Source: Gallionella sp. (GTDB taxonomy: Bacteria > Pseudomonadota > Gammaproteobacteria > Burkholderiales > Gallionellaceae). Taken from it: 64,000 bases of DNA. A program made the translations under genes and the position numbers. Each line of letters starts with the position of its first letter. The stretch's first letter is position 1. Shown here one piece after another: positions 1 through 64,000 of the stretch. Below the pieces are notes generated by a model. That model saw nothing but the letters and a program-made list of their open reading frames with translations. It searched no databases and was not told the origin of the DNA. The stretch spans positions 1 to 64,000 of the forward strand of contig JAQTTV010000009.1 of assembly GCA_028710565.1 (NCBI GenBank), in the 5' to 3' direction.

Positions 1-52
1 GTATCGTCTCTGGTTGCTCTATCTTCATACCATTGGACGCTACCGCCAATAA
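1..52 (+). CDS. Possible 3' end of a gene cut by the window edge
   Basis: Frame 2 is open from the window edge and reads 16 codons (YRLWLLYLHTIGRYRQ) to a TAA at 50-52. The aromatic, basic tail looks like the C-terminus of a real protein, and the following 380 bases hold no other gene. Sixteen codons are too few to assign a family, so this is only a candidate gene tail. Confidence 0.2.
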   Translation, partial: YRLWLLYLHTIGRYRQ

Positions 53-164
53 CTCAGTGTGTCAAACGGATATATGAATTATTGTCACTACCTATAAAAT
101 GGGTGTACCAAGCGGATAGGCATGGTTCGGTATATAATACACCACTTAATGATGGGACTAAACA

Positions 165-313
165 GCTAGCAGGCTGCTGAAAAACGTTATGAGCGAAGCC
201 GAGACAAGGAAAAAAGGGGCGAAAAAGCGGAATTTACATCAAGTAAATGAGCATTTTGAGCCACTTTTTGACACAGTATCGGCGAGCGCAATAGTTTTTC
301 AGCAGCTTGCTAG
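165..313. repeat. MITE-like inverted-repeat element
   Basis: Arms 166-185 (CTAGCAGGCTGCTGAAAAAC) and 294-313 are inverted copies matching at 19 of 20 bases around a 108-base core with no ORF. GCTAG at 165-169 recurs at 309-313 and could be a 5-bp target duplication, though GCTAGC is itself palindromic. Size, arms and lack of coding fit a miniature transposable element. No second copy occurs in the window. The rest of the 53-432 gap is AT-rich and shows nothing else. Confidence 0.6.
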
Positions 314-432
314 TGATGCGGAGAATAATTTACACGTAATGCAGTTCGCGATACACGATCAGTATTAGCGGATGGTCGTTTAAAGACAACTCAATGAACA
401 CTATCTACTATGCGGAATGTACTGATACGCTC

Positions 433-1278
433 TTATCCTTCCGACTGTTCCAAGATATAGCATGCGTCTTCGTCTTGCCCTAAGTGTTTGAGCAAATACG
501 GCATGACTTCTTGCAAAGTGGCATAGAGCGTCCACGGTGGATTGAGGATAAACATGCCGCTGCCGTGCATGCCAAAACCATCCTCACTTTTACCCTGCAC
601 GCTGAGGGCGACGTGTAGCCAGCTTTTCACGGGCAGTTGCTTTAAATTTTCGGGAAGTTGTTGCGATTCCGCGCGTTGTAATTGCGGATACCACACCGCA
701 TACACGCCGTTGGCAAAGCGTTTCAAGCCTTCGTTTAAAGCGGTGACCACGCGCTGATAATCCTGTTTTTCTTCGTAAGGCGGGTCAATCAACACCAGCG
801 CACGACGTGGTGGCGGCGGCAACACGGCTTTTAGTGCCGCAAATCCATCGCCACATTCCACCAACGCTTGCGAACGATAACGTGAAACGTTGTCTTGCAG
901 CATCGGAAAATCCGTGGGATGGAGTTCATACAGTCGCGCTTTGTCTTCTCTGCGCATCACTTCTAACGCCAACATGGGTGAACCAGGGTACAGCCGCATA
1001 TCGCCATCCAAATTAAACGACTTCACACGCGTGACATATTCCGCCAAGGAAGCGGGCATGTCATCCCGTGACCACAAGCGCGCAATCCCAGTTTCATATT
1101 CGGCATTTTGTGCCGCATAGCCCGTCAGCAAGGCATAACACCCCGCGCCTGCGTGGGTGTCAACATACCAAAAAGGTTTATCTTTCAAAGACAAATAACG
1201 CAGCAACTCCAGCTCAACAAAGTGTTTCAGCACATCGGCATGATTGCCTGCGTGAAAGGCGTGACGGTAACTCAGCAT
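433..1278 (-). CDS. rlmJ: 23S rRNA (adenine(2030)-N6)-methyltransferase RlmJ
   Basis: A 281-residue protein, the usual length for RlmJ (YhiR), which methylates A2030 of 23S rRNA with S-adenosylmethionine. It begins MLSYRHAFHAGNHADVLKH, the conserved start of the family, where the His-rich segment is part of the RNA-dependent active site. A THAGAG segment near residue 41 is the SAM-binding loop. LIDPPYEEKQDY near residue 162 carries the DPPY catalytic motif of N6-adenine methyltransferases. It stands alone on the minus strand, and the ATG start coincides with the conserved N-terminus, so start and function are both well supported. Confidence 0.95.
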   Translation of the reverse strand: MLSYRHAFHAGNHADVLKHFVELELLRYLSLKDKPFWYVDTHAGAGCYALLTGYAAQNAEYETGIARLWSRDDMPASLAEYVTRVKSFNLDGDMRLYPGSPMLALEVMRREDKARLYELHPTDFPMLQDNVSRYRSQALVECGDGFAALKAVLPPPPRRALVLIDPPYEEKQDYQRVVTALNEGLKRFANGVYAVWYPQLQRAESQQLPENLKQLPVKSWLHVALSVQGKSEDGFGMHGSGMFILNPPWTLYATLQEVMPYLLKHLGQDEDACYILEQSEG

Positions 1279-1328
1279 GGCTTTTGCATCAAAAAGGATC
1301 GGGGGCGAGATTGTGCCACGGGTGTGAA

Positions 1329-1781
1329 CTAATGCAAGCTGTCCGTCGTTACTTCAGAATGTTTAATCGTCAATGGTTTACCCACGGCACCCGTATAAAA
1401 CACCACCAGCTTGACCGCATCCGACCCCACATTGCGCCCATTGTGCAAGGTATCGACCACTTCGGCGAGCGCATCACCCGCTTGCAATCGTTTAATTTGT
1501 CCATCTTTGCGGGTAATTTCTAATGTACCCGAGATAACCCAAGCAAATGACGGCACGGGATGTTCATGCCAACCTGTTGATTGCCCTGGCGCAATTTCAA
1601 TCAACAGTCCCGTGATTTCAGCTTGCCCCGCAGGATAGACGATAGGCTTCCCATCCCAGCTTTGGGTCGTTTTGAGCAAAGGGGTGACGATGACACCTGT
1701 ACTATTGTCCAGCGCAAAACTGTTAAAGGAACAAACAAGCATTAGGACGAAAGTAGCGAATCGGTTAGACATAACAGACAT
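1329..1781 (-). CDS. Secreted cupin-domain protein
   Basis: From the ATG at 1781 (or a second ATG at 1772, equally possible) the 150-residue product starts with a hydrophobic signal sequence ending near SFNSFA. A single cupin barrel follows, with the metal-ligand motif GWHEHPVPSFAWVISG and a second segment around DTLHNGRN. The longer reading from 1907 adds a hydrophilic 42-residue leader that would mask the signal peptide, so it is not used. No clear Shine-Dalgarno is visible. Such proteins are probably periplasmic metal-binding cupins; the substrate cannot be told from sequence. It is divergent from recA, with about 175 bp between the two starts. Confidence 0.7.
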   Translation of the reverse strand: MSVMSNRFATFVLMLVCSFNSFALDNSTGVIVTPLLKTTQSWDGKPIVYPAGQAEITGLLIEIAPGQSTGWHEHPVPSFAWVISGTLEITRKDGQIKRLQAGDALAEVVDTLHNGRNVGSDAVKLVVFYTGAVGKPLTIKHSEVTTDSLH

Positions 1782-1955
1782 AAATAAAGGGTTGGGATGC
1801 GTGCATTGTATCAGGCGAAGCACAGCACCTTCCATTCCATTATTCCCTGCCCCCCCATCATCACAATCAACAATAGATGCATCGAAAACGATCACGGCAC
1901 AACTCATCCATGCCGAATTTATGCCATAATCCGCGCACTTTTTTAAGGAGTCATC

Positions 1956-3011
1956 ATGGACGAAAATAAAACCAAAGCCCTCGCGGCCGCCTTAGCCCAA
2001 ATCGAAAAGCAGTTTGGCAAAGGCTCTGTCATGCGCCTAAATTCTGACGAAGTCGTGCGCGACATTGATGTAGTGTCAACAGGGTCGTTGGGCTTAGATA
2101 TTGCGCTCGGCGTAGGCGGCTTGCCTCGTGGTCGGGTGGTAGAAATTTACGGCCCTGAGTCCAGTGGCAAAACGACCTTGACCTTGCAAGTGATTGCTGA
2201 AATGCAAAAACTGGGCGGCACCGCAGCATTTATCGACGCGGAACACGCACTCGACCCACAATATGCTCAAAAATTAGGCATTAAAGTGGAAGATTTGCTG
2301 ATTTCCCAGCCTGACAATGGCGAACAAGCCTTGGAAATCGCGGATATGTTGGTGCGCTCTGGCTCGGTGGATGTCGTGGTCATTGACTCCGTCGCCGCGT
2401 TAACGCCTAAAGCCGAAATCGAAGGCGAAATGGGCGATTCACAAATGGGCTTGCACGCACGTTTAATGTCGCAAGCATTGCGCAAACTGACCGCCAACAT
2501 CAAGAATTCCAATACCTTGGTGATTTTCATTAACCAAATCCGCATGAAAATTGGCGTGATGTTTGGCAATCCTGAAACCACCACAGGCGGCAACGCGTTG
2601 AAATTCTACGCCTCCGTGCGTTTGGATATTCGCCGCATCGGTGCCATCAAAAAGGGCGACGAGGTCATCGGCAATGAAACCCGCGTCAAAGTGGTCAAAA
2701 ACAAAGTAGCGCCACCGTTCCGTGAAGCTTTGTTTGATATTCTGTATGGCGAAGGCATTTCCCGCGAAGGCGAAATTATCGAGCTGGGCGTTCAACAAAA
2801 AATCGTGGAAAAAGCGGGCGCATGGTATAGCTACCAAGGCAACAAAATCGGCCAAGGCAAGGATAATTCCCGTGACTTCCTGCGCGCCAATCCTGAATTG
2901 GCACGTGAAATTGAAAACAAAGTGCGTGATGCTTTGGGTATCAATCCTGTCGTTGTGCTTGAAACCAAAGAAAAACCTGTTCCCAAAACCAAAGCCGCCG
3001 CTGCAGAGTAA
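1956..3011 (+). CDS. recA: Recombinase RecA
   Basis: A 351-residue RecA of normal length. AAGGAG lies 8 bases before the ATG. Visible motifs are the Walker [10 protein letters not shown] near residue 65, the Walker B stretch [10 protein letters not shown] near residue 140, loop L1 ([12 protein letters not shown]), loop L2 ([22 protein letters not shown]), and an acidic, Lys- and Ala-rich C-terminus. RecA forms filaments on single-stranded DNA, drives strand exchange and stimulates LexA self-cleavage. recX follows 40 bp downstream, the common arrangement. The upstream region 1782-1955 shows no CTGT-N8-ACAG SOS box, so the mode of regulation is not obvious from sequence. Confidence 0.99.
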
Positions 3012-3051
3012 AGCGCAATGACTTCGCGCAGACACCAGCCGATAAGCTAAA

Positions 3052-3504
3052 TTGTCCCGCCACGCCACGCTGACCTTACGTCAACGCGCCTTTTCTTATC
3101 TGGCGCGGCGTGACTATAGTCGTTTGGAGTTGCGTGGCAAGTTATCGCCGTACTGGCAAGAAACCGATGAAAGTTTAGACACCTTGCTGGATGACCTAAC
3201 TGAGCGTGGCTATTTGTCCGATGCACGAGCTGCCACGCAGTTTTTGCACGCCAAACGTAGTCGCTTAGGCACGCAACGCATTACGCATGAATTGCGACAT
3301 AAAGGCATATCCGAAGAATTGATCCAAGAAGCCCTGCCCGAATTAAAAGCCACTGAATTTGAAACGGCGCTGGCGGTTTGGCAACGTAAATTCGGCACCC
3401 TGCCACCAGATGATAAAGAAAAGGCCAAGCAAATGCGCTTTATGCTGTCGCGTGGCTTTTCGTTTGCGACTATTTTCAAAATTCTCAAAGCGGATGACGA
3501 ATAG
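3052..3504 (+). CDS. recX: Regulatory protein RecX
   Basis: A 150-residue, all-helical RecX-type protein with three tandem three-helix repeats, visible as ARRDYSRLELRGKL, ERGYLSDARAATQFL and RKFGTLPPDDKEKAKQMRFMLSRGFSFATI. RecX binds RecA filaments and restrains recombinase activity. The start is the TTG at 3052: an in-frame TAA lies two codons upstream, and the first in-frame ATG would remove most of the protein. The Shine-Dalgarno is weak, so translation is probably low. The position right after recA supports the assignment. Confidence 0.93.
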   Translation: MSRHATLTLRQRAFSYLARRDYSRLELRGKLSPYWQETDESLDTLLDDLTERGYLSDARAATQFLHAKRSRLGTQRITHELRHKGISEELIQEALPELKATEFETALAVWQRKFGTLPPDDKEKAKQMRFMLSRGFSFATIFKILKADDE

Positions 3505-3542
3505 CATCCCACCTCAATCCTGACCAATAAATCATTTTGACC

Positions 3543-4385
3543 ATGAACCTGATTATTCAAGCGACTCACGACATTCCTGCTGTCCACTTAAAACACATTG
3601 CGCAGCTGACCCAAAGCCAAGAACAAGCCAAGATTGCCCCGCACGCTTATCGACTCAGCCCCGCGCAACCGCATCCTGATTTGGCGGCTTATTGCTTTGA
3701 ACACCAATTAGATTACGGCTTTGTGCCGCGCCATTTGTCGCTGAAAGACTTTGGTCTGGTGGTGATGGATATGGATTCCACCTTGATTAACATCGAATGC
3801 ATCGACGAAATTGCCGATATGCAGGGCTTGAAACCCAAAGTTGCCGCGATTACCGAAGCCGCCATGCGCGGGGAAATCGACTTTGCCGAAAGCCTACGCC
3901 GCCGTGTTGCCTTGCTAAAGGGGCTGGATGAATCTGCCTTGCAACGCGTATATGACGAACGCCTGCAACCCAATCCTGGCGCGGAAGCAATGTTGGCAAA
4001 ACTCAAAGAGCACGGCATCAAAACTTTGCTGGTCTCAGGCGGATTTGTGTTTTTTACCGAACGCTTGAAAGCGCGCTTAGGCTTAGATGAAGCCCACGCG
4101 AACACGCTCGAAATAGTTGACGGCAAACTCACGGGGAACGTCCTAGGCGACATCGTTGATGCGCAAGCCAAAGCACATTACTTGGTCAAACTGCGTGAAA
4201 AGTTAGGCTTAAAACCCGAACAAGTCATCGCCATGGGCGACGGTGCAAATGACCTCAAAATGATGGCGCAAGCAGGCACCAGCATCGCCTACCACGCCAA
4301 ACCTGTGGTGCGCGAACAAGCCAGTTATGCGCTGAACTTTGTGGGCTTAGATGGCTTGGTGAATTTATTCGACTTTGTGGCATAA
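3543..4385 (+). CDS. serB: Phosphoserine phosphatase SerB
   Basis: A 280-residue HAD-superfamily phosphatase catalysing the last step of serine synthesis, O-phosphoserine to serine. The catalytic DMDSTLINIECIDE motif carries the nucleophilic Asp, LLVSGGFVFFTERL is HAD motif II, and GDGANDLKMM is motif III/IV. The N-terminal 75 residues match the regulatory region of gammaproteobacterial SerB rather than a full ACT domain. ATG 3543 is preferred over the TTG at 3537. It lies 38 bp after recX, but the functions are unrelated. Confidence 0.95.
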   Translation: MNLIIQATHDIPAVHLKHIAQLTQSQEQAKIAPHAYRLSPAQPHPDLAAYCFEHQLDYGFVPRHLSLKDFGLVVMDMDSTLINIECIDEIADMQGLKPKVAAITEAAMRGEIDFAESLRRRVALLKGLDESALQRVYDERLQPNPGAEAMLAKLKEHGIKTLLVSGGFVFFTERLKARLGLDEAHANTLEIVDGKLTGNVLGDIVDAQAKAHYLVKLREKLGLKPEQVIAMGDGANDLKMMAQAGTSIAYHAKPVVREQASYALNFVGLDGLVNLFDFVA

Positions 4386-4394
4386 CAATGTCTA

Positions 4395-4417
4395 GGCGGA
4401 AGTACCCTATTTCCGCC
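4395..4417. terminator. Hairpin between convergent serB and the GMC gene
   Basis: GGCGGAA (4395-4401) pairs perfectly with TTCCGCC (4411-4417) around a 9-base loop, ten bases after the serB stop and in the gap between two convergent genes. There is no clear U-tract on either side, so it is a probable but weak bidirectional terminator. Confidence 0.45.
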
Positions 4418-4447
4418 CTGTTAGGCATCCCCAGACCGTAAACGATA

Positions 4448-6046
4448 CTAAGCAGTTAGATGCTCAGCAAGACGCAAACTTAAGGCAGCGATGGTCAGTG
4501 TGGGATTCGCGGTTCCCATGGTGGGGAACACGCTCCCGCCTACGATATACAAATTGGGATGATCGTGACTACGGCAGTTTTGATCTACAACCGAATAACG
4601 TGGATCATGCCCCATTCTCGCCGTGCCACTTGGGTGATGAGAGGAATGCGCAATAGCAGGTAATGAAGGTTGGGCACCCATTTTAACGATTAAATCTTGC
4701 GCAAATTTGAGCCAAACCTCCATGCCATTTTTGATGTAATCATCAATTTGGTAATGAGTGCGTGGCAAGGGCAAGCTGAGTGGATCCAGCCGTTCTGTGT
4801 CTAGTGTCACGCGATTATGGGCTCTCGGAAGCTGCTCAAGTTCTCCTCCCAGACAACCATGATGTATAGTGACTTCTTTCAACACGTCAATAACATCGTG
4901 TATATGCTCTGGATTGTTAATCGTTTGCAAAGCGATTTCTTGGATATTGATGTCATTGCTGAGGAAAAGCTTGACCGCCGCGTGTCGGTATCGGAATGCA
5001 CCGTCTCGCCCCGTCATTACGCCCGACACAGACTGAGGCCCTCTCCCACCATAGATAGGCGTGCTCATCCTGAAATTATTAAAAAATATCAGGTGATCCA
5101 TGAGGTTGCGTCCCACTTGCCCCGATGAATTTGCGACACCGTCAGGCGCATATTCACCTGCAGACATCAACAATAAACGAGGCGTTTCGATGCTATTGCA
5201 CGCCACGACAAATCGCTTTGCTGTGACCCGATGACTGGTGCCATCGCGTAACTTGTAATGCGCGGCAACGACGTGCTTCTCGCCATTTAGCTCCAAACGA
5301 TAAACCGTTGCTCGGTCGATCAACTTTGCGCCTAATTGAACCGCATGACCTACATCCGTATCCGCACTGTACTGCGCACCTATAGGACAAATTGGGGTGC
5401 ACGTATTGTTGCCACGGCATTGTGGCCGATTATTGTAATCTGAACTATTTCTCGCCGCTGGAAAAGGTTTGACAGGTATGCCATGTTTAGCCAGCCGCTC
5501 GGCGATGACACGATCTGAATAAGGCATAGGGATGGCGGGCATGGGATAGTTTCCACTTCGTGGTGAACCATGATCGTCCGCACTATCACCTGAAATCCCA
5601 AGACTGTGCTCTGCTTTAAGGTAATACGGCTCTAAAGTAGCATAACTGATTGGCCAATCTACCCCCACACCATAACGGCTATGCAAGGCAAAATCAGCGG
5701 GCAAAAAACGCGGTGTCATCCCCGTCCAGTGCCAGGTCGTTCCACCAACTTGCTTTAAGTAGCTGGGGCGATACTCTGGCGAACTATTTTGACCGAAGTA
5801 GGCGGCGGCATTGCCTGCGTCAGGAATGGGAGCCCATGCCCACTGTGGATAAGGTGCAGCAAGATCTCGCACTAAAGAGTTACGGTATTTCTCAACCGCT
5901 TGATTGCGATCAATGTGACCACCTGATTCAATGATGCAAACAGACAGTCCTGCTTTGGCAAGCTCTCTCGCAAGCAAGGCACCCGCCACACCAGAACCTA
6001 CAATCACCAAATCGTAGTCCAATGAATTCACTGCATTAACAGTCAT
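4448..6046 (-). CDS. GMC-family FAD-dependent dehydrogenase, large subunit
   Basis: A 532-residue flavoprotein of the glucose-methanol-choline family. It has an N-terminal FAD-binding GSGVAGALLARELAKAG (residues 17-33), QVGGTTWHWTGMTPRF near 99-114, and a C-terminal SSHHPSGTARMG segment with the active-site His, followed by NPTLTIAAL. Cys210, Cys216 and Cys220 (C-x5-C-x3-C) match the spacing of the [3Fe-4S] ligands in membrane-bound bacterial FAD-glucose and fructose dehydrogenases. It overlaps the upstream small-subunit gene by 4 bp and is the last gene of the cellulose operon. The substrate is unknown; a sugar, sugar acid or polyol is likely. The cytochrome c subunit usual in this family is not encoded nearby. 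Confidence 0.88.
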   Translation of the reverse strand: MTVNAVNSLDYDLVIVGSGVAGALLARELAKAGLSVCIIESGGHIDRNQAVEKYRNSLVRDLAAPYPQWAWAPIPDAGNAAAYFGQNSSPEYRPSYLKQVGGTTWHWTGMTPRFLPADFALHSRYGVGVDWPISYATLEPYYLKAEHSLGISGDSADDHGSPRSGNYPMPAIPMPYSDRVIAERLAKHGIPVKPFPAARNSSDYNNRPQCRGNNTCTPICPIGAQYSADTDVGHAVQLGAKLIDRATVYRLELNGEKHVVAAHYKLRDGTSHRVTAKRFVVACNSIETPRLLLMSAGEYAPDGVANSSGQVGRNLMDHLIFFNNFRMSTPIYGGRGPQSVSGVMTGRDGAFRYRHAAVKLFLSNDINIQEIALQTINNPEHIHDVIDVLKEVTIHHGCLGGELEQLPRAHNRVTLDTERLDPLSLPLPRTHYQIDDYIKNGMEVWLKFAQDLIVKMGAQPSLPAIAHSSHHPSGTARMGHDPRYSVVDQNCRSHDHPNLYIVGGSVFPTMGTANPTLTIAALSLRLAEHLTA

Positions 6047-6588
6047 TTAGCGATCCCTACAGGAAGTTCAGCCCAAAATCCGAACTCACCACTTTCGCGA
6101 TAACCTGGAATAGGGCGAATATCTTGAATAGCGGCGTGCATCAAGGCATTATGGTAGGAAATCACATGATTGCCCGATTGGTGATAGTAAACGCCAGTAA
6201 ACCAAGTGGTCATCAAATGTCCTATAAACCAGCGTTCTCCCTCGGAGAACCTAGTCATATCCAAGCGTTGTTTTCTCGTCATTGAATCGGTGTTGTCAGG
6301 TGAAGAGGGTAAAACTTTGGCGGAAACTTGAGCTATATGCTCCTTGCCCCAAGGTTCAGAACGAATGTGATTAAGTATGAGTCTAGCAGTATCTTTGTCC
6401 AACAAGGCATAACCCGTCAAAATCGTGCTTAACTGGAGAAAACCATCTAGATCCTGAGCGGTAGCTACAGCTTCTATCGAGTTAGCAGATACCAAGTTAG
6501 GTAGGAGTTGGTACGCCGTGAACGCAGCCAAACCGACCAACAATTTACGTTTGGCTAAATCCATCTGAGTTAACGGCTTATTCATCAC
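6043..6588 (-). CDS. Small subunit of membrane-bound sugar dehydrogenase (FAD-SLDH family)
   Basis: A 181-residue protein with an N-terminal export-type segment (KRKLLVGLAAFTAYQLL), followed by FLQLSTILTGYALLDKDTA, the typical start of the sorbitol/fructose/gluconate dehydrogenase small-subunit fold. Such subunits carry the flavoprotein across the membrane by the Tat route, but here the twin-arginine is reduced to Lys-Arg-Lys, so Tat export is uncertain. It starts 4 bp after bcsC ends and overlaps the GMC gene by 4 bp (ATGA), so both are probably translated as part of the bcs operon. Family assignment is by residue pattern only. Confidence 0.75.
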   Translation of the reverse strand: MMNKPLTQMDLAKRKLLVGLAAFTAYQLLPNLVSANSIEAVATAQDLDGFLQLSTILTGYALLDKDTARLILNHIRSEPWGKEHIAQVSAKVLPSSPDNTDSMTRKQRLDMTRFSEGERWFIGHLMTTWFTGVYYHQSGNHVISYHNALMHAAIQDIRPIPGYRESGEFGFWAELPVGIAK

Positions 6589-6592
6589 ATCC

Positions 6593-9571
6593 CTAATTCA
6601 GCCCAGCACCAGACTGCGAGGAGAGGTAATATGGTCGCGTTGGGCTAGGTGGGAAGCTTGTTCTATGACCTGGCTCAAAATCGTAACGCAGATATAGCAT
6701 TGCGCCTAACTGTTTGTAGGCTGGGGCTTCATCATAATGAAAACGATTGCCCAATACGAGTTGCTTGGCGACTGCGTATTCGACTGTCCAATCCGTTCTC
6801 CATGTGCCTTTAGCACCGACAATATTGCCCAAAGTCACACCCGTTGGTGGCAGCATCGCAGCTTGTCGAAGCGGATCTGTTGGGTAAATCAGCGCAGGTG
6901 TTTCAACGACTTCTGATATACCAGGACTGATATTAATTTCATAATTCAGCGTTTCAGTTTTGCCAGTCAAATGAAGGGGAAGACTGAAGCTCAAGTCACG
7001 CTGAGGGCTATAGTATCCCCCGTGTCCCCAGTAGAAGTAATTCTGATTATTGTCGAATCCTGCTCGCGATAAGCGTCCCGAAATGGATGCTTTAAAAGTA
7101 TCGGTATGCACTAATTCGTAAATCAACGATGCACTGAAATGGTTAGAGGTGTTGCTCAGTACATTTGCGCCTTCATAGCTGTAAAGTCCCATACTGGCAT
7201 AAGCTGCCCACGATCCGCTAATTGGACTATAAATAGACGCTTGTCCACCCATTTTAGTGACGCCGCCCCATGCAATGCCTGTCATATTGTCCACTGCACC
7301 CGCATAGGACAGTACACTTTCTGTGAGCGATCGACGAGAAAGCTCCAGCGCATAATTGGAACCATCAATATCTTGATTCACACGTAATCCGCCTACGACG
7401 TGATTAAATGCAAAACCTTGTGGACTTACCCCTATATCTGCTGACACTGTCCTTGATTGATAACCTGCTGAAAATGCCATGCCATTTGCACTGACAGGAT
7501 AAGAGGGCAATACCGCTGGCACGGGAAGATTTGTTCCAAACAGATCTAACCACAATGCAGCATCTCCTGCGTTCAAATTTACATTCGTCGCTTTGAATAC
7601 AAAGGATGATTGTTTATCTTCTAGCGGCACATGCCACGTAAGTGGAACCTCACTTTCATAGAGGTAGCTTAATCCATTTAAACCGCTTTTGTATCGCATG
7701 GAATAGCCCGTCTCAAAATAACCATCATGTTCAATTTGAGATCCAGCCAATTGACGATCAGGAGACTCAGAAATGTCCACCACTTTTACATGAGCCCCTA
7801 ATTCTCTAGCCACTGCAAAATAGACCTCAGCTTGGGTGAGATTTTGCTGCGACTCTGCGGTATGACCAGCATCAACATACAAGTCCACTCGCTGTGCATC
7901 ATCCAGACGAGATCCCGCTAAATATTGATCCGCTTTTGGATAATCACGCATTTGGATCGCATACATCGTACCTTGCCTTACGGCCTCATGATTTCCAGGC
8001 TCAATAACAAGAACCGAATCTATCACTTTTAATGCAGCGGGTAAGTCACGGGCTGTAGCTTGCAAACGTCCTTGTGCGAGTAGCAAATTCACATTCTGGG
8101 GATATTTGGCAAGTAAGGGGGCAAGTATACTCAACCCTTCAGAAGCTCTTTCTTGTCGATCCAAAGCATCAGCTTGACGCACTGCCAATACGATACGGAT
8201 TTCATCCCACTCACTCAATTGTTCACTACTGAATACATCAGGATGACTATCGATTTCGGCGAACAATTCATTCAGTTTCACGTCTTGATTGGCCTGCAGT
8301 AGCAGCCAGCCATACTGAAGTTGTGCGCCAGGTGTCAGTGGTTTGTTGCGTTCCAGAAAAGCAATGGCGTGATCATTCTGCTTAATTTTAACCCAGGTTT
8401 CGGTCACCACAGCGATAAGTTCAGGCTTACCTCCAGCATCATCTTCGACACTTGATAGGGCTTCAATTGCTTCCTGATTTTTTTCTTCTGCATACAGTTT
8501 TTTGGCTAAATCAGATTTGACGTACACAATGGCTCTAGATCGGAGTTCACGCATAGCCCCACTGCGTTCCTTTTCGGGAATATGATCAAGCAAAGGAAGT
8601 GTTAGTGCCCATTGATTTTCTTCTGAATAGAAAAGTGCTGCCATGAAGTTGGTGTCACGATCCTGAGCACTCGCCGTCATCGTTTCAATCGTTTTGTGCG
8701 CAGCACCAACATCACCTTGCTTACGCTGCAATCTCGCTAACGAAAGCGTTACCCAAGGATACTTGGAATATAGTGAATTTGCTTGTGCATAGTACTGAAT
8801 CGCCAAAGGAATATCACCCGCAGCCTCAGCAATTGCCCCTTTACCCGTCAATGCTTCACTGCGAAGTTGTGGCAAAATCGTAGTATCTTTTTTAACGGAT
8901 TCATACTGGTCAAAAAAAGACAACGCATTATCAAATTTTCGTAGTTTTAATGAGGCAATTGCCACACCAAATAGTCCTTCAGGGAATTTGGGGACAATGG
9001 TCAGTATTTCACGGTACGCCGCCTCTGCCTCTACATAATTACCATGTTCAAAAAGCTGATTTGCCAGCTTAATTTTTTCACGTGCTAAATTCTCTGGCAC
9101 CACAGGTGCTGCAACAGTTGGTGTTTTGTTTGGATAAAGAATTCTTTCCACATCGCCAATGACGGATTGTTTAGGATTGACCTGCTTTAACTTATTCAAA
9201 TATTCTTCAGCTTGCACTGTATTTTTGAGTTTTGCATGGTACAGAGCCAAGCCAGCCAAAGCTTCTTCTTGTCTATGATTACTATGTAAAATTCGTTCCC
9301 ATGCGGTTGCAGCAAGATCAGCTCGATTATGCGCTTTCCAATAGCGCGCTTTTACCAGCAAAGCATCAACCGCAGCCGATTGAGAGGTACTATTTTGCTT
9401 AGGTGTTGGGGCATCGTTTAACGCTAGCATAATGTTTTTATGCAAAGATTGCATGACAGAATTCTGATCGTTCACTGCCAATGTGACATGGCGGTCAGCC
9501 TCGGCATAACATGTCTGCATGGACATGATTGCCATACCAATAGAACCTGCGATTTTATTTAGTTTAAACAT
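6593..9571 (-). CDS. bcsC: Cellulose synthase outer-membrane subunit BcsC
   Basis: A 992-residue exported protein with a signal peptide (about residues 1-23). A long run of TPR-like helical repeats reaches to about residue 650, including ALAGLALYHAKLKN and AEAAYREILTIVPKFPEGLFG. The C-terminal BcsC beta-barrel region contains DLGVSPQGF-like and RHPY-type segments and ends with alternating strands. BcsC guides the nascent glucan through the periplasm and outer membrane. It is shorter than the E. coli homologue (about 1150 residues), mostly in the TPR part. The start overlaps the bcsZ end by 13 bp. Confidence 0.93.
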   Translation of the reverse strand: MFKLNKIAGSIGMAIMSMQTCYAEADRHVTLAVNDQNSVMQSLHKNIMLALNDAPTPKQNSTSQSAAVDALLVKARYWKAHNRADLAATAWERILHSNHRQEEALAGLALYHAKLKNTVQAEEYLNKLKQVNPKQSVIGDVERILYPNKTPTVAAPVVPENLAREKIKLANQLFEHGNYVEAEAAYREILTIVPKFPEGLFGVAIASLKLRKFDNALSFFDQYESVKKDTTILPQLRSEALTGKGAIAEAAGDIPLAIQYYAQANSLYSKYPWVTLSLARLQRKQGDVGAAHKTIETMTASAQDRDTNFMAALFYSEENQWALTLPLLDHIPEKERSGAMRELRSRAIVYVKSDLAKKLYAEEKNQEAIEALSSVEDDAGGKPELIAVVTETWVKIKQNDHAIAFLERNKPLTPGAQLQYGWLLLQANQDVKLNELFAEIDSHPDVFSSEQLSEWDEIRIVLAVRQADALDRQERASEGLSILAPLLAKYPQNVNLLLAQGRLQATARDLPAALKVIDSVLVIEPGNHEAVRQGTMYAIQMRDYPKADQYLAGSRLDDAQRVDLYVDAGHTAESQQNLTQAEVYFAVARELGAHVKVVDISESPDRQLAGSQIEHDGYFETGYSMRYKSGLNGLSYLYESEVPLTWHVPLEDKQSSFVFKATNVNLNAGDAALWLDLFGTNLPVPAVLPSYPVSANGMAFSAGYQSRTVSADIGVSPQGFAFNHVVGGLRVNQDIDGSNYALELSRRSLTESVLSYAGAVDNMTGIAWGGVTKMGGQASIYSPISGSWAAYASMGLYSYEGANVLSNTSNHFSASLIYELVHTDTFKASISGRLSRAGFDNNQNYFYWGHGGYYSPQRDLSFSLPLHLTGKTETLNYEINISPGISEVVETPALIYPTDPLRQAAMLPPTGVTLGNIVGAKGTWRTDWTVEYAVAKQLVLGNRFHYDEAPAYKQLGAMLYLRYDFEPGHRTSFPPSPTRPYYLSSQSGAGLN

Positions 9572-10659
9572 GCCTTGAACCCCATCACTAATTTACCATT
9601 TAAGTCAAACTGATAACGCTTGTCTAACCAACCATACCCTAATAGTTTTAACACTGAATCGTAATAACTTGAATCACCACCAAGAGAAAGAGGACTCTCT
9701 TCTTTATGTCCGTACACAGTACGACGATAAGGTGCAATCGCAGCAGCAAATCCACTTGGAGCTATCCCATCCTCATTACCACTTTTCACATTGATACGTT
9801 CAGGCAAGTTTGCATTTTCAGGTGAAAATTGAACCACATCGACCAAATAAGGGCGTAATGCTACATAAGCAGGATCACGTTGATTCAACATTGCCCACCA
9901 CAAATAAACACGAATTGCGTCGTAGCTGGTGTAGCTTCCTTTTTCATTATCTGGATAGAAGCCCTTTTGAACGCTATACAGCACCCAGTCAGCTACTAGC
10001 CCTCTATTTGATGTCGCGACGATCATTTTGAGCGTATTTTGGGCAATCTCATCCCATGGCCCCTCTTTATCTACCTTAGCAAAATAACGCAGTAATTGAA
10101 TAGGCATATAGCTGGGATTGAGCCGCCAAGTGTTTGCATTCACGGCGAATCCGTAGGGAGCGGGTAACAACATACTCCCCATTGCTGGCAAATCCACCAC
10201 CTCACGACGGGCAATATTTCTTAGCAAGGCAACCGCTGTTTCACGATAGGACTTTTCCTTCCATTGCTCTGCCGCATGAAATAGCGAATATGCTATCCAA
10301 AGATCAGCATCGCTAGCGGAATTCATATCAAGCGTCTTCCACGATCCATCATTTGACTTCCCCCATTTCCACGCTGGAAGGTGAATGCTTAAATTTCCTT
10401 GAGCTAAATTATCAACAGTCCATTTTAAAATACGGTCGAATTGCACCTTATCATCAGCAACCAGCGCCGAAAAAAGGGAGTAGGACTGACCTTCAGAAGT
10501 AGAGATGCCATCAGCACCGCGATCGACAACCCGTCCATCGAGTTGAATATACCCTTTAGTAAAGTCCTGCCACAAAGGCCATTTTTCAGCGCATGAAGCT
10601 TCAGCAAAAGATGAGAAAAAGGTTATCACTAGGATAAATGTGATACTTAATAGCCTCAT
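9559..10659 (-). CDS. bcsZ: Periplasmic endo-1,4-beta-glucanase BcsZ (GH8)
   Basis: A 366-residue glycoside hydrolase family 8 enzyme with a signal peptide ending near FAEASC. DGISTSEGQSYSLF contains the catalytic acid Glu, and SASDADLWIAYSL contains the Asp expected in the GH8 active site. BcsZ trims or edits cellulose during export and is a standard part of bcs operons. It lies between bcsB and bcsC and overlaps both (1 bp and 13 bp), which indicates translational coupling. Confidence 0.95.
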   Translation of the reverse strand: MRLLSITFILVITFFSSFAEASCAEKWPLWQDFTKGYIQLDGRVVDRGADGISTSEGQSYSLFSALVADDKVQFDRILKWTVDNLAQGNLSIHLPAWKWGKSNDGSWKTLDMNSASDADLWIAYSLFHAAEQWKEKSYRETAVALLRNIARREVVDLPAMGSMLLPAPYGFAVNANTWRLNPSYMPIQLLRYFAKVDKEGPWDEIAQNTLKMIVATSNRGLVADWVLYSVQKGFYPDNEKGSYTSYDAIRVYLWWAMLNQRDPAYVALRPYLVDVVQFSPENANLPERINVKSGNEDGIAPSGFAAAIAPYRRTVYGHKEESPLSLGGDSSYYDSVLKLLGYGWLDKRYQFDLNGKLVMGFKACLN

Positions 10660-12896
10660 TATTCAACCCTAGCTAGTCTAGTATCGACCCGACGTCTCAT
10701 AGAACGATAGGTCATAGATGAGAAGAAAAGGGCAATAACAAATGAGATAAATATTGCTAACCAAGGATTATTATGGACGAAGTTTCTTGCCCATTCTAAA
10801 AACGATCTTTGTCCAATGGAGAATTTCTTGGCCAATTCAAAAGTTGTGACACGATCATCGCCCTCTTTCTCCGATATGACAGAAACGTCACCCACAAAGT
10901 TTTTGGCAAACCAAAAAGTGTTTAACGTGGATGAAATGTCGACCAATCTAGGCGTATCTTTCGCTGCTAAAATCACTACGCCTCGTTGGCTTTGCATAGG
11001 GGACTCAAATTCCGCAACGACCATCTCACTTTCCTTTTTAAGATAATTGAACCTAGCCTTCACATCAGACCATTCCAACCATCTTTTCACATAATGGCTG
11101 CCAAAATACGGATAGGGTTGATCATCTGAGAGCAAATTCACAGGGATGCTACTTTTCCATTGATCAAGCAAAGTACGCAAACGATCAGTGCCACCGACCA
11201 CCAAAATGTCTTTGTCAGCAAATTTGCTTGCTGCATTGATTGAAGAAATTGAAACAGCAGTTGCTGGTGAGCCCGTTTTATTACCGATATGTCCCAACAT
11301 AGTCAGCATACTGTCGATTTCATACTGATCAGGAGTGTCTGGCATCAGCACAGCCGTTTCAGACAAATCTGCGTACTTACTAAAGGGATAAGCTGTATAG
11401 GCGAGATAGGACAAATCGGGCAACTCAACATAACGAGAGAGTTTGCTCAAATCAATGATTGAGTGTGGATCAACCTTAATTTCATCGATGACCAAAGCTT
11501 CGTTGCAAACCGCTACGGTTTTATCTGTGAAGACAAAACGCACGGTTATCGTATCTCGTCCTGTCAGATTTTTAGTTGGAATATTAAGTTGCAAACGATG
11601 CTTTATTCTGGCGGGAGCCGTTTCAATTGGTTTGTCAAATACTTCGTATTGAAACCTAATATCATTAAAGAACGCTTCAATGCGTGTTAAATAACGTGTG
11701 TTATTAGACGACTCGAAGGAAAAATCAACTGGGATAGACGTTGTTTCGGCGCGATAAACATTTGGGGGTAAATGCAAAACCATTTGATGCGGTGTTAAAA
11801 ACAATCCCCTTGCGGAGAGTTTTTCGGCAGGAACAATATCGCCAAGCGGAATCTTTCCTCCAATAGGTAACCACTTCGTTGAATCAAATGGAGTGTGTTT
11901 CGGCATACTTGGCACTTGCACACTCTGCATATCACCTTCAAGCGGGACTTTACCTAGGACGAGTGCTTGACTTGCCTTAATAAGACTTTCCTCATCACGC
12001 CCAACGATGAGTAGCAAACTTGTATTAGGATTTCTAGGATTCTTCACAACAGAAATCGTCGCTACTCCATTGCTTATGGGTGGCAGAACAAGTCCTTCAA
12101 TATGATCGGATGCTGTTGCCAATACAATGGCATCCTGCATAGGAAGTGCATCCAAGTAGCTTGCAAAATGTACTTTGCGCCAATCTACTAAACTACCAAA
12201 CCACGAAGCCATAATACCAGCCGACTTAAGGGTACCCCATGAAGGATGTTTGGGCAGCACCACCGTAAGTGTTGGATCACGAATGTCATGTTTATCAAAG
12301 AAAGGCAATGGAAACAAAGTAAGTTCGTTGCTGAGTGGCAACGTATCAACATCAGCTTCAATTAAGGTATCTTTGTTATTTAGTTGAATCCACAACTGCT
12401 GATCTCTTGGATTATCACAAAATGGTTTCTCTAAGTGCGATATAAACTGAAATGACAAATGATTCCAGTCTTGTAAATACAAGGGATCGATTTCGATCAC
12501 TGTCCGTACATTTTCTGAGGTTCCTTTTGGTAAGGCTAACTTACCGACAGGTTGACCATTTAAAGCAATTTGCAGATAGCTGGTTTGCGGATTTAAAGTG
12601 TTTGAATAGGAATAATGCAATTTCAAACGTAGACGCTTAACAATGTCCACGGTATGAAATGAAAAATCGATACTTGATGCGACATCTCCCCCAACAAGTC
12701 GTACTGCTCTTTCTTCCCCCAAATCCTTCAGCGAAAGTTGCATCACATGTTCAGGGGTGGGCTTTGTTTGCACACTATGCGGTTTAGTGGGCATAGCTGC
12801 AGCAACTGCACCACTTGCCATGGCTGTCAGGGTCCATAACAAAATGCTATGCGTTATTCTAAGAAAATATTTATTCATCGTGGACATCCAATTCAT
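10659..12896 (-). CDS. bcsB: Cellulose synthase periplasmic subunit BcsB
   Basis: A 745-residue BcsB with a signal peptide (cleavage near GAVAAA, possible starts at 12896, 12887 or 12878), alternating carbohydrate-binding and flavodoxin-like domains, and one C-terminal membrane anchor (NPWLAIFISFVIALFFSS) followed by a basic tail. The anchor packs against BcsA and is needed for catalysis. The ATG at 12896 forms an ATGA overlap with the bcsA stop, which favours that start. Confidence 0.95.
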   Translation of the reverse strand: MNWMSTMNKYFLRITHSILLWTLTAMASGAVAAAMPTKPHSVQTKPTPEHVMQLSLKDLGEERAVRLVGGDVASSIDFSFHTVDIVKRLRLKLHYSYSNTLNPQTSYLQIALNGQPVGKLALPKGTSENVRTVIEIDPLYLQDWNHLSFQFISHLEKPFCDNPRDQQLWIQLNNKDTLIEADVDTLPLSNELTLFPLPFFDKHDIRDPTLTVVLPKHPSWGTLKSAGIMASWFGSLVDWRKVHFASYLDALPMQDAIVLATASDHIEGLVLPPISNGVATISVVKNPRNPNTSLLLIVGRDEESLIKASQALVLGKVPLEGDMQSVQVPSMPKHTPFDSTKWLPIGGKIPLGDIVPAEKLSARGLFLTPHQMVLHLPPNVYRAETTSIPVDFSFESSNNTRYLTRIEAFFNDIRFQYEVFDKPIETAPARIKHRLQLNIPTKNLTGRDTITVRFVFTDKTVAVCNEALVIDEIKVDPHSIIDLSKLSRYVELPDLSYLAYTAYPFSKYADLSETAVLMPDTPDQYEIDSMLTMLGHIGNKTGSPATAVSISSINAASKFADKDILVVGGTDRLRTLLDQWKSSIPVNLLSDDQPYPYFGSHYVKRWLEWSDVKARFNYLKKESEMVVAEFESPMQSQRGVVILAAKDTPRLVDISSTLNTFWFAKNFVGDVSVISEKEGDDRVTTFELAKKFSIGQRSFLEWARNFVHNNPWLAIFISFVIALFFSSMTYRSMRRRVDTRLARVE

Positions 12897-15013
12897 GACT
12901 TGCTTGACTTGCTTGACTCGCTATATTGGCGCGCACCCAAACGCGCACGAGCTATTCCCATTCCACTAAAACGTATCAATTCCTTTAAGCCTCTCAATGG
13001 ATGATCCACTTCTTCTCTCACCTTAATCCAATTAAGCCAAGAATCAGCTCTCGACAACGTAGCCGCAACAAGATTTCGCTCTTGTGTCAAGGAAAGACTA
13101 TCAAAGCGTAATCGTAGCTTCTGGTCATATTGCGCCACGACAACGGCAGGCAGGTCATACTCAATCTCGCCCCGATATAGATGCAGTTGAATCTTTTGTT
13201 CAGGCGTAAAGTTCACCTCTTTAGGAACTTTCAATGCAATTCCACCCAATGAATAATTATCACTATGGCAATTTACTTTTTGCCCTGATGCCAAACTAAT
13301 TGCAGCAGGAATATTTCTGTCTACACGCCAGCTTTTCCGAATATCCTTGGTTTCAAAGGCAACTGCAATTGTTGCGGAAATGATAATCAGATTATAGATA
13401 GTCCAGAATCCATTAATCAGCACGGTATCCCACTCATACGCGTTAATCCAGAGCAAACGCATAATACCCACCAATAGCCCTGCTACGTTTAGCACCAACA
13501 AAACAATATAAGGTCTTGCAATTTTCCAATCGAAGTACTCTTCCTCGATATGCCCACCTTTTACAGTAACATTAAATTTCCCAGCCTTAGGATTGACTAG
13601 GGCAAATAGCGCTGGCCACATAATGTACCAAGCCAACGCCGTTTCGTATGCTTCTGTCCAGAATGAGTGACGATGCGGTCCTTGCAGGCGAGAGTTCACC
13701 ATAAACGCCAACATCAAATGCGGTAGCGCGTAGATCAAAATCTCTGCCGCAGGTGCATCAATAATGTAGCTCCCGAAGAACATATATGCCAAAGGGGAAA
13801 GCAAAAAGAACATTCTTGGAAAGCCGTTCATAAAATGCAACGCGGCATTGGCATAGCAAAAACGCTGTGCAAAAGTCAGCCCCTTGCCAAGCAAAGGACA
13901 ATCTGTTCGGAATATTTGCACCATGCCGCGCGCCCACCGCATTCTTTGCTTAACGTGGGCACCTAAAGTTTCTGTCGCTAAACCAGCAGCTTGTGTAATA
14001 TTCAGGTAAGCAGAGTTATATCCCTTACGATGCAGCTTTAAAGAGGTATGCGCATCTTCAGTAACGGTCTCTGTTGCGATTCCGCCAATCTCATCGAGCG
14101 GAGCTCTCTTTAGGATGGCACAGGATCCGCAAAAAAACGCGGCATTCCACAAATCATTGCCATCTTGCACCAATCCATAAAAGAGCGCGCCTTCGTTTGG
14201 CACTTCACGAAAGGCAGATAGGTTGCGTTCAAACGGATCAGGTGATAAAAAATGATGCGGTGTTTGCACCAATGCCAATTTGGGATCAGCTAAAAACCCA
14301 CCCATACTAACTTGTAAGAAAGAACGCGTAGGAATATGGTCACAATCGAAAACGGCAATGTATTCCCCTGATATTTGCAGGAGTGCATTGTTTAGATTAC
14401 CCGCTTTAGCGTGCTTATTATCTTCACGAGCAATATAACCAACGCCAATTTCATTCGCAAAAGCTTTAAAATCAGGGCGATTTCCATCATCCAATAGATA
14501 AATTTTGAGCTTGTCCGCTGGCCAGTCCAGCAAGGTCGCTGCCATCACGGTTGTTCGGACGATTTCAAGCGGTTCGTTATACGTTGGAATTAAAACGTCA
14601 ACTGAAGGCCATACTTTTGGATTGGGCGGTAAGGCTGTAAAAGTGCGATTTAAGGGCCAAATTGTTTGGAAATAGCCTAATACCAAGACCAACCAAGCAT
14701 ATGCCTCAGAAACCATTAGACCCACACTAAATGCACCATTGAGCCAAGTGGTGGTATTCACGGTCTCAGTCACACGCCAGTACAAATAGCGAGAAGAAAC
14801 GACGACCGACAAAGAAATCATCACCAACGTGATGAAGCTCCCTGAATAAATCCGCAGGTAAAAGACAAGGAGCAGCACCCCAATAGCAAACATAGTTTGC
14901 TCTTCCCCGCTCAACGGCATCAAGACAGCCCAAGCTGTAAATACCAACATGATGATTGTTGCCGTCCAGCTAATGATACCCAAGCCCCAGCCTTTCCAAG
15001 CAACAATTGACAC
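12893..15013 (-). CDS. bcsA: Cellulose synthase catalytic subunit BcsA (c-di-GMP dependent)
   Basis: A 706-residue membrane glycosyltransferase (GT2) that polymerises UDP-glucose. Visible motifs are the substrate-site Asp residues in SVDVLIPTYNEP and LLDDGNRPD, the DCD at 223-225, TED at 318-320 and QRMRW at 356-360. A C-terminal PilZ domain has RKSWRVDR and NYSLGG, the c-di-GMP binding pattern. Several membrane helices flank the catalytic domain. The only in-frame start is the GTG at 15013 with a nearby TAAGG. A better-placed ATG at 15062 overlaps the upstream stop but is out of frame by one base because of a G9 tract (see separate entry). Confidence 0.95.
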   Translation of the reverse strand: MSIVAWKGWGLGIISWTATIIMLVFTAWAVLMPLSGEEQTMFAIGVLLLVFYLRIYSGSFITLVMISLSVVVSSRYLYWRVTETVNTTTWLNGAFSVGLMVSEAYAWLVLVLGYFQTIWPLNRTFTALPPNPKVWPSVDVLIPTYNEPLEIVRTTVMAATLLDWPADKLKIYLLDDGNRPDFKAFANEIGVGYIAREDNKHAKAGNLNNALLQISGEYIAVFDCDHIPTRSFLQVSMGGFLADPKLALVQTPHHFLSPDPFERNLSAFREVPNEGALFYGLVQDGNDLWNAAFFCGSCAILKRAPLDEIGGIATETVTEDAHTSLKLHRKGYNSAYLNITQAAGLATETLGAHVKQRMRWARGMVQIFRTDCPLLGKGLTFAQRFCYANAALHFMNGFPRMFFLLSPLAYMFFGSYIIDAPAAEILIYALPHLMLAFMVNSRLQGPHRHSFWTEAYETALAWYIMWPALFALVNPKAGKFNVTVKGGHIEEEYFDWKIARPYIVLLVLNVAGLLVGIMRLLWINAYEWDTVLINGFWTIYNLIIISATIAVAFETKDIRKSWRVDRNIPAAISLASGQKVNCHSDNYSLGGIALKVPKEVNFTPEQKIQLHLYRGEIEYDLPAVVVAQYDQKLRLRFDSLSLTQERNLVAATLSRADSWLNWIKVREEVDHPLRGLKELIRFSGMGIARARLGARQYSESSKSSKS

Positions 15014-15028
15014 GGCGGCCTTACTTGG

Positions 15029-15037
15029 CCCCCCCCC
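15029..15037 (-). other. G9 homopolymer tract separating a coupled ATG from the bcsA frame
   Basis: On the minus strand an ATG at 15062-15060 overlaps the bcsQ-like stop as ATGA, the same junction used at bcsA/bcsB and at the dehydrogenase pair. Reading from it gives 13 codons to a TAA at 15023-15021. If the nine G residues at 15037-15029 were eight (or eleven), the frame would run on into bcsA and add an N-terminus starting MKIDKRYKWGGPSKAAV. This is the layout of a slipped-strand phase-variable start, although a length error in the assembly would look the same. Confidence 0.7.
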
Positions 15038-15058
15038 ACTTGTATCGTTTGTCGATTT

Positions 15059-15892
15059 TCATAAGTCGAGCTTTCTTGCGATAAAGCTTAAGATACCATC
15101 TAGATTTTTGTACTCGACAGAGTTCGAGCTACCAATGTTGGAAAGTGTTTGCACGTTTGGTATAGATTCTTTGTGGAGAGAAAAAGACACGAATAAATCT
15201 TGATGTGAAACCAATTCATCAAATAACAATGGGGAGAGATTTTCAGATCCGTCTGAACTGATCAGTAAGTATCCAACCTTGGACTGAACATCGGCGGACA
15301 GAATCTCGTGGATTTCCGACTCAATATCTTCAATCGCACGGACAACTGCAACCGTCGCGGGAATCAGAATCAATAGCATGTCTGCCATTGCAATCGCTTG
15401 ATGTCGGATGTGCATGACGCGTTCTGGCACATCAACAAAAATCAAACCATCGTCATCATCTGCGGTGATTTCATTTCCGAGCCAATTTATATCCTTTGCC
15501 AACTCCATGCGAACAACTTGGTCTGATGTATTCAGTAAAATATGCTTAATGCCATCCTCAACAAGGAAGGACGTATCCTCGTGTACGCTATCGGACGCAA
15601 ATAAATCGACTACTCGAACAGGTCGCTTGTATCGCTTAGCCGCCATCCATGCCAAACCTGATACCAGTTTTTTTCCTGGCATCTGACCAATTGAAATAAC
15701 GGCAACAACTTTACTGCTTCGCGCTACAGGGGCGATATGATCCGTCACAATACCAGCGAGTTTAGCTTGTGTGCGTCTCAACAATACCCTGTCAATACGC
15801 TTATGAAAGTTATCCTCGGTCTGAAAATCCAGATATGAGTAAGTCCCTTGACCCAATTGTTGGTAAAGGTGTGAGATGTCATCCCTTTGCAT
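15059..15892 (-). CDS. BcsQ-like MinD/ParA-family protein with BcsR/BcsP-like N-terminus
   Basis: A 277-residue protein, first gene of the bcs operon. The first 25 residues (MQRDDISHLYQQLGQGTYSY) resemble the short BcsR/BcsP regulators of cellulose synthase. The remainder has the MinD-type layout, a strand-loop-helix at VVAVISIGQMPGKKLVSGL, DLFASDS where a switch Asp is expected, and GLIFVDVPERV as a Walker B-like strand. The Walker A loop lacks the KGG-x-GKT signature of ParA proteins, so ATP binding is doubtful. BcsQ localises cellulose synthesis to the pole in enterobacteria. The role here is inferred from position and fold pattern. Confidence 0.7.
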   Translation of the reverse strand: MQRDDISHLYQQLGQGTYSYLDFQTEDNFHKRIDRVLLRRTQAKLAGIVTDHIAPVARSSKVVAVISIGQMPGKKLVSGLAWMAAKRYKRPVRVVDLFASDSVHEDTSFLVEDGIKHILLNTSDQVVRMELAKDINWLGNEITADDDDGLIFVDVPERVMHIRHQAIAMADMLLILIPATVAVVRAIEDIESEIHEILSADVQSKVGYLLISSDGSENLSPLLFDELVSHQDLFVSFSLHKESIPNVQTLSNIGSSNSVEYKNLDGILSFIARKLDL

Positions 15893-15967
15893 TTTATTAT
15901 CCCTGAATCAATTATCTATTTTCTTATGTCTACATATATCTTTCTGACTATATGGGTTTTCTTTTTT

Positions 15968-16028
15968 AACTTACGCGAATCTTTCATTGATACCGCTCAC
16001 AACTTACGATAACTTACGGCAACTTACG
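15968..16028. promoter_or_regulatory. Phased AACTTACG repeats upstream of the bcs operon
   Basis: AACTTACG occurs at 15968-15975, 16001-16008, 16011-16018 and 16021-16028; the last three are spaced exactly 10 bp apart, one helical turn, and a degenerate GCTTACACG follows at 16032. They lie 76-136 bp upstream of the first bcs gene in an AT-rich, gene-free region, a plausible place for cooperative binding of an activator or repressor. No known regulator is recognised. The rest of 15893-16364 is AT-rich and non-coding. Confidence 0.55.
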
Positions 16029-16256
16029 ATTGCTTACACGAATATTACATATACAATAATCGTGCATATATGCGCCCGAATTATCCAGTATGTTGTGAAT
16101 TGCTGCAATGACGTTATGCAATGTGCATAGACATTAAGCCGCAATAATTTAAAGTATTAAGCAATAACAATTAGTTGCAAGATTAATATTAAGAGGCAGC
16201 GAAATTGAAGTGTGAGAAGCATGTTGTTTATCTAATTAGACTTAACTAGAACAAGA

Positions 16257-16285
16257 CCACCATCTGACCTTCGACAGTCAGGTGG
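16257..16285 (-). terminator. Candidate hairpin downstream of the DUF559 gene
   Basis: CCACC-AT-CTGAC pairs with GTCAG-GTGG across an 8-base loop, 80 bp beyond the stop of the gene at 16365. The stem has a two-base bulge and no U-run follows, so terminator function is only suggested by position. Confidence 0.3.
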
Positions 16286-16364
16286 CAACACCCAAAGTTA
16301 TAGCTGTCAAGCTCAAGTCATGTTGAGCGCATCGAGGGCGTAATTAATTTTGTGTTAAGGGGCA

Positions 16365-16748
16365 TTAGGCAGGAAACTGTCGCCACTTTAAGATTCGTTT
16401 CTCAACCGCATCGAAAATAACGTTCATCACCGCATCCAGTTCTTTTAATACCTGAAGATTATCAAACCGCAATATCTGCAATCCCAATGCTTCCAGTTCT
16501 TGAGTTCTTCGTTCATCAGAGGCCTGCGCAGCCGACTCGAAGTGTTGTGCCCCATCCAGCTCAATGACCAGATTCGCAGCGGCGCAATAAAAATCGACTA
16601 TGTAGCGAGCCAAAGGTTTTTGGCGATAAAACTGCACTCCGAGTATTTGCTTGCGGCGTAATTTTGACCAGAGCATTTGTTCGGCATCGGTCATATTGAT
16701 GCGCAAGGCACGGGAATATGGTTTCAGGGTTGGTTGGTATGGCTGCAT
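16365..16748 (-). CDS. DUF559 family (Vsr/REase-like) protein
   Basis: A 127-residue protein with the DUF559 pattern: R-x-MTDAEQMLWSKLR near the start, GVQFYRQKPLARYIVDFYC, then VIELDGAQHFE and LRFDNLQVLKELDAV. The D...ELDG...Q...RF arrangement is that of a Vsr/PD-(D/E)XK-like nuclease core. It directly follows the decayed hsdM in the same orientation; DUF559 genes are often found beside restriction-modification loci. The biological role of the family is not established. Confidence 0.8.
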   Translation of the reverse strand: MQPYQPTLKPYSRALRINMTDAEQMLWSKLRRKQILGVQFYRQKPLARYIVDFYCAAANLVIELDGAQHFESAAQASDERRTQELEALGLQILRFDNLQVLKELDAVMNVIFDAVEKRILKWRQFPA

Positions 16749-16759
16749 AAATCCCCCTC

Positions 16760-17160
16760 GCCCCTTTTTTCAAAGAGTTGGATTGCAATGCCGCACCCAG
16801 TATGGCTTTCAACTGGTTGCGCAGCGCGGTGATGTCCTGCTGCATGGTGGCGTATTGCGCCAATAACACCTCAGGCTCGTGAATTTCCTGTACACCAACC
16901 TGCGGGTTCTTGCAATCGAGGCTGAAGTTGCGCGCGTTGATGTCCTTCAAACTGACACGTCAAGCTTGCTCGATTTTCACCCGATGCTTAAAACCATCGT
17001 TTCCCTCGCCCCACCAAGTGGCTTCTGCACCAAACTCGGCAATCTTCATCGCTTTGGTTATCGCTTTTCACGGTAGCGGGATAAGGACGCCCATAAAACC
17101 AGATGTGCTGGGTGGCACGCCTTTGCTGAAAAACAGCCAATTGTTTTTGTTCCCCGCGAA
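16760..17160 (-). pseudogene. hsdM: Remnant of a type I restriction DNA methylase (hsdM C-terminus)
   Basis: On the minus strand three reading frames together spell the C-terminal part of HsdM: NNWLFFSKG, then after a frame change TQHIWFYGRPYPATVK, then after another KIAEFGAEATWWGEGNDGF. An in-frame TGA where AWRVS is expected (A-stop-RVS) comes next, and the frame continues to KDINARNFSLDCKNP and LRNQLKAILGAAL. At least two frameshifts and one nonsense change make this a pseudogene. The N-terminal methylase domain with NPPF is absent, as are hsdS and hsdR. Confidence 0.75.
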
Positions 17161-17427
17161 GGCGTGGGGTGGAGATACAGCTTTTTGCTTTAACGAGATT
17201 TTGCTTTCACGACGAAACCCGAATCAATCTGTGTATCCCTTGGTTTTGAAAGGTGAAAAGCGAACACCCCCTGCGGATATGGTCAGCCGAACGGCTCGAC
17301 AACTTGGAAAGTTGAACACCATGGCTCGCGTTTTCGCCCTAAAGCGCGAGCTTTACAAGCAACGTTTTGAGCGGGTAGCAGCAATTGCTCGTCCCTTGGT
17401 GGCGTGAAATGGCAACTCCCCTCGCCC
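17161..17427. other. Unassigned stretch beside the hsdM relic
   Basis: No convincing gene. A plus-strand ORF covers it (16910-17407), but its first half is the reverse complement of the hsdM relic and its second half (ending RELYKQRFERVAAIARPLVA) matches nothing I recognise. It may be further debris of the restriction locus. Confidence 0.4.
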
Positions 17428-17553
17428 GTCATTCCGACGAAGGTCGGAATCCAGTCCCACAAATAATCCTCGCGCAGCGAGACAACTATAGGTTTTGTCC
17501 GCTACGCGGGCTTTGTTATTTTGACTGGACCCCGTGTCGTAGCACGGGGTGAC
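17428..17553. repeat. Composite palindromic element, copy A (126 bp)
   Basis: Begins with the hairpin GTCATTCCGACGAAGGTCGGAATCCAGTC and ends with a second hairpin GACTGGACCCCG...CGGGGTGAC, so its ends are inverted copies (GTCA...CCAGTC / GACTGG...TGAC). The core contains CTCGCGCAGCGAG and GTCCGCTACGCGGGC. Copy B at 18021 shares the 5' hairpin and most of the core. Confidence 0.7.
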
Positions 17554-17627
17554 GCGCGGGTATGACGGGTTGGTTGGTATGGCAAGGGGATAGTTGTTAT
17601 GGTGGTTAAGGTGACGCTGATTTATTC

Positions 17628-17653
17628 GTCGTTCCGACGAAAGTCGGAATCCA
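17628..17653. repeat. Short REP unit of the TCATTCC/GGAATCCAG family
   Basis: A single hairpin unit, GTCGTTCCGACGAAAGTCGG followed by AATCCAG, identical in plan to the 5' end of the composite elements at 17428 and 18021. It lies just downstream of the GIY-YIG gene stop. Confidence 0.7.
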
Positions 17654-17718
17654 GTGCATTGATACAAAAGCATTTTTGCTTCAGCAAACACCACAAAGCC
17701 GAAGAAATCAGCACTTCC

Positions 17719-18006
17719 CTAACACACCGACGAATACAAATCCGCCCAATCTGGATTGGTCTTTTCAATCAACGACAATTTCCACGCCCGTTGCCATTCC
17801 TTGATCGCCTTTTCGCGGGCAATCGCTGATTCCATGGATTCATGCACCTCATACCAAACCAGCGACTTCACGCCATAGCGTTTGGTGAACCCATCCGCCA
17901 ACCCCTCTTTGTGCTGCCACACCCGCTGCACCAAGTTAGAAGTCACCCCAACATACAACGTCCCATTGCGCTGACTCACCAATAAATACACACAAGGTTG
18001 TTTCAT
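17719..18006 (-). CDS. GIY-YIG domain endonuclease-like protein
   Basis: A 95-residue single-domain protein with the GIY-YIG signature split as CVYLLVSQ and GTLYVGVTSNL, followed by the conserved Arg (LVQRVWQHK), the region YGVKSLVWYEV and Glu in IAREKAIKEWQRAWKLSLIE. This is the UvrC-N/YhbQ-type small nuclease family; its substrate is unknown. The gene is bracketed by palindromic elements at 17628-17653 and 18021-18143, which may be coincidence or may reflect a link between nuclease and repeats. Confidence 0.9.
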   Translation of the reverse strand: MKQPCVYLLVSQRNGTLYVGVTSNLVQRVWQHKEGLADGFTKRYGVKSLVWYEVHESMESAIAREKAIKEWQRAWKLSLIEKTNPDWADLYSSVC

Positions 18007-18020
18007 CTCTTCACCTCCTC

Positions 18021-18143
18021 GTCATTCCGACGAAGGTCGGAATCCAGTCCCAGAAAAAATCCTCGCGCAGCGAGACAACTACAGGTTTTGTCCGCTAGCG
18101 GGGTTTGTTATTTTGACTGGATACCAGCCTACGCTGGTATGAC
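18021..18143. repeat. Composite palindromic element, copy B (123 bp)
   Basis: The same architecture as copy A at 17428-17553, in the same orientation, 593 bp away: an identical 5' hairpin and a near-identical core (AATCCTCGCGCAGCGAGACAAC), but a different 3' hairpin (ACCAGCCTACGCTGGT before GAC). The divergent 3' stem with matching ends suggests independently evolving hairpins at a conserved element boundary. Confidence 0.7.
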
Positions 18144-18147
18144 GATT

Positions 18148-18282
18148 GTAGGGCGACAATAAGCGAAGCGCATTGCGCCGAATGGTTGATTGCAAAACGA
18201 ACCGCATACGGCGCAATAACGATTGTGCCGTACCGTGCTATCTCCCCTCGCCCGTTTACGGGAGAGGGGCGGGGGGAGAGGG
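18148..18282. repeat. Two further palindromic repeats
   Basis: GTAGGGCGACAATAAGCGAA followed by GCGCATTGCGCCG (18148-18180) pairs loosely with CGGCGCAATAACG (18208-18220). At 18241-18282 a CTCCCCTCGCCCGTTTACGG unit is followed by GAGAGGGGCGGGGGGAGAGGG, the first copy of the CTCTCCC/GGGAGAGG family that recurs at 29.8, 33.8, 57.6 and 62.3 kb. Confidence 0.6.
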
Positions 18283-18330
18283 TGCGTCGCGCCAATAAAT
18301 TCAAAATCGTGCGAATAAACTACGCAGTAT

Positions 18331-21300
18331 TTATTCTTCTTTGAGGTTCTTTTTGGGGTAAAGCCGAAGCTTGCCATCTTTTTCCTTAAAGGATGAAATA
18401 ATCCCTTTTTCTTTTAGCTTCTCAGCGAACTGTTTATTCAAACTACTATTCTCGATAACGGGCTGTTGATTACTTGCAATGCCCAAAAATGGGGAACCGA
18501 GCGATGTGATCAGGCTTGAAATGACGGGTTCGGCTAAAAAATCCATCTGACTGTTTAACAACCTGACCTTTTCGGATAATTGCCTATCTTGCTTAAGAAG
18601 AACCTCTAACAAAGGAAGGCGCAGTTCAGAGTGTGCTTTGGGGTTCAGCAAAATGGCATAGACCAATCTAGCTAGTTCAGTATCGCCATCAAAAGTATTC
18701 GCATCAACATGATGAATAATCGTAATTTTCTGATCGGTAGTGACTGCTTCAGATTTCAACAAGTATTTAACGCCAACAGCATCCAATTCGTAAGTAGCTA
18801 TATTTTGGAGATAGTCGTCTATATGTTTTTCAACTAATAATGCGTACTGAGGGTTAAAGTTTTTCTTGAGTGCATCAAAATTCTCTTGGGTAAATTGAAA
18901 TTTGCCATTTTTTATCAAGATACCGACCTTAATACTAGATAAGTTTTCAAGACTTGGAATTGGGCTATACCAATATGGAATACACCTTACCAGTCGTTCA
19001 TAACTTTGATCCGACAAACCTACACATACAATTAAAAGTCGTGAAATCTTCTGTATTATTTCTTTAGAAAAACTATCACTCTCCTTTAGTCTAGATTTCG
19101 TTAATACCTCATAATTCTCTTGTCGATTTAAAAAGGTCACCATCGCATCATCAATGACATCCTTATTAGCGAAGTAACAAAGCAAATTCTCCCAAGTCGC
19201 TTTAACTTTAGAGGAAGTGATTATTTTGTCCCACAGCGCAACATCCGTGATAGTTGAAATATCTAATATCCGAGCATTCTCCTTTTGAAGAATCGCGACT
19301 TTGTATTCGTCTTCGAGATTTTCATTGTTAAGTAGGTTAACGATAGTCTCTTCAGCCTCATCGACATTCTCTGCCAGTAGCAACATGACTTTCTCAACAT
19401 ACTCATTGATGTTGGTGTTGATGTAGGTGATTAACGCTGGGCAATTGGACTCAAGAATAGTCGTGTAATTAGATTTTTGAATGGCGCTACCCTTCAACGC
19501 ATCAGGATTGTTGCGTTGAATAATGAGCGCAATCATTTTTTCGTTGATTGCATAGAAATCATTTTCATAGACAAAGCTAAAAAGCTCCTCGTTCGCTTCA
19601 GGATTCTCGATATATACGAATTCGGGGGCTAAACGCTTAACAACTTCCTTCAACTTGGGCATATATTCGACATCAGCCGTAAAGCTCAAGAAATCCTCCT
19701 TCTGTGCGACATATCGTGTTAATTCGGCCTTGCCATTCATTGTCACTACATCTTCTATGTCGGCATGAAGAATAATCATTTTCAAATATCGATTTTTCTT
19801 TTCGGCGGTATATCCTGACTCACGCAAAATACAATTCCAGAAATCAGGCCATCTTTTGCAAAGCCGATGAATTAACCAACCTTCGTGGCTTGGATCAGTC
19901 AAATAAGCATCAATAAACTCCAATGAGCTTTTTTTGTTGTTACTTATTTGATCCATCATTAACTCAAGGTATTCGTTGTTTGCCGAATCCTGAAATAATG
20001 TACTCAACAAATCGAAATTCAGCACGGCTGCTTTTTTGAAATCCGCGCGATTCAACCTTTTGATGACCTCTTTAACTTGGTTCAATGAGTGGGTGAATGA
20101 TAAAGCCTCTTGATTTTTAACGCTGAAGATAAACGTCAGATCGTTTTTAGTTATATTTCCTTCGTAAAAATGGGAAATAAATGTTTCATACATTTCGTCG
20201 ATATAACCATTCCTAATTAAATAAACCAGCAATTTCTCTTTTTTGATTTCTGCATCAAAAATACTTTCTAAGGAATGTATCTCAATTAAATTCTTAACAC
20301 TCAATGAGTGAATATCACGTTTTTGCTCACTTAGCTCTTGGATTTCCTTCTTTATCGCTTCGATACGCCCATTTGTTTTTTTAATAATTAGGCGTTCCCT
20401 ATCATCATATGAGAAGTTCGGATCAACGAAGTTTTCAATAGTTCTAAATGCGATGCCTGAATGTTGAGAATAATTGTTATATTGATATTGGATGTTTGTT
20501 TGGCTTCTTAGTGACACAAATATAACGTCACTCAAAAGCGACGCGAACCCATGCCAACCGTTATTTACATACACCGAGTTGCAACTCGGTATCTTTTCAA
20601 AGACAGCGGCTACATACATTCTGCGCAAATCAATAATATCGGGTGATTTCTCATTTTCGATGTGAAACAACTCTTCTTTTAGTTCATCAATACTATTCTC
20701 AACAACTAGAGCCAACTTATTAACCAAGTCTCTTTTGCAATTAAAAACCCCTGCCACCATGCCTGTATTTAAGTTCAGTTGCGCAAAATCGTCGGGATAC
20801 TTATTTTTATAGACAATAAATCCCAGCAGCTTATCTAGCGGCAACGCTATTCCACCACTGGCGGTTAACTTATCCTGATACAAAACAAATTCATTGTGAA
20901 TGTTTTTCAACATCCGCATATCTTCGATGTATAGCGTTATGTCGTTAACGAAGTCCCTTGAAATCGCTGAGTTCGATAATTTCTTAAATAAAATATCACC
21001 CGAATTGGACGCATTGATGACGGGAATGATGGGGATGATAAAGTCAAAAAACTTTGTTCTATTAGCTTTCTGAAATACATCATCACGGATTGCGTAGATA
21101 AAAACTATTTTTCTGCAAATTTGGTCAGCGTTATTGATGAGTGTATTCAACTCCCTGAGTTTAATGAAAATATCGACTTCATCGAATCTATCCAAATCCT
21201 CAATCACAACAACATCGAATTTTGTTTTTTCAAAGAAATACAAAATCTCGTCTAAATGCTTATTAAGAATTGAAGCACCTTGTAATTCATCGAACTTAAT

Positions 21301-21987
21301 GCCTTCCGCTGAGACAGCAATATTGTTTAGTTTGAAATGACTAAATGCAGCAAATATCTGCTTGATAACAACGGCCGCTCCCAAGAGGGCAAATATGATC
21401 GACGCGAGCAAATAGGTTTGATTATCAAACGCTTCCTGCCCAAGGATTGCTTGGTACAATTTGTTTTCAGGTTTATACGCATAGAACGCGGTGGCAAGCC
21501 AAAGAACCAACATCACGGAGTTGAGTAAGTAACTGTGAAATGCAATGTTTTTGATTCGGCTAAATCGGGAAAATGGAATTACTTTATCCGTTACCCGATA
21601 AAAAATTTGCTGCAATACGCTTTTCTCGATTAAAGAATTGCGGTTTCCATCGGTCGCGTCATTTTGAATATCATCTTTGAATGAACCGAGAGAAATATTT
21701 AGGTATTTATATCCCTTATGCTCTCTTTCAAAAGTCCTTAGAACGCTGCTTTTGCCTGCCCCGTAAGGGCCCGTAATGGCGATATTTTTTACGTTCTCAT
21801 TTTTCAAAGCCCATGCAATGGCACTCGAGTATTTTTTGTCCTCATCTGCATTATCTATCGGTGTTAAGTCTTCATAACGATTCGGATTATCAATTTCTTC
21901 ATTTTTAGTGACTATGGCATCTAGCGTATGTAATTTCCTTATTATAAACACAAGCACCTTGCTAAGATTGTTCTTTACAGTACGCAT
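18331..21987 (-). CDS. YobI-type/KAP-like membrane P-loop NTPase
   Basis: A 1218-residue STAND-like NTPase. LTPIDNADEDKKYSSAI (41-57) is the conserved lead-in of YobI-family proteins. Walker A is GPYGAGKSS (73-81) and Walker B with the D-x-D-R-F extension is VVVIEDLDRFDEVD (259-272). Two membrane helices are inserted between them (about 152-171 and 191-212), as in KAP ATPases. The remaining roughly 800 residues are a helical, repeat-rich tail typical of a sensor. The gene is AT-rich compared with its neighbours and stands alone beside restriction debris, so recent acquisition is likely. Related large P-loop NTPases act in phage defence; that role is inference here. Confidence 0.8.
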   Translation of the reverse strand: MRTVKNNLSKVLVFIIRKLHTLDAIVTKNEEIDNPNRYEDLTPIDNADEDKKYSSAIAWALKNENVKNIAITGPYGAGKSSVLRTFEREHKGYKYLNISLGSFKDDIQNDATDGNRNSLIEKSVLQQIFYRVTDKVIPFSRFSRIKNIAFHSYLLNSVMLVLWLATAFYAYKPENKLYQAILGQEAFDNQTYLLASIIFALLGAAVVIKQIFAAFSHFKLNNIAVSAEGIKFDELQGASILNKHLDEILYFFEKTKFDVVVIEDLDRFDEVDIFIKLRELNTLINNADQICRKIVFIYAIRDDVFQKANRTKFFDFIIPIIPVINASNSGDILFKKLSNSAISRDFVNDITLYIEDMRMLKNIHNEFVLYQDKLTASGGIALPLDKLLGFIVYKNKYPDDFAQLNLNTGMVAGVFNCKRDLVNKLALVVENSIDELKEELFHIENEKSPDIIDLRRMYVAAVFEKIPSCNSVYVNNGWHGFASLLSDVIFVSLRSQTNIQYQYNNYSQHSGIAFRTIENFVDPNFSYDDRERLIIKKTNGRIEAIKKEIQELSEQKRDIHSLSVKNLIEIHSLESIFDAEIKKEKLLVYLIRNGYIDEMYETFISHFYEGNITKNDLTFIFSVKNQEALSFTHSLNQVKEVIKRLNRADFKKAAVLNFDLLSTLFQDSANNEYLELMMDQISNNKKSSLEFIDAYLTDPSHEGWLIHRLCKRWPDFWNCILRESGYTAEKKNRYLKMIILHADIEDVVTMNGKAELTRYVAQKEDFLSFTADVEYMPKLKEVVKRLAPEFVYIENPEANEELFSFVYENDFYAINEKMIALIIQRNNPDALKGSAIQKSNYTTILESNCPALITYINTNINEYVEKVMLLLAENVDEAEETIVNLLNNENLEDEYKVAILQKENARILDISTITDVALWDKIITSSKVKATWENLLCYFANKDVIDDAMVTFLNRQENYEVLTKSRLKESDSFSKEIIQKISRLLIVCVGLSDQSYERLVRCIPYWYSPIPSLENLSSIKVGILIKNGKFQFTQENFDALKKNFNPQYALLVEKHIDDYLQNIATYELDAVGVKYLLKSEAVTTDQKITIIHHVDANTFDGDTELARLVYAILLNPKAHSELRLPLLEVLLKQDRQLSEKVRLLNSQMDFLAEPVISSLITSLGSPFLGIASNQQPVIENSSLNKQFAEKLKEKGIISSFKEKDGKLRLYPKKNLKEE

Positions 21988-22091
21988 ATATACCTAGTCG
22001 ATTGAATAATTTGATTTTATTAAATAATCCACTCATGGTTCGGCAAGCTCACCACTAATGGAAAATTTAATCAGCGTGTCCTTAGCAATGC

Positions 22092-23309
22092 TTAAAACTT
22101 CGCATTCGGAATGGGATAGTGTTCAATCACGAAATCAATGTCTTTATCCCCTCTGCCGCTAAGGTTCACCAAAATCGTTTGGTCCTTTCCCAAGGTCTTG
22201 GCGAGTTTCATGGCGTAGGCAACCGCGTGGGCAGATTCCAGCGCGGGGATAATGCCTTCGAGTTGTGAGAGTTTATAAAACGCATCGACGGCTTCTTCAT
22301 CGTTGCACAGACCAATTTTGGTTCTGCCGATTTCGTTCAGGTAAGCGTGTTCTGGCCCGACGGAAGGGTAATCAATGCCCGAACCGATTGAATAAACAGG
22401 TGCAGGTTCGCCGTTTTCGTCTTTGAGCATGATCGAATTGAAGCCGTGCATCACGCCTTCTTCGCCATAGGTGAGCGTCGCGGCATGGTCGCCCAGTTTT
22501 TCACCGCGTCCCATGGGTTCAACGCCATATAAATTCACGGCTGCATCATCAATAAACGCGGCGAAAATCCCCATGGCATTCGATCCGCCGCCTACACAAG
22601 CGATGACATTGTCGGGCAACTTGCCTTCTAACTCGTCAAACTGCTCTTTTGCTTCAAAGCCAATCACGGACTGGAAATCTCGCACCATCATGGGGAAGGG
22701 ATGCGGGCCGACCACGGAGCCGATGCAATAAATGGAATTGATGGGGTCTTTGACATACTCTTGAAACGCTGAATCCACAGCTTCTTTAAGCGTTCTCAAG
22801 CCATGCGTGGCAGGCACAACCCGCGCACCCAGAATTTTCATGCGCACCACGTTCGGATATTCTTTGGCAATATCGACCTCGCCCATGTGAATCTCACATT
22901 CCAGACCAAAATAGGCAGCGGCGGTGGCGAGTGCTACGCCATGTTGACCCGCGCCCGTTTCCGCAATCACGCGCTTTTTGCCCAGATGTTTAGCCAGTAT
23001 CACTTCCGCCATACAGTGGTTGAGCTTGTGCGCGCCCGTGTGATTCAGGTCTTCGCGTTTGAGATAAATTTTGGCTCCGCCACAATGGGCGGTGAGGTTT
23101 TTAGCAAACGAAACAGGCGTAGGTCGCCCTTGGTAATGCTTGCGAACATATTTCAGTTCGTTAATAAACGCGGGGGAATTTTTCAACTCGTGATACGCCT
23201 GGGTGATTTCGGCGAAAGGACCTTCTAACACGGGCGGGATAAACGAACCGCCAAATTTACCAAAAAAACCATTTTCATCAGGATGAGATGCCAAATACGC
23301 TGTTTTCAT
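22092..23309 (-). CDS. trpB: Tryptophan synthase beta chain (divergent, orphan)
   Basis: A 405-residue PLP enzyme of the TrpB family that converts indole and serine to tryptophan. The PLP lysine lies in [10 protein letters not shown] (Lys95), ETGAGQHG and the phosphate-binding GGGSNAMG are intact, and [17 protein letters not shown] matches TrpB. The sequence departs from typical proteobacterial TrpB: KLNHCM replaces KINN, and [15 protein letters not shown] replaces the usual GAEDVERQ segment that is near the alpha-chain interface. trpA and trpF are not adjacent. AAGGA precedes the ATG. It may be a second, stand-alone TrpB or the only one. Confidence 0.85.
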
Positions 23310-23471
23310 TCACTACGTCCTTTTCTATAAATTCACACCACGTTAAATATTCAGAACAAGCCCAACTGAAAACGAGCCTGCGCTGGATAAGATGACCTGC
23401 CGAACTGCAACTGATTGACGACGGAGAGCCTCGAAAAACCCCTGCCGAGGAAAGCAAAATAAATCAACGAG

Positions 23472-23498
23472 CTGGATTCCCGCCTTCGCGGGAATGAC
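23472..23498. repeat. REP unit, reverse orientation
   Basis: CTGGATTCCCGCCTTCGCGG followed by GAATGAC is a perfect-stem hairpin of the TCATTCC/GGAATCCAG family. It lies in the gap between trpB and the transglutaminase-like gene, the rest of which (23310-23574) has no gene. Confidence 0.75.
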
Positions 23499-23574
23499 GA
23501 ATTTTTTGAGTCCCTGACATCAACAAACTCGCGGCATTATACGCCGCGACATCCTCATCTTTTCAAGCGTTGAG

Positions 23575-24246
23575 TCAGAGAATTTGCTTATCCGACGTGA
23601 TGCCTGAGAAGCTGTTTACGCCACTGACTGCGAGGCCGAGATCAAGTTCTGAGTCATCTGGCAGATGCTCAAAAACTTGTTCAACCGTCGCGTATTGCGT
23701 CAGTGCGTGTACCACTTGTGGCAAAGGTTCTGCCCATATTGCTGCGTAGTCTTTTTCCATGCTAGACACCGCCGCAAAAGCCAGTTGCTCGACGGGCAGA
23801 CAGAATTGGGCGTTCACGCCTGCTTTGTTGCCCCGCGCATCGACCCGATACCAGCCATAGTCGCTAAGATACACCGCATTCAGTCCGTGCAAACAATAAG
23901 GTGGGCCATCTGATCCGACCGTTAATCGCTGATAACACAAGCCAGCGGGTATGCCATTCGCTCGTAGCAGTGCCGCCAGCAAATGGCTTTTTGCATAGCA
24001 ATACCCTGTGCTGTGCAACAAGACCGCCGAGGCTTTGCACGTCACAGGATTCATGCGGTAATCCCAACTGTGATAAATGGCATCGCGCACAAACTCGAAA
24101 CAGCGTTTGGCAATCGCATTTTGATCCGCGCAGCCCGCCGCCAATTCCGCAGCTTTTGCCGCAATCATCGGATGGTGCCAGTCTATGTACTCACTGTCCG
24201 CCAAAAAGGGAGCGAGGTTCATTTGCAGCTCTGCGACACGCATCAT
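23575..24246 (-). CDS. Transglutaminase-like cysteine peptidase family protein
   Basis: A 223-residue protein with the transglutaminase-core triad: Cys in STGYCYAKSHLLAALLR, His in LHGLNAVYL and Asp in YRVDARGN. Such domains act as proteases or amidases on peptides or peptidoglycan. There is no signal peptide, so it should be cytoplasmic. It overlaps the argD end by 4 bp (ATGA), which indicates translational coupling with an ornithine-type aminotransferase. The substrate is unknown. Confidence 0.82.
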   Translation of the reverse strand: MMRVAELQMNLAPFLADSEYIDWHHPMIAAKAAELAAGCADQNAIAKRCFEFVRDAIYHSWDYRMNPVTCKASAVLLHSTGYCYAKSHLLAALLRANGIPAGLCYQRLTVGSDGPPYCLHGLNAVYLSDYGWYRVDARGNKAGVNAQFCLPVEQLAFAAVSSMEKDYAAIWAEPLPQVVHALTQYATVEQVFEHLPDDSELDLGLAVSGVNSFSGITSDKQIL

Positions 24247-25424
24247 GGCAGCTCCTTCAATACCTGCCGCAGCAAATCCAAGCCTTCAACGATTTCTGCT
24301 GATGTGCTGTTTAGGGCGGGCATAAAGCGCAAACAATGCGGTCTGGGCGCATTGAGCAGCAAGCCCTTTGCTCTGGCAGCCGTCACGACATCGGCTCCTA
24401 TGTCACGACCTAGTTCTAAAGCCAGCAACGCGCCTGCGCCCCGCACCTCGCCCAGTCCAAATTCCTTGGAAATTGCCACCAATCCATCCGCCAATTGCGC
24501 CCCCATCTGACGCACTGACGGCAAGCATCCTTCGGTTAATAGCGTCCGTATCACGGCTACCCCCGCAGCGGTAATCAGCGGTGTACCCGAAAACGTTCCA
24601 CCCTGATCGCCATACTCGAAACAACAGCAAGACTCTTTTGCCAGTAGCGCCGAGATAGGTACGCCCCCGCCCAAGCCTTTGCCCAAGGTCATCATGTCAG
24701 GCTCGATGCCATATTGCTCATAAGCAAACAGCGTTCCCGTCCGTCCACAGCCCGTTTGCACTTCATCGACGATTAGCAACAGCTGGTGTTCATCGCACAG
24801 CGTTCTCAATGCTTGGATAAATTCGGGGCTGGCGGGGATCACGCCCGCTTCGCCTTGTATCGGTTCCAACATCACCGCCACAGTTTGGGAACGGATGAGC
24901 GCGCGAACCGAACTGAGATCGTTCAGTATTGCTTTGGGAAAGCCATCGAGCTGAGGCGCAAATATCGTGTCCCAGCCTGCTTTGCCGCTCGCTGACATCG
25001 TCGCCAATGTCCGCCCATGAAACCCGTTTACAAAAGTGATGATTTCAAATGCGCCTCCTTTGAATTTTTGCCCCCACTTTCTGGCCAGCTTAATGGCACC
25101 TTCGTTGGCTTCCGCCCCCGAACTACCGAAAAACACGCGGTCAAAACAGCTGTTTGAGGTCAATAACTCAGCCAACTCTATCGCAGGCTCGTTGTAAAAA
25201 GCAGGTCCAGGATTCATCAACTTTTCCGCCTGAGCGCACAATGCCTGAACCACCACGTCAGGCGAATGCCCCAGACAATTCACCGCCCATGCTTGTACCC
25301 AGTCCAGATAGCGACGTTGCTGCTGATCGAACAAATACGACCCCGCCCCGCGCACAAACACAATGTCAGGACGGGAGGTGGTGGGCATCAGGCAATTTTT
25401 CATCAAAGTGGGTTCGGTATTCAT
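24243..25424 (-). CDS. argD: Acetylornithine/ornithine-type class III aminotransferase
   Basis: A 393-residue PLP aminotransferase. Diagnostic stretches are FFGSSGAEANEGAIKLARK, FHGRTLATMSASG, LLIVDEVQTGCGRTG and the PLP lysine in TLGKGLGGGVPISA. ArgD converts N-acetylglutamate semialdehyde to N-acetylornithine in arginine synthesis, and related enzymes act on succinylornithine or 4-aminobutyrate. ATG 25424 is preceded by GAAAG, with a possible internal start at 25403. A strong terminator ends 16 bp upstream, so expression may depend on readthrough or attenuation. No other arg gene is nearby. Confidence 0.85.
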   Translation of the reverse strand: MNTEPTLMKNCLMPTTSRPDIVFVRGAGSYLFDQQQRRYLDWVQAWAVNCLGHSPDVVVQALCAQAEKLMNPGPAFYNEPAIELAELLTSNSCFDRVFFGSSGAEANEGAIKLARKWGQKFKGGAFEIITFVNGFHGRTLATMSASGKAGWDTIFAPQLDGFPKAILNDLSSVRALIRSQTVAVMLEPIQGEAGVIPASPEFIQALRTLCDEHQLLLIVDEVQTGCGRTGTLFAYEQYGIEPDMMTLGKGLGGGVPISALLAKESCCCFEYGDQGGTFSGTPLITAAGVAVIRTLLTEGCLPSVRQMGAQLADGLVAISKEFGLGEVRGAGALLALELGRDIGADVVTAARAKGLLLNAPRPHCLRFMPALNSTSAEIVEGLDLLRQVLKELP

Positions 25425-25440
25425 CAGCTTTCTTTCGCGA

Positions 25441-25482
25441 AGTCAAAAAACAAAAAGGCCACGGGGTGAGCCGTGGCCTTGT
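25441..25482 (-). terminator. Rho-independent terminator upstream of argD
   Basis: On the minus strand AAGGCCACGG and CCGTGGCCTT form a 10-bp GC-rich stem with a short loop (25482-25457), followed by a T-rich run (CCTTTTTGTTTTTTG). It ends 16 bp before the argD start codon and closes the candidate RNA at 25441-25615. Confidence 0.85.
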
Positions 25483-25615
25483 CAGAGAAATCTGCTATGT
25501 CAGTCTGGCAGTTTTGCCAACTTTTCAATAGAAATATCGCAAATGCAACACGGCACGCCCAAGGGGTATCGGGCAGTGGCAGTACGTCGCATATTTCGGG
25601 TGGCAGATTTCATGG
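25441..25615 (-). ncRNA. Candidate structured small RNA or 5' leader of argD
   Basis: Between a promoter-like sequence and a strong terminator lie about 175 nt that can fold into a closed structure. On the minus strand GAAATCTGC (25611-25603) pairs perfectly with GCAGATTTC (25495-25487), and inside it GAAATAT (25597-25591) pairs with ATATTTC (25537-25531). Smaller hairpins (GCCC/GGGC, TGGC/GCCA) fall within. The predicted transcript begins a few bases before the outer stem. It does not match the THI-box, cobalamin or glycine riboswitch cores I know. The size is near that of 6S RNA, but the closing stem is shorter. Confidence 0.55.
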
Positions 25616-25621
25616 AGCGCG

Positions 25622-25650
25622 ATGATGAGAGATCAAGCGTATTTTGTCAA
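25622..25650 (-). promoter_or_regulatory. Sigma-70-type promoter for the candidate RNA
   Basis: On the minus strand a consensus -35 TTGACA (25650-25645) and a 17-base spacer precede CATCAT (25627-25622), a 4 of 6 match to the -10. Transcription would begin near 25615, four bases before the outer stem of the candidate RNA. Confidence 0.5.
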
Positions 25651-25741
25651 TGCAAATAGTTGAGGTGCTTTTGCACAAGACTGCTGAATACGTTCAGCAT
25701 TTTCTGGTGAAGTAAGTTTTAACAACAGGCTTCAAACTGAA

Positions 25742-26317
25742 CTACCTTGCAAAAAGGAAGCCTGCAAATGCTAGGCAAATCACAGAAAATACGATTTTGG
25801 ACGGCAGGCTTTTGCGCACATGACGCGCGATTGACAAAAAATAGCTTTTGTTACGCCGAGCCGCGTGCCGAATCGCGGCTTTCGCCACTTGAAACGCGCG
25901 CAAATTTTGAATATACGCATGAATGCGATTGCGATAGCCCATCACCCAATCGTGCAGCCTGACAAACTGCGGCAGGGTCATCAACGCGGGTTTGGTGATG
26001 CGAAAAATGCGTGAAAACAACGCCATCCCCGTCACCTTCGCCGCCAGTAAAATGCTCGCGCCATACCACACGTACCCATGCGCCAACGCGCTTAAGGCAA
26101 ATAGCTTGGCGGGAATCAACACCAAACTGGGCAGGCAAAAGGCGAACAACGCCACTTTTGGATTCAAACTCGCCAGCCAATTTTCCACCCACGCCACCAC
26201 GCGGAACACCCGCAAATAGGACATGAGCCACGCCGTCACATCCCACAGCAACTCCTCGGCAAGAAAAATCGCCGCCGCCAACCAAACAAAAGGTCTGATA
26301 AACAAACGTTTTAACAT
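25742..26317 (-). CDS. Conserved-type membrane protein of unknown function
   Basis: A 191-residue basic protein with several hydrophobic segments: FVWLAAAIFLAEELLW at the N-terminus, VALFAFCLPSLVLIPAKLFAL, a third around YGASILLAAKVTGMALF, and a C-terminal IVFSVICLAFAGFLF. Between them lies a soluble Arg- and Lys-rich region with WVMGYRNRIHAYIQ. I do not recognise a named domain. It begins 22 bp after the TPR gene, in the same direction, so the two probably form an operon. A palindrome TGCTGAA-tacg-TTCAGCA sits downstream at 25682-25699. Confidence 0.65.
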   Translation of the reverse strand: MLKRLFIRPFVWLAAAIFLAEELLWDVTAWLMSYLRVFRVVAWVENWLASLNPKVALFAFCLPSLVLIPAKLFALSALAHGYVWYGASILLAAKVTGMALFSRIFRITKPALMTLPQFVRLHDWVMGYRNRIHAYIQNLRAFQVAKAAIRHAARRNKSYFLSIARHVRKSLPSKIVFSVICLAFAGFLFAR

Positions 26318-26339
26318 ATTGATTCCCCTGTCACACGCG

Positions 26340-28004
26340 CTATTTCGCGTTAATTTCTGCTAATTTTTTGCGCAAAGCCTCCACCCATCCTTGCTGTTGC
26401 GCATTTAACTTACCTGCGGCTTGCAAGCGTTCGGCAAGCTCCAACGCCCGTTGCAAATACCCTTGTGCTTCTTGGTCGGACACGCCTTGTCCGCGCAAGC
26501 TGGATAGTTTCACGCACGAAACGACCACATCCGTTTGCCATTGCACATTTGCTGCATCGAGCTGGGCTAAGCGTTCGGCGATGGCAAGATCTGCGCGATA
26601 ACACCGCAGCGCACCCGCCCTGTCGCCTTGCGCTTGTAGTATGTCGCCGACTTTTTCGTTCGACACGCTCAAATCGCGTTGCCATTGGGTATTCGCTGCA
26701 TCCTGCTGAACGAGGCGTTCACGAATAGACAAAGCAGCGCGGTAAAACAGCAGCGCACCCGCTTGGTCACCTTGCTCTTGTAGTATGTTGCCGATATTGT
26801 CGTCCGATACGCTTAAGTCGCGTTGCCATTGGGTATTCGTCGCATCTTGTTGGGCAAGGCGTTCGCGGATAGTCAAACTGGTACGGTAGGACATCAGCGC
26901 ACCCGCGCTATCACCTAGCGCGTGTAGTATGTCGCCAATGTTGATGTGCGCCACGCTCAAGTTACGCTGCCATACTACATTCACCGCATCGTACTGAACG
27001 AGGCGTTCAGTGATGGTTAAATCTGCACGATAAGCTTGCAGCGCGCCCGCCAAGTCGCCTTGGGCTTGTAGCAAGTTACCGATTTTATTATGCGATGCGC
27101 TCAACTCGCACTGCCAGCTAGTATTTTCCACATCTGGCTGTGCGAGGCGTTCAAAGATGGCATGACTCGCGCGGTAAGACAGCAGCGTACCCGCTCTGTC
27201 GCCTTGGGCGAGTTGGATGTCTCCGATTTTATAGTGCGCCTCACTCAAGTCGCGCTGCAAACCACTATCACTGGGCTGTGCTTCACTCGCCGCCACCGTG
27301 AGCCGCAGCATGGTGCGGTATGCCTGTTCTGCTTGGGCTAGATTGCCCGCTTGTCGCTGCAAATCGCCCAATAACCACCAGTTGAGCGCGTAATCAGGCT
27401 CGTATTCCGTAGCCTGTTGCAAGACTTGCACCGCATCTACGGTGGTACTGATAGATGCCAAATGGCGCATGGCACGGGCGGCCTTGGCATTTCTAGCGAC
27501 GGATTTTGCACTGACCGTATCCCCTGCGACACGCGACCGACGTGCGACTTCACGCAAGTAATCCGCTGTAGGTTTCAGATCGCCGAGTTGCAACCATTTC
27601 AGTGCTTTACCTGCGGAGGAATTGCTCTTTGCTTGGAGTAAGCGTTCGGATAAGTCTTGCAATTGGGCTTGGCGTTGTGGATTTTCGGACGGAAATTGTT
27701 GCTGTTTATCAGTTGATTGCAGTTTTCCGACCTGTTGCATGAGCAAACTCAGCACTTCGCTGCTATCAGCAGGGAGAGTATTCAGGTTATAACCCGTGCC
27801 ATAAAGGTTGAAAGTCTTTTTGCTAGGGTGAATCGTCTCAAATTGCATAGACAATGGTGTGGCAGTAGGCTTGCGGTCTTTATGTGTGGGATGTTTCCAA
27901 GTGTAGTATTTCCAAAATCCACCTGCGAGTACAGCCACGCCAAAGCCAAACCAAGTCAGCAGTTCGCGTTTATCCTGGTCAAGAATCCAGTCTGTCCAGC
28001 TCAT
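26340..28004 (-). CDS. Membrane-anchored tetratricopeptide repeat protein
   Basis: A 554-residue protein with one N-terminal transmembrane helix (LLTWFGFGVAVLAGGF, about 15-30), then a low-complexity linker and TPR repeats. From about residue 240 the repeats become nearly identical 50-residue units built on IGDILQAQGD-AGAL-YRA-L-I-ERL-QQDAAN-WQRDLSVS. This TPR type serves as a protein-binding scaffold and is frequent in large sulfur bacteria and methanotrophs. The protein probably sits on the inner membrane with the repeats exposed to one side. The partner is unknown; the next gene is a small membrane protein. Confidence 0.8.
   Translation of the reverse strand: MSWTDWILDQDKRELLTWFGFGVAVLAGGFWKYYTWKHPTHKDRKPTATPLSMQFETIHPSKKTFNLYGTGYNLNTLPADSSEVLSLLMQQVGKLQSTDKQQQFPSENPQRQAQLQDLSERLLQAKSNSSAGKALKWLQLGDLKPTADYLREVARRSRVAGDTVSAKSVARNAKAARAMRHLASISTTVDAVQVLQQATEYEPDYALNWWLLGDLQRQAGNLAQAEQAYRTMLRLTVAASEAQPSDSGLQRDLSEAHYKIGDIQLAQGDRAGTLLSYRASHAIFERLAQPDVENTSWQCELSASHNKIGNLLQAQGDLAGALQAYRADLTITERLVQYDAVNVVWQRNLSVAHINIGDILHALGDSAGALMSYRTSLTIRERLAQQDATNTQWQRDLSVSDDNIGNILQEQGDQAGALLFYRAALSIRERLVQQDAANTQWQRDLSVSNEKVGDILQAQGDRAGALRCYRADLAIAERLAQLDAANVQWQTDVVVSCVKLSSLRGQGVSDQEAQGYLQRALELAERLQAAGKLNAQQQGWVEALRKKLAEINAK
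26521..27290. repeat. About five tandem 150-bp coding repeats
   Basis: Inside the TPR gene the 150-bp unit (50 codons) recurs with high identity, for example TCGCGTTGCCATTGGGTATT at 26668 and again at 26818. Such repeats can expand or contract by recombination. Confidence 0.75.
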
Positions 28005-28180
28005 GTTTCGCCCTCAGCGAGATTTGAAAAGCGGCATCAGCCGCAGCGGACTGAATACTACCCGCGCAACGAGGAGAATCAAAGCTGATTTGATTAGGGG
28101 ATCTCGAAATACCGTCGTGAGCAGCTTGAAGTCGTCAAGTCTTGGGGGGCATTTTGTAAATAACGACGATTTGGCGACAC

Positions 28181-28219
28181 CCCGAAAACAAAAAAGCATC
28201 TAGATTTCTCTAGATGCTT
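28181..28219 (-). terminator. Rho-independent terminator of the tRNA operon
   Basis: On the minus strand AAGCATCTAGA (28219-28209), loop GAAA, and TCTAGATGCTT (28204-28194) form a perfect 11-bp stem followed by TTTTTTG. It ends the Pro-Arg-His tRNA transcript. Confidence 0.92.
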
Positions 28220-28227
28220 GATGTTGC

Positions 28228-28303
28228 TGGGGTGGCTGATGGGGCTCGAACCCACGACAACAGGAATCACAATCCTGGACTCTACCAACTGAGCTACAGC
28301 CAC
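28228..28303 (-). tRNA. tRNA-His (GTG)
   Basis: A 76-nt cloverleaf with encoded CCA. The acceptor GTGGCTG pairs with CAGCCAC, the discriminator is C, and an extra G lies at -1 (28304), as expected for tRNA-His. The anticodon loop TTGTGAT has anticodon GTG, and the T-arm is GTGGGTTCGAGCCCCAT. It is third in the cluster. Confidence 0.97.
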
Positions 28304-28329
28304 CATTAAACTTTACGCTGACAGACACT

Positions 28330-28406
28330 TGGTGTGCCCGACAGGAATCGAACCTGTAACCCCTGCCTTAGAAGGGCAGTGCTCTATCCGGTTGAGCTAC
28401 GGGCAC
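28330..28406 (-). tRNA. tRNA-Arg (TCT)
   Basis: A 77-nt cloverleaf with encoded CCA. The acceptor GTGCCCG pairs with CGGGCAC. The anticodon stem-loop CTGCC-CTTCTAA-GGCAG has anticodon TCT, and the T-arm is ACAGGTTCGATTCCTGT. It is second in the cluster. Confidence 0.97.
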
Positions 28407-28445
28407 AATTCATTTTTTTGGGTAATTTAAAAACTTACTAGAACC

Positions 28446-28522
28446 TGGTCGGGGTGGAGAGATTCGAACTCCCGACATCCTGCTCCCAAAGCAGGCGCGC
28501 TACCAGGCTACGCTACACCCCG
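28446..28522 (-). tRNA. tRNA-Pro (TGG)
   Basis: A 77-nt cloverleaf with encoded CCA. The acceptor CGGGGTG pairs with CACCCCG. The anticodon stem-loop CCTGC-TTTGGGA-GCAGG has anticodon TGG, and the T-arm is GGGAGTTCGAATCTC. It is first gene of the Pro-Arg-His cluster. Confidence 0.97.
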
Positions 28523-28532
28523 AAGGCTGCGC

Positions 28533-28560
28533 ATTATACAGACACCCAAAGATAAAGCAA
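28533..28560 (-). promoter_or_regulatory. Promoter of the tRNA operon
   Basis: On the minus strand TATAAT (28538-28533) lies 10 bp before tRNA-Pro and is followed by a GC-rich discriminator (GCGCAGCC), typical of stringently controlled stable-RNA promoters. A weak -35, TTGCTT, lies 16 bp upstream. Confidence 0.65.
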
Positions 28561-28711
28561 GCAGGTTGCGTGAATCTTATTGAAATAAAGCCTTTCAGGG
28601 CATTTTGGCATGCTATGAATGGACTAAAATTCGGTAAATTTTGCGTGATAAAAGCACTCAGGAATCCAGTGGAAACAAGGAGATAAATTCTCATTCTTGG
28701 GAGAGACTGCA

Positions 28712-29737
28712 TCACGATGAAATTGCACGACAAGCTAATAATATTTTTCGTACTGGGGTCGGAATGGCGGCATTTAGGGCATCGTGCAAGCTCATCCACT
28801 GACTTTCTGGCAGGTTCAACGGCTCACTTACTTCAAGCAACAGTGGCGTGAGGTGCAATTTAAAGTGGGTAAAGGTGTGACTAAACGGCGGCAAGGGGCT
28901 GGGTTGACCGCTCAAATCGTGTTGTTGCAGCCATGCGCTGACATGCTCAATTTGCGGCGGACACCATAATCCACCCCAGATACCTGACGACGGGCGTTTT
29001 TCCAGCAGAATTTGATCGCCGCAGTGTAGCAACAAGAATGTGGCAGATTTCTCAGGAACCGCTTTACGGGCGCGAGGCGTGGGCAATTGGGCGACTTGTC
29101 CGCTGAGATTTGCCACGCATTCGCCACGCACGGGACAACGTTCACATTGTGGCTTGCTGCGGGTACATAGCGTCGCGCCCATGTCCATCAGAGCTTGGGT
29201 GTAGGCGGCGATGTCGCGTTTGGGCAATAAGGATACCGCAGCCTGCCACAATTGCGCCTCAACGAGCTTCTCAGTCGTCACGCCATGGATCCCGCAATAG
29301 CGTGCAAGCACCCGTTTGACGTTGCCATCCAATATCGCGTGATTTTGGTGATATGCCAAAGCACAAATCGCGGCGGCGGTGGAGCGGCCAATGCCAGACA
29401 ATTCCAAAAGCTGCTCAAATTCACGCGGGAATTCGCCTTTGTGGTGCAAGACAATGTGCTGCGCGGCGCGGTGCAAATTGCGCCCACGGGCGTAATAGCC
29501 CAGACCACTCCAATGCGCTAGCACCTCATCTATCGGCGCAGCTGCCAAACTCGATACATCGGGAAAGGACGCAACAAATCGTTGGTAATAAGGCAAGACA
29601 GTGGCAACTTGGGTTTGTTGCAACATGATTTCCGACAGCCAAACGCGATACGCATCCGCGCCCTGCCAAGGTAAATCATGCCGCCCGTGCGCGCGTTGCC
29701 AGTGAATCAAATGGGTGGAGAAAGTGGACATAATCAA
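28712..29737 (-). CDS. mutY: A/G-specific adenine glycosylase MutY
   Basis: A 341-residue MutY, which removes adenine mispaired with 8-oxoguanine. Visible features are EIMLQQTQVATVLPYY (catalytic Glu), the helix-hairpin-helix LSGIGRSTAAAICALA followed by the catalytic Asp in ILDGNVKRVLAR, and the [4Fe-4S] ligands C-x6-C-x2-C-x5-C in CTRSKPQCERCPVRGEC. The C-terminal NUDIX-like domain recognises 8-oxoG. Starts at 29737 or 29731 are equally possible. The gap to the tRNA cluster (28523-28711) has no further gene. Confidence 0.95.
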   Translation of the reverse strand: MIMSTFSTHLIHWQRAHGRHDLPWQGADAYRVWLSEIMLQQTQVATVLPYYQRFVASFPDVSSLAAAPIDEVLAHWSGLGYYARGRNLHRAAQHIVLHHKGEFPREFEQLLELSGIGRSTAAAICALAYHQNHAILDGNVKRVLARYCGIHGVTTEKLVEAQLWQAAVSLLPKRDIAAYTQALMDMGATLCTRSKPQCERCPVRGECVANLSGQVAQLPTPRARKAVPEKSATFLLLHCGDQILLEKRPSSGIWGGLWCPPQIEHVSAWLQQHDLSGQPSPLPPFSHTFTHFKLHLTPLLLEVSEPLNLPESQWMSLHDALNAAIPTPVRKILLACRAISS

Positions 29738-29751
29738 TCAGGGTGAATGTG

Positions 29752-29850
29752 CCCTCGCCTGCTTGCGGGAGAGGGTTAGGGTGAGGGGGTTCTTGAATTT
29801 TTGGCGCGCACCCTCTCCCCCAGCCCCTCTCCCACAAGTGTGAGAGGGGA
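29752..29850. repeat. Paired CTCTCCC/GGGAGAGG repeats
   Basis: CCTCGCCTGCTTGCGGGAGA with GGGTTAGGGTGAGG, then CACCCTCTCCCCCAGCCCCT with CTCCCACAAGTGTGAGAGGG: two hairpin units in inverted order around a short spacer. Other members of this family lie at 18.2, 33.8, 57.6 and 62.3 kb. Confidence 0.7.
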
Positions 29851-29886
29851 GTTACGACAAGGGAGTATTCAAAGGAAGGCTCAGCA

Positions 29887-30534
29887 TCACGCTGCCGTCT
29901 GGCGTTTACCGTAATGCGTGAATTTAGCTTGTGCTTCGGCGAATTCGGCGGGGGTGAGTAGCACGGGTTCGCCTAGTTGCAAAGTGCGCACATATAATTC
30001 ACTGAGATTTTCGACTTCGATGGTCATTTTGAGCGCGTCGGCTAAATCTTTGCCCGCCGCGATCATGCCGTGGTTGGCTAATAAACAGGCCTTGCGATTC
30101 TCCATGGCCTTCAGAGCGTTGTCAGACAAGGCCTGTGTCCCGAAAGTGGCGTAATCAGCACAGCGTATGGTGTCACCGCCTAACAAGGCAACCATGTAAT
30201 GAAACGGCGGAATATCGCGCCGCATACACGCCAAGGTGCTGGCAGCGACCGAATGAGTGTGGATCACCGCATTGAATTCAGGACGATTTGCCAAAATATC
30301 GCGATGGAATAGCCACTCACTGGACGGCTGCCAACGCCCTAGTGATTGCCCATCCATGCCAACCCAAACTAAATCCGCTTCCGTCAGATCCTCTGTACCC
30401 ATGCCTGACGGGGTTATCAAAAACCCTTCGCCGCTGCGCACGGACAGATTCCCTGCTGTGCCGTGATTCAAGCCCAAAGCCTCTAATTTTTGAGCCATCT
30501 GCACCAGCTCACGATGTAAATTCAATTCTGTCAT
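29887..30534 (-). CDS. Class II aldolase/adducin family protein (FucA-like)
   Basis: A 215-residue member of the zinc-dependent class II aldolase family. GTAGNLSVR (25-33) is the phosphate-binding loop, PSSEWLFH holds the catalytic Glu, HTHS gives two zinc ligands and LLANHGMI the third. Relatives cleave L-fuculose-1-phosphate, epimerise ribulose-5-phosphate or dehydrate methylthioribulose-1-phosphate. The C-terminus (EAQAKFTHYGKR) is most like fuculose-phosphate aldolase-type proteins, but the context gives no pathway. The next gene upstream, a MidA-type methyltransferase, is 51 bp away and reads in the same direction. Confidence 0.8.
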   Translation of the reverse strand: MTELNLHRELVQMAQKLEALGLNHGTAGNLSVRSGEGFLITPSGMGTEDLTEADLVWVGMDGQSLGRWQPSSEWLFHRDILANRPEFNAVIHTHSVAASTLACMRRDIPPFHYMVALLGGDTIRCADYATFGTQALSDNALKAMENRKACLLANHGMIAAGKDLADALKMTIEVENLSELYVRTLQLGEPVLLTPAEFAEAQAKFTHYGKRQTAA

Positions 30535-30585
30535 TTTTTATTACTCAGGTTAAATACATGAAATGCCCATTCCATCAGGCAAGGC

Positions 30586-31743
30586 TCAAAGCGAGCGACT
30601 TAAATCGCCGCGCGCAAATCCGATTAAAGGTTCAGCAAAATTTTTCCCCAGCGCAATCACTTTAAACAACTCGCCCATTTCGGCGGGGCTGGTCAGTTTT
30701 TGCAATTGAGCGGATAACGGGGCATAAGCACGCACATCTTCGGGCGAAGTCGATTTGAGCAGTTCCGTAATCCCGCTGTTAATCAGAAAAAACGCTTGAT
30801 TGCTATAGCCCAATAATTCCAAGCCAGCATCTATGCCGCATTCTGCAATGTCGGTAAAGTTGACGTGTGCGGTCAAGTCTTGCAAGCCTGGCAAGAAGAA
30901 CGGATCGTCGTGCGCGTAATGGCGGTAATGACACATCAGCGTGCCGCTATTGCGCTGGGGGTGATAATACTCGCGTGCGCCAAAGCCATAGTCTATCCAC
31001 ACCATCGCGCCTTGCTGCAAGCGCGTGGCAAGACTGTGAATCAAACCACGGGCGGCGAGGCAAATTTCACTGAGATAAGGCGCAGGCGGATTGAGCGTGT
31101 GCGCCGCTGCCAACAAATCCGCATCCGCGATGTCGCGTGCTTGCCAAACAAATGCCGCACCATCCCAAGCCACGCCACGCTCCTGCACGCCCTCTTCACG
31201 CCATTCCACCAAATGCACAGGCAATGCATCCAGCACTTCGTTTGCCACGATTGCGCCGCTGAAAGCATCAGGCAATGCGTCCAACCACACCACACGATCT
31301 TGCCAACGCGGTTGCAAGCGCGCTTGCTGGCGCGCGCGCAAGTCCGCGCTGACTTCAAGAATGTAATAATGCTCAGGTAAACAACCCAATACTTCTAATT
31401 CCGCCAGCATATCTTCTGCCAATTTACCGCTACCTGCGCCTAACTCCAAGATAAACGGCGCACTGCCCGCCATAATTTGCGCCATTTGTCGAGCCAAGGT
31501 TTGGCCGTATAAGTGCGATAATTCTGGCGCAGTTGTAAAATCTCCCGCCGCACCGAGCTTATGCGCGCCTGCGGTGTAATAACCCAACGCGGGCGCGTAT
31601 AACGCCAACTCCATAAAGCGGGCAAAGGAAATCCATCCGTTTTGGGCTGCGATTTCTTGTTGGATCAACTGGGTCAGGCGCGCACTGTGCTCAGCGGCGG
31701 CGGGTTCAGGCAAGGGAAGCTTAGAATCTGAGTGTAAAGACAT
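30586..31743 (-). CDS. MidA/NDUFAF7-family SAM-dependent methyltransferase
   Basis: A 385-residue protein of the DUF185 family. The N-terminal ISFARFMELALYAPALGYYT leads to GDFTTAPELSHLYGQTLA, the hallmark of the family. ILELGAGSGKLAEDML is the SAM-binding motif and GAIVANEVLDALPVHLVEW follows. The mitochondrial relative NDUFAF7 methylates an arginine of a respiratory complex I subunit; the bacterial target is less clear. It is divergent from the pteridine reductase gene, with 45 bp between the starts. Confidence 0.88.
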   Translation of the reverse strand: MSLHSDSKLPLPEPAAAEHSARLTQLIQQEIAAQNGWISFARFMELALYAPALGYYTAGAHKLGAAGDFTTAPELSHLYGQTLARQMAQIMAGSAPFILELGAGSGKLAEDMLAELEVLGCLPEHYYILEVSADLRARQQARLQPRWQDRVVWLDALPDAFSGAIVANEVLDALPVHLVEWREEGVQERGVAWDGAAFVWQARDIADADLLAAAHTLNPPAPYLSEICLAARGLIHSLATRLQQGAMVWIDYGFGAREYYHPQRNSGTLMCHYRHYAHDDPFFLPGLQDLTAHVNFTDIAECGIDAGLELLGYSNQAFFLINSGITELLKSTSPEDVRAYAPLSAQLQKLTSPAEMGELFKVIALGKNFAEPLIGFARGDLSRSL

Positions 31744-31788
31744 GGTCGGTTATAATCAAAAAGTTGCGCAAGTTTAGTGGAGGAAGCG

Positions 31789-32529
31789 ATGCAAGGCAAA
31801 GTGGTATTGGTAACAGGCGGGGCAAAACGCGTGGGCGCGGCAATTTGTCGGCGATTACACGCAGCAGGCGCAAATATCGCGCTGCATTATCGCGCCTCGC
31901 AACAAGACGCATACACCATCCAAGCCGAACTCAACGCCCGCCGTGCCGACAGCGTCGCCGTGTTTCAAGCGGATTTATTGGAATGGCAAACTTTTCCCCG
32001 TTTAGTGGCGGATATTGTTGCCCATTTTGGCAAGCTGGATGGACTGGTCAATAACGCTTCCAGCTTTTACGCCACGCCTTTGTCACAAGTGAATCTCGAC
32101 CAATGGCATGACTTAATCGGCAGCAATCTGCAAGCTCCACTGTTTTTGGCACAAGCCGCAGCAGACGAGCTTCGCCGCAACCACGGCAGCATCGTCAATA
32201 TCATCGACATCCACGCGGATCGCCCCATGCAAGGGCACCTGCTCTACAACGTCGCCAAGTCGGGACTGCGTGGACTCACCCTAGCATTAGCCCAAGAACT
32301 CGCCCCGCAAGTACGGGTCAACGGCGTATCCCCTGGCGCGATCCTGTGGCCCACCGAAGGTGATTGGCAAGACCAAGCCAAACGCGCCGACATTATCGAA
32401 CACACCCTACTCAAACGCGAAGGAGAACCCGACGACATCGCCCGCACCGTCACCTTTCTGATGCAAGACGCGCCTTACATTACAGGCCAAATACTTGCCG
32501 TGGATGGGGGACGCAGCATTTGTTTGTAA
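31789..32529 (+). CDS. Pteridine reductase-type short-chain dehydrogenase
   Basis: A 246-residue SDR enzyme with an NADPH-binding TGGAKRVGAAICRRLH, NNAS in LVNNASSFYATPL, an active-site Tyr-Lys pair in HLLYNVAKSGLRGL, and GVSPGAILWPTEG. The GGAKR(V/I)G pattern and Asp in NIIDIHADRP are typical of pteridine reductases (FolM/PTR1-like), which reduce dihydrofolate or dihydrobiopterin. The ATG at 31789 is chosen because GGAGG lies six bases upstream; the GTG at 31777 overlaps it. A TATAAT at 31751-31756 is a likely -10. phhB, another pterin enzyme, is 7 kb away. Confidence 0.85.
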   Translation: MQGKVVLVTGGAKRVGAAICRRLHAAGANIALHYRASQQDAYTIQAELNARRADSVAVFQADLLEWQTFPRLVADIVAHFGKLDGLVNNASSFYATPLSQVNLDQWHDLIGSNLQAPLFLAQAAADELRRNHGSIVNIIDIHADRPMQGHLLYNVAKSGLRGLTLALAQELAPQVRVNGVSPGAILWPTEGDWQDQAKRADIIEHTLLKREGEPDDIARTVTFLMQDAPYITGQILAVDGGRSICL

Positions 32530-32552
32530 CTTAAATCACCTCACGCATCGGC

Positions 32553-33548
32553 TTAGAGCTGAATCACTTCGCCTTCTAATGACTGCCAATGGATAGATTG
32601 GGTTTCGCGGCTACTGATTTGCAGCACGGCGAGCAAGTCGTAACCGCCGTCAGGTGCGGGCGCGACGTTGACTACCATACCACTGGCTTGACCTGCCATG
32701 TCTGCGCTGAATAACTCATCGCCCACTTGTGCGGGGCTGGTGATATGGGCGCGATACATACGGCGTTTGAGTTTGCCCAAGTATTGCATCCGCGCCACAA
32801 TTTCTTGCCCTGGATAGCAACCTTTTTTGAAATTCACGCCGCCGAGTTGTTCAAAATTGACCATCTGAGCCACAAATTGCTCTTGCGTCGCAGGCAAAAT
32901 CACGGGAATGCCCGCTAGTATGGTCAACCAATCCCAACAGCCACTGCCCACGGGGGTTAAACTCAAACTTTGCCACAACGCAGGTGCCTGTTCGGTGGGG
33001 ATCATCAATTGAAAGCGCGTGTCCGACCAACGGATTAACTGTGTCGTTTCATTACTCACCACGCCTAAAGGCTCAGTCGGCAATGTGCCAAATATCGCGG
33101 CAAGTTTATCAGCAACGTCTTTGCCCGATACACCGATGGCGACCAACTCATCGCTGACATCCGTGATTTTTACTTTGCTGCGCAGCACATACATGCTCAA
33201 CTTTTTGCGCAGCATGTCCGACAAGCTACGGGGCAATTGCAACACATAATCTGCGCCATCCTGATAAACCAGCAAACTCGCCAGCATCCGTCCCTTAGCA
33301 GAATTAAAGCTGGAAAGCTGCGCCTGCGTAGCGGTGACGGTGCGAATGTCGTTGCTGAATAGGTTTTGCAAAAACGACTGCGCATCCTCGCCCGACACCC
33401 GCAATGCGCCGTATTGACTCAGCTCCGCCATCACGTTGCCGTCTGCCGTGGCACGTAATTCCGCACTGGGATTGCCGAAATGCTGCACGATGTCAGCGTC
33501 TAACATCGCGCCATGTTCAATCAAAAATTTGTGCCAATTTGTATTCAT
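32553..33548 (-). CDS. ygfZ: Folate-binding FeS-cluster protein YgfZ
   Basis: A 331-residue YgfZ/IBA57-type protein related to the glycine-cleavage T-protein. The diagnostic KGCYPGQEIVARMQYLGKLKR stretch is present, with the single reactive Cys, preceded by NFEQLGGVNF. YgfZ uses tetrahydrofolate to support assembly or repair of certain FeS enzymes such as MiaB. The N-terminus has YGALRVSGEDAQSFLQNLFSNDI, the usual start region. It is convergent with the pteridine reductase gene. Confidence 0.93.
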   Translation of the reverse strand: MNTNWHKFLIEHGAMLDADIVQHFGNPSAELRATADGNVMAELSQYGALRVSGEDAQSFLQNLFSNDIRTVTATQAQLSSFNSAKGRMLASLLVYQDGADYVLQLPRSLSDMLRKKLSMYVLRSKVKITDVSDELVAIGVSGKDVADKLAAIFGTLPTEPLGVVSNETTQLIRWSDTRFQLMIPTEQAPALWQSLSLTPVGSGCWDWLTILAGIPVILPATQEQFVAQMVNFEQLGGVNFKKGCYPGQEIVARMQYLGKLKRRMYRAHITSPAQVGDELFSADMAGQASGMVVNVAPAPDGGYDLLAVLQISSRETQSIHWQSLEGEVIQL

Positions 33549-33651
33549 AGTGATATGTCAGGTCGGTAAGGTGGTGTAACGCGCAAGCAATTGTTGCGCC
33601 AACCCAGATTGGATTGAGAAACGAGGCGGGATTATAAAGCGAGATATGGCT

Positions 33652-34187
33652 TGAATGGCACTTACTTAAGCCAAATCATCGGCAAACTCCCTCCCCTTCA
33701 AGGCATAGGTATCTACACAACTTTGTTCCCTCACCCTAGCAGGGGGAGGGTTAGGGTGGGGGTAGAATTTCATTTAAAAACAACATGCTTCATAATTTGT
33801 AGGGGGCGCGTTGCACATGCCCTTGTCTGGATGCAATTCGCTCCGTCGGCGTACCCTCTCCCCCTGCCCCTCTCCCACAAGTGGGCGAGGGGAGTCTGGG
33901 TTCAAATCCAGACATTCGGATATTGTTGTTTTTGAATGAAAAGTTTAATACACCCTTATTCCAAAATGATTGAAAGTTGTGTAGATACCTATGCCTTCAA
34001 GGGGAGGGTTGGGGTGGGGATGGGGGTGTGTGCAGAGAACGAGCCCATCCCCATCCTAATTGCCCCCTCGCTTCGCTCTCCCCCTCTGAAGGGGAAGAAA
34101 CGGTAGTTCAGCCCGCTTTTACAGGATGGTGAAAAATGTTAATCCGTGCCGCATCGGGGAGTTTTGAGCTTAAGTAAGTGCCATTCA
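33652..34187. repeat. Outer inverted repeat of a 536-bp nested element
   Basis: TGAATGGCACTTACTTAAGC at 33652-33671 is repeated exactly in inverted orientation at 34168-34187. No ORF of transposase type lies between. The interior holds a second inverted repeat and CTCTCCC-type palindromes, so the gap 33549-34278 between ygfZ and gloB is a nest of non-coding repeats. The arms have the length expected of transposon ends. Confidence 0.75.
33689..34008. repeat. Inner inverted repeat nested within the outer element
   Basis: The 36-base arms at 33689-33724 and 33973-34008 are inverted copies with a single mismatch; their core is AGGCATAGGTATCTACACAA. They enclose a CTCTCCC-family palindrome (33842-33892) and a GTCTGG/CCAGAC hairpin (33894-33913). 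One mobile unit inserted into another is the simplest reading. Confidence 0.75.
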
Positions 34188-34278
34188 GATCTGGCTTAAC
34201 GAAAAACACCTGTGAAGATAAATCAAGTTTTCGGCAATTTCACTTACAATCCGAGCATCGCTTACCTTTACCGCATCC

Positions 34279-35034
34279 GTGATAACGATTACACCACTAC
34301 TTGCCTTGCGCGACAACTACATCTGGGTACTCCATGACCAACACCACGCGGTGGTGGTTGACCCTGGCGAAGCCGCTCCCGTCATTGAATTTCTGCAGCA
34401 ACACAACTTGGATTTATCCGCTATTTTGTGCACCCACCGCCATCACGACCACATCGGCGGCATCAGCGAACTACAAGATCAATACTGCATTCCAGTCTAT
34501 GGCTGCCCTCACCCGCAAAATCCACACATCACCCACGCCGTCGCGGCGAACGACACGCTGGAAGTTTTAGGCGTACCGTTTCGGGTGCTGGAGCTTAAAG
34601 GGCATTTGGATGACCACGTCGGCTTCGTCTCCTCGGACAGCGTATTTTGCGGCGATATTTTGTTTGGTGCAGGCTGTGGACGCAATTTTGAAGGCTCATT
34701 GGAACAACTCTTTGACTCGCTCAAACAACTCGAAGCACTCCCCGATGCAACCCACGTGTATTGCGCCCATGAATATACCTTAATGAATTTGCGCTTCGCC
34801 ATGCTGTGTGATCCTGAAAATGCGACGCTACAACAACGCCTCATCCACACCATCGCCCTTCGTGCCGACAACCGCCCTACCCTGCCCAGCACCATCGGAC
34901 TCGAAAAAGCCACCAATCCCTTCTTACGCTGCAATCAACCCGAAATCATTGAAACCCTGCAAGCTCGTGGCTTGCAAAGCGATGAAGAATTGATGGTGTT
35001 TATGGCATTGCGGGCGTGGCGAAATGGGGAGTAG
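34279..35034 (+). CDS. gloB: Hydroxyacylglutathione hydrolase (glyoxalase II)
   Basis: A 251-residue metallo-beta-lactamase-fold enzyme hydrolysing S-lactoylglutathione in methylglyoxal detoxification. THRHHDHIGG is the two-metal motif, GCGRNFEG and YCAHEYTLMNLRFA are glyoxalase II signatures, and the C-terminus ends with FMALRAWRN. The start is a GTG at 34279 with no clear Shine-Dalgarno; MITITPLLALRDNYIW matches the family N-terminus, so the start is probably right. Confidence 0.95.
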   Translation: MITITPLLALRDNYIWVLHDQHHAVVVDPGEAAPVIEFLQQHNLDLSAILCTHRHHDHIGGISELQDQYCIPVYGCPHPQNPHITHAVAANDTLEVLGVPFRVLELKGHLDDHVGFVSSDSVFCGDILFGAGCGRNFEGSLEQLFDSLKQLEALPDATHVYCAHEYTLMNLRFAMLCDPENATLQQRLIHTIALRADNRPTLPSTIGLEKATNPFLRCNQPEIIETLQARGLQSDEELMVFMALRAWRNGE

Positions 35035-35131
35035 CGTGTAGGTTGGGCTGAGGCACGAAGCCCAACGTTTACCGCGTGGTTGCTTGAAATCTGTTGGGCT
35101 TCGCTGATGCTCAACCCAACCTACGCGCTAC
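35031..35131. repeat. GTAGGTTGGGC palindromic element
   Basis: GTAGCGTGTAGGTTGGGCTG and CAACCCAACCTACGCGCTAC are inverted ends of a roughly 100-bp element with an internal GAAGCCCAAC / GTTGGGCTTC pair, forming a long double hairpin directly after the gloB stop. The last codons of the next, convergent gene overlap its right end. Confidence 0.75.
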
Positions 35132-35793
35132 GACGCTGCACGTTTTCGCTCAACCCCAATTGAGCATGGGGCAATACATCGCGGACATTTCGCCTCAAAT
35201 ATCTTGGTTATTTCGTGCATATTCCTTCCATTTGCCCATAAGCTGTGAATGTCATTACCTAAATAAATGCCGTAGGCTGTGAGAAGGGGAAGTATTATTG
35301 CCCAAGCAACCCCATGTAGTATTGATCCGAGGCCTTTTTTAGCAATTACATCTTGGAATAGAACAGCATTTAGTGGTGGGGAATATCCCGTTTTTATGGT
35401 GCTTATCCCTTCAGGAATACAAATTATTGACCAAATAAAAATTGCAATGGGTGCGCCGTAGCAAACGAAGAGAAATGCAATATATGCAACATTCAGCCCA
35501 AAAATCCTGACGCATTCTGGGTGACTCGTATTTTCAAACCACGTACCAAAACCGATCAACCCTACACCAATAAATAACAAAGGTATTAACCTTACAAGAG
35601 CTCGCTTCTTGTTTGCTCTAAGGATGATGGCTTGAGCACTCTCAGGAAGTGTTTTCAATTGTTCTTCCAAAGAAGGAGGTCGAGGGATGCGATAGCGAGT
35701 CTCTTTAGGAGTTCTAAAGAAATCAACAATCGCGGCACCTATACCCAAAGCGACAAGACCATATATTGCAAAAATGCTCATCTCATTGGTCAT
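35128..35793 (-). CDS. Membrane protein of unknown function
   Basis: A 221-residue protein with four hydrophobic segments: IFAIYGLVALGIGAAIVDFF, LVRLIPLLFIGVGLIGFGTW, VAYIAFLFVCYGAPIAIFIW and ILHGVAWAIILPLLTAYGIYL. The basic loop SLEEQLKTLPESAQAI lies between the first two. No named domain is recognised. It is AT-rich compared with neighbours. The C-terminal residues (GVERKRAAS) are encoded at the edge of the palindromic element at 35031-35131, so the original end of the protein may have been altered. Starts at 35793 and 35781 are possible. Confidence 0.6.
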   Translation of the reverse strand: MTNEMSIFAIYGLVALGIGAAIVDFFRTPKETRYRIPRPPSLEEQLKTLPESAQAIILRANKKRALVRLIPLLFIGVGLIGFGTWFENTSHPECVRIFGLNVAYIAFLFVCYGAPIAIFIWSIICIPEGISTIKTGYSPPLNAVLFQDVIAKKGLGSILHGVAWAIILPLLTAYGIYLGNDIHSLWANGRNMHEITKIFEAKCPRCIAPCSIGVERKRAAS

Positions 35794-35820
35794 ATGAATA
35801 CATAACGTTAGTTAAGTGTA

Positions 35821-35902
35821 TAGGTAGCGCAGCGTAACCCGACATTTCCACACAGATTTCTTTGATTTATCGGGTTAAGGCTTATACCAAACCCGACCTA
35901 CC
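35821..35902. repeat. GTCGGGTT-family palindromic element
   Basis: TAGGTAGCGCAGCGTAACCC runs toward GACCTACC at the far end, with internal CGGGTTAAGG / AAACCCGACC. It belongs to the same family as the element between nifU and nifS (48495-48576). Confidence 0.6.
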
Positions 35903-35936
35903 GATATGGATAACGACAAGTGTTAATTCACCCCTT

Positions 35937-37625
35937 TTACGGTTTGGCGTAAGTCCGAATCCCCATCGCTTGCCAAGCAAATCGGCCTTGTTGATCCGCC
36001 AATAGTTTTTCAATGCCGCGCACGGCGGGCTGGCCAATGGCGGTTGGGGCGTTGATTTGGGTGATGCCATACCAATTGCTCGGCGTATTGGGCAAGGCAA
36101 TCGCGACCACTTGATCTAAGCCAAATGGTGGGGTGACGACGATGCGTTCTTGTGCAGATTTGCCTGGCAGCACCAGGATTTGTCGGGCAGGGGAACGCGC
36201 TTGTTCGGTGGCTTTTTGCGGATACAGCACCGACACATTGCCTGTCGCGTCTATGTTCAAAATCAACAAATGCGCATCGGCTTCGGTTTGTACATGAAAC
36301 GCGAAGGAATCGCCTTCGACAAAGGTATTCCCTTGGGTCGCGGGATCGGTTTCGAGGTGGATATTAAAACTGGGTCTGGCACTCGCCACTAAATTTCGCC
36401 ACCACGCTTCCGCATGTAAGCGTTGCGCCAATTCCTGCCCCGCATCGGGGAAACGCGCAATCGGGTCGCCCGAACCTGCACGCAACTCTAAGCCGCCCGA
36501 TACTTTTGCCAATTCCAGCACGGCTTGATCGCTTGCACCAACCACTTTGATGCCATTCATTTTTTCCAGCGTGCTTTTCAGATTGGCTAATTCAGCAGGT
36601 AAGCGCACCGCCACTTGGGTCGAAAACACCGCGACTTTATTGCCGCCTTTGGGGATGCCTGTACCGAACAAAGGCAGCATCGCAACATGTTTGGTATCTT
36701 CCGCTAAGCTAGGCAAGCGTTGCGGTGTATGGCCGTATTCCCGCCCTTCCATAAACTGCAATACGGTTTGGTGCAATTCCGCATAATCAATTTTGCCGTT
36801 GCCATCCAAATCTGCTGAAATGTCACCCTTTAGCACCCGCAACAAGGTATCGGTCAACGCGCCATGCGGTTGATTGTCCACCGTGGGCAAAGCGATTAAA
36901 TCGCTGGTTTGAATATCCCGTGCAGGTTCGCGGTCACTGGCGGCGGATAAAAACATCACGTGTTGATAAGGATACGCGGCGGCAGCGGCCTTTTGCGGGC
37001 GCACAGTCGAGCTATTTTGCATCATCGCATCCGAGGCAAAGTTAATGGGCACTTGGCGGAAATGCGCTTTGCGCCCTGGGGTAATCGCCCGCACCATATT
37101 GCCCGAATAGCAAGAATCGGCGATCACCATGATTTGACGAGTTTTTTCCAGCTCCAACAACACGGGGCGCAAATGGGTTTGACCGATAATCAAAACGTCA
37201 GACAGCCGATTTTGCCGCGCCAAATCGCCCAATTGATCGGGGCTGGGCGAATCGACGGGAATAAATGCGCCAGAAGAATAAGGGAGTGGCAAGTTCACAT
37301 GGCTGTCCAACGCGCTGGTGCCATGACCTGAAAAGTAAACCAAGACGAAATCGCCTTCGGCACTGCGCTGTTTCAATGCGGCTAATTCGTGCAAAATGTT
37401 CGCGTACGTCGCCTCTTGATTGGTCAGTGTTTTGATGTCAGCCGCCTTAAAATTCCAGCGATCTATCAAGGTTTTTTGCATCGAGCGCACATCGCTCACC
37501 GCCCCTTCCAACTGACCGACATTCTGATATTCGTTAATCCCAATCAGCAACGCCACTGGCTTTGCATAGACAGCATTCGCCACCAACAACAAAATCCCCC
37601 ACAACAACAGCAACTTGGCTTTCAT
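35937..37625 (-). CDS. Secreted caspase-family peptidase with EF-hand and DUF4384-like domain
   Basis: A 562-residue exported protein with a signal peptide (about 1-21). A caspase/metacaspase p20 domain has the catalytic dyad His101 (YFSGHGTSA) and Cys172 (IADSCYSGNM). A canonical EF-hand calcium loop lies at 272-283 (DLDGNGKIDYAE), inserted after the caspase fold, and a C-terminal region (FAFHVQTEADAHLLILNIDA, SVLYPQ) resembles DUF4384. Bacterial metacaspases often need calcium, so the EF-hand may gate activity. It should act in the periplasm or outside. No partner gene is evident. Confidence 0.85.
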   Translation of the reverse strand: MKAKLLLLWGILLLVANAVYAKPVALLIGINEYQNVGQLEGAVSDVRSMQKTLIDRWNFKAADIKTLTNQEATYANILHELAALKQRSAEGDFVLVYFSGHGTSALDSHVNLPLPYSSGAFIPVDSPSPDQLGDLARQNRLSDVLIIGQTHLRPVLLELEKTRQIMVIADSCYSGNMVRAITPGRKAHFRQVPINFASDAMMQNSSTVRPQKAAAAAYPYQHVMFLSAASDREPARDIQTSDLIALPTVDNQPHGALTDTLLRVLKGDISADLDGNGKIDYAELHQTVLQFMEGREYGHTPQRLPSLAEDTKHVAMLPLFGTGIPKGGNKVAVFSTQVAVRLPAELANLKSTLEKMNGIKVVGASDQAVLELAKVSGGLELRAGSGDPIARFPDAGQELAQRLHAEAWWRNLVASARPSFNIHLETDPATQGNTFVEGDSFAFHVQTEADAHLLILNIDATGNVSVLYPQKATEQARSPARQILVLPGKSAQERIVVTPPFGLDQVVAIALPNTPSNWYGITQINAPTAIGQPAVRGIEKLLADQQGRFAWQAMGIRTYAKP

Positions 37626-37935
37626 CTTCAGGTTCTCCCGCGAAATTAAGGTAGGTCGGCATTATTGCCGAATAACACCCATAAAAGTTACCCTACCGAA
37701 CAAAAAACATCCCTCACTCACAAGTGGGCAAGGGGAACGAGAAAATATGACTGACTTGCTGACTAAAAATTCCATGCTAAAAATTTTAATCCTTTAGCAC
37801 GGCAAGTGTAGGACAACAATCAAGACTCTATGTGAATCATAGTGGGTCATCGTGGCACAAGTGAACAATCTCCCTCCCCATCAAGGGGCGGGCGCCTAGT
37901 TTCACCCACTGCAAATCATATAGAACCACACTCAA

Positions 37936-38169
37936 TTAGTCTCCTTGCGAACGTTCGCGGAGCAAGTGGTATCCAAATAAAGCCCAAGGTAGCGCAAAAA
38001 AGTAGCGCGCGGTGTACTCACCAAACCAAGCGTGTAAAGCGAAAAAAACAGCACCTAATCGCGCCCGCCCCCCACTGTGCTGCAATGAGTCCACAGGAAT
38101 GACAAACATGATGAGTAGCGCAATCAAAATAAAACCACACCCCGAAAAAAGATCAATCCTATTTTTCAT
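37936..38169 (-). CDS. Small membrane protein of unknown function
   Basis: A 77-residue protein with a hydrophobic helix GFILIALLIMFVIPVDSL and a second aromatic stretch VFFALHAWFGEYTARYFFALPWALFGYHLL. It probably has two membrane passes. It lies 50 bp downstream of rsgA in the same orientation. No family is recognised, but the composition is that of a real inner-membrane protein. The 310-bp gap between it and the caspase gene holds only a GTAGGTCGGC hairpin near 37650 and a CTCACAAGTGGGC repeat scrap. Confidence 0.5.
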   Translation of the reverse strand: MKNRIDLFSGCGFILIALLIMFVIPVDSLQHSGGRARLGAVFFALHAWFGEYTARYFFALPWALFGYHLLRERSQGD

Positions 38170-38219
38170 TCCGTCGCCCAGCCTGCTACGCCCCTCACTC
38201 GTTGATAAGAAAATCTCAA

Positions 38220-39095
38220 TTACGCTTTGTTTTCCACAATTTGCAAAAACAAGGCTAAACGGCGCGCGTCTATTTCACCTGCGGCGGCGGCATTGCGTAG
38301 GGCGCAGCTGGGTTCGTGAGCATGGCGGCAGTTGTAGAAGCGACATTTGCCAAGGTAAGGCGTGAATTCGGTGAAGCCTTGTTCAATTTCGCCAAAGGTG
38401 AGGTGGTGCAGTCCGAAGGCTTGCACCCCAGGGCAGTCGATCAAGCTGCTTTCCGCGTCTAATTGGTACAACTTGGCGTGGGTGGTGGTATGTTTACCTG
38501 AATCCAACACGGTGGAAATTTCCCGCGTGGCGGCAAGGGCATCGGGCAGGAGCGCGTTAATCAGCGTGGATTTCCCCATGCCTGATTGACCGACCAACAC
38601 GCTACTATGCCCTGTCAGCAAAGGACGCAACGTGGTCACATCTTCTAGCGCAGACAATTCGAGGACGGGATAACCCAAACCTGCATACACGGCAAGTCGC
38701 TGACGTGCCAGTTGCGCAGACGCTTGCAAATCGCATTTATTCAAGACGATCAATACGTTTAGGGTCTCATGGCGCGCCGCAACTAAGCAACGGGCAAGCA
38801 GTTCGTCGCTAAAGGATGGTTCGGCCGCCACCACGATGATAATTTGTGTGACGTTGGCGGCGATGCGTTTTTCGCGGAAAGCATCTGAGCGATACAGCAT
38901 GGAGGTGCGCGGCGCGATGGATTCAATCACGCCTTGTCCGCCGCCCGTATGCTGGATCATCACCTGATCGCCACACACCACATCGGTCTTTTTACCCCGC
39001 GTCACGCACGGCACAAGGCTGCGATCTCCTGCCATGCGTATCAGATATTGCCGCCCAAAGGCAGCCACCACTTGACCTGCTAGTGGGGTACTCAA
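38220..39095 (-). CDS. rsgA: Ribosome small-subunit GTPase RsgA
   Basis: A 291-residue circularly permuted GTPase that assists 30S subunit maturation. The OB-fold N-terminus contains GRQYLIRMAGDRSLVPC. G4 (VLNKCD) precedes G1 (GQSGMGKSTLINALLP) and G3 (IDCPGVQAFGL), and the C-terminal zinc-binding residues lie in CRFYNCRHAHEPSCAL. It overlaps phhB by 4 bp, so the two are coupled. Confidence 0.96.
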   Translation of the reverse strand: MSTPLAGQVVAAFGRQYLIRMAGDRSLVPCVTRGKKTDVVCGDQVMIQHTGGGQGVIESIAPRTSMLYRSDAFREKRIAANVTQIIIVVAAEPSFSDELLARCLVAARHETLNVLIVLNKCDLQASAQLARQRLAVYAGLGYPVLELSALEDVTTLRPLLTGHSSVLVGQSGMGKSTLINALLPDALAATREISTVLDSGKHTTTHAKLYQLDAESSLIDCPGVQAFGLHHLTFGEIEQGFTEFTPYLGKCRFYNCRHAHEPSCALRNAAAAGEIDARRLALFLQIVENKA

Positions 39096-39430
39096 GATTT
39101 AAACAAGGCTTCCACTTGCGCAGCACAGATAAAATCGTTTTCCGACAAACCGTGAATCGCATGGGTGGTGTATTCGATACGGCAACTGTTAAAGGTGACG
39201 AACAGTTCGGGATGATGATCTTTGCAGTGTGACACCCAAGCCACCGCATTTACAAACGCCATGGTCTGGTAGTAATCCTTAAATAAGAATTTCTTGCTGA
39301 TGAGATGATCGTACTGTTGCCAGCCCGATAAGTGCTGTATCAGCACGTCAATTTCAGATTGAGGCAGAGGCGCAACACCCCTTTCACAGGGCTTGCATTG
39401 CTTTTGAGCAAGGTCACACAGTTGATTCAT
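39092..39430 (-). CDS. phhB: 4a-hydroxytetrahydrobiopterin dehydratase
   Basis: A 112-residue pterin-4a-carbinolamine dehydratase. The family signature is FVNAVAWVSHCKDHHPELFV, containing the catalytic His residues, followed by YTTHAIHGLSENDFICA. The enzyme regenerates pterin cofactors after aromatic amino acid hydroxylation. The phenylalanine hydroxylase gene is not nearby. It overlaps rsgA by 4 bp and starts 9 bp after the cytochrome gene ends. Confidence 0.93.
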   Translation of the reverse strand: MNQLCDLAQKQCKPCERGVAPLPQSEIDVLIQHLSGWQQYDHLISKKFLFKDYYQTMAFVNAVAWVSHCKDHHPELFVTFNSCRIEYTTHAIHGLSENDFICAAQVEALFKS

Positions 39431-39438
39431 TGCTATCC

Positions 39439-39744
39439 TTATTTAAGCTTGTAATGTTTATTGAGATACGCCGCCAGATGCTGTTCTTCTTGGGCGGACA
39501 ACTTCGCGCCCACATTGCCACTGCATTGCGTGATTTGCGACACCAGTTGTGCAGGCGTACTCACTTTTCGATTGGCGCGGGTAAACATCGCATTACCATC
39601 CCCGCCCAACATTGCCGCATGGCAACTATTGCAATTGTATTTGTTAAACAAGGCTTCGCCTTCTTTAGCATTGCCTGTAGGAAAAGGATTGGCGAATGCG
39701 CTGTTTGCCAAAAGTAATAATGCCAATATGCTGAGTTGTTTCAT
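39439..39744 (-). CDS. Small periplasmic class I cytochrome c
   Basis: A 101-residue protein with a signal peptide (MKQLSILALLLLANSAFA) and one haem site CNSCH. Met residues in AAMLGGDGNAMF could provide the sixth ligand, and the C-terminal helix is LSAQEEQHLAAYLNKHY. It is a typical soluble monohaem electron carrier. It heads a probable three-gene operon with phhB and rsgA, although the functions do not suggest a shared pathway. Confidence 0.88.
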   Translation of the reverse strand: MKQLSILALLLLANSAFANPFPTGNAKEGEALFNKYNCNSCHAAMLGGDGNAMFTRANRKVSTPAQLVSQITQCSGNVGAKLSAQEEQHLAAYLNKHYKLK

Positions 39745-39806
39745 TTTTAGCTCCTAATATTTTGAACATTAAATTGATGCGGATGTTTTGCTGAATCTTT
39801 AAGACT

Positions 39807-39955
39807 GTGAAACGTGAAAAGTGAAAGGTGTAGCAGTTCGACGGTTTGTTTCACGTTTCACATTTTTCGTTTCACCAAGGTAAATGGCAAGGATGCACGA
39901 CGGTTTGTTTCACTTTTAACCTTTCACTTTTCACTCTACACCCTTCACGTTTGAC
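39807..39955. repeat. GTGAAA-rich repeat region
   Basis: GTGAAAAGTGAAAGG (39814-39828) is repeated in inverted orientation at 39920-39934, and GACGGTTTGTTTCAC occurs twice in direct orientation (39840-39854 and 39899-39913). Related GTGAAA arrays are also found at the arnC/formyltransferase junction near 59960-59990. Confidence 0.65.
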
Positions 39956-41208
39956 CTATTTGCAAACCCTTGCAAATGCGCAATCCGCACGGCTGCTGGC
40001 GGGTGCGAATCATAAAACCGTGAATACAGAGGATCAGGCGTGAGCGTCGCGGCATTGTCTTGATACAGTTTGACTAGCGCATGCACCAACTCCTGAGCCG
40101 AGGTTTGTTGCGCCGCATAACGATCTGCTTCAAATTCATGTTTACGCGAAGAGGCGGACATAATCGGGCTTAACAAAAAGCTGAACACGGGCAAGACCAT
40201 GAAAAATAGTAACAATGCCAAGGCGGTGCTCGGCATAGTGACCCCTAGCCCCTGATAAAACCAGTCTGTTTGCATCAATTGCGCCAACAACCACAAAAAG
40301 CCCAGACTCATCGCAAAAATAGCCACCATGCGTTTCACCACATGTTTATGTTTGAAGTGTCCCAGCTCATGCGCCAACACGGCTTCAATTTCGCTGACAC
40401 TTAAACGTGCCAACAGCGTATCAAAAAATACGATGCGCTTAGATTTGCCAAAGCCCGTGAAATAGGCATTGCCATGTGAACTACGGGTGGAGCCATCCAT
40501 CACAAATACGCCTTGCGAGGTGAAACCACACCGCTGAAGCAAGGCAGCGATCCGCGCTTTTAGGCTTTCATCTTGCAGCGGCGAAAATTTATTAAACAAC
40601 GGGGCAATAAAAGTGGGATAAACCAATAGTATCAATAAATTAAATACTACCCACACCGCCCATACCCATACCCACCAAGACGAGCCCATGCGAGCCATCA
40701 ACCACAAAACCCCCAGCAGCAACGGCATACCCAACACCACACCCACCAACAGCCCCTTCAAGGCATCTTTCACATACAGCGCGAGCGTCATTTTGTTAAA
40801 GCCAAAACGCGCTTCGAGAACAAAAGTGCTATACAAACTGAACGGCATTTCCAACATAGAAGTCAGCATCATCACCGCCACCACGGTCGCCATCCCTTGC
40901 ATCAATGGGTTCGCGAACCAACCGTGACACACATCGGCAATCCATTGCACGCCGCCCCCCACGGTGAATAGCACCAACACCAGTGCGTCAAACAGCACGC
41001 TCCACATTGCAAAACGGGTTTTCGCCGAGGTGTAATCAGCGGCTTTTTGATGGTCTTCCAAGGCAATATGCGCTTGAAAAGCATCGGGCACCGCCGCGCG
41101 ATGCGCCGCAATATGGCTCAAATGGCGACGCGCCAGCCAGAGTTTTGCAAGGGAAGTCAGCAATAAAGCAGACAGAAAAAAATAGGTAAATTGCGTTGCG
41201 GTCATCAT
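39931..41208 (-). CDS. M48-family membrane metalloprotease (Ste24-like)
   Basis: A 425-residue integral membrane zinc protease. The active site is [17 protein letters not shown], with the third ligand Glu in [13 protein letters not shown]. Multiple membrane helices surround it, and an [14 protein letters not shown]-type segment lies upstream of the active site, as in CAAX protease Ste24. Bacterial homologues degrade misfolded membrane proteins. The final codons overlap the GTGAAA repeat region. It is divergent from orn. Confidence 0.93.
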
Positions 41209-41349
41209 ATATATTCAGTTCACTCAGTGTCCATCACGCAAGCTTGCGATGACAAACGTTACACGTGGCAAGATAATTCAGGTTATCCAAAGAACGCGAC
41301 TATGCCACAATACGCCCCTATTTCACCAACCACGCAAGGCGCACGAATT

Positions 41350-41895
41350 ATGGCACAAAATCAAAACAACCTTATCTGGATAGACATGGAAATGACGGGA
41401 TTAAATCCAGATGGCGATCGCATCATCGAAATCGCACTGGTCATCACCGACTCTCAGTTAGAAACCGTGGCTGAAGCCCCTGTGCTGGTGGTGCATCAGC
41501 CCGACAGCGTGATGGACGGCATGGACAACTGGAATAAATCCACCCACGGTAAATCGGGGCTGATTGCCAAAGTTCAAGCCTCAACATTAGATGAAGCGAC
41601 CGTCGAAGCACAAATGCTGGAATTCCTGAAAGAATACGTACCCATTCGAGTTTCGCCCATGTGCGGCAATTCCATCTGCCAAGATCGCCGCTTCTTGGCG
41701 CGCTGGATGCCCAAGCTAGAAGACTACTTCCACTACCGCAACCTTGATGTCAGCACGTTGAAAGAACTCGCCAAACGCTGGAAACCTGAAGTCGCGCAAG
41801 GCTTAAAAAAACACGGCAAACACGAAGCTCTAGCCGACATCTATGAATCCATAGCCGAAATGAAGCATTATCGCGAACACTTCATCAAGCTGTAA
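41350..41895 (+). CDS. orn: Oligoribonuclease
   Basis: A 181-residue DEDDh exoribonuclease that degrades 2- to 5-nucleotide RNAs, including pGpG, the product of c-di-GMP breakdown. The first catalytic motif is WIDMEMTGL, followed by [15 protein letters not shown] and the final H...D in [13 protein letters not shown]. The ATG at 41350 gives the standard length; the longer reading to 41191 adds 53 residues unlike the family. Confidence 0.97.
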
Positions 41896-41911
41896 CTTCC
41901 CCCCCAAGGCG

Positions 41912-41929
41912 GCGGTGAAACCTCACCGC
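41912..41929. terminator. Candidate hairpin between orn and the EamA gene
   Basis: GCGGTGA (41912-41918), loop AACC, and TCACCGC (41923-41929) form a perfect 7-bp stem between two convergent genes. It overlaps the stop codon of the minus-strand gene. There is no U-tract. Confidence 0.35.
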
Positions 41930-42840
41930 TTCCGCTGCATGCTAATCATCAACACACCCACCAGCACCAACGCAGAGCCCGCCATTTGCAGCAGCGACAA
42001 GGTTTCGTTCAAAAACAAATACGCCATGTATATCGTGCTAATCGGTCCGATTGAACCCAGTAAAGAAGCGTGTCCCGCCCCGATACGACGAATCGCTATC
42101 GACAGTAAAAAAACGGGCAACACCGTGGAAAATATCGCCATTGCCAGCGAAAGCTCATAGACTTTGAAAGACAAATCCAACGCCGAGAGTGGTCGCATCA
42201 TCCCAAATTGCAACAAAGTCGCCACACTCGCCACCACCATCGCATAGGCGGTAAAACGTAGCGTGCCGATGCGCGCAATGGCATGACCCGCGCCCACCAA
42301 ATAAATCGAATAAGACAAGGTACTGGCAAATACCAACGAAGCACCAAGCAACACATTGCGCTGTTGTGTGTCCATATCCTGCATAAACACCAGCGCAATG
42401 CCGACATAGCACAACGCCATCGCCGCCAAAGTGCGCCTGCCGATCACCCGTTTTTCAATCAAGGCCGATAACACCACGGTCATGGTCGGATAAAGAAACA
42501 AAATCAAACGCTCCAAGCCTGCGGAAATATATTGCAGCCCCAAAAAATCTAATAAACTCGACAAGTAATAGCCCATCAAACCCAGCCCCAGCACCCAAAT
42601 ACGTTCTTGTGGGGTCAATGACACGGAATTTTTGCGATTGGCCCACCACGCGACCATGATGAAAAAGGGCAGTGAAAAGACCATACGCAATGCTAACAAA
42701 GTAATCGCATCCACACCGTCTTGGTACGCCAGCTTCACCAAAATCGCTTTACCCGAAAAGCCCACGGCTGCGAACAAGGCGCAGAGTACACCCAGCCAAG
42801 CATGCTGATGCAGGAATAGACGGCGAAAAAAAGGCATCAT
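41923..42840 (-). CDS. EamA/DMT-family transporter
   Basis: A 305-residue inner-membrane protein with about ten hydrophobic helices in two EamA repeats. The first repeat contains VGFSGKAILVKLAYQDGVDAIT and the second AGHASLLGSIGPISTIYMAYLFLNE, the classic second-repeat signature. DMT carriers export amino acids, nucleosides or other metabolites; the substrate here is not deducible. Confidence 0.88.
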   Translation of the reverse strand: MMPFFRRLFLHQHAWLGVLCALFAAVGFSGKAILVKLAYQDGVDAITLLALRMVFSLPFFIMVAWWANRKNSVSLTPQERIWVLGLGLMGYYLSSLLDFLGLQYISAGLERLILFLYPTMTVVLSALIEKRVIGRRTLAAMALCYVGIALVFMQDMDTQQRNVLLGASLVFASTLSYSIYLVGAGHAIARIGTLRFTAYAMVVASVATLLQFGMMRPLSALDLSFKVYELSLAMAIFSTVLPVFLLSIAIRRIGAGHASLLGSIGPISTIYMAYLFLNETLSLLQMAGSALVLVGVLMISMQRKR

Positions 42841-42900
42841 TGTGAAGGGCTAAGGAGAAGTGAAATAAGGTGTTACGTACCAATGATCGGGTATGAAGTC

Positions 42901-42968
42901 GTTAGTCGTTAGCCTGCATGGCAAAACAAGAACATATCCACATGAACAACTAAAAACTAACGACTAAC
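42901..42968. repeat. 12-bp inverted repeat
   Basis: GTTAGTCGTTAG at 42901-42912 is perfectly complementary to CTAACGACTAAC at 42957-42968 across a 44-base spacer, in the otherwise empty gap between the EamA gene and the diguanylate cyclase gene. Confidence 0.6.
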
Positions 42969-43030
42969 AGCTTGAGAAATTGCGTCATCTCTTGTGCAGT
43001 AAACTTGACGACAGAGCCAACCGCAACTCA

Positions 43031-43993
43031 TTAAGCATGTGTCAACGCATCAATGCGTGTGCAATTCCGACCACTTTCTTTTGAACGATACAATTGCGCA
43101 TCTGCCGCTGCAATCAACGATTGCGGGGTGGAAGTCGCGTGGCTTACCGTCAGCCCAATTGAAATGGTAACACTGGGGAGCATGGCACCAGACGCAGAGA
43201 AGATACCTTTATTCTCAATGGCTTGACGAATACGTTCGGCAATCATCACCCCTTCATCTTGGCTGGTGTTGGGCAAAATAACCATAAATTCTTCCCCGCC
43301 ATAGCGCATAGTAAAGTCATAAGGACGCACGGTATTTCTTAACACTTCGCCCACCGCAATCAGCGCGTGATCGCCCCCCAAATGACCATGTGTATCATTG
43401 TATTTTTTAAAATGATCGACATCTATCATCATCAAGCATAGCGGCTGGACACTATTGATCGCTTGATCCAACAATCTCGGCAGCGCGTTATTGAGCCAAC
43501 GGCGGTTGTATAGCCCCGTTAGTCCATCAATTTTGGCATAGCCACTGAGCTCCTCAATGTACATACGATCTTGGATAATGCGTCGCGTATTGGATTTCAG
43601 CCAACGAATAATCAACCGTAGCAAATTAGCCGCAACGGGGTTGGTATCGGCAATCAATTTATGCAGCAAATCACAATGTATCGGAAAAACTTGGCTTTCC
43701 ACTTTAGCGACCACATAAGCAGAAGGGGATGTCCCATCCAATATAGAGAGCTCACCGACTGAAGTGCCCTGAGTCAACTCTCGAATTTCTGGACTATCTA
43801 GGGAATCAAAGTGCACAGCGAGCACGCCCGACAAAATCAAGTAAACATGATAATTATTACCTCCTGGGGAAAGCAACACGTCACCCGTAGATAGCGTCAA
43901 AGGCGTTGCACTTTCAAGCACCATATCCAGCATAAACTCAGGCGCATCTTTCAACAATTCAGTGTGTGACAGTGTTTCAGCTAAAGAACTCAT
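43031..43993 (-). CDS. Diguanylate cyclase with cyclic-nucleotide-binding-type sensor
   Basis: A 320-residue protein from the ATG at 43993 (the longer reading to 44044 adds a poorly supported leader). Residues about 10-140 are a cNMP-binding/Crp-like beta-roll: GDVLLSPGGNNYHVYLILSG and GTSVGELSILDGTSPSAYVVA. A GGDEF domain follows, with MIDVDHFKKYNDTHGHLGGD and the active GGEEF in MRYGGEEFMVIL. RPYD five residues before GGEEF is an inhibitory I-site. It should synthesise c-di-GMP. No membrane helix is seen. It is a possible upstream signal for the PilZ domain of BcsA. Confidence 0.93.
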   Translation of the reverse strand: MSSLAETLSHTELLKDAPEFMLDMVLESATPLTLSTGDVLLSPGGNNYHVYLILSGVLAVHFDSLDSPEIRELTQGTSVGELSILDGTSPSAYVVAKVESQVFPIHCDLLHKLIADTNPVAANLLRLIIRWLKSNTRRIIQDRMYIEELSGYAKIDGLTGLYNRRWLNNALPRLLDQAINSVQPLCLMMIDVDHFKKYNDTHGHLGGDHALIAVGEVLRNTVRPYDFTMRYGGEEFMVILPNTSQDEGVMIAERIRQAIENKGIFSASGAMLPSVTISIGLTVSHATSTPQSLIAAADAQLYRSKESGRNCTRIDALTHA

Positions 43994-44202
43994 CCTGTTT
44001 CCTTGAAAAAAACGGCTTGCCCCAGAATGCATTTCGACATCCAAAAAAATTCTGTGGCGGATATTACCAACATTTCATTCCCCAGTCGCTTGTTATATTT
44101 AGTGAAAACGGCAAGCACCCAACATCTTGAAGTGCAAATATCCAATGACCTGCACAACAAAATCGTCGTTTCATGACAAGCAAAAAACGTTATGATTCCA
44201 CG

Positions 44203-45528
44203 ATGACTGAACATATTTCTACTTCCCTCGTCGCCCGCAGCCTCTCCGCTGTGTGGCATCCTTGCTCACAAATGAAGCATTACCAAACCTTTCCGCTGTT
44301 GGCGATTACCCATGCGCAAGGCGTGTGGCTGTATGACGACCAAGGGCGGCGGTTGTTGGACACGGTCAGTTCATGGTGGGTGAATTTGTTTGGGCATTGC
44401 AATCCGCGCATTAACGCGGCAATCGTCGAACAGCTCAACACCTTGGAACACGTGATGCTGGCGGGTTTTACCCACGCGCCTGTCGTGGAGCTTTCCGAAC
44501 GGCTGCGCGAACTCGCCCCCGCAGGCTTGGGACATTGTTTTTATGGTTCAGATGGCGCATCTGCCACAGAAATTGCTTTGAAAATGAGCGCGCATTTTTG
44601 GCGCAACAGCGGCAAACCGACCAAAACCAACTTCATCAGCTTGCAAAATAGCTACCACGGCGAAACATTGGGCGCGTTGTCTGTCACAGATGTCGCACTT
44701 TTCCGCGACGAATACGGCGCGCTGGTTCGGCAACAAGCAACAGTTCCCAGCCCCGATACGCGTTTAGCGGCTGCGGGTGAGTCAGCAGAAGCGTTTGCCT
44801 TGCGTTGCGCCGATGCGCTGGAACAGCATTTGCAACAGCATCACGCTCAGCTGGCTGCCTTCATTGTTGAACCGCTGGTGCAAGGTGCGGCGGGCATGGG
44901 CATGTATCACCCCGTTTATCTCACCCGCGCCCGCGAATTGTGCGACCAGTACCATGTGCATCTGATTGCCGACGAAATCGCCGTGGGCATGGGGCGGACG
45001 GGCACATTGTTTGCCTGCGAACAAGCGGGCATTTCGCCCGATTTTCTGTGTTTATCCAAAGGCATCACGGGCGGTTATTTACCTTTATCCGTCGTGATGA
45101 CCCGCGAAGAAATTTACCTAGCGTTTTACGCCGACCAAACCGCTCGCGGCTTTTTGCACTCACATTCCTACACGGGCAATCCGCTGGCGTGCCGTGCCGC
45201 GTTAGCGACTTTGGATATTTTTGCACAGGATAATGTGATCGTTGAAAATCGCCGTAAAGCCACGTTTTTGAATCAAATTACCCAGCCCTTGCGCGAGCAT
45301 CCCGCCGTCAAGAATTGGCGCAACACGGGCATGATTTGGGCATTTGAAGTGCAAAGTCCGCATACGGATTTTGCCCAACGCTGTTTTGCGTTGGCATTGC
45401 AACACGAGCTGCTGTTGCGCCCGATTGGCAACACCATTTACTTTATGCCGCCCTATAGCATTAGCGAAGCTGAAATGACCTTATTGGTCGAACGCACGCT
45501 GCAACTTGTTGAAGAATTGAGTGTGTGA
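44203..45528 (+). CDS. bioA: Adenosylmethionine-8-amino-7-oxononanoate aminotransferase BioA
   Basis: A 441-residue PLP aminotransferase of biotin synthesis. WHPCSQMKHY and SSWWVNLFGHCNPRIN are BioA signatures. SYHGETLGALSVT, LIADEIAVGMGRTGTLFACE and the PLP lysine in LCLSKGITGGYLPLSVV follow. ATG 44203 fits the family start; an upstream ATG at 44173 is possible. No other bio gene is adjacent. Its TGA overlaps an ATG of the next frame (TGATG). Confidence 0.94.
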   Translation: MTEHISTSLVARSLSAVWHPCSQMKHYQTFPLLAITHAQGVWLYDDQGRRLLDTVSSWWVNLFGHCNPRINAAIVEQLNTLEHVMLAGFTHAPVVELSERLRELAPAGLGHCFYGSDGASATEIALKMSAHFWRNSGKPTKTNFISLQNSYHGETLGALSVTDVALFRDEYGALVRQQATVPSPDTRLAAAGESAEAFALRCADALEQHLQQHHAQLAAFIVEPLVQGAAGMGMYHPVYLTRARELCDQYHVHLIADEIAVGMGRTGTLFACEQAGISPDFLCLSKGITGGYLPLSVVMTREEIYLAFYADQTARGFLHSHSYTGNPLACRAALATLDIFAQDNVIVENRRKATFLNQITQPLREHPAVKNWRNTGMIWAFEVQSPHTDFAQRCFALALQHELLLRPIGNTIYFMPPYSISEAEMTLLVERTLQLVEELSV

Positions 45529-45562
45529 TGAATAACAAAACGTTTTTCACGCAATATAGCAA

Positions 45563-45588
45563 CTGGATTCCCGCCCACGTGGGAATGA
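45563..45588. repeat. REP unit at the 5' end of dacB
   Basis: CTGGATTCCCGCCCACGTGG followed by GAATGA is a hairpin of the TCATTCC/GGAATCCAG family. It lies between the coupled ATG at 45528 and the signal peptide start at 45603 and is in an open frame. Confidence 0.7.
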
Positions 45589-45602
45589 TGAAACACAAAG
45601 GA

Positions 45603-47003
45603 ATGACACAATGGAAAATTGTCCGAACTAGCCTATTTGCGCTATTCGCTTTTGCGATGTTCTCCCCTAACCTATTCGCCGTCGAATTGCCTGACACCGT
45701 CATCGCCGCGCTCAAACGTGCGCACATTCCACTTGGCAACATCGCGGTAGAAGTGCGTGAACTCAACCAGCCCGCGCTGATTAGCATCAATGCACAACAG
45801 CCGATGAATCCCGCTTCGACCATGAAGCTGCTCACCACCTTATCAGGACTGGAGATTCTTGGTCCTGCTTACCGCTGGAAAACCGAAGTTTATCTGGATG
45901 GCACGCTGAATAATGGCGTGCTACAAGGCAATTTGGTGTTTAAGGGCTATGGCAATCCCAAGCTGACCATTGAGCAATTTTGGTTGTGGTTACACGAGTT
46001 ACGCGCACGTGGGTTGCGCGAGATTCACGGCGATGTGGTGCTGGATCAAAGTTTTTTTACCGATCTGAAAATCGACCCTGCCGAATTCGATGACGACCCT
46101 AGTCGCGCCTACAATGTAACCCCCAATGCCTTGCTATTGAACTTCAACGCGCTGCGCTTGCGACTGATTCCCCAAACGGGCGTAGCATGGCTGGAACCCC
46201 ATCTAGCGAACTACACGCTGGTGAATAAGATTCAATTTACCCAAAAACCGACCTGCCCATATAAAGGTAATTACCAAGCGCGGCTCGATGGGCACAACAT
46301 CGTGTTGGAGGGCAAGTTATCCGTCAATTGCGAGGAATCCGAAAAGTACTTTTCCTTGTTATCGCATGACGACTACTTTTACGCCGTGTTTCAAACCCTA
46401 TGGCAAGAAGTCGGCGGTACGCTACAGGGCAAAATGCGACTCGGCAATGCCCCCGCCAATCAACCTGTCTTTTCCACTCACTTTTCACCGCCGCTGTCCG
46501 AAGCCATCCGCGACATTAACAAATTCAGCAACAACACCATGGCGCGGCAACTGTTTCTGAGCTTAAGCACCAACACGCCCGCCAGTATTGAAAGCAGCAC
46601 CACTGCCATACAACAATGGTTAGCCAGCCAACATTTATCCTTCCCCGAACTGGTATTAGAAAATGGCGCGGGCTTATCACGTAAAGAACGCATCAGTGCG
46701 CAACATCTCGCCGATTTACTACAATACAACGCAAACAGCCCTATTTCTGCCGAACTTGTCGCATCCTTACCCATTTTAGGGATAGATGGCACGATGAAAA
46801 AACGCTTTCAAGACCGCGATGGACGAGGACACGCCCATCTTAAAACGGGTTCGCTCACAGGGGTCAAATCCATCGCAGGCTACGTCAGCGGCAAAAATGG
46901 CAAACAATGGATCGTCGTCTTTATCGTCAACCACGCCCGCTCTGCCTACTCAGCAGCTGCCCAAGATGCTTTGGTAGAATGGCTGGAACAAGGCGGGGAA
47001 TAA
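45603..47003 (+). CDS. dacB: D-alanyl-D-alanine carboxypeptidase/endopeptidase (PBP4 type)
   Basis: A 466-residue S13 peptidase acting on peptidoglycan cross-links in the periplasm. From the ATG at 45603 (AAAGGA upstream) it starts with a signal peptide ending at NLFA. The catalytic motifs are STMK (nucleophilic Ser), SNN in KFSNNTMARQL and KTG in LKTGSLTGVKS. The frame is open back to 45528, overlapping the bioA stop, but that leader includes a REP palindrome and would displace the signal peptide, so it is less likely. Confidence 0.92.
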   Translation: MTQWKIVRTSLFALFAFAMFSPNLFAVELPDTVIAALKRAHIPLGNIAVEVRELNQPALISINAQQPMNPASTMKLLTTLSGLEILGPAYRWKTEVYLDGTLNNGVLQGNLVFKGYGNPKLTIEQFWLWLHELRARGLREIHGDVVLDQSFFTDLKIDPAEFDDDPSRAYNVTPNALLLNFNALRLRLIPQTGVAWLEPHLANYTLVNKIQFTQKPTCPYKGNYQARLDGHNIVLEGKLSVNCEESEKYFSLLSHDDYFYAVFQTLWQEVGGTLQGKMRLGNAPANQPVFSTHFSPPLSEAIRDINKFSNNTMARQLFLSLSTNTPASIESSTTAIQQWLASQHLSFPELVLENGAGLSRKERISAQHLADLLQYNANSPISAELVASLPILGIDGTMKKRFQDRDGRGHAHLKTGSLTGVKSIAGYVSGKNGKQWIVVFIVNHARSAYSAAAQDALVEWLEQGGE

Positions 47004-47107
47004 GCTCTCGTTCACAAATAGTCACGAAAATAAGACCTTGGGGATAGCGAAATCTCTGGGGTAATTGTTGTGATAACGCATCCTGTCGCAAACACAAAAC
47101 CCCCCTT

Positions 47108-47123
47108 TGTCGCAAAAGCGACA
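47108..47123 (+). promoter_or_regulatory. NifA upstream activator site
   Basis: TGTCGCAAAAGCGACA is an exact TGT-N10-ACA match and nearly a full palindrome. It lies 95 bp before the sigma-54 -24 element, within the usual range for NifA enhancer sites. A weaker look-alike (TGTCGCAAACACAAA) lies at 47084. Confidence 0.8.
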
Positions 47124-47218
47124 ACTCCCTCACCCCGTCTTGTTTCATACACAGGGGTTGAGCGGTAATTTTCAACAAAACAACGATTAAACAATTAGTT
47201 ATCGTCAACCCCATGGTG

Positions 47219-47234
47219 TGGCACGTAGTTTGCA
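47219..47234 (+). promoter_or_regulatory. Sigma-54 promoter of the nif operon
   Basis: TGGCACGTAGTTTGCA matches the -24/-12 consensus TGGCACG-N4-TTGC[AT] at every position. It lies 34 bp before the ATG of the first nif gene. The AT-rich stretch between it and the NifA site (47170-47200) could hold an IHF site, but none matches consensus exactly. Confidence 0.92.
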
Positions 47235-47267
47235 AAGTATTTAGCACACACCCATAGGAGCTTGACC

Positions 47268-47591
47268 ATGATTACCCTGACCCCAAACGCAACTGCCGCA
47301 ATCGACAAATTCATTAAAGGTTCTGCCACGCCCGTCGCGGGACTGCGCATCGCCATCTCAGGCGGCGGCTGCTCTGGCTTCCAATACGGCATGTCGCTGG
47401 AAGAAGCCAAACAGGAAGATGACACCGTGCTGGAATACGGCGCAGTCACCCTACTCGTTGATCCTCTATCCGCACCACTATTAGATGGCGTGACGGTCGA
47501 TTTTGTCGATAGTTTAAGCGGCAGCGGTTTTAAATTTGAAAACCCCAATGCCAGCTCAAGTTGCGCATGCGGTTCATCTTTTTCAGCATAA
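47268..47591 (+). CDS. HesB/IscA-family FeS assembly protein of the nif operon
   Basis: A 107-residue A-type carrier with the three conserved Cys: Cys35 in [11 protein letters not shown] and Cys99 and Cys101 in SSCACGSS. It is the first gene after the sigma-54 promoter, with AGGAG 7 bp before the ATG, and so is the nitrogenase-linked IscA (often called nifIscA). A-type proteins accept and pass on FeS clusters or iron. The TTG at 47262 is a less likely start. Confidence 0.93.
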
Positions 47592-47601
47592 GGAGCAGAA
47601 C

Positions 47602-48489
47602 ATGTGGGATTACTCAGACAAAGTTAAAGAACATTTTTTCCAACCACGCAACGCAGGTGTATTGGCGGATGCCAATGGCGTGGGCGACGTTGGCTCCATC
47701 TCATGCGGCGACGCGTTGCGCTTGATGCTCAAAGTTGAACCAGAAACCGACATTATTTTGGATGCGCATTTCCAAACTTTCGGTTGCGGCTCAGCCATTG
47801 CTTCTTCTTCCGCGTTGACGGAAATGATTAAGGGCAAAACGCTGGATGAAGCCTTGAAAGTCAGCAATCAAGACATTGCCGACTATCTCGATGGTTTGCC
47901 ACCCGAAAAGATGCACTGTTCCGTCATGGGGCGCGAAGCCTTGCAAGCCGCTGTTGCCAACTATCGTGGCGAAGTGTGGGCCGACGATCACGAAGAAGGC
48001 GCGTTGGTCTGTAAATGTTTTGCCATTGATGCCGTGCTGATCGAAGACACCATCCGCGCGAACAATTTGTCCTCGGTCCAGGATGTCACCAACTACACCA
48101 AAGCAGGTGGCGGTTGCTCCTCTTGTCACGAAGGTATAGAAGAAATTTTGGCTAAAGTGATGACGGAACGTGGCGAAAGTTTCAAGCCAGGTGCGGCACC
48201 CAAAGAAGAAGTCTCTGCGAGCGGCATGACCAATCTGCAACGTATCCGCAAAATCGAAGCCGTCTTGGAATCAGTACGTCCGCAATTGCGTCGTGATGGT
48301 GGTGACATTGAGCTGGTGGATGTGGACGGCAAAACCATCTACGTCAATATGACAGGCGCGTGTGCAGGTTGCCAGATGGAAGCACTGACGTTGCAAGGCA
48401 TCCAACAAAAACTGATGGAAGAGCTGAAAGAATTTATCAAAATCGTACCGACCAAAGTCAGTTCACTGACACGGGCGATGAAGGGTTAA
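47602..48489 (+). CDS. nifU: Nitrogenase FeS scaffold protein NifU
   Basis: A 295-residue three-domain scaffold. The IscU-like N-domain has Cys35, Cys62 and Cys106. The central [2Fe-2S] ferredoxin-like domain has Cys137, Cys139, Cys172 and Cys175. The C-terminal Nfu domain has CAGC (Cys254, Cys257). The first seven positions equal those of Azotobacter NifU; the last two are shifted by a shorter linker. AGGAG precedes the ATG at 47602. NifU builds clusters with sulfur from NifS for nitrogenase. Confidence 0.98.
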
Positions 48490-48494
48490 AAATT

Positions 48495-48576
48495 TAGGTC
48501 GGGTTAGGCATCACCACAACCCGAAATGAGCAAGTTGAAAAAGGAGTCGGGTTACGGCTGCGCCTAACCCGACCTA
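48495..48576. repeat. Palindromic element between nifU and nifS
   Basis: TAGGTCGGGTTAGGC (48495-48509) pairs perfectly with GCCTAACCCGACCTA (48562-48576), and inner CAACCCG / CGGGTTA also match. The element begins 6 bp after nifU and ends 14 bp before nifS. It is in the same family as 35821-35902. A stable stem at this place could affect mRNA decay or readthrough within the nif operon. Confidence 0.8.
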
Positions 48577-48590
48577 CAAAAGGAAACGAC

Positions 48591-49799
48591 ATGACTGGCA
48601 TCTATTTCGACAATAACGCAACGACACGGGTTGATCCCGCTGTGGTGGAAGCCATGTTGCCTTATTTCACTGAACAATTCGGCAATCCTTCTTCCATGCA
48701 CAGTTTCGGCAACAAAGTCGGACTGGCGATTAAAAAAGCGCGGATGCAGGTGCAAGAGCTACTGGGCGCGGAATTTGATTCTGAAATCATCTTCACCTCC
48801 TGCGGCACAGAATCAGATTCAACTGCGCTGATTTCGGCATTAAAAGCGCAACCTGAACGCAAGGAAATCATCACCACCACGGTGGAACATCCTGCAATTT
48901 TGACCTTGTGTACTTGGTTGGAAAAAGATGGCTACAAAGTGCATTACCTCAAGGTGGATGGCAAAGGTCGCCTGGATTTAGACGAATACAAAAAATTGCT
49001 GTCTGACCAAGTCGCCGTAGTCTCGGTGATGTGGGCAAACAACGAAACGGGTACGTTCTTCCCTGTGGTGGAAATGGCAGAGTTAGCACATGCGGCGGGG
49101 GCGATGTTCCACACCGATGCTGTGCAAGCGGTCGGCAAAGTGCCACTGAACTTGAAAGATACCAAGATTGACATGCTGTCGGTGTCAGGACATAAACTGC
49201 ACGCTCCCAAAGGTATCGGCGTGCTGTATCTCAAGCGTGGCGTGCGTTTCCGTCCACTGCTGCGTGGCGGACATCAAGAACGCGGTCGCCGTGCGGGAAC
49301 CGAAAACACCACCTCCATCGTTGGCTTGGGCAAAGCTGCCGAGATGGCGATGGAAGCCATGGCGTATGAAAACACCGAAGTCGCACGGTTGCGCGACAAG
49401 TTGGAAGTGGGGATTTTAGCCAAAGTGCCACGTTCGTTCGTCACAGGCAATCCTGATGATCGCCTGCCGAACACCAGCAATATCGCGTTTGAGTTTATCG
49501 AAGGCGAAGCCATTTTGTTGTTGTTGAACAAATTTGGTATTGCCGCCAGCTCAGGTTCAGCGTGTACATCGGGTTCCTTAGAGCCGTCGCACGTGATGCG
49601 GGCAATGGGCATTCCCTACACCGCCGCACATGGCACGGTGCGTTTTTCACTGTCGCGCTACAGCACCGAAGCCGAAGTGGATCGCGTGATTCAAGTCGTC
49701 CCTGAAATTATTGCCCAATTGCGCAAACTATCGCCTTATTGGGACGGTGACGGCCCCGCAGCTGAACCCGAAAAAGCTTTCGCACCGACTTACGCATAA
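48591..49799 (+). CDS. nifS: Cysteine desulfurase NifS
   Basis: A 402-residue class V aminotransferase-fold enzyme that provides sulfur from cysteine for nitrogenase clusters. The PLP lysine is Lys202 in [12 protein letters not shown] and the catalytic Cys is Cys325 in [17 protein letters not shown], at the Azotobacter NifS positions. AAAGGA precedes the ATG. The short active-site loop is that of the NifS/IscS group. Confidence 0.97.
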
Positions 49800-49809
49800 G
49801 GAAACTATC

Positions 49810-50955
49810 ATGCCCAGCACCATTATCATCGACGACACCACCCTGCGAGACGGCGAACAGACCGCTGGCGTTGCGTTCACGTTGGCAGAAAAGCTGGGCA
49901 TCGCACAACAATTGGATGCGCTGGGTGTGCAGGAACTGGAAGTCGGCATCCCCGCGATGGGACATGAAGAGCGCGAAAGTATCAATGCGGTCGCCGCACT
50001 GAATCTAAAAGCGAAATTGATCGTCTGGAGTCGTTTGTGTAAAGCCGATATTCAATCCTGTGCGCAACTCGACGTGAATATGATTGATGTGTCGATTCCT
50101 GTGTCGGACATTCATCTGGCTAAAAAACTGAAACGCGATCGTGCTTGGGTCATCAACAGCATTTATGAACTGGTGCCGTTGGCTTACGACTGTGGTCTGG
50201 ACGTGATTTTGGGCTGTGAAGATGCCTCGCGCGCCGATCCTGAATTTATGTTGCAAGTTGCCGAAGCGGCACAAGCGGCAGGTGCGCGGCGCATACGTTT
50301 CGCCGATACCTTGGGCGTAATGGAACCCTTTGGGGTACATAAAGTAATTTCCACTTTACGTGCTGCCTGCGATCTGGAAATTGAAATGCACGCCCATGAC
50401 GACTTGGGGCTGGCGACAGCCAACAGTCTTGCGGCAGCATTGGCGGGGGCAACCCATATCAATACCACCGTCAATGGACTGGGCGAACGTGCAGGCAATG
50501 CCCCGCTAGAAGAAGTGGCGATGGGTTTGAAAAAACTTTATGGCATAGACACAGGGGTAGACTTAACGCACTTTCCTGACTTATCGAAACTAGTTGCCAT
50601 AGCGTCGGGTCGCCCCGTGCATTGGCAAAAAAGTTTGATGGGCGAAGGGGTGTTTACCCACGAAGCAGGCATACATGTGGATGGGTTGCTGAAAGACCCA
50701 GACACCTATCAAGGCTTTGACCCGATAGAAGTGGGTCGGCATCACAAACTGGTGGTGGGCAAACATTCGGGTGCACACGGCATTATCGCCGCTTACGCCA
50801 CCATGGGCTTGAATCTTAGCCCAGCCGAAGCGCGTGCTTTATTGCCTGACATTCGCACCTTTGCCGAACGTGCTAAACGCTCACCTGCGGATCAAGAGTT
50901 GCTGTTTCTGTACCAACGCTATATTGGGCGCACCCTGCCCAGTACCGCGCACTAA
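49810..50955 (+). CDS. nifV: Homocitrate synthase NifV
   Basis: A 381-residue DRE-TIM metallolyase condensing acetyl-CoA and 2-oxoglutarate to homocitrate, the organic ligand of FeMo-cofactor. [15 protein letters not shown] is the metal-binding DRE motif, [14 protein letters not shown] and [18 protein letters not shown] hold the further ligands, and [16 protein letters not shown] follows. The ATG at 49810 is 10 bp after nifS; the longer frame lies inside nifS. The position in the nif operon separates it from leuA. Confidence 0.96.
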
Positions 50956-50978
50956 CATGTCCGTCAGGAGAGTACATC

Positions 50979-51761
50979 ATGGAAGACGCTATGACTGCCG
51001 ATAATCTCATGCCCCAACCCGCACCGCCATCGTTGCTGCAACTCTTGCGTGAAGATGTCAGTTGCGTGTTTCAGCGCGACCCCGCTGCACGGTCTGGCTT
51101 TGAAGTGCTAACGACTTACCCTGGCGTACATGCCATTTTGCTGCAACGCATTGCCCATAAATTCTGGATATTCGGACTGCGTTATTTCGCGCGCTTGATT
51201 GCTTGGTTTGCGCGCTTGCTCACCAATATCGACATTCACCCAGGCGCGACCATAGGACGGCGATTTTTCATTGACCATGGTGCAGGTGTCGTGATCGGCG
51301 AAACCGCTGAGATTGGCGATGATGTGACCTTGTATCACGGCGTGACGCTAGGCGGTACCACGTGGAATAAAGGCAAACGTCATCCGACTTTGTGCAATGG
51401 CGTAGTGGTCGGTGCGGGAGCCAAAATTTTAGGCGCAATTACCCTTGGTGAAAATGTGAGAGTCGGTGCGAATTCAGTCGTGGTGAAGGATGTGCCATCC
51501 AATCGCACCGTCATCGGCATCCCAGGCAAAATCGTATTGCGCACCGAAGAAGCCAGTGCGGATAACATTTATGGCATTAACCTCGATCATCACCTGATTC
51601 CCGATCCTGTGGGACGTGCCATTGCTTGTTTAATGGAGCGCATCGAAGTGTTAGAAAAACAGTTGCGCAAAGCAGGCGAAACCGTGACCAGCCAGTGTCA
51701 CACCTGTGAAGCCGATGATCTTTGTGGCACAGAAGTGGCACGCAAAATGAGGAAAGAATAA
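50979..51761 (+). CDS. cysE: Serine O-acetyltransferase (nif-linked CysE/NifP)
   Basis: A 260-residue CysE with a left-handed beta-helix. [39 protein letters not shown] and KGKRHPTL are serine acetyltransferase signatures. AGGAG lies 8 bp before the ATG at 50979. It supplies O-acetylserine for the extra cysteine demand of nitrogenase. The C-terminus carries an extra Cys motif, [13 protein letters not shown] (C-x2-C-x6-C), not expected in housekeeping CysE. Its stop overlaps the next start (TAATG). Confidence 0.94.
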
Positions 51762-52294
51762 TGGACCTGCTGGATTTTGAACAAGCCGAGCTGTATTTCG
51801 ATGAGCAAATCAGCCCTGAAGTAGAACATTTGGTTGAAATGGCGGCGGCGAATTATGGCAATGAAGAGGCTGAGCTGATGTTGTTGCGCGCCAACTTTAT
51901 TGCACCGCAACATCTGGTGGTGCTGGTGGCATTGTATCGCTACTACTTTTACCAACATCGTTTAGAAGACGCGCTACTGGTGGCGGAAAGCACCCTTGCC
52001 GTGGTCGGACGACGGTTAGATTTTCCCGATACGTGGCTATATCTGCGTGAAGCAAATGTGGGCGCGGGCGTGATGCGCTCTATGGGTTTGGTGCGCTTCT
52101 ATTTGATGGTGCTCAAGGCGGCTGGCTATATCCATCTGCGTTTGGGCAATTTGAAAGAAGGCAAAGCGATGTTAGAAAAGTTGGTGGAACTAGATAGCCA
52201 TGACCGTATTGGCGGCAAATCGTTATTGGACGTAGTACAGCAGTCGATCATCAATGAAGCACACATGGAAAGGAATGCAAAATGGACGAACTAA
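51761..52294 (+). CDS. Unassigned helical (TPR-like) protein of the nif operon
   Basis: A 177-residue acidic, mostly helical protein. VALYRYYFYQHRLEDALLVAES and YIHLRLGNLKEGKAMLEKLVEL look like two TPR-type helix pairs. The start is the ATG at 51761, overlapping the cysE stop, with GAGGAAAG upstream. The 3' end overlaps nifW by 13 bp, so it is translationally coupled on both sides and should be made together with the other Nif factors. I do not recognise a named nif gene. The position suggests a nitrogenase maturation or protection partner of NifW. Confidence 0.8.
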   Translation: MDLLDFEQAELYFDEQISPEVEHLVEMAAANYGNEEAELMLLRANFIAPQHLVVLVALYRYYFYQHRLEDALLVAESTLAVVGRRLDFPDTWLYLREANVGAGVMRSMGLVRFYLMVLKAAGYIHLRLGNLKEGKAMLEKLVELDSHDRIGGKSLLDVVQQSIINEAHMERNAKWTN

Positions 52295-52620
52295 CCTTAG
52301 ACGAAGCATTGGAAGAACTGGTCTCGGCTGAAGACTTCCTGAACTACTTCGAGATCGAATACGACGCTTCGGTGGTGCAAGTGAACCGTTTGCATATTTT
52401 GCAGCGTTTCCACAACTATCTGGCGAAAGCAGGAACGTTGCCCGAAGTCGAAGCGGCGCAGCGCGTGATCTATGTCACCTTGCTCAAACAAGCCTATCAA
52501 GACTTCGTCAAATCTGATGCGCTAACGGAAAAGGTGTTCAAAGTGTTCCACATGCACGAACCCCAAACCAAGTTTGTGCCACTGAGTTCCATCACCGTGA
52601 ACAAGCAAAATGTTGCCTAA
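52282..52620 (+). CDS. nifW: Nitrogenase stabilising/protective protein NifW
   Basis: A 112-residue NifW. LEELVSAEDFLNYFEIEYD and NRLHILQRFHNYLAKAG are the family start, and LKQAYQDFVKSDALTEKVFKVF follows. NifW associates with the MoFe protein and helps its maturation or protection from oxygen. It overlaps the preceding gene by 13 bp and nifZ by 11 bp. Confidence 0.95.
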   Translation: MDELTLDEALEELVSAEDFLNYFEIEYDASVVQVNRLHILQRFHNYLAKAGTLPEVEAAQRVIYVTLLKQAYQDFVKSDALTEKVFKVFHMHEPQTKFVPLSSITVNKQNVA

Positions 52621-53077
52621 ATACGAATTCGGCGACGAAGTCCGCATCATCCGCAACGTGCGTAATGACGGCACTTACCCTGGGGTCGCCATCGGCACGC
52701 TGTTGATACGTCGCGGCAGCACGGGCTTTGTGATGAATGTCGGCACTTTTCTGCAAGACCAGTTGATCTATACCGTCAATATTCTTGAGCAGAACAAAAT
52801 TGTCGGCTTCCGCGAAGAAGAGTTGATCAGCATTGACGAGCCGTGGATCCCCAGCAAATTTGAAAGTCGTGAAAAAGTACGTTGCAAAGTAACCCTTGCC
52901 GTGCGCGGCGAGGTTCGTGCGTCGCCTGGCAGCGAAGGTGAAGTATTGAAAGTGCTGCGCGACGAATCAGGTGGCGTGCAGTATCAAGTCATTTTCCTTG
53001 ACCGCGTATTGCAAGTACCCGAATCGGCACTGGAAGCAACCCGTGTCTATGACGATGAGGAGCAAAAAAATGGCTGA
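52610..53077 (+). CDS. nifZ: Nitrogen fixation protein NifZ
   Basis: A 155-residue NifZ with two repeats of the NifZ beta-domain: YEFGDEVRIIRNVRNDGTYP with GSTGFVMNVGTFLQDQLIYTV, and SREKVRCKVTLAVRGEVRAS with GEVLKVLRDESGGVQYQVIF. NifZ acts in formation of the second P-cluster of the MoFe protein. It overlaps both neighbours (11 bp and 8 bp). Confidence 0.94.
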   Translation: MLPKYEFGDEVRIIRNVRNDGTYPGVAIGTLLIRRGSTGFVMNVGTFLQDQLIYTVNILEQNKIVGFREEELISIDEPWIPSKFESREKVRCKVTLAVRGEVRASPGSEGEVLKVLRDESGGVQYQVIFLDRVLQVPESALEATRVYDDEEQKNG

Positions 53078-53915
53078 AAAAATTGATGGTGGCGTGGCTT
53101 ACCTTGCGCTGAAAGCCGCGCAGAAAAAATATGGCAAAGCCCCCCATGACTTGCCTCATGCGGAATTTGAGCGCGTTAAAATGATGGCGCAGCAACAACA
53201 TCAATTTGAAACCCGCGTCTTAATGACCCCCGAAGCGCGAGATGTCATGGTGCCACCCGCCACCTTGCAAACCGCCTTGGACGAAATTCGTGGTCGCTAT
53301 CCTGAAGCCGACGACTTTATCGCCGATTTGGCACGCAACGGCCTGGACGAAACCAGCTTCGCCGAAGCACTGACGCGCGAAATGAAAGTCGAAGCCGTAC
53401 TGGAAAAAGTCGCCTCACGTGCTGCCACCATCAGCGACTTGGACCTAGAACTCTATTTCCAATACCATCCCGACCAATTTCGTCGCCCTGAATCTCGACT
53501 GGCGCGCCACATCTTGATTACCATCAACGACACCATCGCCGACAACACCCGTGCAGCGGCACACAAACGCATCAGCGACATCGCGACACGACTGGCGAAA
53601 GCACCGCAGCGTTTTGAAGAACAAGCTCTCAAGCACTCCGAATGCCCCACTGCGCTAGACGGCGGCAAATTGGGCGACCTCCCCCGTGGCAAACTTTTTC
53701 CTGAACTCGACCAGGCATTATTTGAACTACAAGCGGGTGAAGTCAGTGGCGTACTAGAATCTGAACTCGGCTTCCATGTCCTACGCTGCGATGCCATCAC
53801 ACCTGCTACTGTACTGGGATTGAGCGAGGCAAAACCCCACATCCGCAAATTGATGGAGCAAAAACGCAAACGCGTTTGCCAACAAGCTTGGCTTAAAAAA
53901 GTGCTGGGTGAATAG
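53070..53915 (+). CDS. nifM: Nitrogenase maturation factor NifM (PpiC-type peptidyl-prolyl isomerase)
   Basis: A 281-residue protein from the ATG at 53070, preceded by GAGGAG inside nifZ. The N-terminal helical part is NifM-like (LALKAAQKKYGKAPHDLP). The C-terminal parvulin domain is RPESRLARHILITIND through CPTALDGGKLGDLPRGKLFPELDQALFEL and GEVSGVLESELGFHVLRCD. NifM is needed for active NifH. It is the last gene of the nif operon here. Confidence 0.93.
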   Translation: MAEKIDGGVAYLALKAAQKKYGKAPHDLPHAEFERVKMMAQQQHQFETRVLMTPEARDVMVPPATLQTALDEIRGRYPEADDFIADLARNGLDETSFAEALTREMKVEAVLEKVASRAATISDLDLELYFQYHPDQFRRPESRLARHILITINDTIADNTRAAAHKRISDIATRLAKAPQRFEEQALKHSECPTALDGGKLGDLPRGKLFPELDQALFELQAGEVSGVLESELGFHVLRCDAITPATVLGLSEAKPHIRKLMEQKRKRVCQQAWLKKVLGE

Positions 53916-53927
53916 CCCAACATATTC

Positions 53928-53996
53928 GTCATCCCCGCGCAAACCATGTCCCCGCCTAGGCGCGGGGCGGGATCCCGCTCTTGGGTTTTACTGGAT
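53928..53996. repeat. REP element downstream of nifM
   Basis: GTCATCCCCGCGC with CCCCGCCTAGGCGCGGGGCG and a closing TTTTACTGGAT, the same outer plan (GTCAT...CTGGAT) as the other REP units. It may help end the nif transcript. Confidence 0.55.
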
Positions 53997-54143
53997 TGCT
54001 GCTGCCGTAAAAACGATGAAACCCAAATCAACTCGCATCACACTGCCCTAGCCCTCTTCGATTCGCATACCGCTTCTTACCGAGTTTTGTGCTTGTTCGA
54101 TCAGAAATTTCTGACGTACAACCTCAAGTAAAGAACGATCGCC

Positions 54144-54833
54144 ATGAGCAACGCACCTTTTGAAATCGATTCCATTTCTGCAACAGATGGAGATAATTCG
54201 CTCTGGCTACAATGCTGGCGCGACCAACACACCGAAGATTTTCATCAATCTGTGGTCAACCCCCTGTTGTGCCGATTTTGGCCTACGCTGAAGTTGGCTC
54301 AGCAAAGTCGTGTCTTCGTCCCGCTCTGTGGTAAAAGTTTGGATATGATCTGGCTGGCGCAGCAAGGACATGAAGTCATAGGCGTCGAGCTGAGCCCCAT
54401 CGCCGTACATGACTTCTTTTTGGAAAATAAATTGCGTCCCGTGCAACAGCAACAAGGGAAATTTACTTTATGGCGTTGCGGCAAGCTCAGCATTTTGTGC
54501 GGAGATTACTTCGCGCTCACCACTACGGAAGTTGGGCTATTTGACACCGTTTACGATCGCGCCGCGCTGACCGCCCTACCAGAAAACATCCGCAGTCTGT
54601 ATGTCGCGCAGTTGAGACGGCTGCTACCTGCCTCGACCCAAGTCTTTTTGCTGACCATTGAGGATACTTCAGACAATACAATCTTTAACCAACCGATTGC
54701 AGTAGATGAGGAAATCAAGGCATTATATTCGGACGGGTTTGAAATTGATTTAGCTTATGTTGAAAGCGTAGTCGAGTCTGATATGCGTGCCGAGTACAAG
54801 GTGTACCAACTAAAACAACGTACGATTAAATAG
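54144..54833 (+). CDS. tpm: Thiopurine S-methyltransferase
   Basis: A 229-residue SAM-dependent methyltransferase of the TPMT family. WLQCWRDQHTEDFHQSVVNP is the family N-terminus, VFVPLCGKSLDMIWLAQQGH the SAM-binding loop, GVELSPIAV follows, and DTVYDRAALTALPENIR is diagnostic. Bacterial TPMTs methylate tellurite, selenium and thiol compounds. It stands alone on the plus strand. Confidence 0.93.
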   Translation: MSNAPFEIDSISATDGDNSLWLQCWRDQHTEDFHQSVVNPLLCRFWPTLKLAQQSRVFVPLCGKSLDMIWLAQQGHEVIGVELSPIAVHDFFLENKLRPVQQQQGKFTLWRCGKLSILCGDYFALTTTEVGLFDTVYDRAALTALPENIRSLYVAQLRRLLPASTQVFLLTIEDTSDNTIFNQPIAVDEEIKALYSDGFEIDLAYVESVVESDMRAEYKVYQLKQRTIK

Positions 54834-54946
54834 GGTTGTCTTACTTTAAAACACGCCTACACACCTAGTAGCATGCGGTTTGAACTCAGTCGACCGAAGC
54901 CAACTGCCAGTATCCACTCAGTAAAAAAATTGTTTACAGCGAAGAA

Positions 54947-55603
54947 TTATTTAGGTTTATTGCTCATCACGTACATCATATATTCAAAGAAAACCTGACA
55001 CCAATCTTGGTCATTGTCTTTGAGCGACTCAAGCAAATTTCTGACCTCACTCGCAGGCCAATTGGGGTTGTACGACACCATCATGCTGCGTGGGTAATAA
55101 TGAACGCTTTCTGACAGTCGCTCCCCCATCTTGTGTATCCCATCAAACATCAGAGCTAAGTCTTTATCTGAGTCAATTTCAGCAGTTAAATCACCATAGA
55201 TTTTCGGATGTAATTTTGTGTATTCAATGAAGCGCGTCAATACATAAAAGAATTCACCCTTATTATCCTTGGTGACAGGATCTCCTAACATAAAAGGTAA
55301 TACCGACAACTCCAACCAATAATAACCAAGCTTGGGATTGCGATGTTTTGAGACTCCAATAAAACCATTGCGCGCAGTTGCGCGTTGGATGGCATCATCC
55401 AACAATACTTTTTCTGAAGCGCGAGACGCAATCTCTTTTCCGACGAGTACACTCGGCTTAACCATAAAGAAATCAGGAAAATCGCTATAGAGACGACCAG
55501 AGTGATTATGATCGCGGTAATAGCAACTAAATACCTTAAGGGCTAATTCGCCGTTGTTTTCTAAATCGTAGTATTTCGCATGCGTCGCTTTATGTTGAGA
55601 CAT
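54947..55603 (-). CDS. Hypothetical protein
   Basis: A 218-residue soluble, aromatic-rich protein (KYYDLENNGELALKVFSCYY at the N-terminus, EFFYVLTRFIEYTKLHP in the middle, DNDQDWCQVFFEYMMYV at the end). No signal peptide, membrane helix or named domain is recognised. It is AT-rich compared with neighbours. The ATG at 55603 lacks a strong Shine-Dalgarno. The coding frame is convincing by length, but the function is unknown. Confidence 0.6.
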   Translation of the reverse strand: MSQHKATHAKYYDLENNGELALKVFSCYYRDHNHSGRLYSDFPDFFMVKPSVLVGKEIASRASEKVLLDDAIQRATARNGFIGVSKHRNPKLGYYWLELSVLPFMLGDPVTKDNKGEFFYVLTRFIEYTKLHPKIYGDLTAEIDSDKDLALMFDGIHKMGERLSESVHYYPRSMMVSYNPNWPASEVRNLLESLKDNDQDWCQVFFEYMMYVMSNKPK

Positions 55604-55754
55604 AAATTTATTCCTATACGTTGCTAAATTCTAAAGTGGTGTAAACGACCACGCATGATACCCTGCTATGCTAGAATTGTGCATCGATTCGAGATTATTT
55701 CTGTGATAAATTCCCTTAACGGGCAGCCCTTATTAAATACGGAGACGCTAAATA

Positions 55755-55988
55755 ATGAAAAAGCACCTAGTCGTTATACTTTTTTTGTCCATGAGCAGTG
55801 CATATGCTGCCTTGAATAAGTGGGTGGATGAGAAAGGAAAAGTACACTACTCCGATCTTCCTCCTCCTGCAAATGTGCAAAAAACCACGTTGCACTTTGC
55901 GCCCCCCCCTGTAGTCAGTGCTATTCTACCCGTTAGCGTAAGCGCACCTATAGCTATTTCGTCCCCGATCGCACAACCTCAACCGTGA
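55755..55988 (+). CDS. Small exported DUF4124 protein
   Basis: A 77-residue protein with a signal peptide (MKKHLVVILFLSMSSAYA), then LNKWVDEKGKVHYSDLPPP, the DUF4124 motif (short beta-hairpin with W-x-D-x-x-G-x-x-x-YSD). A Pro-, Val- and Ala-rich tail follows. A C8 run at 55902-55909 encodes part of that tail. GGAGACG precedes the ATG. The function of the family is not known. Confidence 0.85.
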   Translation: MKKHLVVILFLSMSSAYAALNKWVDEKGKVHYSDLPPPANVQKTTLHFAPPPVVSAILPVSVSAPIAISSPIAQPQP

Positions 55989-56143
55989 AATTACGCCCAC
56001 AGCGTACATTGCTACCACCTGTGCATTATAAGGTCTGTATGAACAGTCCTCAATTCTTGTTTTCGCAATACACCTGAACAAGGGAAGGAGTTATATCCCC
56101 CCTAGGTTAACCCTACTTGCATTTAAACTCGCAGGTAGACCAT

Positions 56144-56611
56144 TCACAATAGTACAGAATAGGCCTCTAGCTCCCGCTTAAAGCACTCTACATAATCAGG
56201 CACGTCAGCAACAAATTGGAAATCACCAAAATCAAACCCAGGTGCAACCGTACAGCCCATAAGGGCGTGACCTGATACAACGCGGGCGGCTTGCCACACG
56301 CCTGCGGGGATGATAGCGACACTTTGCCCACCTGATTCGAAATCGCCGAGTCGGTAAGTGGTTAGTTTGCGGGTCTGTGGATCGTAGGCAAATAATTCCA
56401 ACGTAAAGCCCGCATAAAAATGCCAAATTTCATCCGATTCCACCACATGCCAACGGCTGATTTGCCCCTCGCCCAGCAAGTAATAAATCGTAGTGAGTGC
56501 GGCGCGTTTGCCTCGCGGGGTGTCGAGGGAGGTGGGCGAACGGAAAATTTCCCGATACCAGCCACCTTCGGGATGGGGCTGGAGTTGTAGTGAGGCAATG
56601 AGTGTCTTCAT
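56144..56611 (-). CDS. DUF985 cupin-fold protein
   Basis: A 155-residue cupin. LQPHPEGGWYREIFRS is the diagnostic start of DUF985, followed by TTIYYLLGEGQISRWHVVESDEIWHFYAG and VIPAGVWQAARV-type residues. The ATG at 56611 overlaps the arnD stop as ATGA, so it is translated with arnD. Members of this family may bind sugars or act as isomerases; a link to aminoarabinose metabolism is only suggested by position. Confidence 0.85.
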   Translation of the reverse strand: MKTLIASLQLQPHPEGGWYREIFRSPTSLDTPRGKRAALTTIYYLLGEGQISRWHVVESDEIWHFYAGFTLELFAYDPQTRKLTTYRLGDFESGGQSVAIIPAGVWQAARVVSGHALMGCTVAPGFDFGDFQFVADVPDYVECFKRELEAYSVLL

Positions 56612-57534
56612 GATTGGTAGCAAAATGCGAGTGGCTTGGGGACTTGCACGGCTAACTTGCCGATGCGGCCATCAACTTCTCGCATCTCGATTTCGTGGTG
56701 AGGCAGCGCGTGATGATTGAGATGCGCTAAGTAATGTTCCATCGACACCAAGTCATAACCTTGTTTGCGCCAACCTGTTAGCAACTGTTCAAACACAGGC
56801 ATCCACTTGCCGCCTTCTAACTCCGCGTGCAGTGTAAAAACGTGTCCATTTGGCGGTGCGTCTTTGGTCAAATTCAACATATAGTCAGCGAGATTGTCCA
56901 GCGTAATACCGTCGCGGTTAATCAATTCATCCAGCGTAGGCAAGGTGGTCGGCAATTGAGGACACGCCACAATTTCGCCTTGCCATGTCGGGATAAACGG
57001 CTCCGTGCCGCGACTATCAGAACTGTAAGCAAAGCCAAAACGCTGCATCAACCGTAAGGCGTGGCGATTCATCTGCCAACCTGCCGCTGCGTGGCAATGG
57101 GGCGCATCGCCAAAGACTTTGGTATAAACATCCACCGCCCGTTGCAACTCGCGCTTGGTCCACGCCGCATCTTTGTTGACCACATGATCTTGCCAACGAA
57201 TGTGATCGTGGCAATGAATGCCCACTTCAAACCCCGCATCGCGCACGCTACGCAAGATGTCCGCGCAACGCTTGCCGATATTCGGCGAGGGTAACAACGT
57301 GCCATACAACAAGGTCTTAATGCCGTAATGCTCCACCACTGACATGCGCGAAACTTTTTTCAAATAGCCTTTGCGGAATATCCGAAAAATCGCCCGCCCC
57401 ATGTTGTCATTGCCAAGTGTGAAGAAAAAGGTCGCTCCTGCATGGTGATTCTTCAGAGTTTCCATTAAACGTGGCACACCCTCGCGCGTGCCGCGATACG
57501 TGTCCACATCAATTTTTAGGGCGAGTTGTTTCAT
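56608..57534 (-). CDS. arnD: 4-deoxy-4-formamido-L-arabinose-phosphoundecaprenol deformylase ArnD
   Basis: A 308-residue polysaccharide deacetylase-fold protein. LALKIDVDTYRGTREGVPRL is the metal-binding N-terminus, EVGIHCHDHIRWQD holds the zinc His residues, and AAAGWQMNRHALRL and SSDSRGTEPFIP are ArnD signatures. ArnD removes the formyl group before 4-amino-arabinose is transferred to lipid A, giving polymyxin resistance. It is followed by the coupled DUF985 gene. arnB, arnT and arnEF are not in the window. Confidence 0.94.
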   Translation of the reverse strand: MKQLALKIDVDTYRGTREGVPRLMETLKNHHAGATFFFTLGNDNMGRAIFRIFRKGYLKKVSRMSVVEHYGIKTLLYGTLLPSPNIGKRCADILRSVRDAGFEVGIHCHDHIRWQDHVVNKDAAWTKRELQRAVDVYTKVFGDAPHCHAAAGWQMNRHALRLMQRFGFAYSSDSRGTEPFIPTWQGEIVACPQLPTTLPTLDELINRDGITLDNLADYMLNLTKDAPPNGHVFTLHAELEGGKWMPVFEQLLTGWRKQGYDLVSMEHYLAHLNHHALPHHEIEMREVDGRIGKLAVQVPKPLAFCYQS

Positions 57535-57582
57535 GGGAAGGAAGTGTTCTAGGTTGCACTTTAAGTATGGCTCATGCCAGAA

Positions 57583-57680
57583 CTCCCCTCTCCCACTGGT
57601 GGGAGAGGGGGCGGGGGAGAGGGGAACTTTTCATTAAGAAGAGCCTCTCTCCCTAGCCCTCTCCCGCAGGCGGGCGAGGG
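57583..57680. repeat. Paired CTCTCCC/GGGAGAGG repeats
   Basis: CTCCCCTCTCCCACTGGTGG then GAGAGGGGGCGGGGGAGAGG, followed after 25 bases by CTCTCTCCCTAGCCCTCTCC and CGCAGGCGGGCGAGGG. It fills most of the gap between arnD and the decarboxylase gene. Confidence 0.7.
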
Positions 57681-57709
57681 AACACGTGCAGTGGGGATGT
57701 GTATAAGGC

Positions 57710-58750
57710 TTAGTTAACCAAATTCCGCGCTTCAGCCACTTGACCGCGATAGGCTTCAAAAATGTTGCGCAGTGTGTCCGCCATATTAACCGTGGGTTGC
57801 CAGTTCAATTCTTCGCAAGTATTGGTGATTTTCGGCACGCGGTTTTGCACGTCTTGATAGCCTTTGCCGTAATACGCTGCTGAGGTGGTTTCTACGATTT
57901 TCACTTTTTGTGCGGAAACTTGGTATTCAGGAAATTCGTTCGCCAACTTCATCATCATGTCCGCCAAATCGCGAATGGCGTAATTGTTGGACGGGTTGCC
58001 AATGTTGTAGATTTTGCCTGTCGCTACGCCGTCTTTGTTTTCGATGATTTTCATCAATGCGCTGATGCCATCGTCGATGTAGGTAAAGGCGCGTTTTTGC
58101 ATCCCGCCATCCACCAAGCTGATATTTTCGCCGCGCACGATATGACCCAAGAATTGCGTGACCACGCGTGAACTACCTTCTTTTGCCGTATGAATCGAAT
58201 CTAAGCCTGCACCAATCCAGTTAAATGGACGGAACAGCGTGAAGTTCAAGCCTTCCATGCCATAGCCCCAAATCACGCGATCCATCAATTGCTTGGAGCA
58301 GGAGTAAATCCAACGTGGTTTGTTAATTGGGCCGCAAATCAATTCGGAATTTTCAGGATCAAATTCTTCGTCATGGCACATGCCATATACTTCAGAAGTA
58401 GAGGGGAATACCAAATGTTTATTGTATTTAACCGCCGCGCGCACAATCGGCAAGTTCGCTTCAAAATCCAATTCAAACACGCGCAACGGTTGTTTCACAT
58501 AAGTCGAAGGGGTCGCAATCGCCACCAGCGGCAAAATCACATCACATTTTTTAACATGATATTCCACCCATTCTTTATTGATGGTGATATCGCCTTCAAA
58601 GAAATGGAAGCGATCATGTCCCATCAAATCGCTGATGCGATCGGTGCTCATGTCCATGCCATACACTTCCCAATCGGTGGTGTTCAAAATGCGGTTGGAA
58701 AGATGGTGACCGATAAAACCGTTCACGCCGAGTATGAGGACTTTTTTCAT
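57710..58750 (-). CDS. UDP-glucuronate C4 decarboxylase (ArnA C-terminal domain as separate gene)
   Basis: A 346-residue extended SDR enzyme equal to the C-terminal half of ArnA. It has NAD-binding VLILGVNGFIGHHLSNRIL, PSTSEVYGM, the active site IYSCSKQLMDRVIWGYG, and FNWIGAGLDSI and KRAFTYIDDG as in ArnA. It oxidatively decarboxylates UDP-glucuronate to the UDP-4-keto-pentose used by ArnB. The gene has its own spacing from the formyltransferase gene, with a terminator in between. Confidence 0.93.
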   Translation of the reverse strand: MKKVLILGVNGFIGHHLSNRILNTTDWEVYGMDMSTDRISDLMGHDRFHFFEGDITINKEWVEYHVKKCDVILPLVAIATPSTYVKQPLRVFELDFEANLPIVRAAVKYNKHLVFPSTSEVYGMCHDEEFDPENSELICGPINKPRWIYSCSKQLMDRVIWGYGMEGLNFTLFRPFNWIGAGLDSIHTAKEGSSRVVTQFLGHIVRGENISLVDGGMQKRAFTYIDDGISALMKIIENKDGVATGKIYNIGNPSNNYAIRDLADMMMKLANEFPEYQVSAQKVKIVETTSAAYYGKGYQDVQNRVPKITNTCEELNWQPTVNMADTLRNIFEAYRGQVAEARNLVN

Positions 58751-58818
58751 GTTGTTTCCTTGAGGGAGTATTTAAATAATTGTATTTGACGGCAATACCG
58801 TGCGTATTCGCCAAAGTA

Positions 58819-58843
58819 AAACAGGTCGCTAAACGACCTGTTT
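58819..58843 (-). terminator. Rho-independent terminator inside the arn cluster
   Basis: AAACAGGTCG (58819-58828) and CGACCTGTTT (58834-58843) form a perfect 10-bp stem with a 5-base loop. On the minus strand it is followed by TTTTA. It lies 15 bp after a 31-codon ORF and 68 bp before the decarboxylase start, so the two halves of the cluster may be separate transcripts. Confidence 0.8.
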
Positions 58844-58858
58844 GGGAATTCGGCAAGT

Positions 58859-58954
58859 CTAAAGAGAAAAAGTTTCGCGTCCCATGACGCGCCAGACTTG
58901 ACGGCGCATTAGAGCAAAAATTAAAAAGAGCGTCAAGAAAATTAGGGGATTCAT
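58859..58954 (-). CDS. 31-residue single-pass membrane miniprotein (candidate)
   Basis: ATG at 58954 to TAG at 58861-58859 encodes MNPLIFLTLFLIFALMRRQV followed by WRVMGRETFSL: one transmembrane helix and a basic cytoplasmic tail. GAGATAACG precedes the start. The stop is 15 bp from a strong terminator and the ORF lies 78 bp downstream of the formyltransferase gene in the same direction, which supports a real last gene of that transcript. No homologue is known to me. Confidence 0.5.
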   Translation of the reverse strand: MNPLIFLTLFLIFALMRRQVWRVMGRETFSL

Positions 58955-59032
58955 CACGTTATCTCATCGCTCAATTTTCATTTGCAAACCATCAATTTGT
59001 CTCACCGTCGGGGTGACTAGCTGTTTGCGACG

Positions 59033-59971
59033 TTATTCACCCAGCGGAAAGTGCGCTGCGCCGTGCCGTGACGCGAATTCAGTTGCGCTGATTGCTTCGC
59101 CCTCTAATTCAAATCGCACGATACGCAACACGCCTTGTCCACAAATCGCGTAAGCCTTGTTTTCTTTAACATAAAACGCGAGCGGCTTGCCGCTGGTGGT
59201 GCATTTTGTGACAAGCGTTTGCAAAATACGCAGCGATTTGCCTAGCAATATGCTGGTTGCGCCAGGATAAGGTGGGGCGACCGCACGCACCAGATTGTGA
59301 ATTTCCGTCGCAGATTTGCGCCAGTCTATGACCCCATCCGCCGCTTTGCGTCCGCCGAAATAGCCGCCTAGGCTTAAATCTTGTTTTACAGCGGGTGCTG
59401 ATCCAGATAGCAAATCGGGCAAAATGCGATGCAACGCCATTTCCGCCGCTACCGTCGTTTTCTGGAACACTTCATGTGCGGTGTCATTCGGTAAAATCGG
59501 CACGGCTTGCTGCGCCACGATGTCGCCGTTGTCGGGTTTTTCGGTCATGTAATGCAGCGTCGCACCCGTTTCGGTTTCGCCATGAATAATTGCCCAATTC
59601 ACTGGCACACGTCCGCGATATTTTGGCAGCAATGAACCGTGCATATTCAATGCGCCACGGGTTGGAATCTCCAACAACTCGCGTTTGAGCATTTCACGGT
59701 AGTAGAACGAAAAGAAAAATTCGGGTTGTAAGGCGCGGATTTGGGCGACCACTTCAGGGGTGTTAGGGTTGTCTGGCGTGATAGTAGGAATACCATGCAA
59801 GGTGGCCAATTCTGCAACGCTGCTAAACCAAATATTTTCATTGGGGTTGTCGCGGTGGGTAACCACCAGCTCAACTTCTACACCCTGCGCCAACAATACC
59901 GACAAGCAGCGGTAACCGACATTGTGATACGCAAAAACGACTGCACGCTGACCTAACGTTTCACTTTTCAC
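59033..59971 (-). CDS. UDP-4-amino-4-deoxy-L-arabinose formyltransferase (ArnA N-terminal domain as separate gene)
   Basis: A 312-residue formyltransferase equal to the N-terminal half of ArnA. RAVVFAYHNVGYRCLSVLL and NMHGSLLPKYRGRVPVNWAI contain the catalytic Asn and His and the HGSLLP loop, and the Asp lies in MTEKPDNGDIVAQ. It transfers formyl from N10-formyltetrahydrofolate to UDP-4-amino-arabinose. It overlaps arnC by 4 bp. The overlap is built of GTGAAA-type repeats. Confidence 0.93.
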   Translation of the reverse strand: MKSETLGQRAVVFAYHNVGYRCLSVLLAQGVEVELVVTHRDNPNENIWFSSVAELATLHGIPTITPDNPNTPEVVAQIRALQPEFFFSFYYREMLKRELLEIPTRGALNMHGSLLPKYRGRVPVNWAIIHGETETGATLHYMTEKPDNGDIVAQQAVPILPNDTAHEVFQKTTVAAEMALHRILPDLLSGSAPAVKQDLSLGGYFGGRKAADGVIDWRKSATEIHNLVRAVAPPYPGATSILLGKSLRILQTLVTKCTTSGKPLAFYVKENKAYAICGQGVLRIVRFELEGEAISATEFASRHGAAHFPLGE

Positions 59972-60918
59972 TTTTCACCTTTCACATCTTCAAGCACTGC
60001 TTCCACCAAATAGCGCGGTCTATGGCGTACTTGTTGGTAAATGCGTCCCACATATTCACCAAGCAGTCCAATACCGAATAATGCGATACCGATCATAAAG
60101 AACACCAACGCGAACAAGGTAAACATGCCTTCCGCTTCAGGGCCGATGATAAGGCGACGCACGACGAGGAAGACAAAAAACAGCGCGGAGAACAGTGACA
60201 CCACCATACCCGTGAGCGAAAACCATTGCAGCGGCACAACAGAAAACCCCGTCATCAAATCAAAATTCAGTCGTATCAAGCTATACAGCGAGTATTTGGA
60301 TTCACCCTCGGCGCGCTCTTCATGTTCCACCACCACTTCCGCAGGGCGACGCGCAAAGGTATAAGCTAGCGCGGGAATAAAGGTATTGACCTCTTTACAG
60401 CTGTTGATTGCATCAATAATGCCCCGATCATAAGCGCGCAACATACAGCCTTGATCGGTGATTTTGATGCGGGTGATGCGCTCACGGAAGTTATTCATGG
60501 CACGCGAGGCCACATGCCGCCACCAACTATCATTACGCTGTTTGCGAATGGAGCCTATGTAATCAAAACCCTCATCCATTTTCGCCAACAACTTGCTGAT
60601 TTCTTCAGGCGGATTTTGCAAATCGGCATCCAGCGTAACCACGCGCTGACCACGCGTATGTTCAAAGCCCGCCATAATCGCCATGTGCTGACCAAAATTG
60701 CCGTTAAACAAAATCACTCGCGTCACATCGGGGCGTAGCTGGAACTGTTCGCGCAAAATTGCGGCAGACTTGTCACGGCTACCATCATTGACAAACACAA
60801 TCTCATAAGGAATCGCCAGCTTATCCAGCGCGGGATACAATCGGCTAAACAAAGCATGCAAACCTTGTTCTTCGTTATAAACGGGAATGACAACGGAAAG
60901 AGAAATAGGTGTATTCAT
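59968..60918 (-). CDS. arnC: Undecaprenyl-phosphate 4-deoxy-4-formamido-L-arabinose transferase ArnC
   Basis: A 316-residue GT2 enzyme. LSVVIPVYNEEQGLHALF, FVNDGSRDKSAAIL and TLDADLQNPPEEI are the nucleotide-sugar and metal motifs, MLRAYDRGIIDAI follows, and two C-terminal membrane helices (VVSLFSALFFVFLVVRR, FALVFFMIGIALFGIGLLGEYVGR) anchor it. It attaches formamido-arabinose to undecaprenyl phosphate. It is the first arn gene in the window; the 245-bp gap to proB upstream (60919-61163) shows no gene. Confidence 0.94.
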   Translation of the reverse strand: MNTPISLSVVIPVYNEEQGLHALFSRLYPALDKLAIPYEIVFVNDGSRDKSAAILREQFQLRPDVTRVILFNGNFGQHMAIMAGFEHTRGQRVVTLDADLQNPPEEISKLLAKMDEGFDYIGSIRKQRNDSWWRHVASRAMNNFRERITRIKITDQGCMLRAYDRGIIDAINSCKEVNTFIPALAYTFARRPAEVVVEHEERAEGESKYSLYSLIRLNFDLMTGFSVVPLQWFSLTGMVVSLFSALFFVFLVVRRLIIGPEAEGMFTLFALVFFMIGIALFGIGLLGEYVGRIYQQVRHRPRYLVEAVLEDVKGEK

Positions 60919-61163
60919 GGAGGGTATTCTACCGCAAGGGTATAAATAGCAGAAGCGCGTGATGGATGGCGCAGGATATTGATGTGGCGTGAGTGATAGA
61001 GCAAAAATATTCTTGGCTCATTGCATTCCATCTCGCAGAGGCCTCTCTCACTGACGAGATAATGTTCATCACCAGTCTCTTCATTCTGCAGCAACCTCTG
61101 GACGAATGATCTAATTGGTCGAGTAGACCGTACTTGCACAAATGTTGATACCTACGGGGTAAG

Positions 61164-62282
61164 CTACAACACCACTAAATTATCCCGATGGATCATTTCA
61201 CTGTCACCGCCGTACCCGAGCAAGGTGGTAATTTCCGCGCTGGCGTGTCCTGCGAGTCGAGTGGCTTCTTGAGCATTGTAATTAACCAAACCGTGGGCTA
61301 GAACTGTGCCGTCTAAACTGATACAAGCGACCACCGCGCCGCGTTCAAATTCGCCGAACACGCTTTTCACGCCGATGGGCAACAGGCTTTTGCCTTCGTC
61401 GCGCAGTGCCTTGACTGCACCATCATCCAACACCAATTTTCCAGCGACTTGCAGATGATCTGCAAGCCATTGTTTGCGCGCTGCCAAAGTCAATGCGGGG
61501 GCAGTCAGCAAGGTGCCGATAGACTCCCCCTGCAACAAGCGCAACAACACATCACGCTCGTGTCCAGAGGCAATGGCGGTGTGCGCGCCACTGCGAGCAG
61601 CTCGTTTGGCGGCGAGGATTTTGGTCAACATGCCGCCACGTCCGATGGCACTGCCTGCTCCACCCGCCATGGCTTCTAACGATGCGTCGCCTGCTAAACC
61701 CAGACTGACCAAGGTAGCAGCAGGCTCTTTGCGTGGATCGGCCGTGAACAAGCCTATTTGGTCAGTCAAAATCACCAAGGCATCGGCATCGATCAAGTTC
61801 GTTACCAGCGCGCCCAAGGTGTCATTATCCCCAAATTTGATTTCGTCGGTGACAACTGTGTCGTTTTCGTTAATGATGGGAATGACGCGCAAACTAAGCA
61901 GCGTGGTCAAGGTGGCGCGGGCATTGAGATAACGTTCGCGGTCAGTCAAATCGGCGTGGGTGAGCAATACTTGCGCGGCATGCAAATCGTGTTGGCGGAA
62001 GCAACTTTCATAGGCTTGTACCAAGCCCATTTGCCCGACGGCAGCGGCGGCTTGCAGCTCATGTATTGCGGTGGGACGCGTTGTCCAGCCTAAACGCTGC
62101 ATGCCTTCAGCAATCGCGCCCGAAGAAACCAGCACGATTTCATGTCCGCTGGCATTCAGCGCGGCAATTTGGCGCGCCCAGTTGCGTAAGGCTTGCAAGT
62201 CTAAGCCCGCGCCTTGATTGGTCACCAAACTGCTGCCGACTTTGACGACGATGCGTTTGGCGGTGGTAAGTAGGGTAGTCAT
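61164..62282 (-). CDS. proB: Glutamate 5-kinase ProB
   Basis: A 372-residue enzyme with an amino acid kinase domain ([49 protein letters not shown]) and a C-terminal PUA domain (about 280-372, including [19 protein letters not shown]). It phosphorylates glutamate in proline synthesis. It follows obgE in the same direction after a repeat-filled gap of 145 bp, a common gammaproteobacterial order. Confidence 0.97.
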
Positions 62283-62314
62283 GGGTTATTAGTTAAGAGT
62301 CAACAAGGTTGTAA

Positions 62315-62415
62315 CTCCCCTCTCCCACTCGTGGGAGAGGGTTTGGGGGAGAGGGAAGCCCACTTAAATCAACGCGAATACCCTCTCCCTAGTTCTCCCG
62401 AACGCGGGCGAGGGA
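62315..62415. repeat. Paired CTCTCCC/GGGAGAGG repeats
   Basis: CTCCCCTCTCCCACTCGTGG with GAGAGGGTTTGGGGGAGAGG, then CCCTCTCCCTAGTTCTCCCG with AACGCGGGCGAGGG, between obgE and proB. It has the same paired layout as the copies at 29752 and 57583. Confidence 0.7.
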
Positions 62416-62427
62416 ATATGGCGGTAT

Positions 62428-63510
<1,083 letters not shown>

Positions 63511-63514
63511 CTAA

Positions 63515-63545
63515 AATAAAAAAAGCCCTACCTTGCGATAGGGCT
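63515..63545 (-). terminator. Terminator after rpmA
   Basis: On the minus strand AGCCCTA (63545-63539) pairs with TAGGGCT (63530-63524) and is followed by TTTTTTATTTT. It lies 22 bp after the rpmA stop and before obgE, so obgE probably depends on readthrough or its own promoter. Confidence 0.85.
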
Positions 63546-63566
63546 GATTCGTGCCTAGCGGTGCAA

Positions 63567-63824
63567 TTAAGCTGCAACGATAGAAACTGTTCTACGTTGT
63601 TGCGCGCCTTTGATCGCAAACACTACTTTGCCCGTAATTTTGGCAAACAGCGTGTGATCTTTGCCCATGCCGACATTGTCGCCAGGGTGAAATTCGGTGC
63701 CGCGTTGACGCACGATAATGCTGCCCGCGCTAATCAATTCGCCGCCGTAGCTCTTAACGCCCAAGCGTTTTGAGTGTGAGTCGCGTCCGTTACTGGTACT
63801 GCCGCCGCCCTTTTTTGATGCCAT
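63567..63824 (-). CDS. rpmA: 50S ribosomal protein L27
   Basis: An 85-residue L27, starting [20 protein letters not shown], whose N-terminus reaches the peptidyl transferase centre. [21 protein letters not shown] and [16 protein letters not shown] are conserved. It lies 23 bp after rplU, the standard rplU-rpmA pair. Confidence 0.98.
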
Positions 63825-63847
63825 GGTATATGCTCCTTAAAATCGAA

Positions 63848-64000
63848 TTATGCAGAAATACCGTCGATGCGGATTTCAGTATAGTTTTGACGATGACCTT
63901 GATTCTTTTGATAGTGTTTACGACGACGCATTTTGAAAATGCGCACTTTGTCCCCACGACCATGAGCAACAATTGTTGCACTGACGGTTGCGCCAGTTAA
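63848..64000 (-). CDS. rplU: 50S ribosomal protein L21, C-terminal part (cut by window edge)
   Basis: The last 50 codons of L21 read [20 protein letters not shown], then [20 protein letters not shown] and [10 protein letters not shown], ending at TAA 63850-63848. The start lies beyond the window. The [16 protein letters not shown] stretch is the L21 signature. Confidence 0.97.

Follow-up and report, generated by a model that had tools for sequence, protein, structure and literature searches.

The bcsA gene of this Gallionella genome, encoding the catalytic subunit of cellulose synthase, carries near its 5' end a run of nine Gs that places the probable start codon out of frame with the body of the gene. 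We interpret this arrangement as a frame-off allele produced by slippage and open to reversal, a reading to which we give a probability of about 0.6. Phase variation of bcsA is a plausible hypothesis.

The G tract and the natural start of bcsA

The features discussed here lie on the minus strand of the window (the whole 64,000-nucleotide stretch analyzed) and are listed in Table 1. The initial annotation had described a G9 run ahead of bcsA, an ATG overlapping the upstream stop codon as ATGA, and an early stop in the frame of this ATG. All three were found, the ATG frame consisting of 13 codons (MKIDKRYKWGGAK) followed by TAA; the run covers codons 9-11 counted from the ATG, at the coding 5' end. 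The same type of ATGA junction joins bcsA to bcsB, as had been noted. In the sequence as given, the BcsA frame does open only at a GTG, with TAAGG 5 nt upstream, and the 16-residue extension ascribed to the ATG is correct because the distance between the two codons is 49 nt, or 16 codons plus 1 nt. The prediction that a shorter tract would join the ATG to bcsA is borne out by a sister genome (G052), where a G8 tract lets the ATG frame (MKIDKRYKWGGPSKAAVSIV...) read directly into BcsA. The G9 of the window is known from one draft assembly of 69 contigs, and its length is that of the assembly.

Table 1. Coordinates of the bcsA tract, its surroundings and the bcs genes in the window.
Feature	Position	Strand	Remark
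G9 homopolymer	15029..15037	-	Trp-Gly-Gly part of conserved N-terminal motif; +1 relative to sister genome (G8)
ATG, proposed ancestral start of bcsA	15060..15062	-	overlaps upstream TGA (15061-15059) as ATGA
TAA that closes the 13-codon ATG frame of the G9 allele	15021..15023	-	part of TAAGG
GTG opening the BcsA frame in the G9 state	15011..15013	-	
49-nt N-terminal segment, two frames because of the tract	15014..15062	-	homologous to relatives' N-terminus (MKIDKRYKWGGPSKAA in sister)
bcsA body, catalytic subunit of cellulose synthase (706 aa, PilZ domain)	12893..15013	-	
bcsA 3' end with 9-bp repeats (AGTCAAGCA)	12893..12918	-	sister +27 bp, in frame
bcsB	10659..12896	-	
bcsZ, endoglucanase (GH8)	9559..10659	-	
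bcsC, outer-membrane subunit	6593..9571	-	
Upstream gene (277 aa), weak resemblance to BcsQ over aa 130-199	15059..15892	-	stop overlaps bcsA ATG
Three 10-bp units ending CGTAAGTT, upstream of operon	16001..16030	-	sister 10 bp shorter

The identity of the operon is supported by profile searches. BcsA matches TIGR03030 (CelA) with 871.4 bits (cut-off 699.1), and its PF00535 (GT2) and PF07238 (PilZ) domains both exceed their cut-offs; the score against the narrower NF008558 is slightly too low (983.5 versus 992). The products of bcsB, bcsZ and bcsC exceed the cut-offs of PF03170, of PF01270 and NF008305, and of PF05420, respectively, and fall under those of the NCBIfam BcsB and BcsC models. The upstream gene scores only 22.4 bits as BcsQ (TIGR03371, cut-off 157.85), over residues 130-199, and has no Pfam match at 0.01. 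A plasmid search returned bcsA-like DNA at just 60-80% identity.

Several comparisons strongly support the ATG at 15062 as the natural, ancestral start of bcsA: the sister's G8 keeps it in frame, two further genomes encode the same N-terminus, and the spacing of a motif recurs among relatives. The N-termini of G051 (VKKNKRYKWGGPSRAAV) and STA_88 (VKIDKRYTWGGPSK) both begin at a GTG, with the glycines coded GGT GGA in the former and GGC GGC in the latter. Among the named loci (the best 80 of 572 matches), 29 carry the pattern R[YF]x[WYF]G at offset -11, against 0.17 in shuffled segments at any offset; 11 of these 29 loci are from Undibacterium, and the 29 are not independent. BcsA of Ferriphaselus R-1, 60% identical, carries GRYLWGVPNK. 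That the segment between ATG and GTG should be coding by chance is ruled out by the sister, G051 and STA_88 N-termini together with the motif spacing. As to the GTG itself, the sister reads it as an internal Val codon; its counterpart is GTT in G051 and CAA in STA_88. Shine-Dalgarno pairing at the ATG is close to nil (-0.7 kcal/mol versus a background median of -2.4), and translation from this codon would therefore depend on an inferred coupling with the gene before it; the bcsB start is likewise weak (-0.2 kcal/mol).

Tract length and constraint among related genomes

The sister's DNA is 96.6% identical to that of the window and its BcsA 99% identical. Between the two assemblies the tract changes from G9 with the frame off to G8 with the frame on; with a single genome for each length, this difference by itself does not amount to switching. 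Over 11.0 kb of alignment there are five gaps, and among those inside bcs genes only the extra G has a length not divisible by three. The bcsA bodies differ by 29 synonymous and 7 nonsynonymous codons, giving a dN/dS that depends on the method (0.06 by NG86, 0.12 by YN00). Since the sister and other relatives share the in-frame N-terminus, G8 is probably the ancestral state, and the window would hold a +1 allele of an otherwise intact and constrained gene.

On some sequencing platforms, the most frequent type of error is a long homopolymer that is off by one base. An error of assembly or consensus, in a draft of 69 contigs, would leave a true tract of G8 and a bcsA that simply starts at its ATG, in keeping with the sister's G8 and with the intact, constrained sequence downstream. 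We regard this as rather unlikely. In 31 of the 41 tracts of at least eight Gs in this genome, the longest nearby ORF passes unbroken through the tract, so that the assembly is probably not wrong at G runs in general, although an unbroken ORF does not prove a run correct. Moreover, of ten such tracts shared with the sister (paired by their flanks, one ambiguous pair excluded, and comparable only where both genomes have at least eight Gs), eight are equal in length and a ninth differs by substitution; only that of bcsA differs by an indel.

A frameshift in bcsA could also mark the beginning of its permanent loss, as one of several independent cellulose-synthase lesions in the genus. At 1e-200, bcsA matches were obtained in 16 genomes of the genus, and another two of them have lesions close to the 5' end: bcsA is frameshifted at about codons 60-65 in G051 and is split at about codon 97 in G004 by an insert of ~1340 bp with a DDE transposase. 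The 13 other genomes were judged from tables only, and in one of them (G061) a contig end cuts the gene. This outcome seems unlikely: purifying selection acts on the gene body as it does on the adjoining genes, so any loss would be recent, and the G051 frameshift may itself be an error. A fixed loss of function would give the same picture as a reversible frame-off allele.

By its length alone the tract hardly stands out. G9 occurs once in the window, where shuffling predicts 0.26 occurrences and yields at least one in 14 of 100 shuffles. Genome-wide, 17 runs of at least nine Gs amount to 27 nine-mers (seven of them in a single G15), where a second-order Markov model built from the window predicts about 13 after scaling to genome size; G9 runs are thus commoner than chance by about twofold at most. 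These counts rule out that the run is telling by its rarity alone. What is remarkable is its place, within a conserved N-terminal motif and one base off the sister's length. Among relatives, a run of at least seven Gs was found at one of 97 loci (90 distinct segments), and a scan of 158 genomes of the family located the motif in bcsA at five places, with the run in the sister only. The tract is lineage-specific, without conservation over evolutionary time beyond the two sister genomes.

These findings bear on whether bcsA is an evolved contingency locus, in which selected slippage between G8 and G9 varies cellulose among cells of one population. The proximity of the tract to the start, the length difference between sisters, the on/off change of frame and the nature of the gene, which serves a surface polysaccharide, all fit. 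Excerpts of a screen in Bordetella indicate that tracts differing between close species were treated there as strong candidates (PMC1891110). A second tract, G15, lies in the leader of a PAS-PAS-GAF-HD gene of the same genome (contig C33, 109050-109064) and is G12 in another (G062). Nonetheless, a selected switch is improbable: at least seven Gs in a row occur just once among the 90 distinct segments from relatives, G9 exceeds chance by no more than about twofold, and the lineage-specific run does not support a purpose-built device. The idea is further weakened by the G15 and G12 lengths, which differ by three and share one reading frame. The PAS-PAS-GAF-HD product is a putative HD-GYP-like c-di-GMP phosphodiesterase, and it is conceivable, if highly improbable, that the two tracts, the first of them at the start of a c-di-GMP-responsive cellulose synthase, together vary cellulose stochastically, at the level of synthesis and of signal; the shared frame counts against this as well. 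Missing mismatch repair is not supported as the source of the length change: a MutS domain was present in all five genomes searched, so slippage need not be rapid.

Proposed consequences of the G9 state

We propose that bcsA starts at the ATG and that, ancestrally, its codons 9-11 (Trp-Gly-Gly) made up a G8 run, into which replication slippage would have inserted one G. If G9 is real DNA, ribosomes leaving the ATG would terminate after 13 codons, and some may reinitiate 7 nt downstream at the GTG, behind TAAGG. The resulting BcsA would lack its first 16 residues, among them the conserved RYxWGGP motif, and would have a truncated helix ahead of TM1; cellulose production might change in consequence. 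Loss of a G would restore the frame, making the change reversible in principle and the site a possible occasional phase switch. The run itself would be a product of codon choice in two sister genomes, and nothing indicates that selection has maintained it as a switch over the long term.

The initial annotation had presented the tract as a possible on/off device. The part concerning the ATG and the joining by G8 stands, and the tract does differ in length between sisters; a dedicated switch is disfavored by conservation of the tract in two sisters only, and the off state may be incomplete. Indeed, the GTG form retains TM1 and the entire TIGR03030 match (profile positions 9-705), and a distance of 7 nt from the TAA, which overlaps TAAGG, would suit reinitiation. 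A BcsA 16 residues shorter may thus be made in the G9 state. Taken further, the tract could choose between isoforms rather than turn the gene on and off, G8 giving BcsA with 16 more residues and G9 the 706-residue form through termination-reinitiation. We hold this to be possible, if on the unlikely side: relatives do not keep this GTG as a start codon, the best anti-Shine-Dalgarno pairing ahead of it falls inside the G tract, 15 nt away and too distant for a normal site, and the short form may not work because the lost motif is conserved. In E. coli, the N-terminal domain of BcsA recruits BcsG, according to excerpts of one report (PMC11470070). This does not settle the role of the short N-terminus here, since the E. 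coli chain enters the core match no earlier than residue 153. A structure model was built for the STA_88 protein. The likelihoods assigned to the alternatives overlap, and they need not add up to one.

Likeness to known switches and significance

The closest parallels, taken from excerpts of the papers cited, come from other bacteria. The β-(1->6)-glucan synthase gene gsmA of Mycoplasma agalactiae is a polysaccharide gene switched by the length of an intragenic poly(G), as the bcsA candidate would be (PMC12103780); polymer, host and operon differ, and high-frequency switching is reported there, whereas bcsA shows one length per genome. In the icaB and icaC genes for PNAG in Staphylococcus, slippage reversibly breaks the frame of biofilm polysaccharide genes (PMC4432689, PMC10049468), at short multi-base repeats rather than at a start-proximal G tract of a synthase gene. 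A start-proximal homopolymer in Listeria monocytogenes inlA yields a very short frameshifted product, of 8 residues versus 13 here (PMC2831843), but this is a poly(A) in another class of gene, with its frequency measured, whereas bcsA is known from sequence. Slippage at intragenic G tracts controls the pili, a surface structure, of the non-pathogen Bifidobacterium breve (PMC9187656), where length mixtures were seen by deep sequencing, in contrast to the assembled genomes used for cellulose here. In excerpts of one source, wrinkled variants are ascribed to ordinary mutations and not to a tract switch (PMC8919034). Within the family, bcsABZC of Ferriphaselus OYT1 and R-1 has been proposed to act in 'dread' formation, with no genetic test in the excerpts of that report (PMC4643136); the R-1 tract has only six Gs, versus nine in the window. 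Among the matches listed in a literature search, none reported a poly-G switch in an environmental cellulose-synthase catalytic gene.

Extracellular polymers of this iron-oxidizing family are thought to prevent an iron crust on the cells. Even with no switch, the start of BcsA is corrected for this group, the GTG that opens the frame not being the ancestral start. Should reads show both tract lengths, bcsA would be a case of a poly-G switch in the catalytic gene of cellulose synthase in an environmental bacterium of an iron-oxidizing family; and the two-tract scheme, if true, would concern a free-living iron oxidizer and not a host-associated bacterium.

The G9 tract and the reading frames across it

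The initial annotation had proposed that a G9 tract might switch the start of BcsA on and off by slipped-strand phase variation. Re-reading of the minus strand across the tract (...CTCGACTTATGAAAATCGACAAACGATACAAGTGGGGGGGGGCCAAGTAAGGCCGCCGTGTCAATTG...) confirmed its coordinates (see table). A stop is also met in the third frame. The tract, the only G9 in the window, appears unremarkable by length, since at least one G9 occurred in 14 of 100 shuffles and genome-wide counts are at most about twice those expected (68 eight-mers of G against approximately 55 expected; 27 nine-mers against approximately 13). The genome (69 contigs, 3.27 Mb) holds 41 distinct runs of at least eight Gs, counted after merging of hits.

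Coordinates of the features discussed (window positions unless a contig or locus is named)
Feature	Position	Strand	Remarks
Upstream ORF stop, TGA	15061-15059	-	overlapped by ATG at 15062
G9 tract	15037-15029	-	bcsA 5' end
TAA ending the ATG frame	15023-15021	-	follows MKIDKRYKWGGAK, the translation from the ATG at 15062
BcsA ORF, opening at GTG	15013	-	706 aa, ORF reading of the window
Gene preceding bcsA	15059-15892		277 aa
9-bp repeat AGTCAAGCA	12893-12918; sister locus L002 near 3420-3474		codes Ser/Lys-rich BcsA C-terminal tail
Three 10-bp units ending CGTAAGTT	16001-16030		upstream of bcs operon; sister 10 bp shorter
Further copy of CGTAAGTT	15975-15968
Gene for protein with YobI-like P-loop NTPase domain (PF20693)	18331-21987		1218-aa protein
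G15 tract	contig C33:109050-109064 (L238 3051-3065)		leader of PAS-PAS-GAF-HD gene, putative HD-GYP phosphodiesterase

The ninth G could be a real base or an assembly error. At 31 of the 41 long tracts the longest nearby ORF passes straight through the run; the other ten include a tRNA-like site (judged by eye), sites without an ORF, bcsA and a G15 tract. BLAST gave 15 pairs of tracts, of which 10 were judged by their flanks to be the same site, one was ambiguous and four were different sites. Among the 10, one of which sits in a repeated gene family and is less surely paired, eight were equal in length, one was changed by substitution and bcsA by an indel. Across 11 paired loci (15,374 aligned columns) two gaps had a length not divisible by three, and both lay away from G tracts. 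The unbroken ORFs and the length-stable shared tracts favor, without deciding, an extra G that is real DNA.

A conserved N-terminus split by the tract

A BcsA-like match at 1e-100 was found in 20 of 76 same-genus genomes. The nearest, sister genome G052, encodes a BcsA 99% identical to that of the window (DNA identity 96.6% over 4,830 columns and 95.4% over 11,041 columns) and carries G8, with the frame open into BcsA (ATG AAA ATC GAC AAA CGA TAC AAA TGG GGG GGG CCA AGT AAG GCC GCC GTG...). Similar starts are found in G051, of the same genus (GTG AAG AAG AAC AAG CGT TAC AAG TGG GGT GGA CCT AGT), and in the Gallionellaceae relative STA_88 (GTG AAA ATA GAT AAA CGC TAT ACA TGG GGC GGC CCC AGC). 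Where the window has this GTG, the aligned position holds an internal Val codon in G052, GTT in G051 and CAA in STA_88. A search of the interval between 40 residues ahead of the aligned GTG and 10 residues past it located the motif R[YF]x[WYF]G in 29 of 80 named loci (the best 80 of 572), 11 of them from Undibacterium, and not in that range of the remaining 51. Every occurrence lies at offset -11, and shuffled segments gave 0.17 on average at any offset, which shows the motif to be a long-standing element of this type of BcsA. In the window its two halves fall in two frames, one on each side of the tract.

These comparisons strongly support the ATG as the natural start and make G8 the probable ancestral state, to which slippage would have added a G. 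In the G9 state, ribosomes that reach the ATG by coupling to the upstream gene would meet the TAA after 13 codons; reinitiation at the GTG, 7 nt past the TAA and with a TAAGG overlapping the stop, might then yield a short BcsA. Shine-Dalgarno pairing is almost nil at the ATG (-0.7 kcal/mol, where the background median is -2.4) and likewise at bcsB (-0.2), and both starts form ATGA junctions, a combination compatible with translational coupling though no proof of it. The GTG form retains TM1 and the TIGR03030 match, which begins at its residue 14. For the STA_88 protein, AlphaFold2 (mean pLDDT 83, falling below 50 at residues 1-7) predicts a moderate-confidence helix at residues 11-20, with the GTG position at residue 17 inside it, and TM1 at 28-47. 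Because alignment with cellulose synthases of known structure begins at residue 28 or later, dropping 16 residues is predicted to remove the conserved motif but no catalytic part. The G9 state could mean an off, weaker or differently assembled BcsA.

Possible phase variation or recent loss

The tract derives from two GGG codons of a Gly-Gly pair (across the operon, GGG is used for 30 of the 175 glycines). The region is present in 97 of the 99 loci L002-L100 of relatives, all except L016 and L062; among their 90 distinct segments, a run of at least seven Gs occurs in that of G052 alone; the L013 segment falls in an insert, and L003, whose segment was off by one base, was read directly. When 158 genomes of the family were scanned, the motif turned up at ten places in nine of them; five places lie in bcsA by coordinates (G051, G052, G086, G087 and G092), with the run in G052 only. 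Had the tract been kept as a switch, more relatives would be expected to retain it.

Recent loss of bcsA would account for the G9 allele as well as phase variation would. Two other genomes of the genus carry lesions close to the 5' end of the gene: in G051 it is frameshifted at approximately codons 60-65 in sister numbering (L003 around 1487-1504), where there is no long homopolymer, and in G004 it is split by an insert of approximately 1340 bp carrying a DDE transposase ORF (L013 3322-4661; PF01609, PF14294). Counting the G9 allele, bcsA lesions occur in three of 16 genus genomes, these three being the ones examined closely. Slippage, however, is more easily undone than an insertion. Compared as far as the 3' repeat, the BcsA body differs from that of G052 by 29 synonymous and 7 nonsynonymous codons (dN 0.0044, dS 0.070 by NG86; 0.0060 and 0.048 by YN00), and bcsB (1,473 nt) by 37 and 7. 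Since synonymous differences predominate, as in bcsB and the upstream gene, bcsA has not drifted for long as a pseudogene. The upstream gene is itself constrained (13 synonymous and 2 nonsynonymous differences); it gave no Pfam match and a weak signal for BcsQ, while the one for BcsP was not significant (E 0.13).

The 11.0-kb alignment of the two genomes has five gaps. Two are repeat units, of 6 and 10 bases, upstream of the operon; the others are the G, three 9-bp units (27 bases) at the bcsA 3' end, and a 6-base gap at 6020. Tandem repeats coincide with four of the five, a pattern that neutral slippage would also produce. The three extra AGTCAAGCA units of the sister are in frame. The helical spacing of the CGTAAGTT units hints at a putative regulator site.

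Precedents and a second poly-G leader

Switching of a polysaccharide gene by poly(G) is described for gsmA of Mycoplasma agalactiae (PMC12103780), slippage for Staphylococcus PNAG genes (PMC4432689, PMC10049468) and for a G tract of the commensal B. breve (PMC9187656), and inactivation by a homopolymer near the start for inlA (PMC2831843). Ferriphaselus 'dreads' have been linked to this family's cellulose genes, without genetics (PMC4643136). The literature searched, which excludes most subscription journals, yielded no description of phase-variable cellulose through a poly-G tract. Switches of this kind have precedents; what would be new is the gene and the host.

At G15 (approximately 0.002 fifteen-mers expected), the genome's longest G tract has a G12 counterpart in a nearly identical leader in G062 (locus L240), and a leader scan of the 158 family genomes matched these two genomes only. 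In both, an upstream ATG opens a frame that crosses the tract (MKSTNMRGGGG...) and closes at a TGA, which forms an ATGA overlap with the second ATG of the gene. The lengths differ by three, and this reading would be lost only if the tract changed by a number of bases that is not a multiple of three. By length the G15 leader is a better contingency-locus candidate than bcsA, with no frame change between its two lengths. The gene product contains the string HHEKLDGSGYP, which resembles HD-GYP phosphodiesterases (Pfam: HD_5). Should this product lower c-di-GMP, its effect would fall on the same PilZ-bearing synthase.
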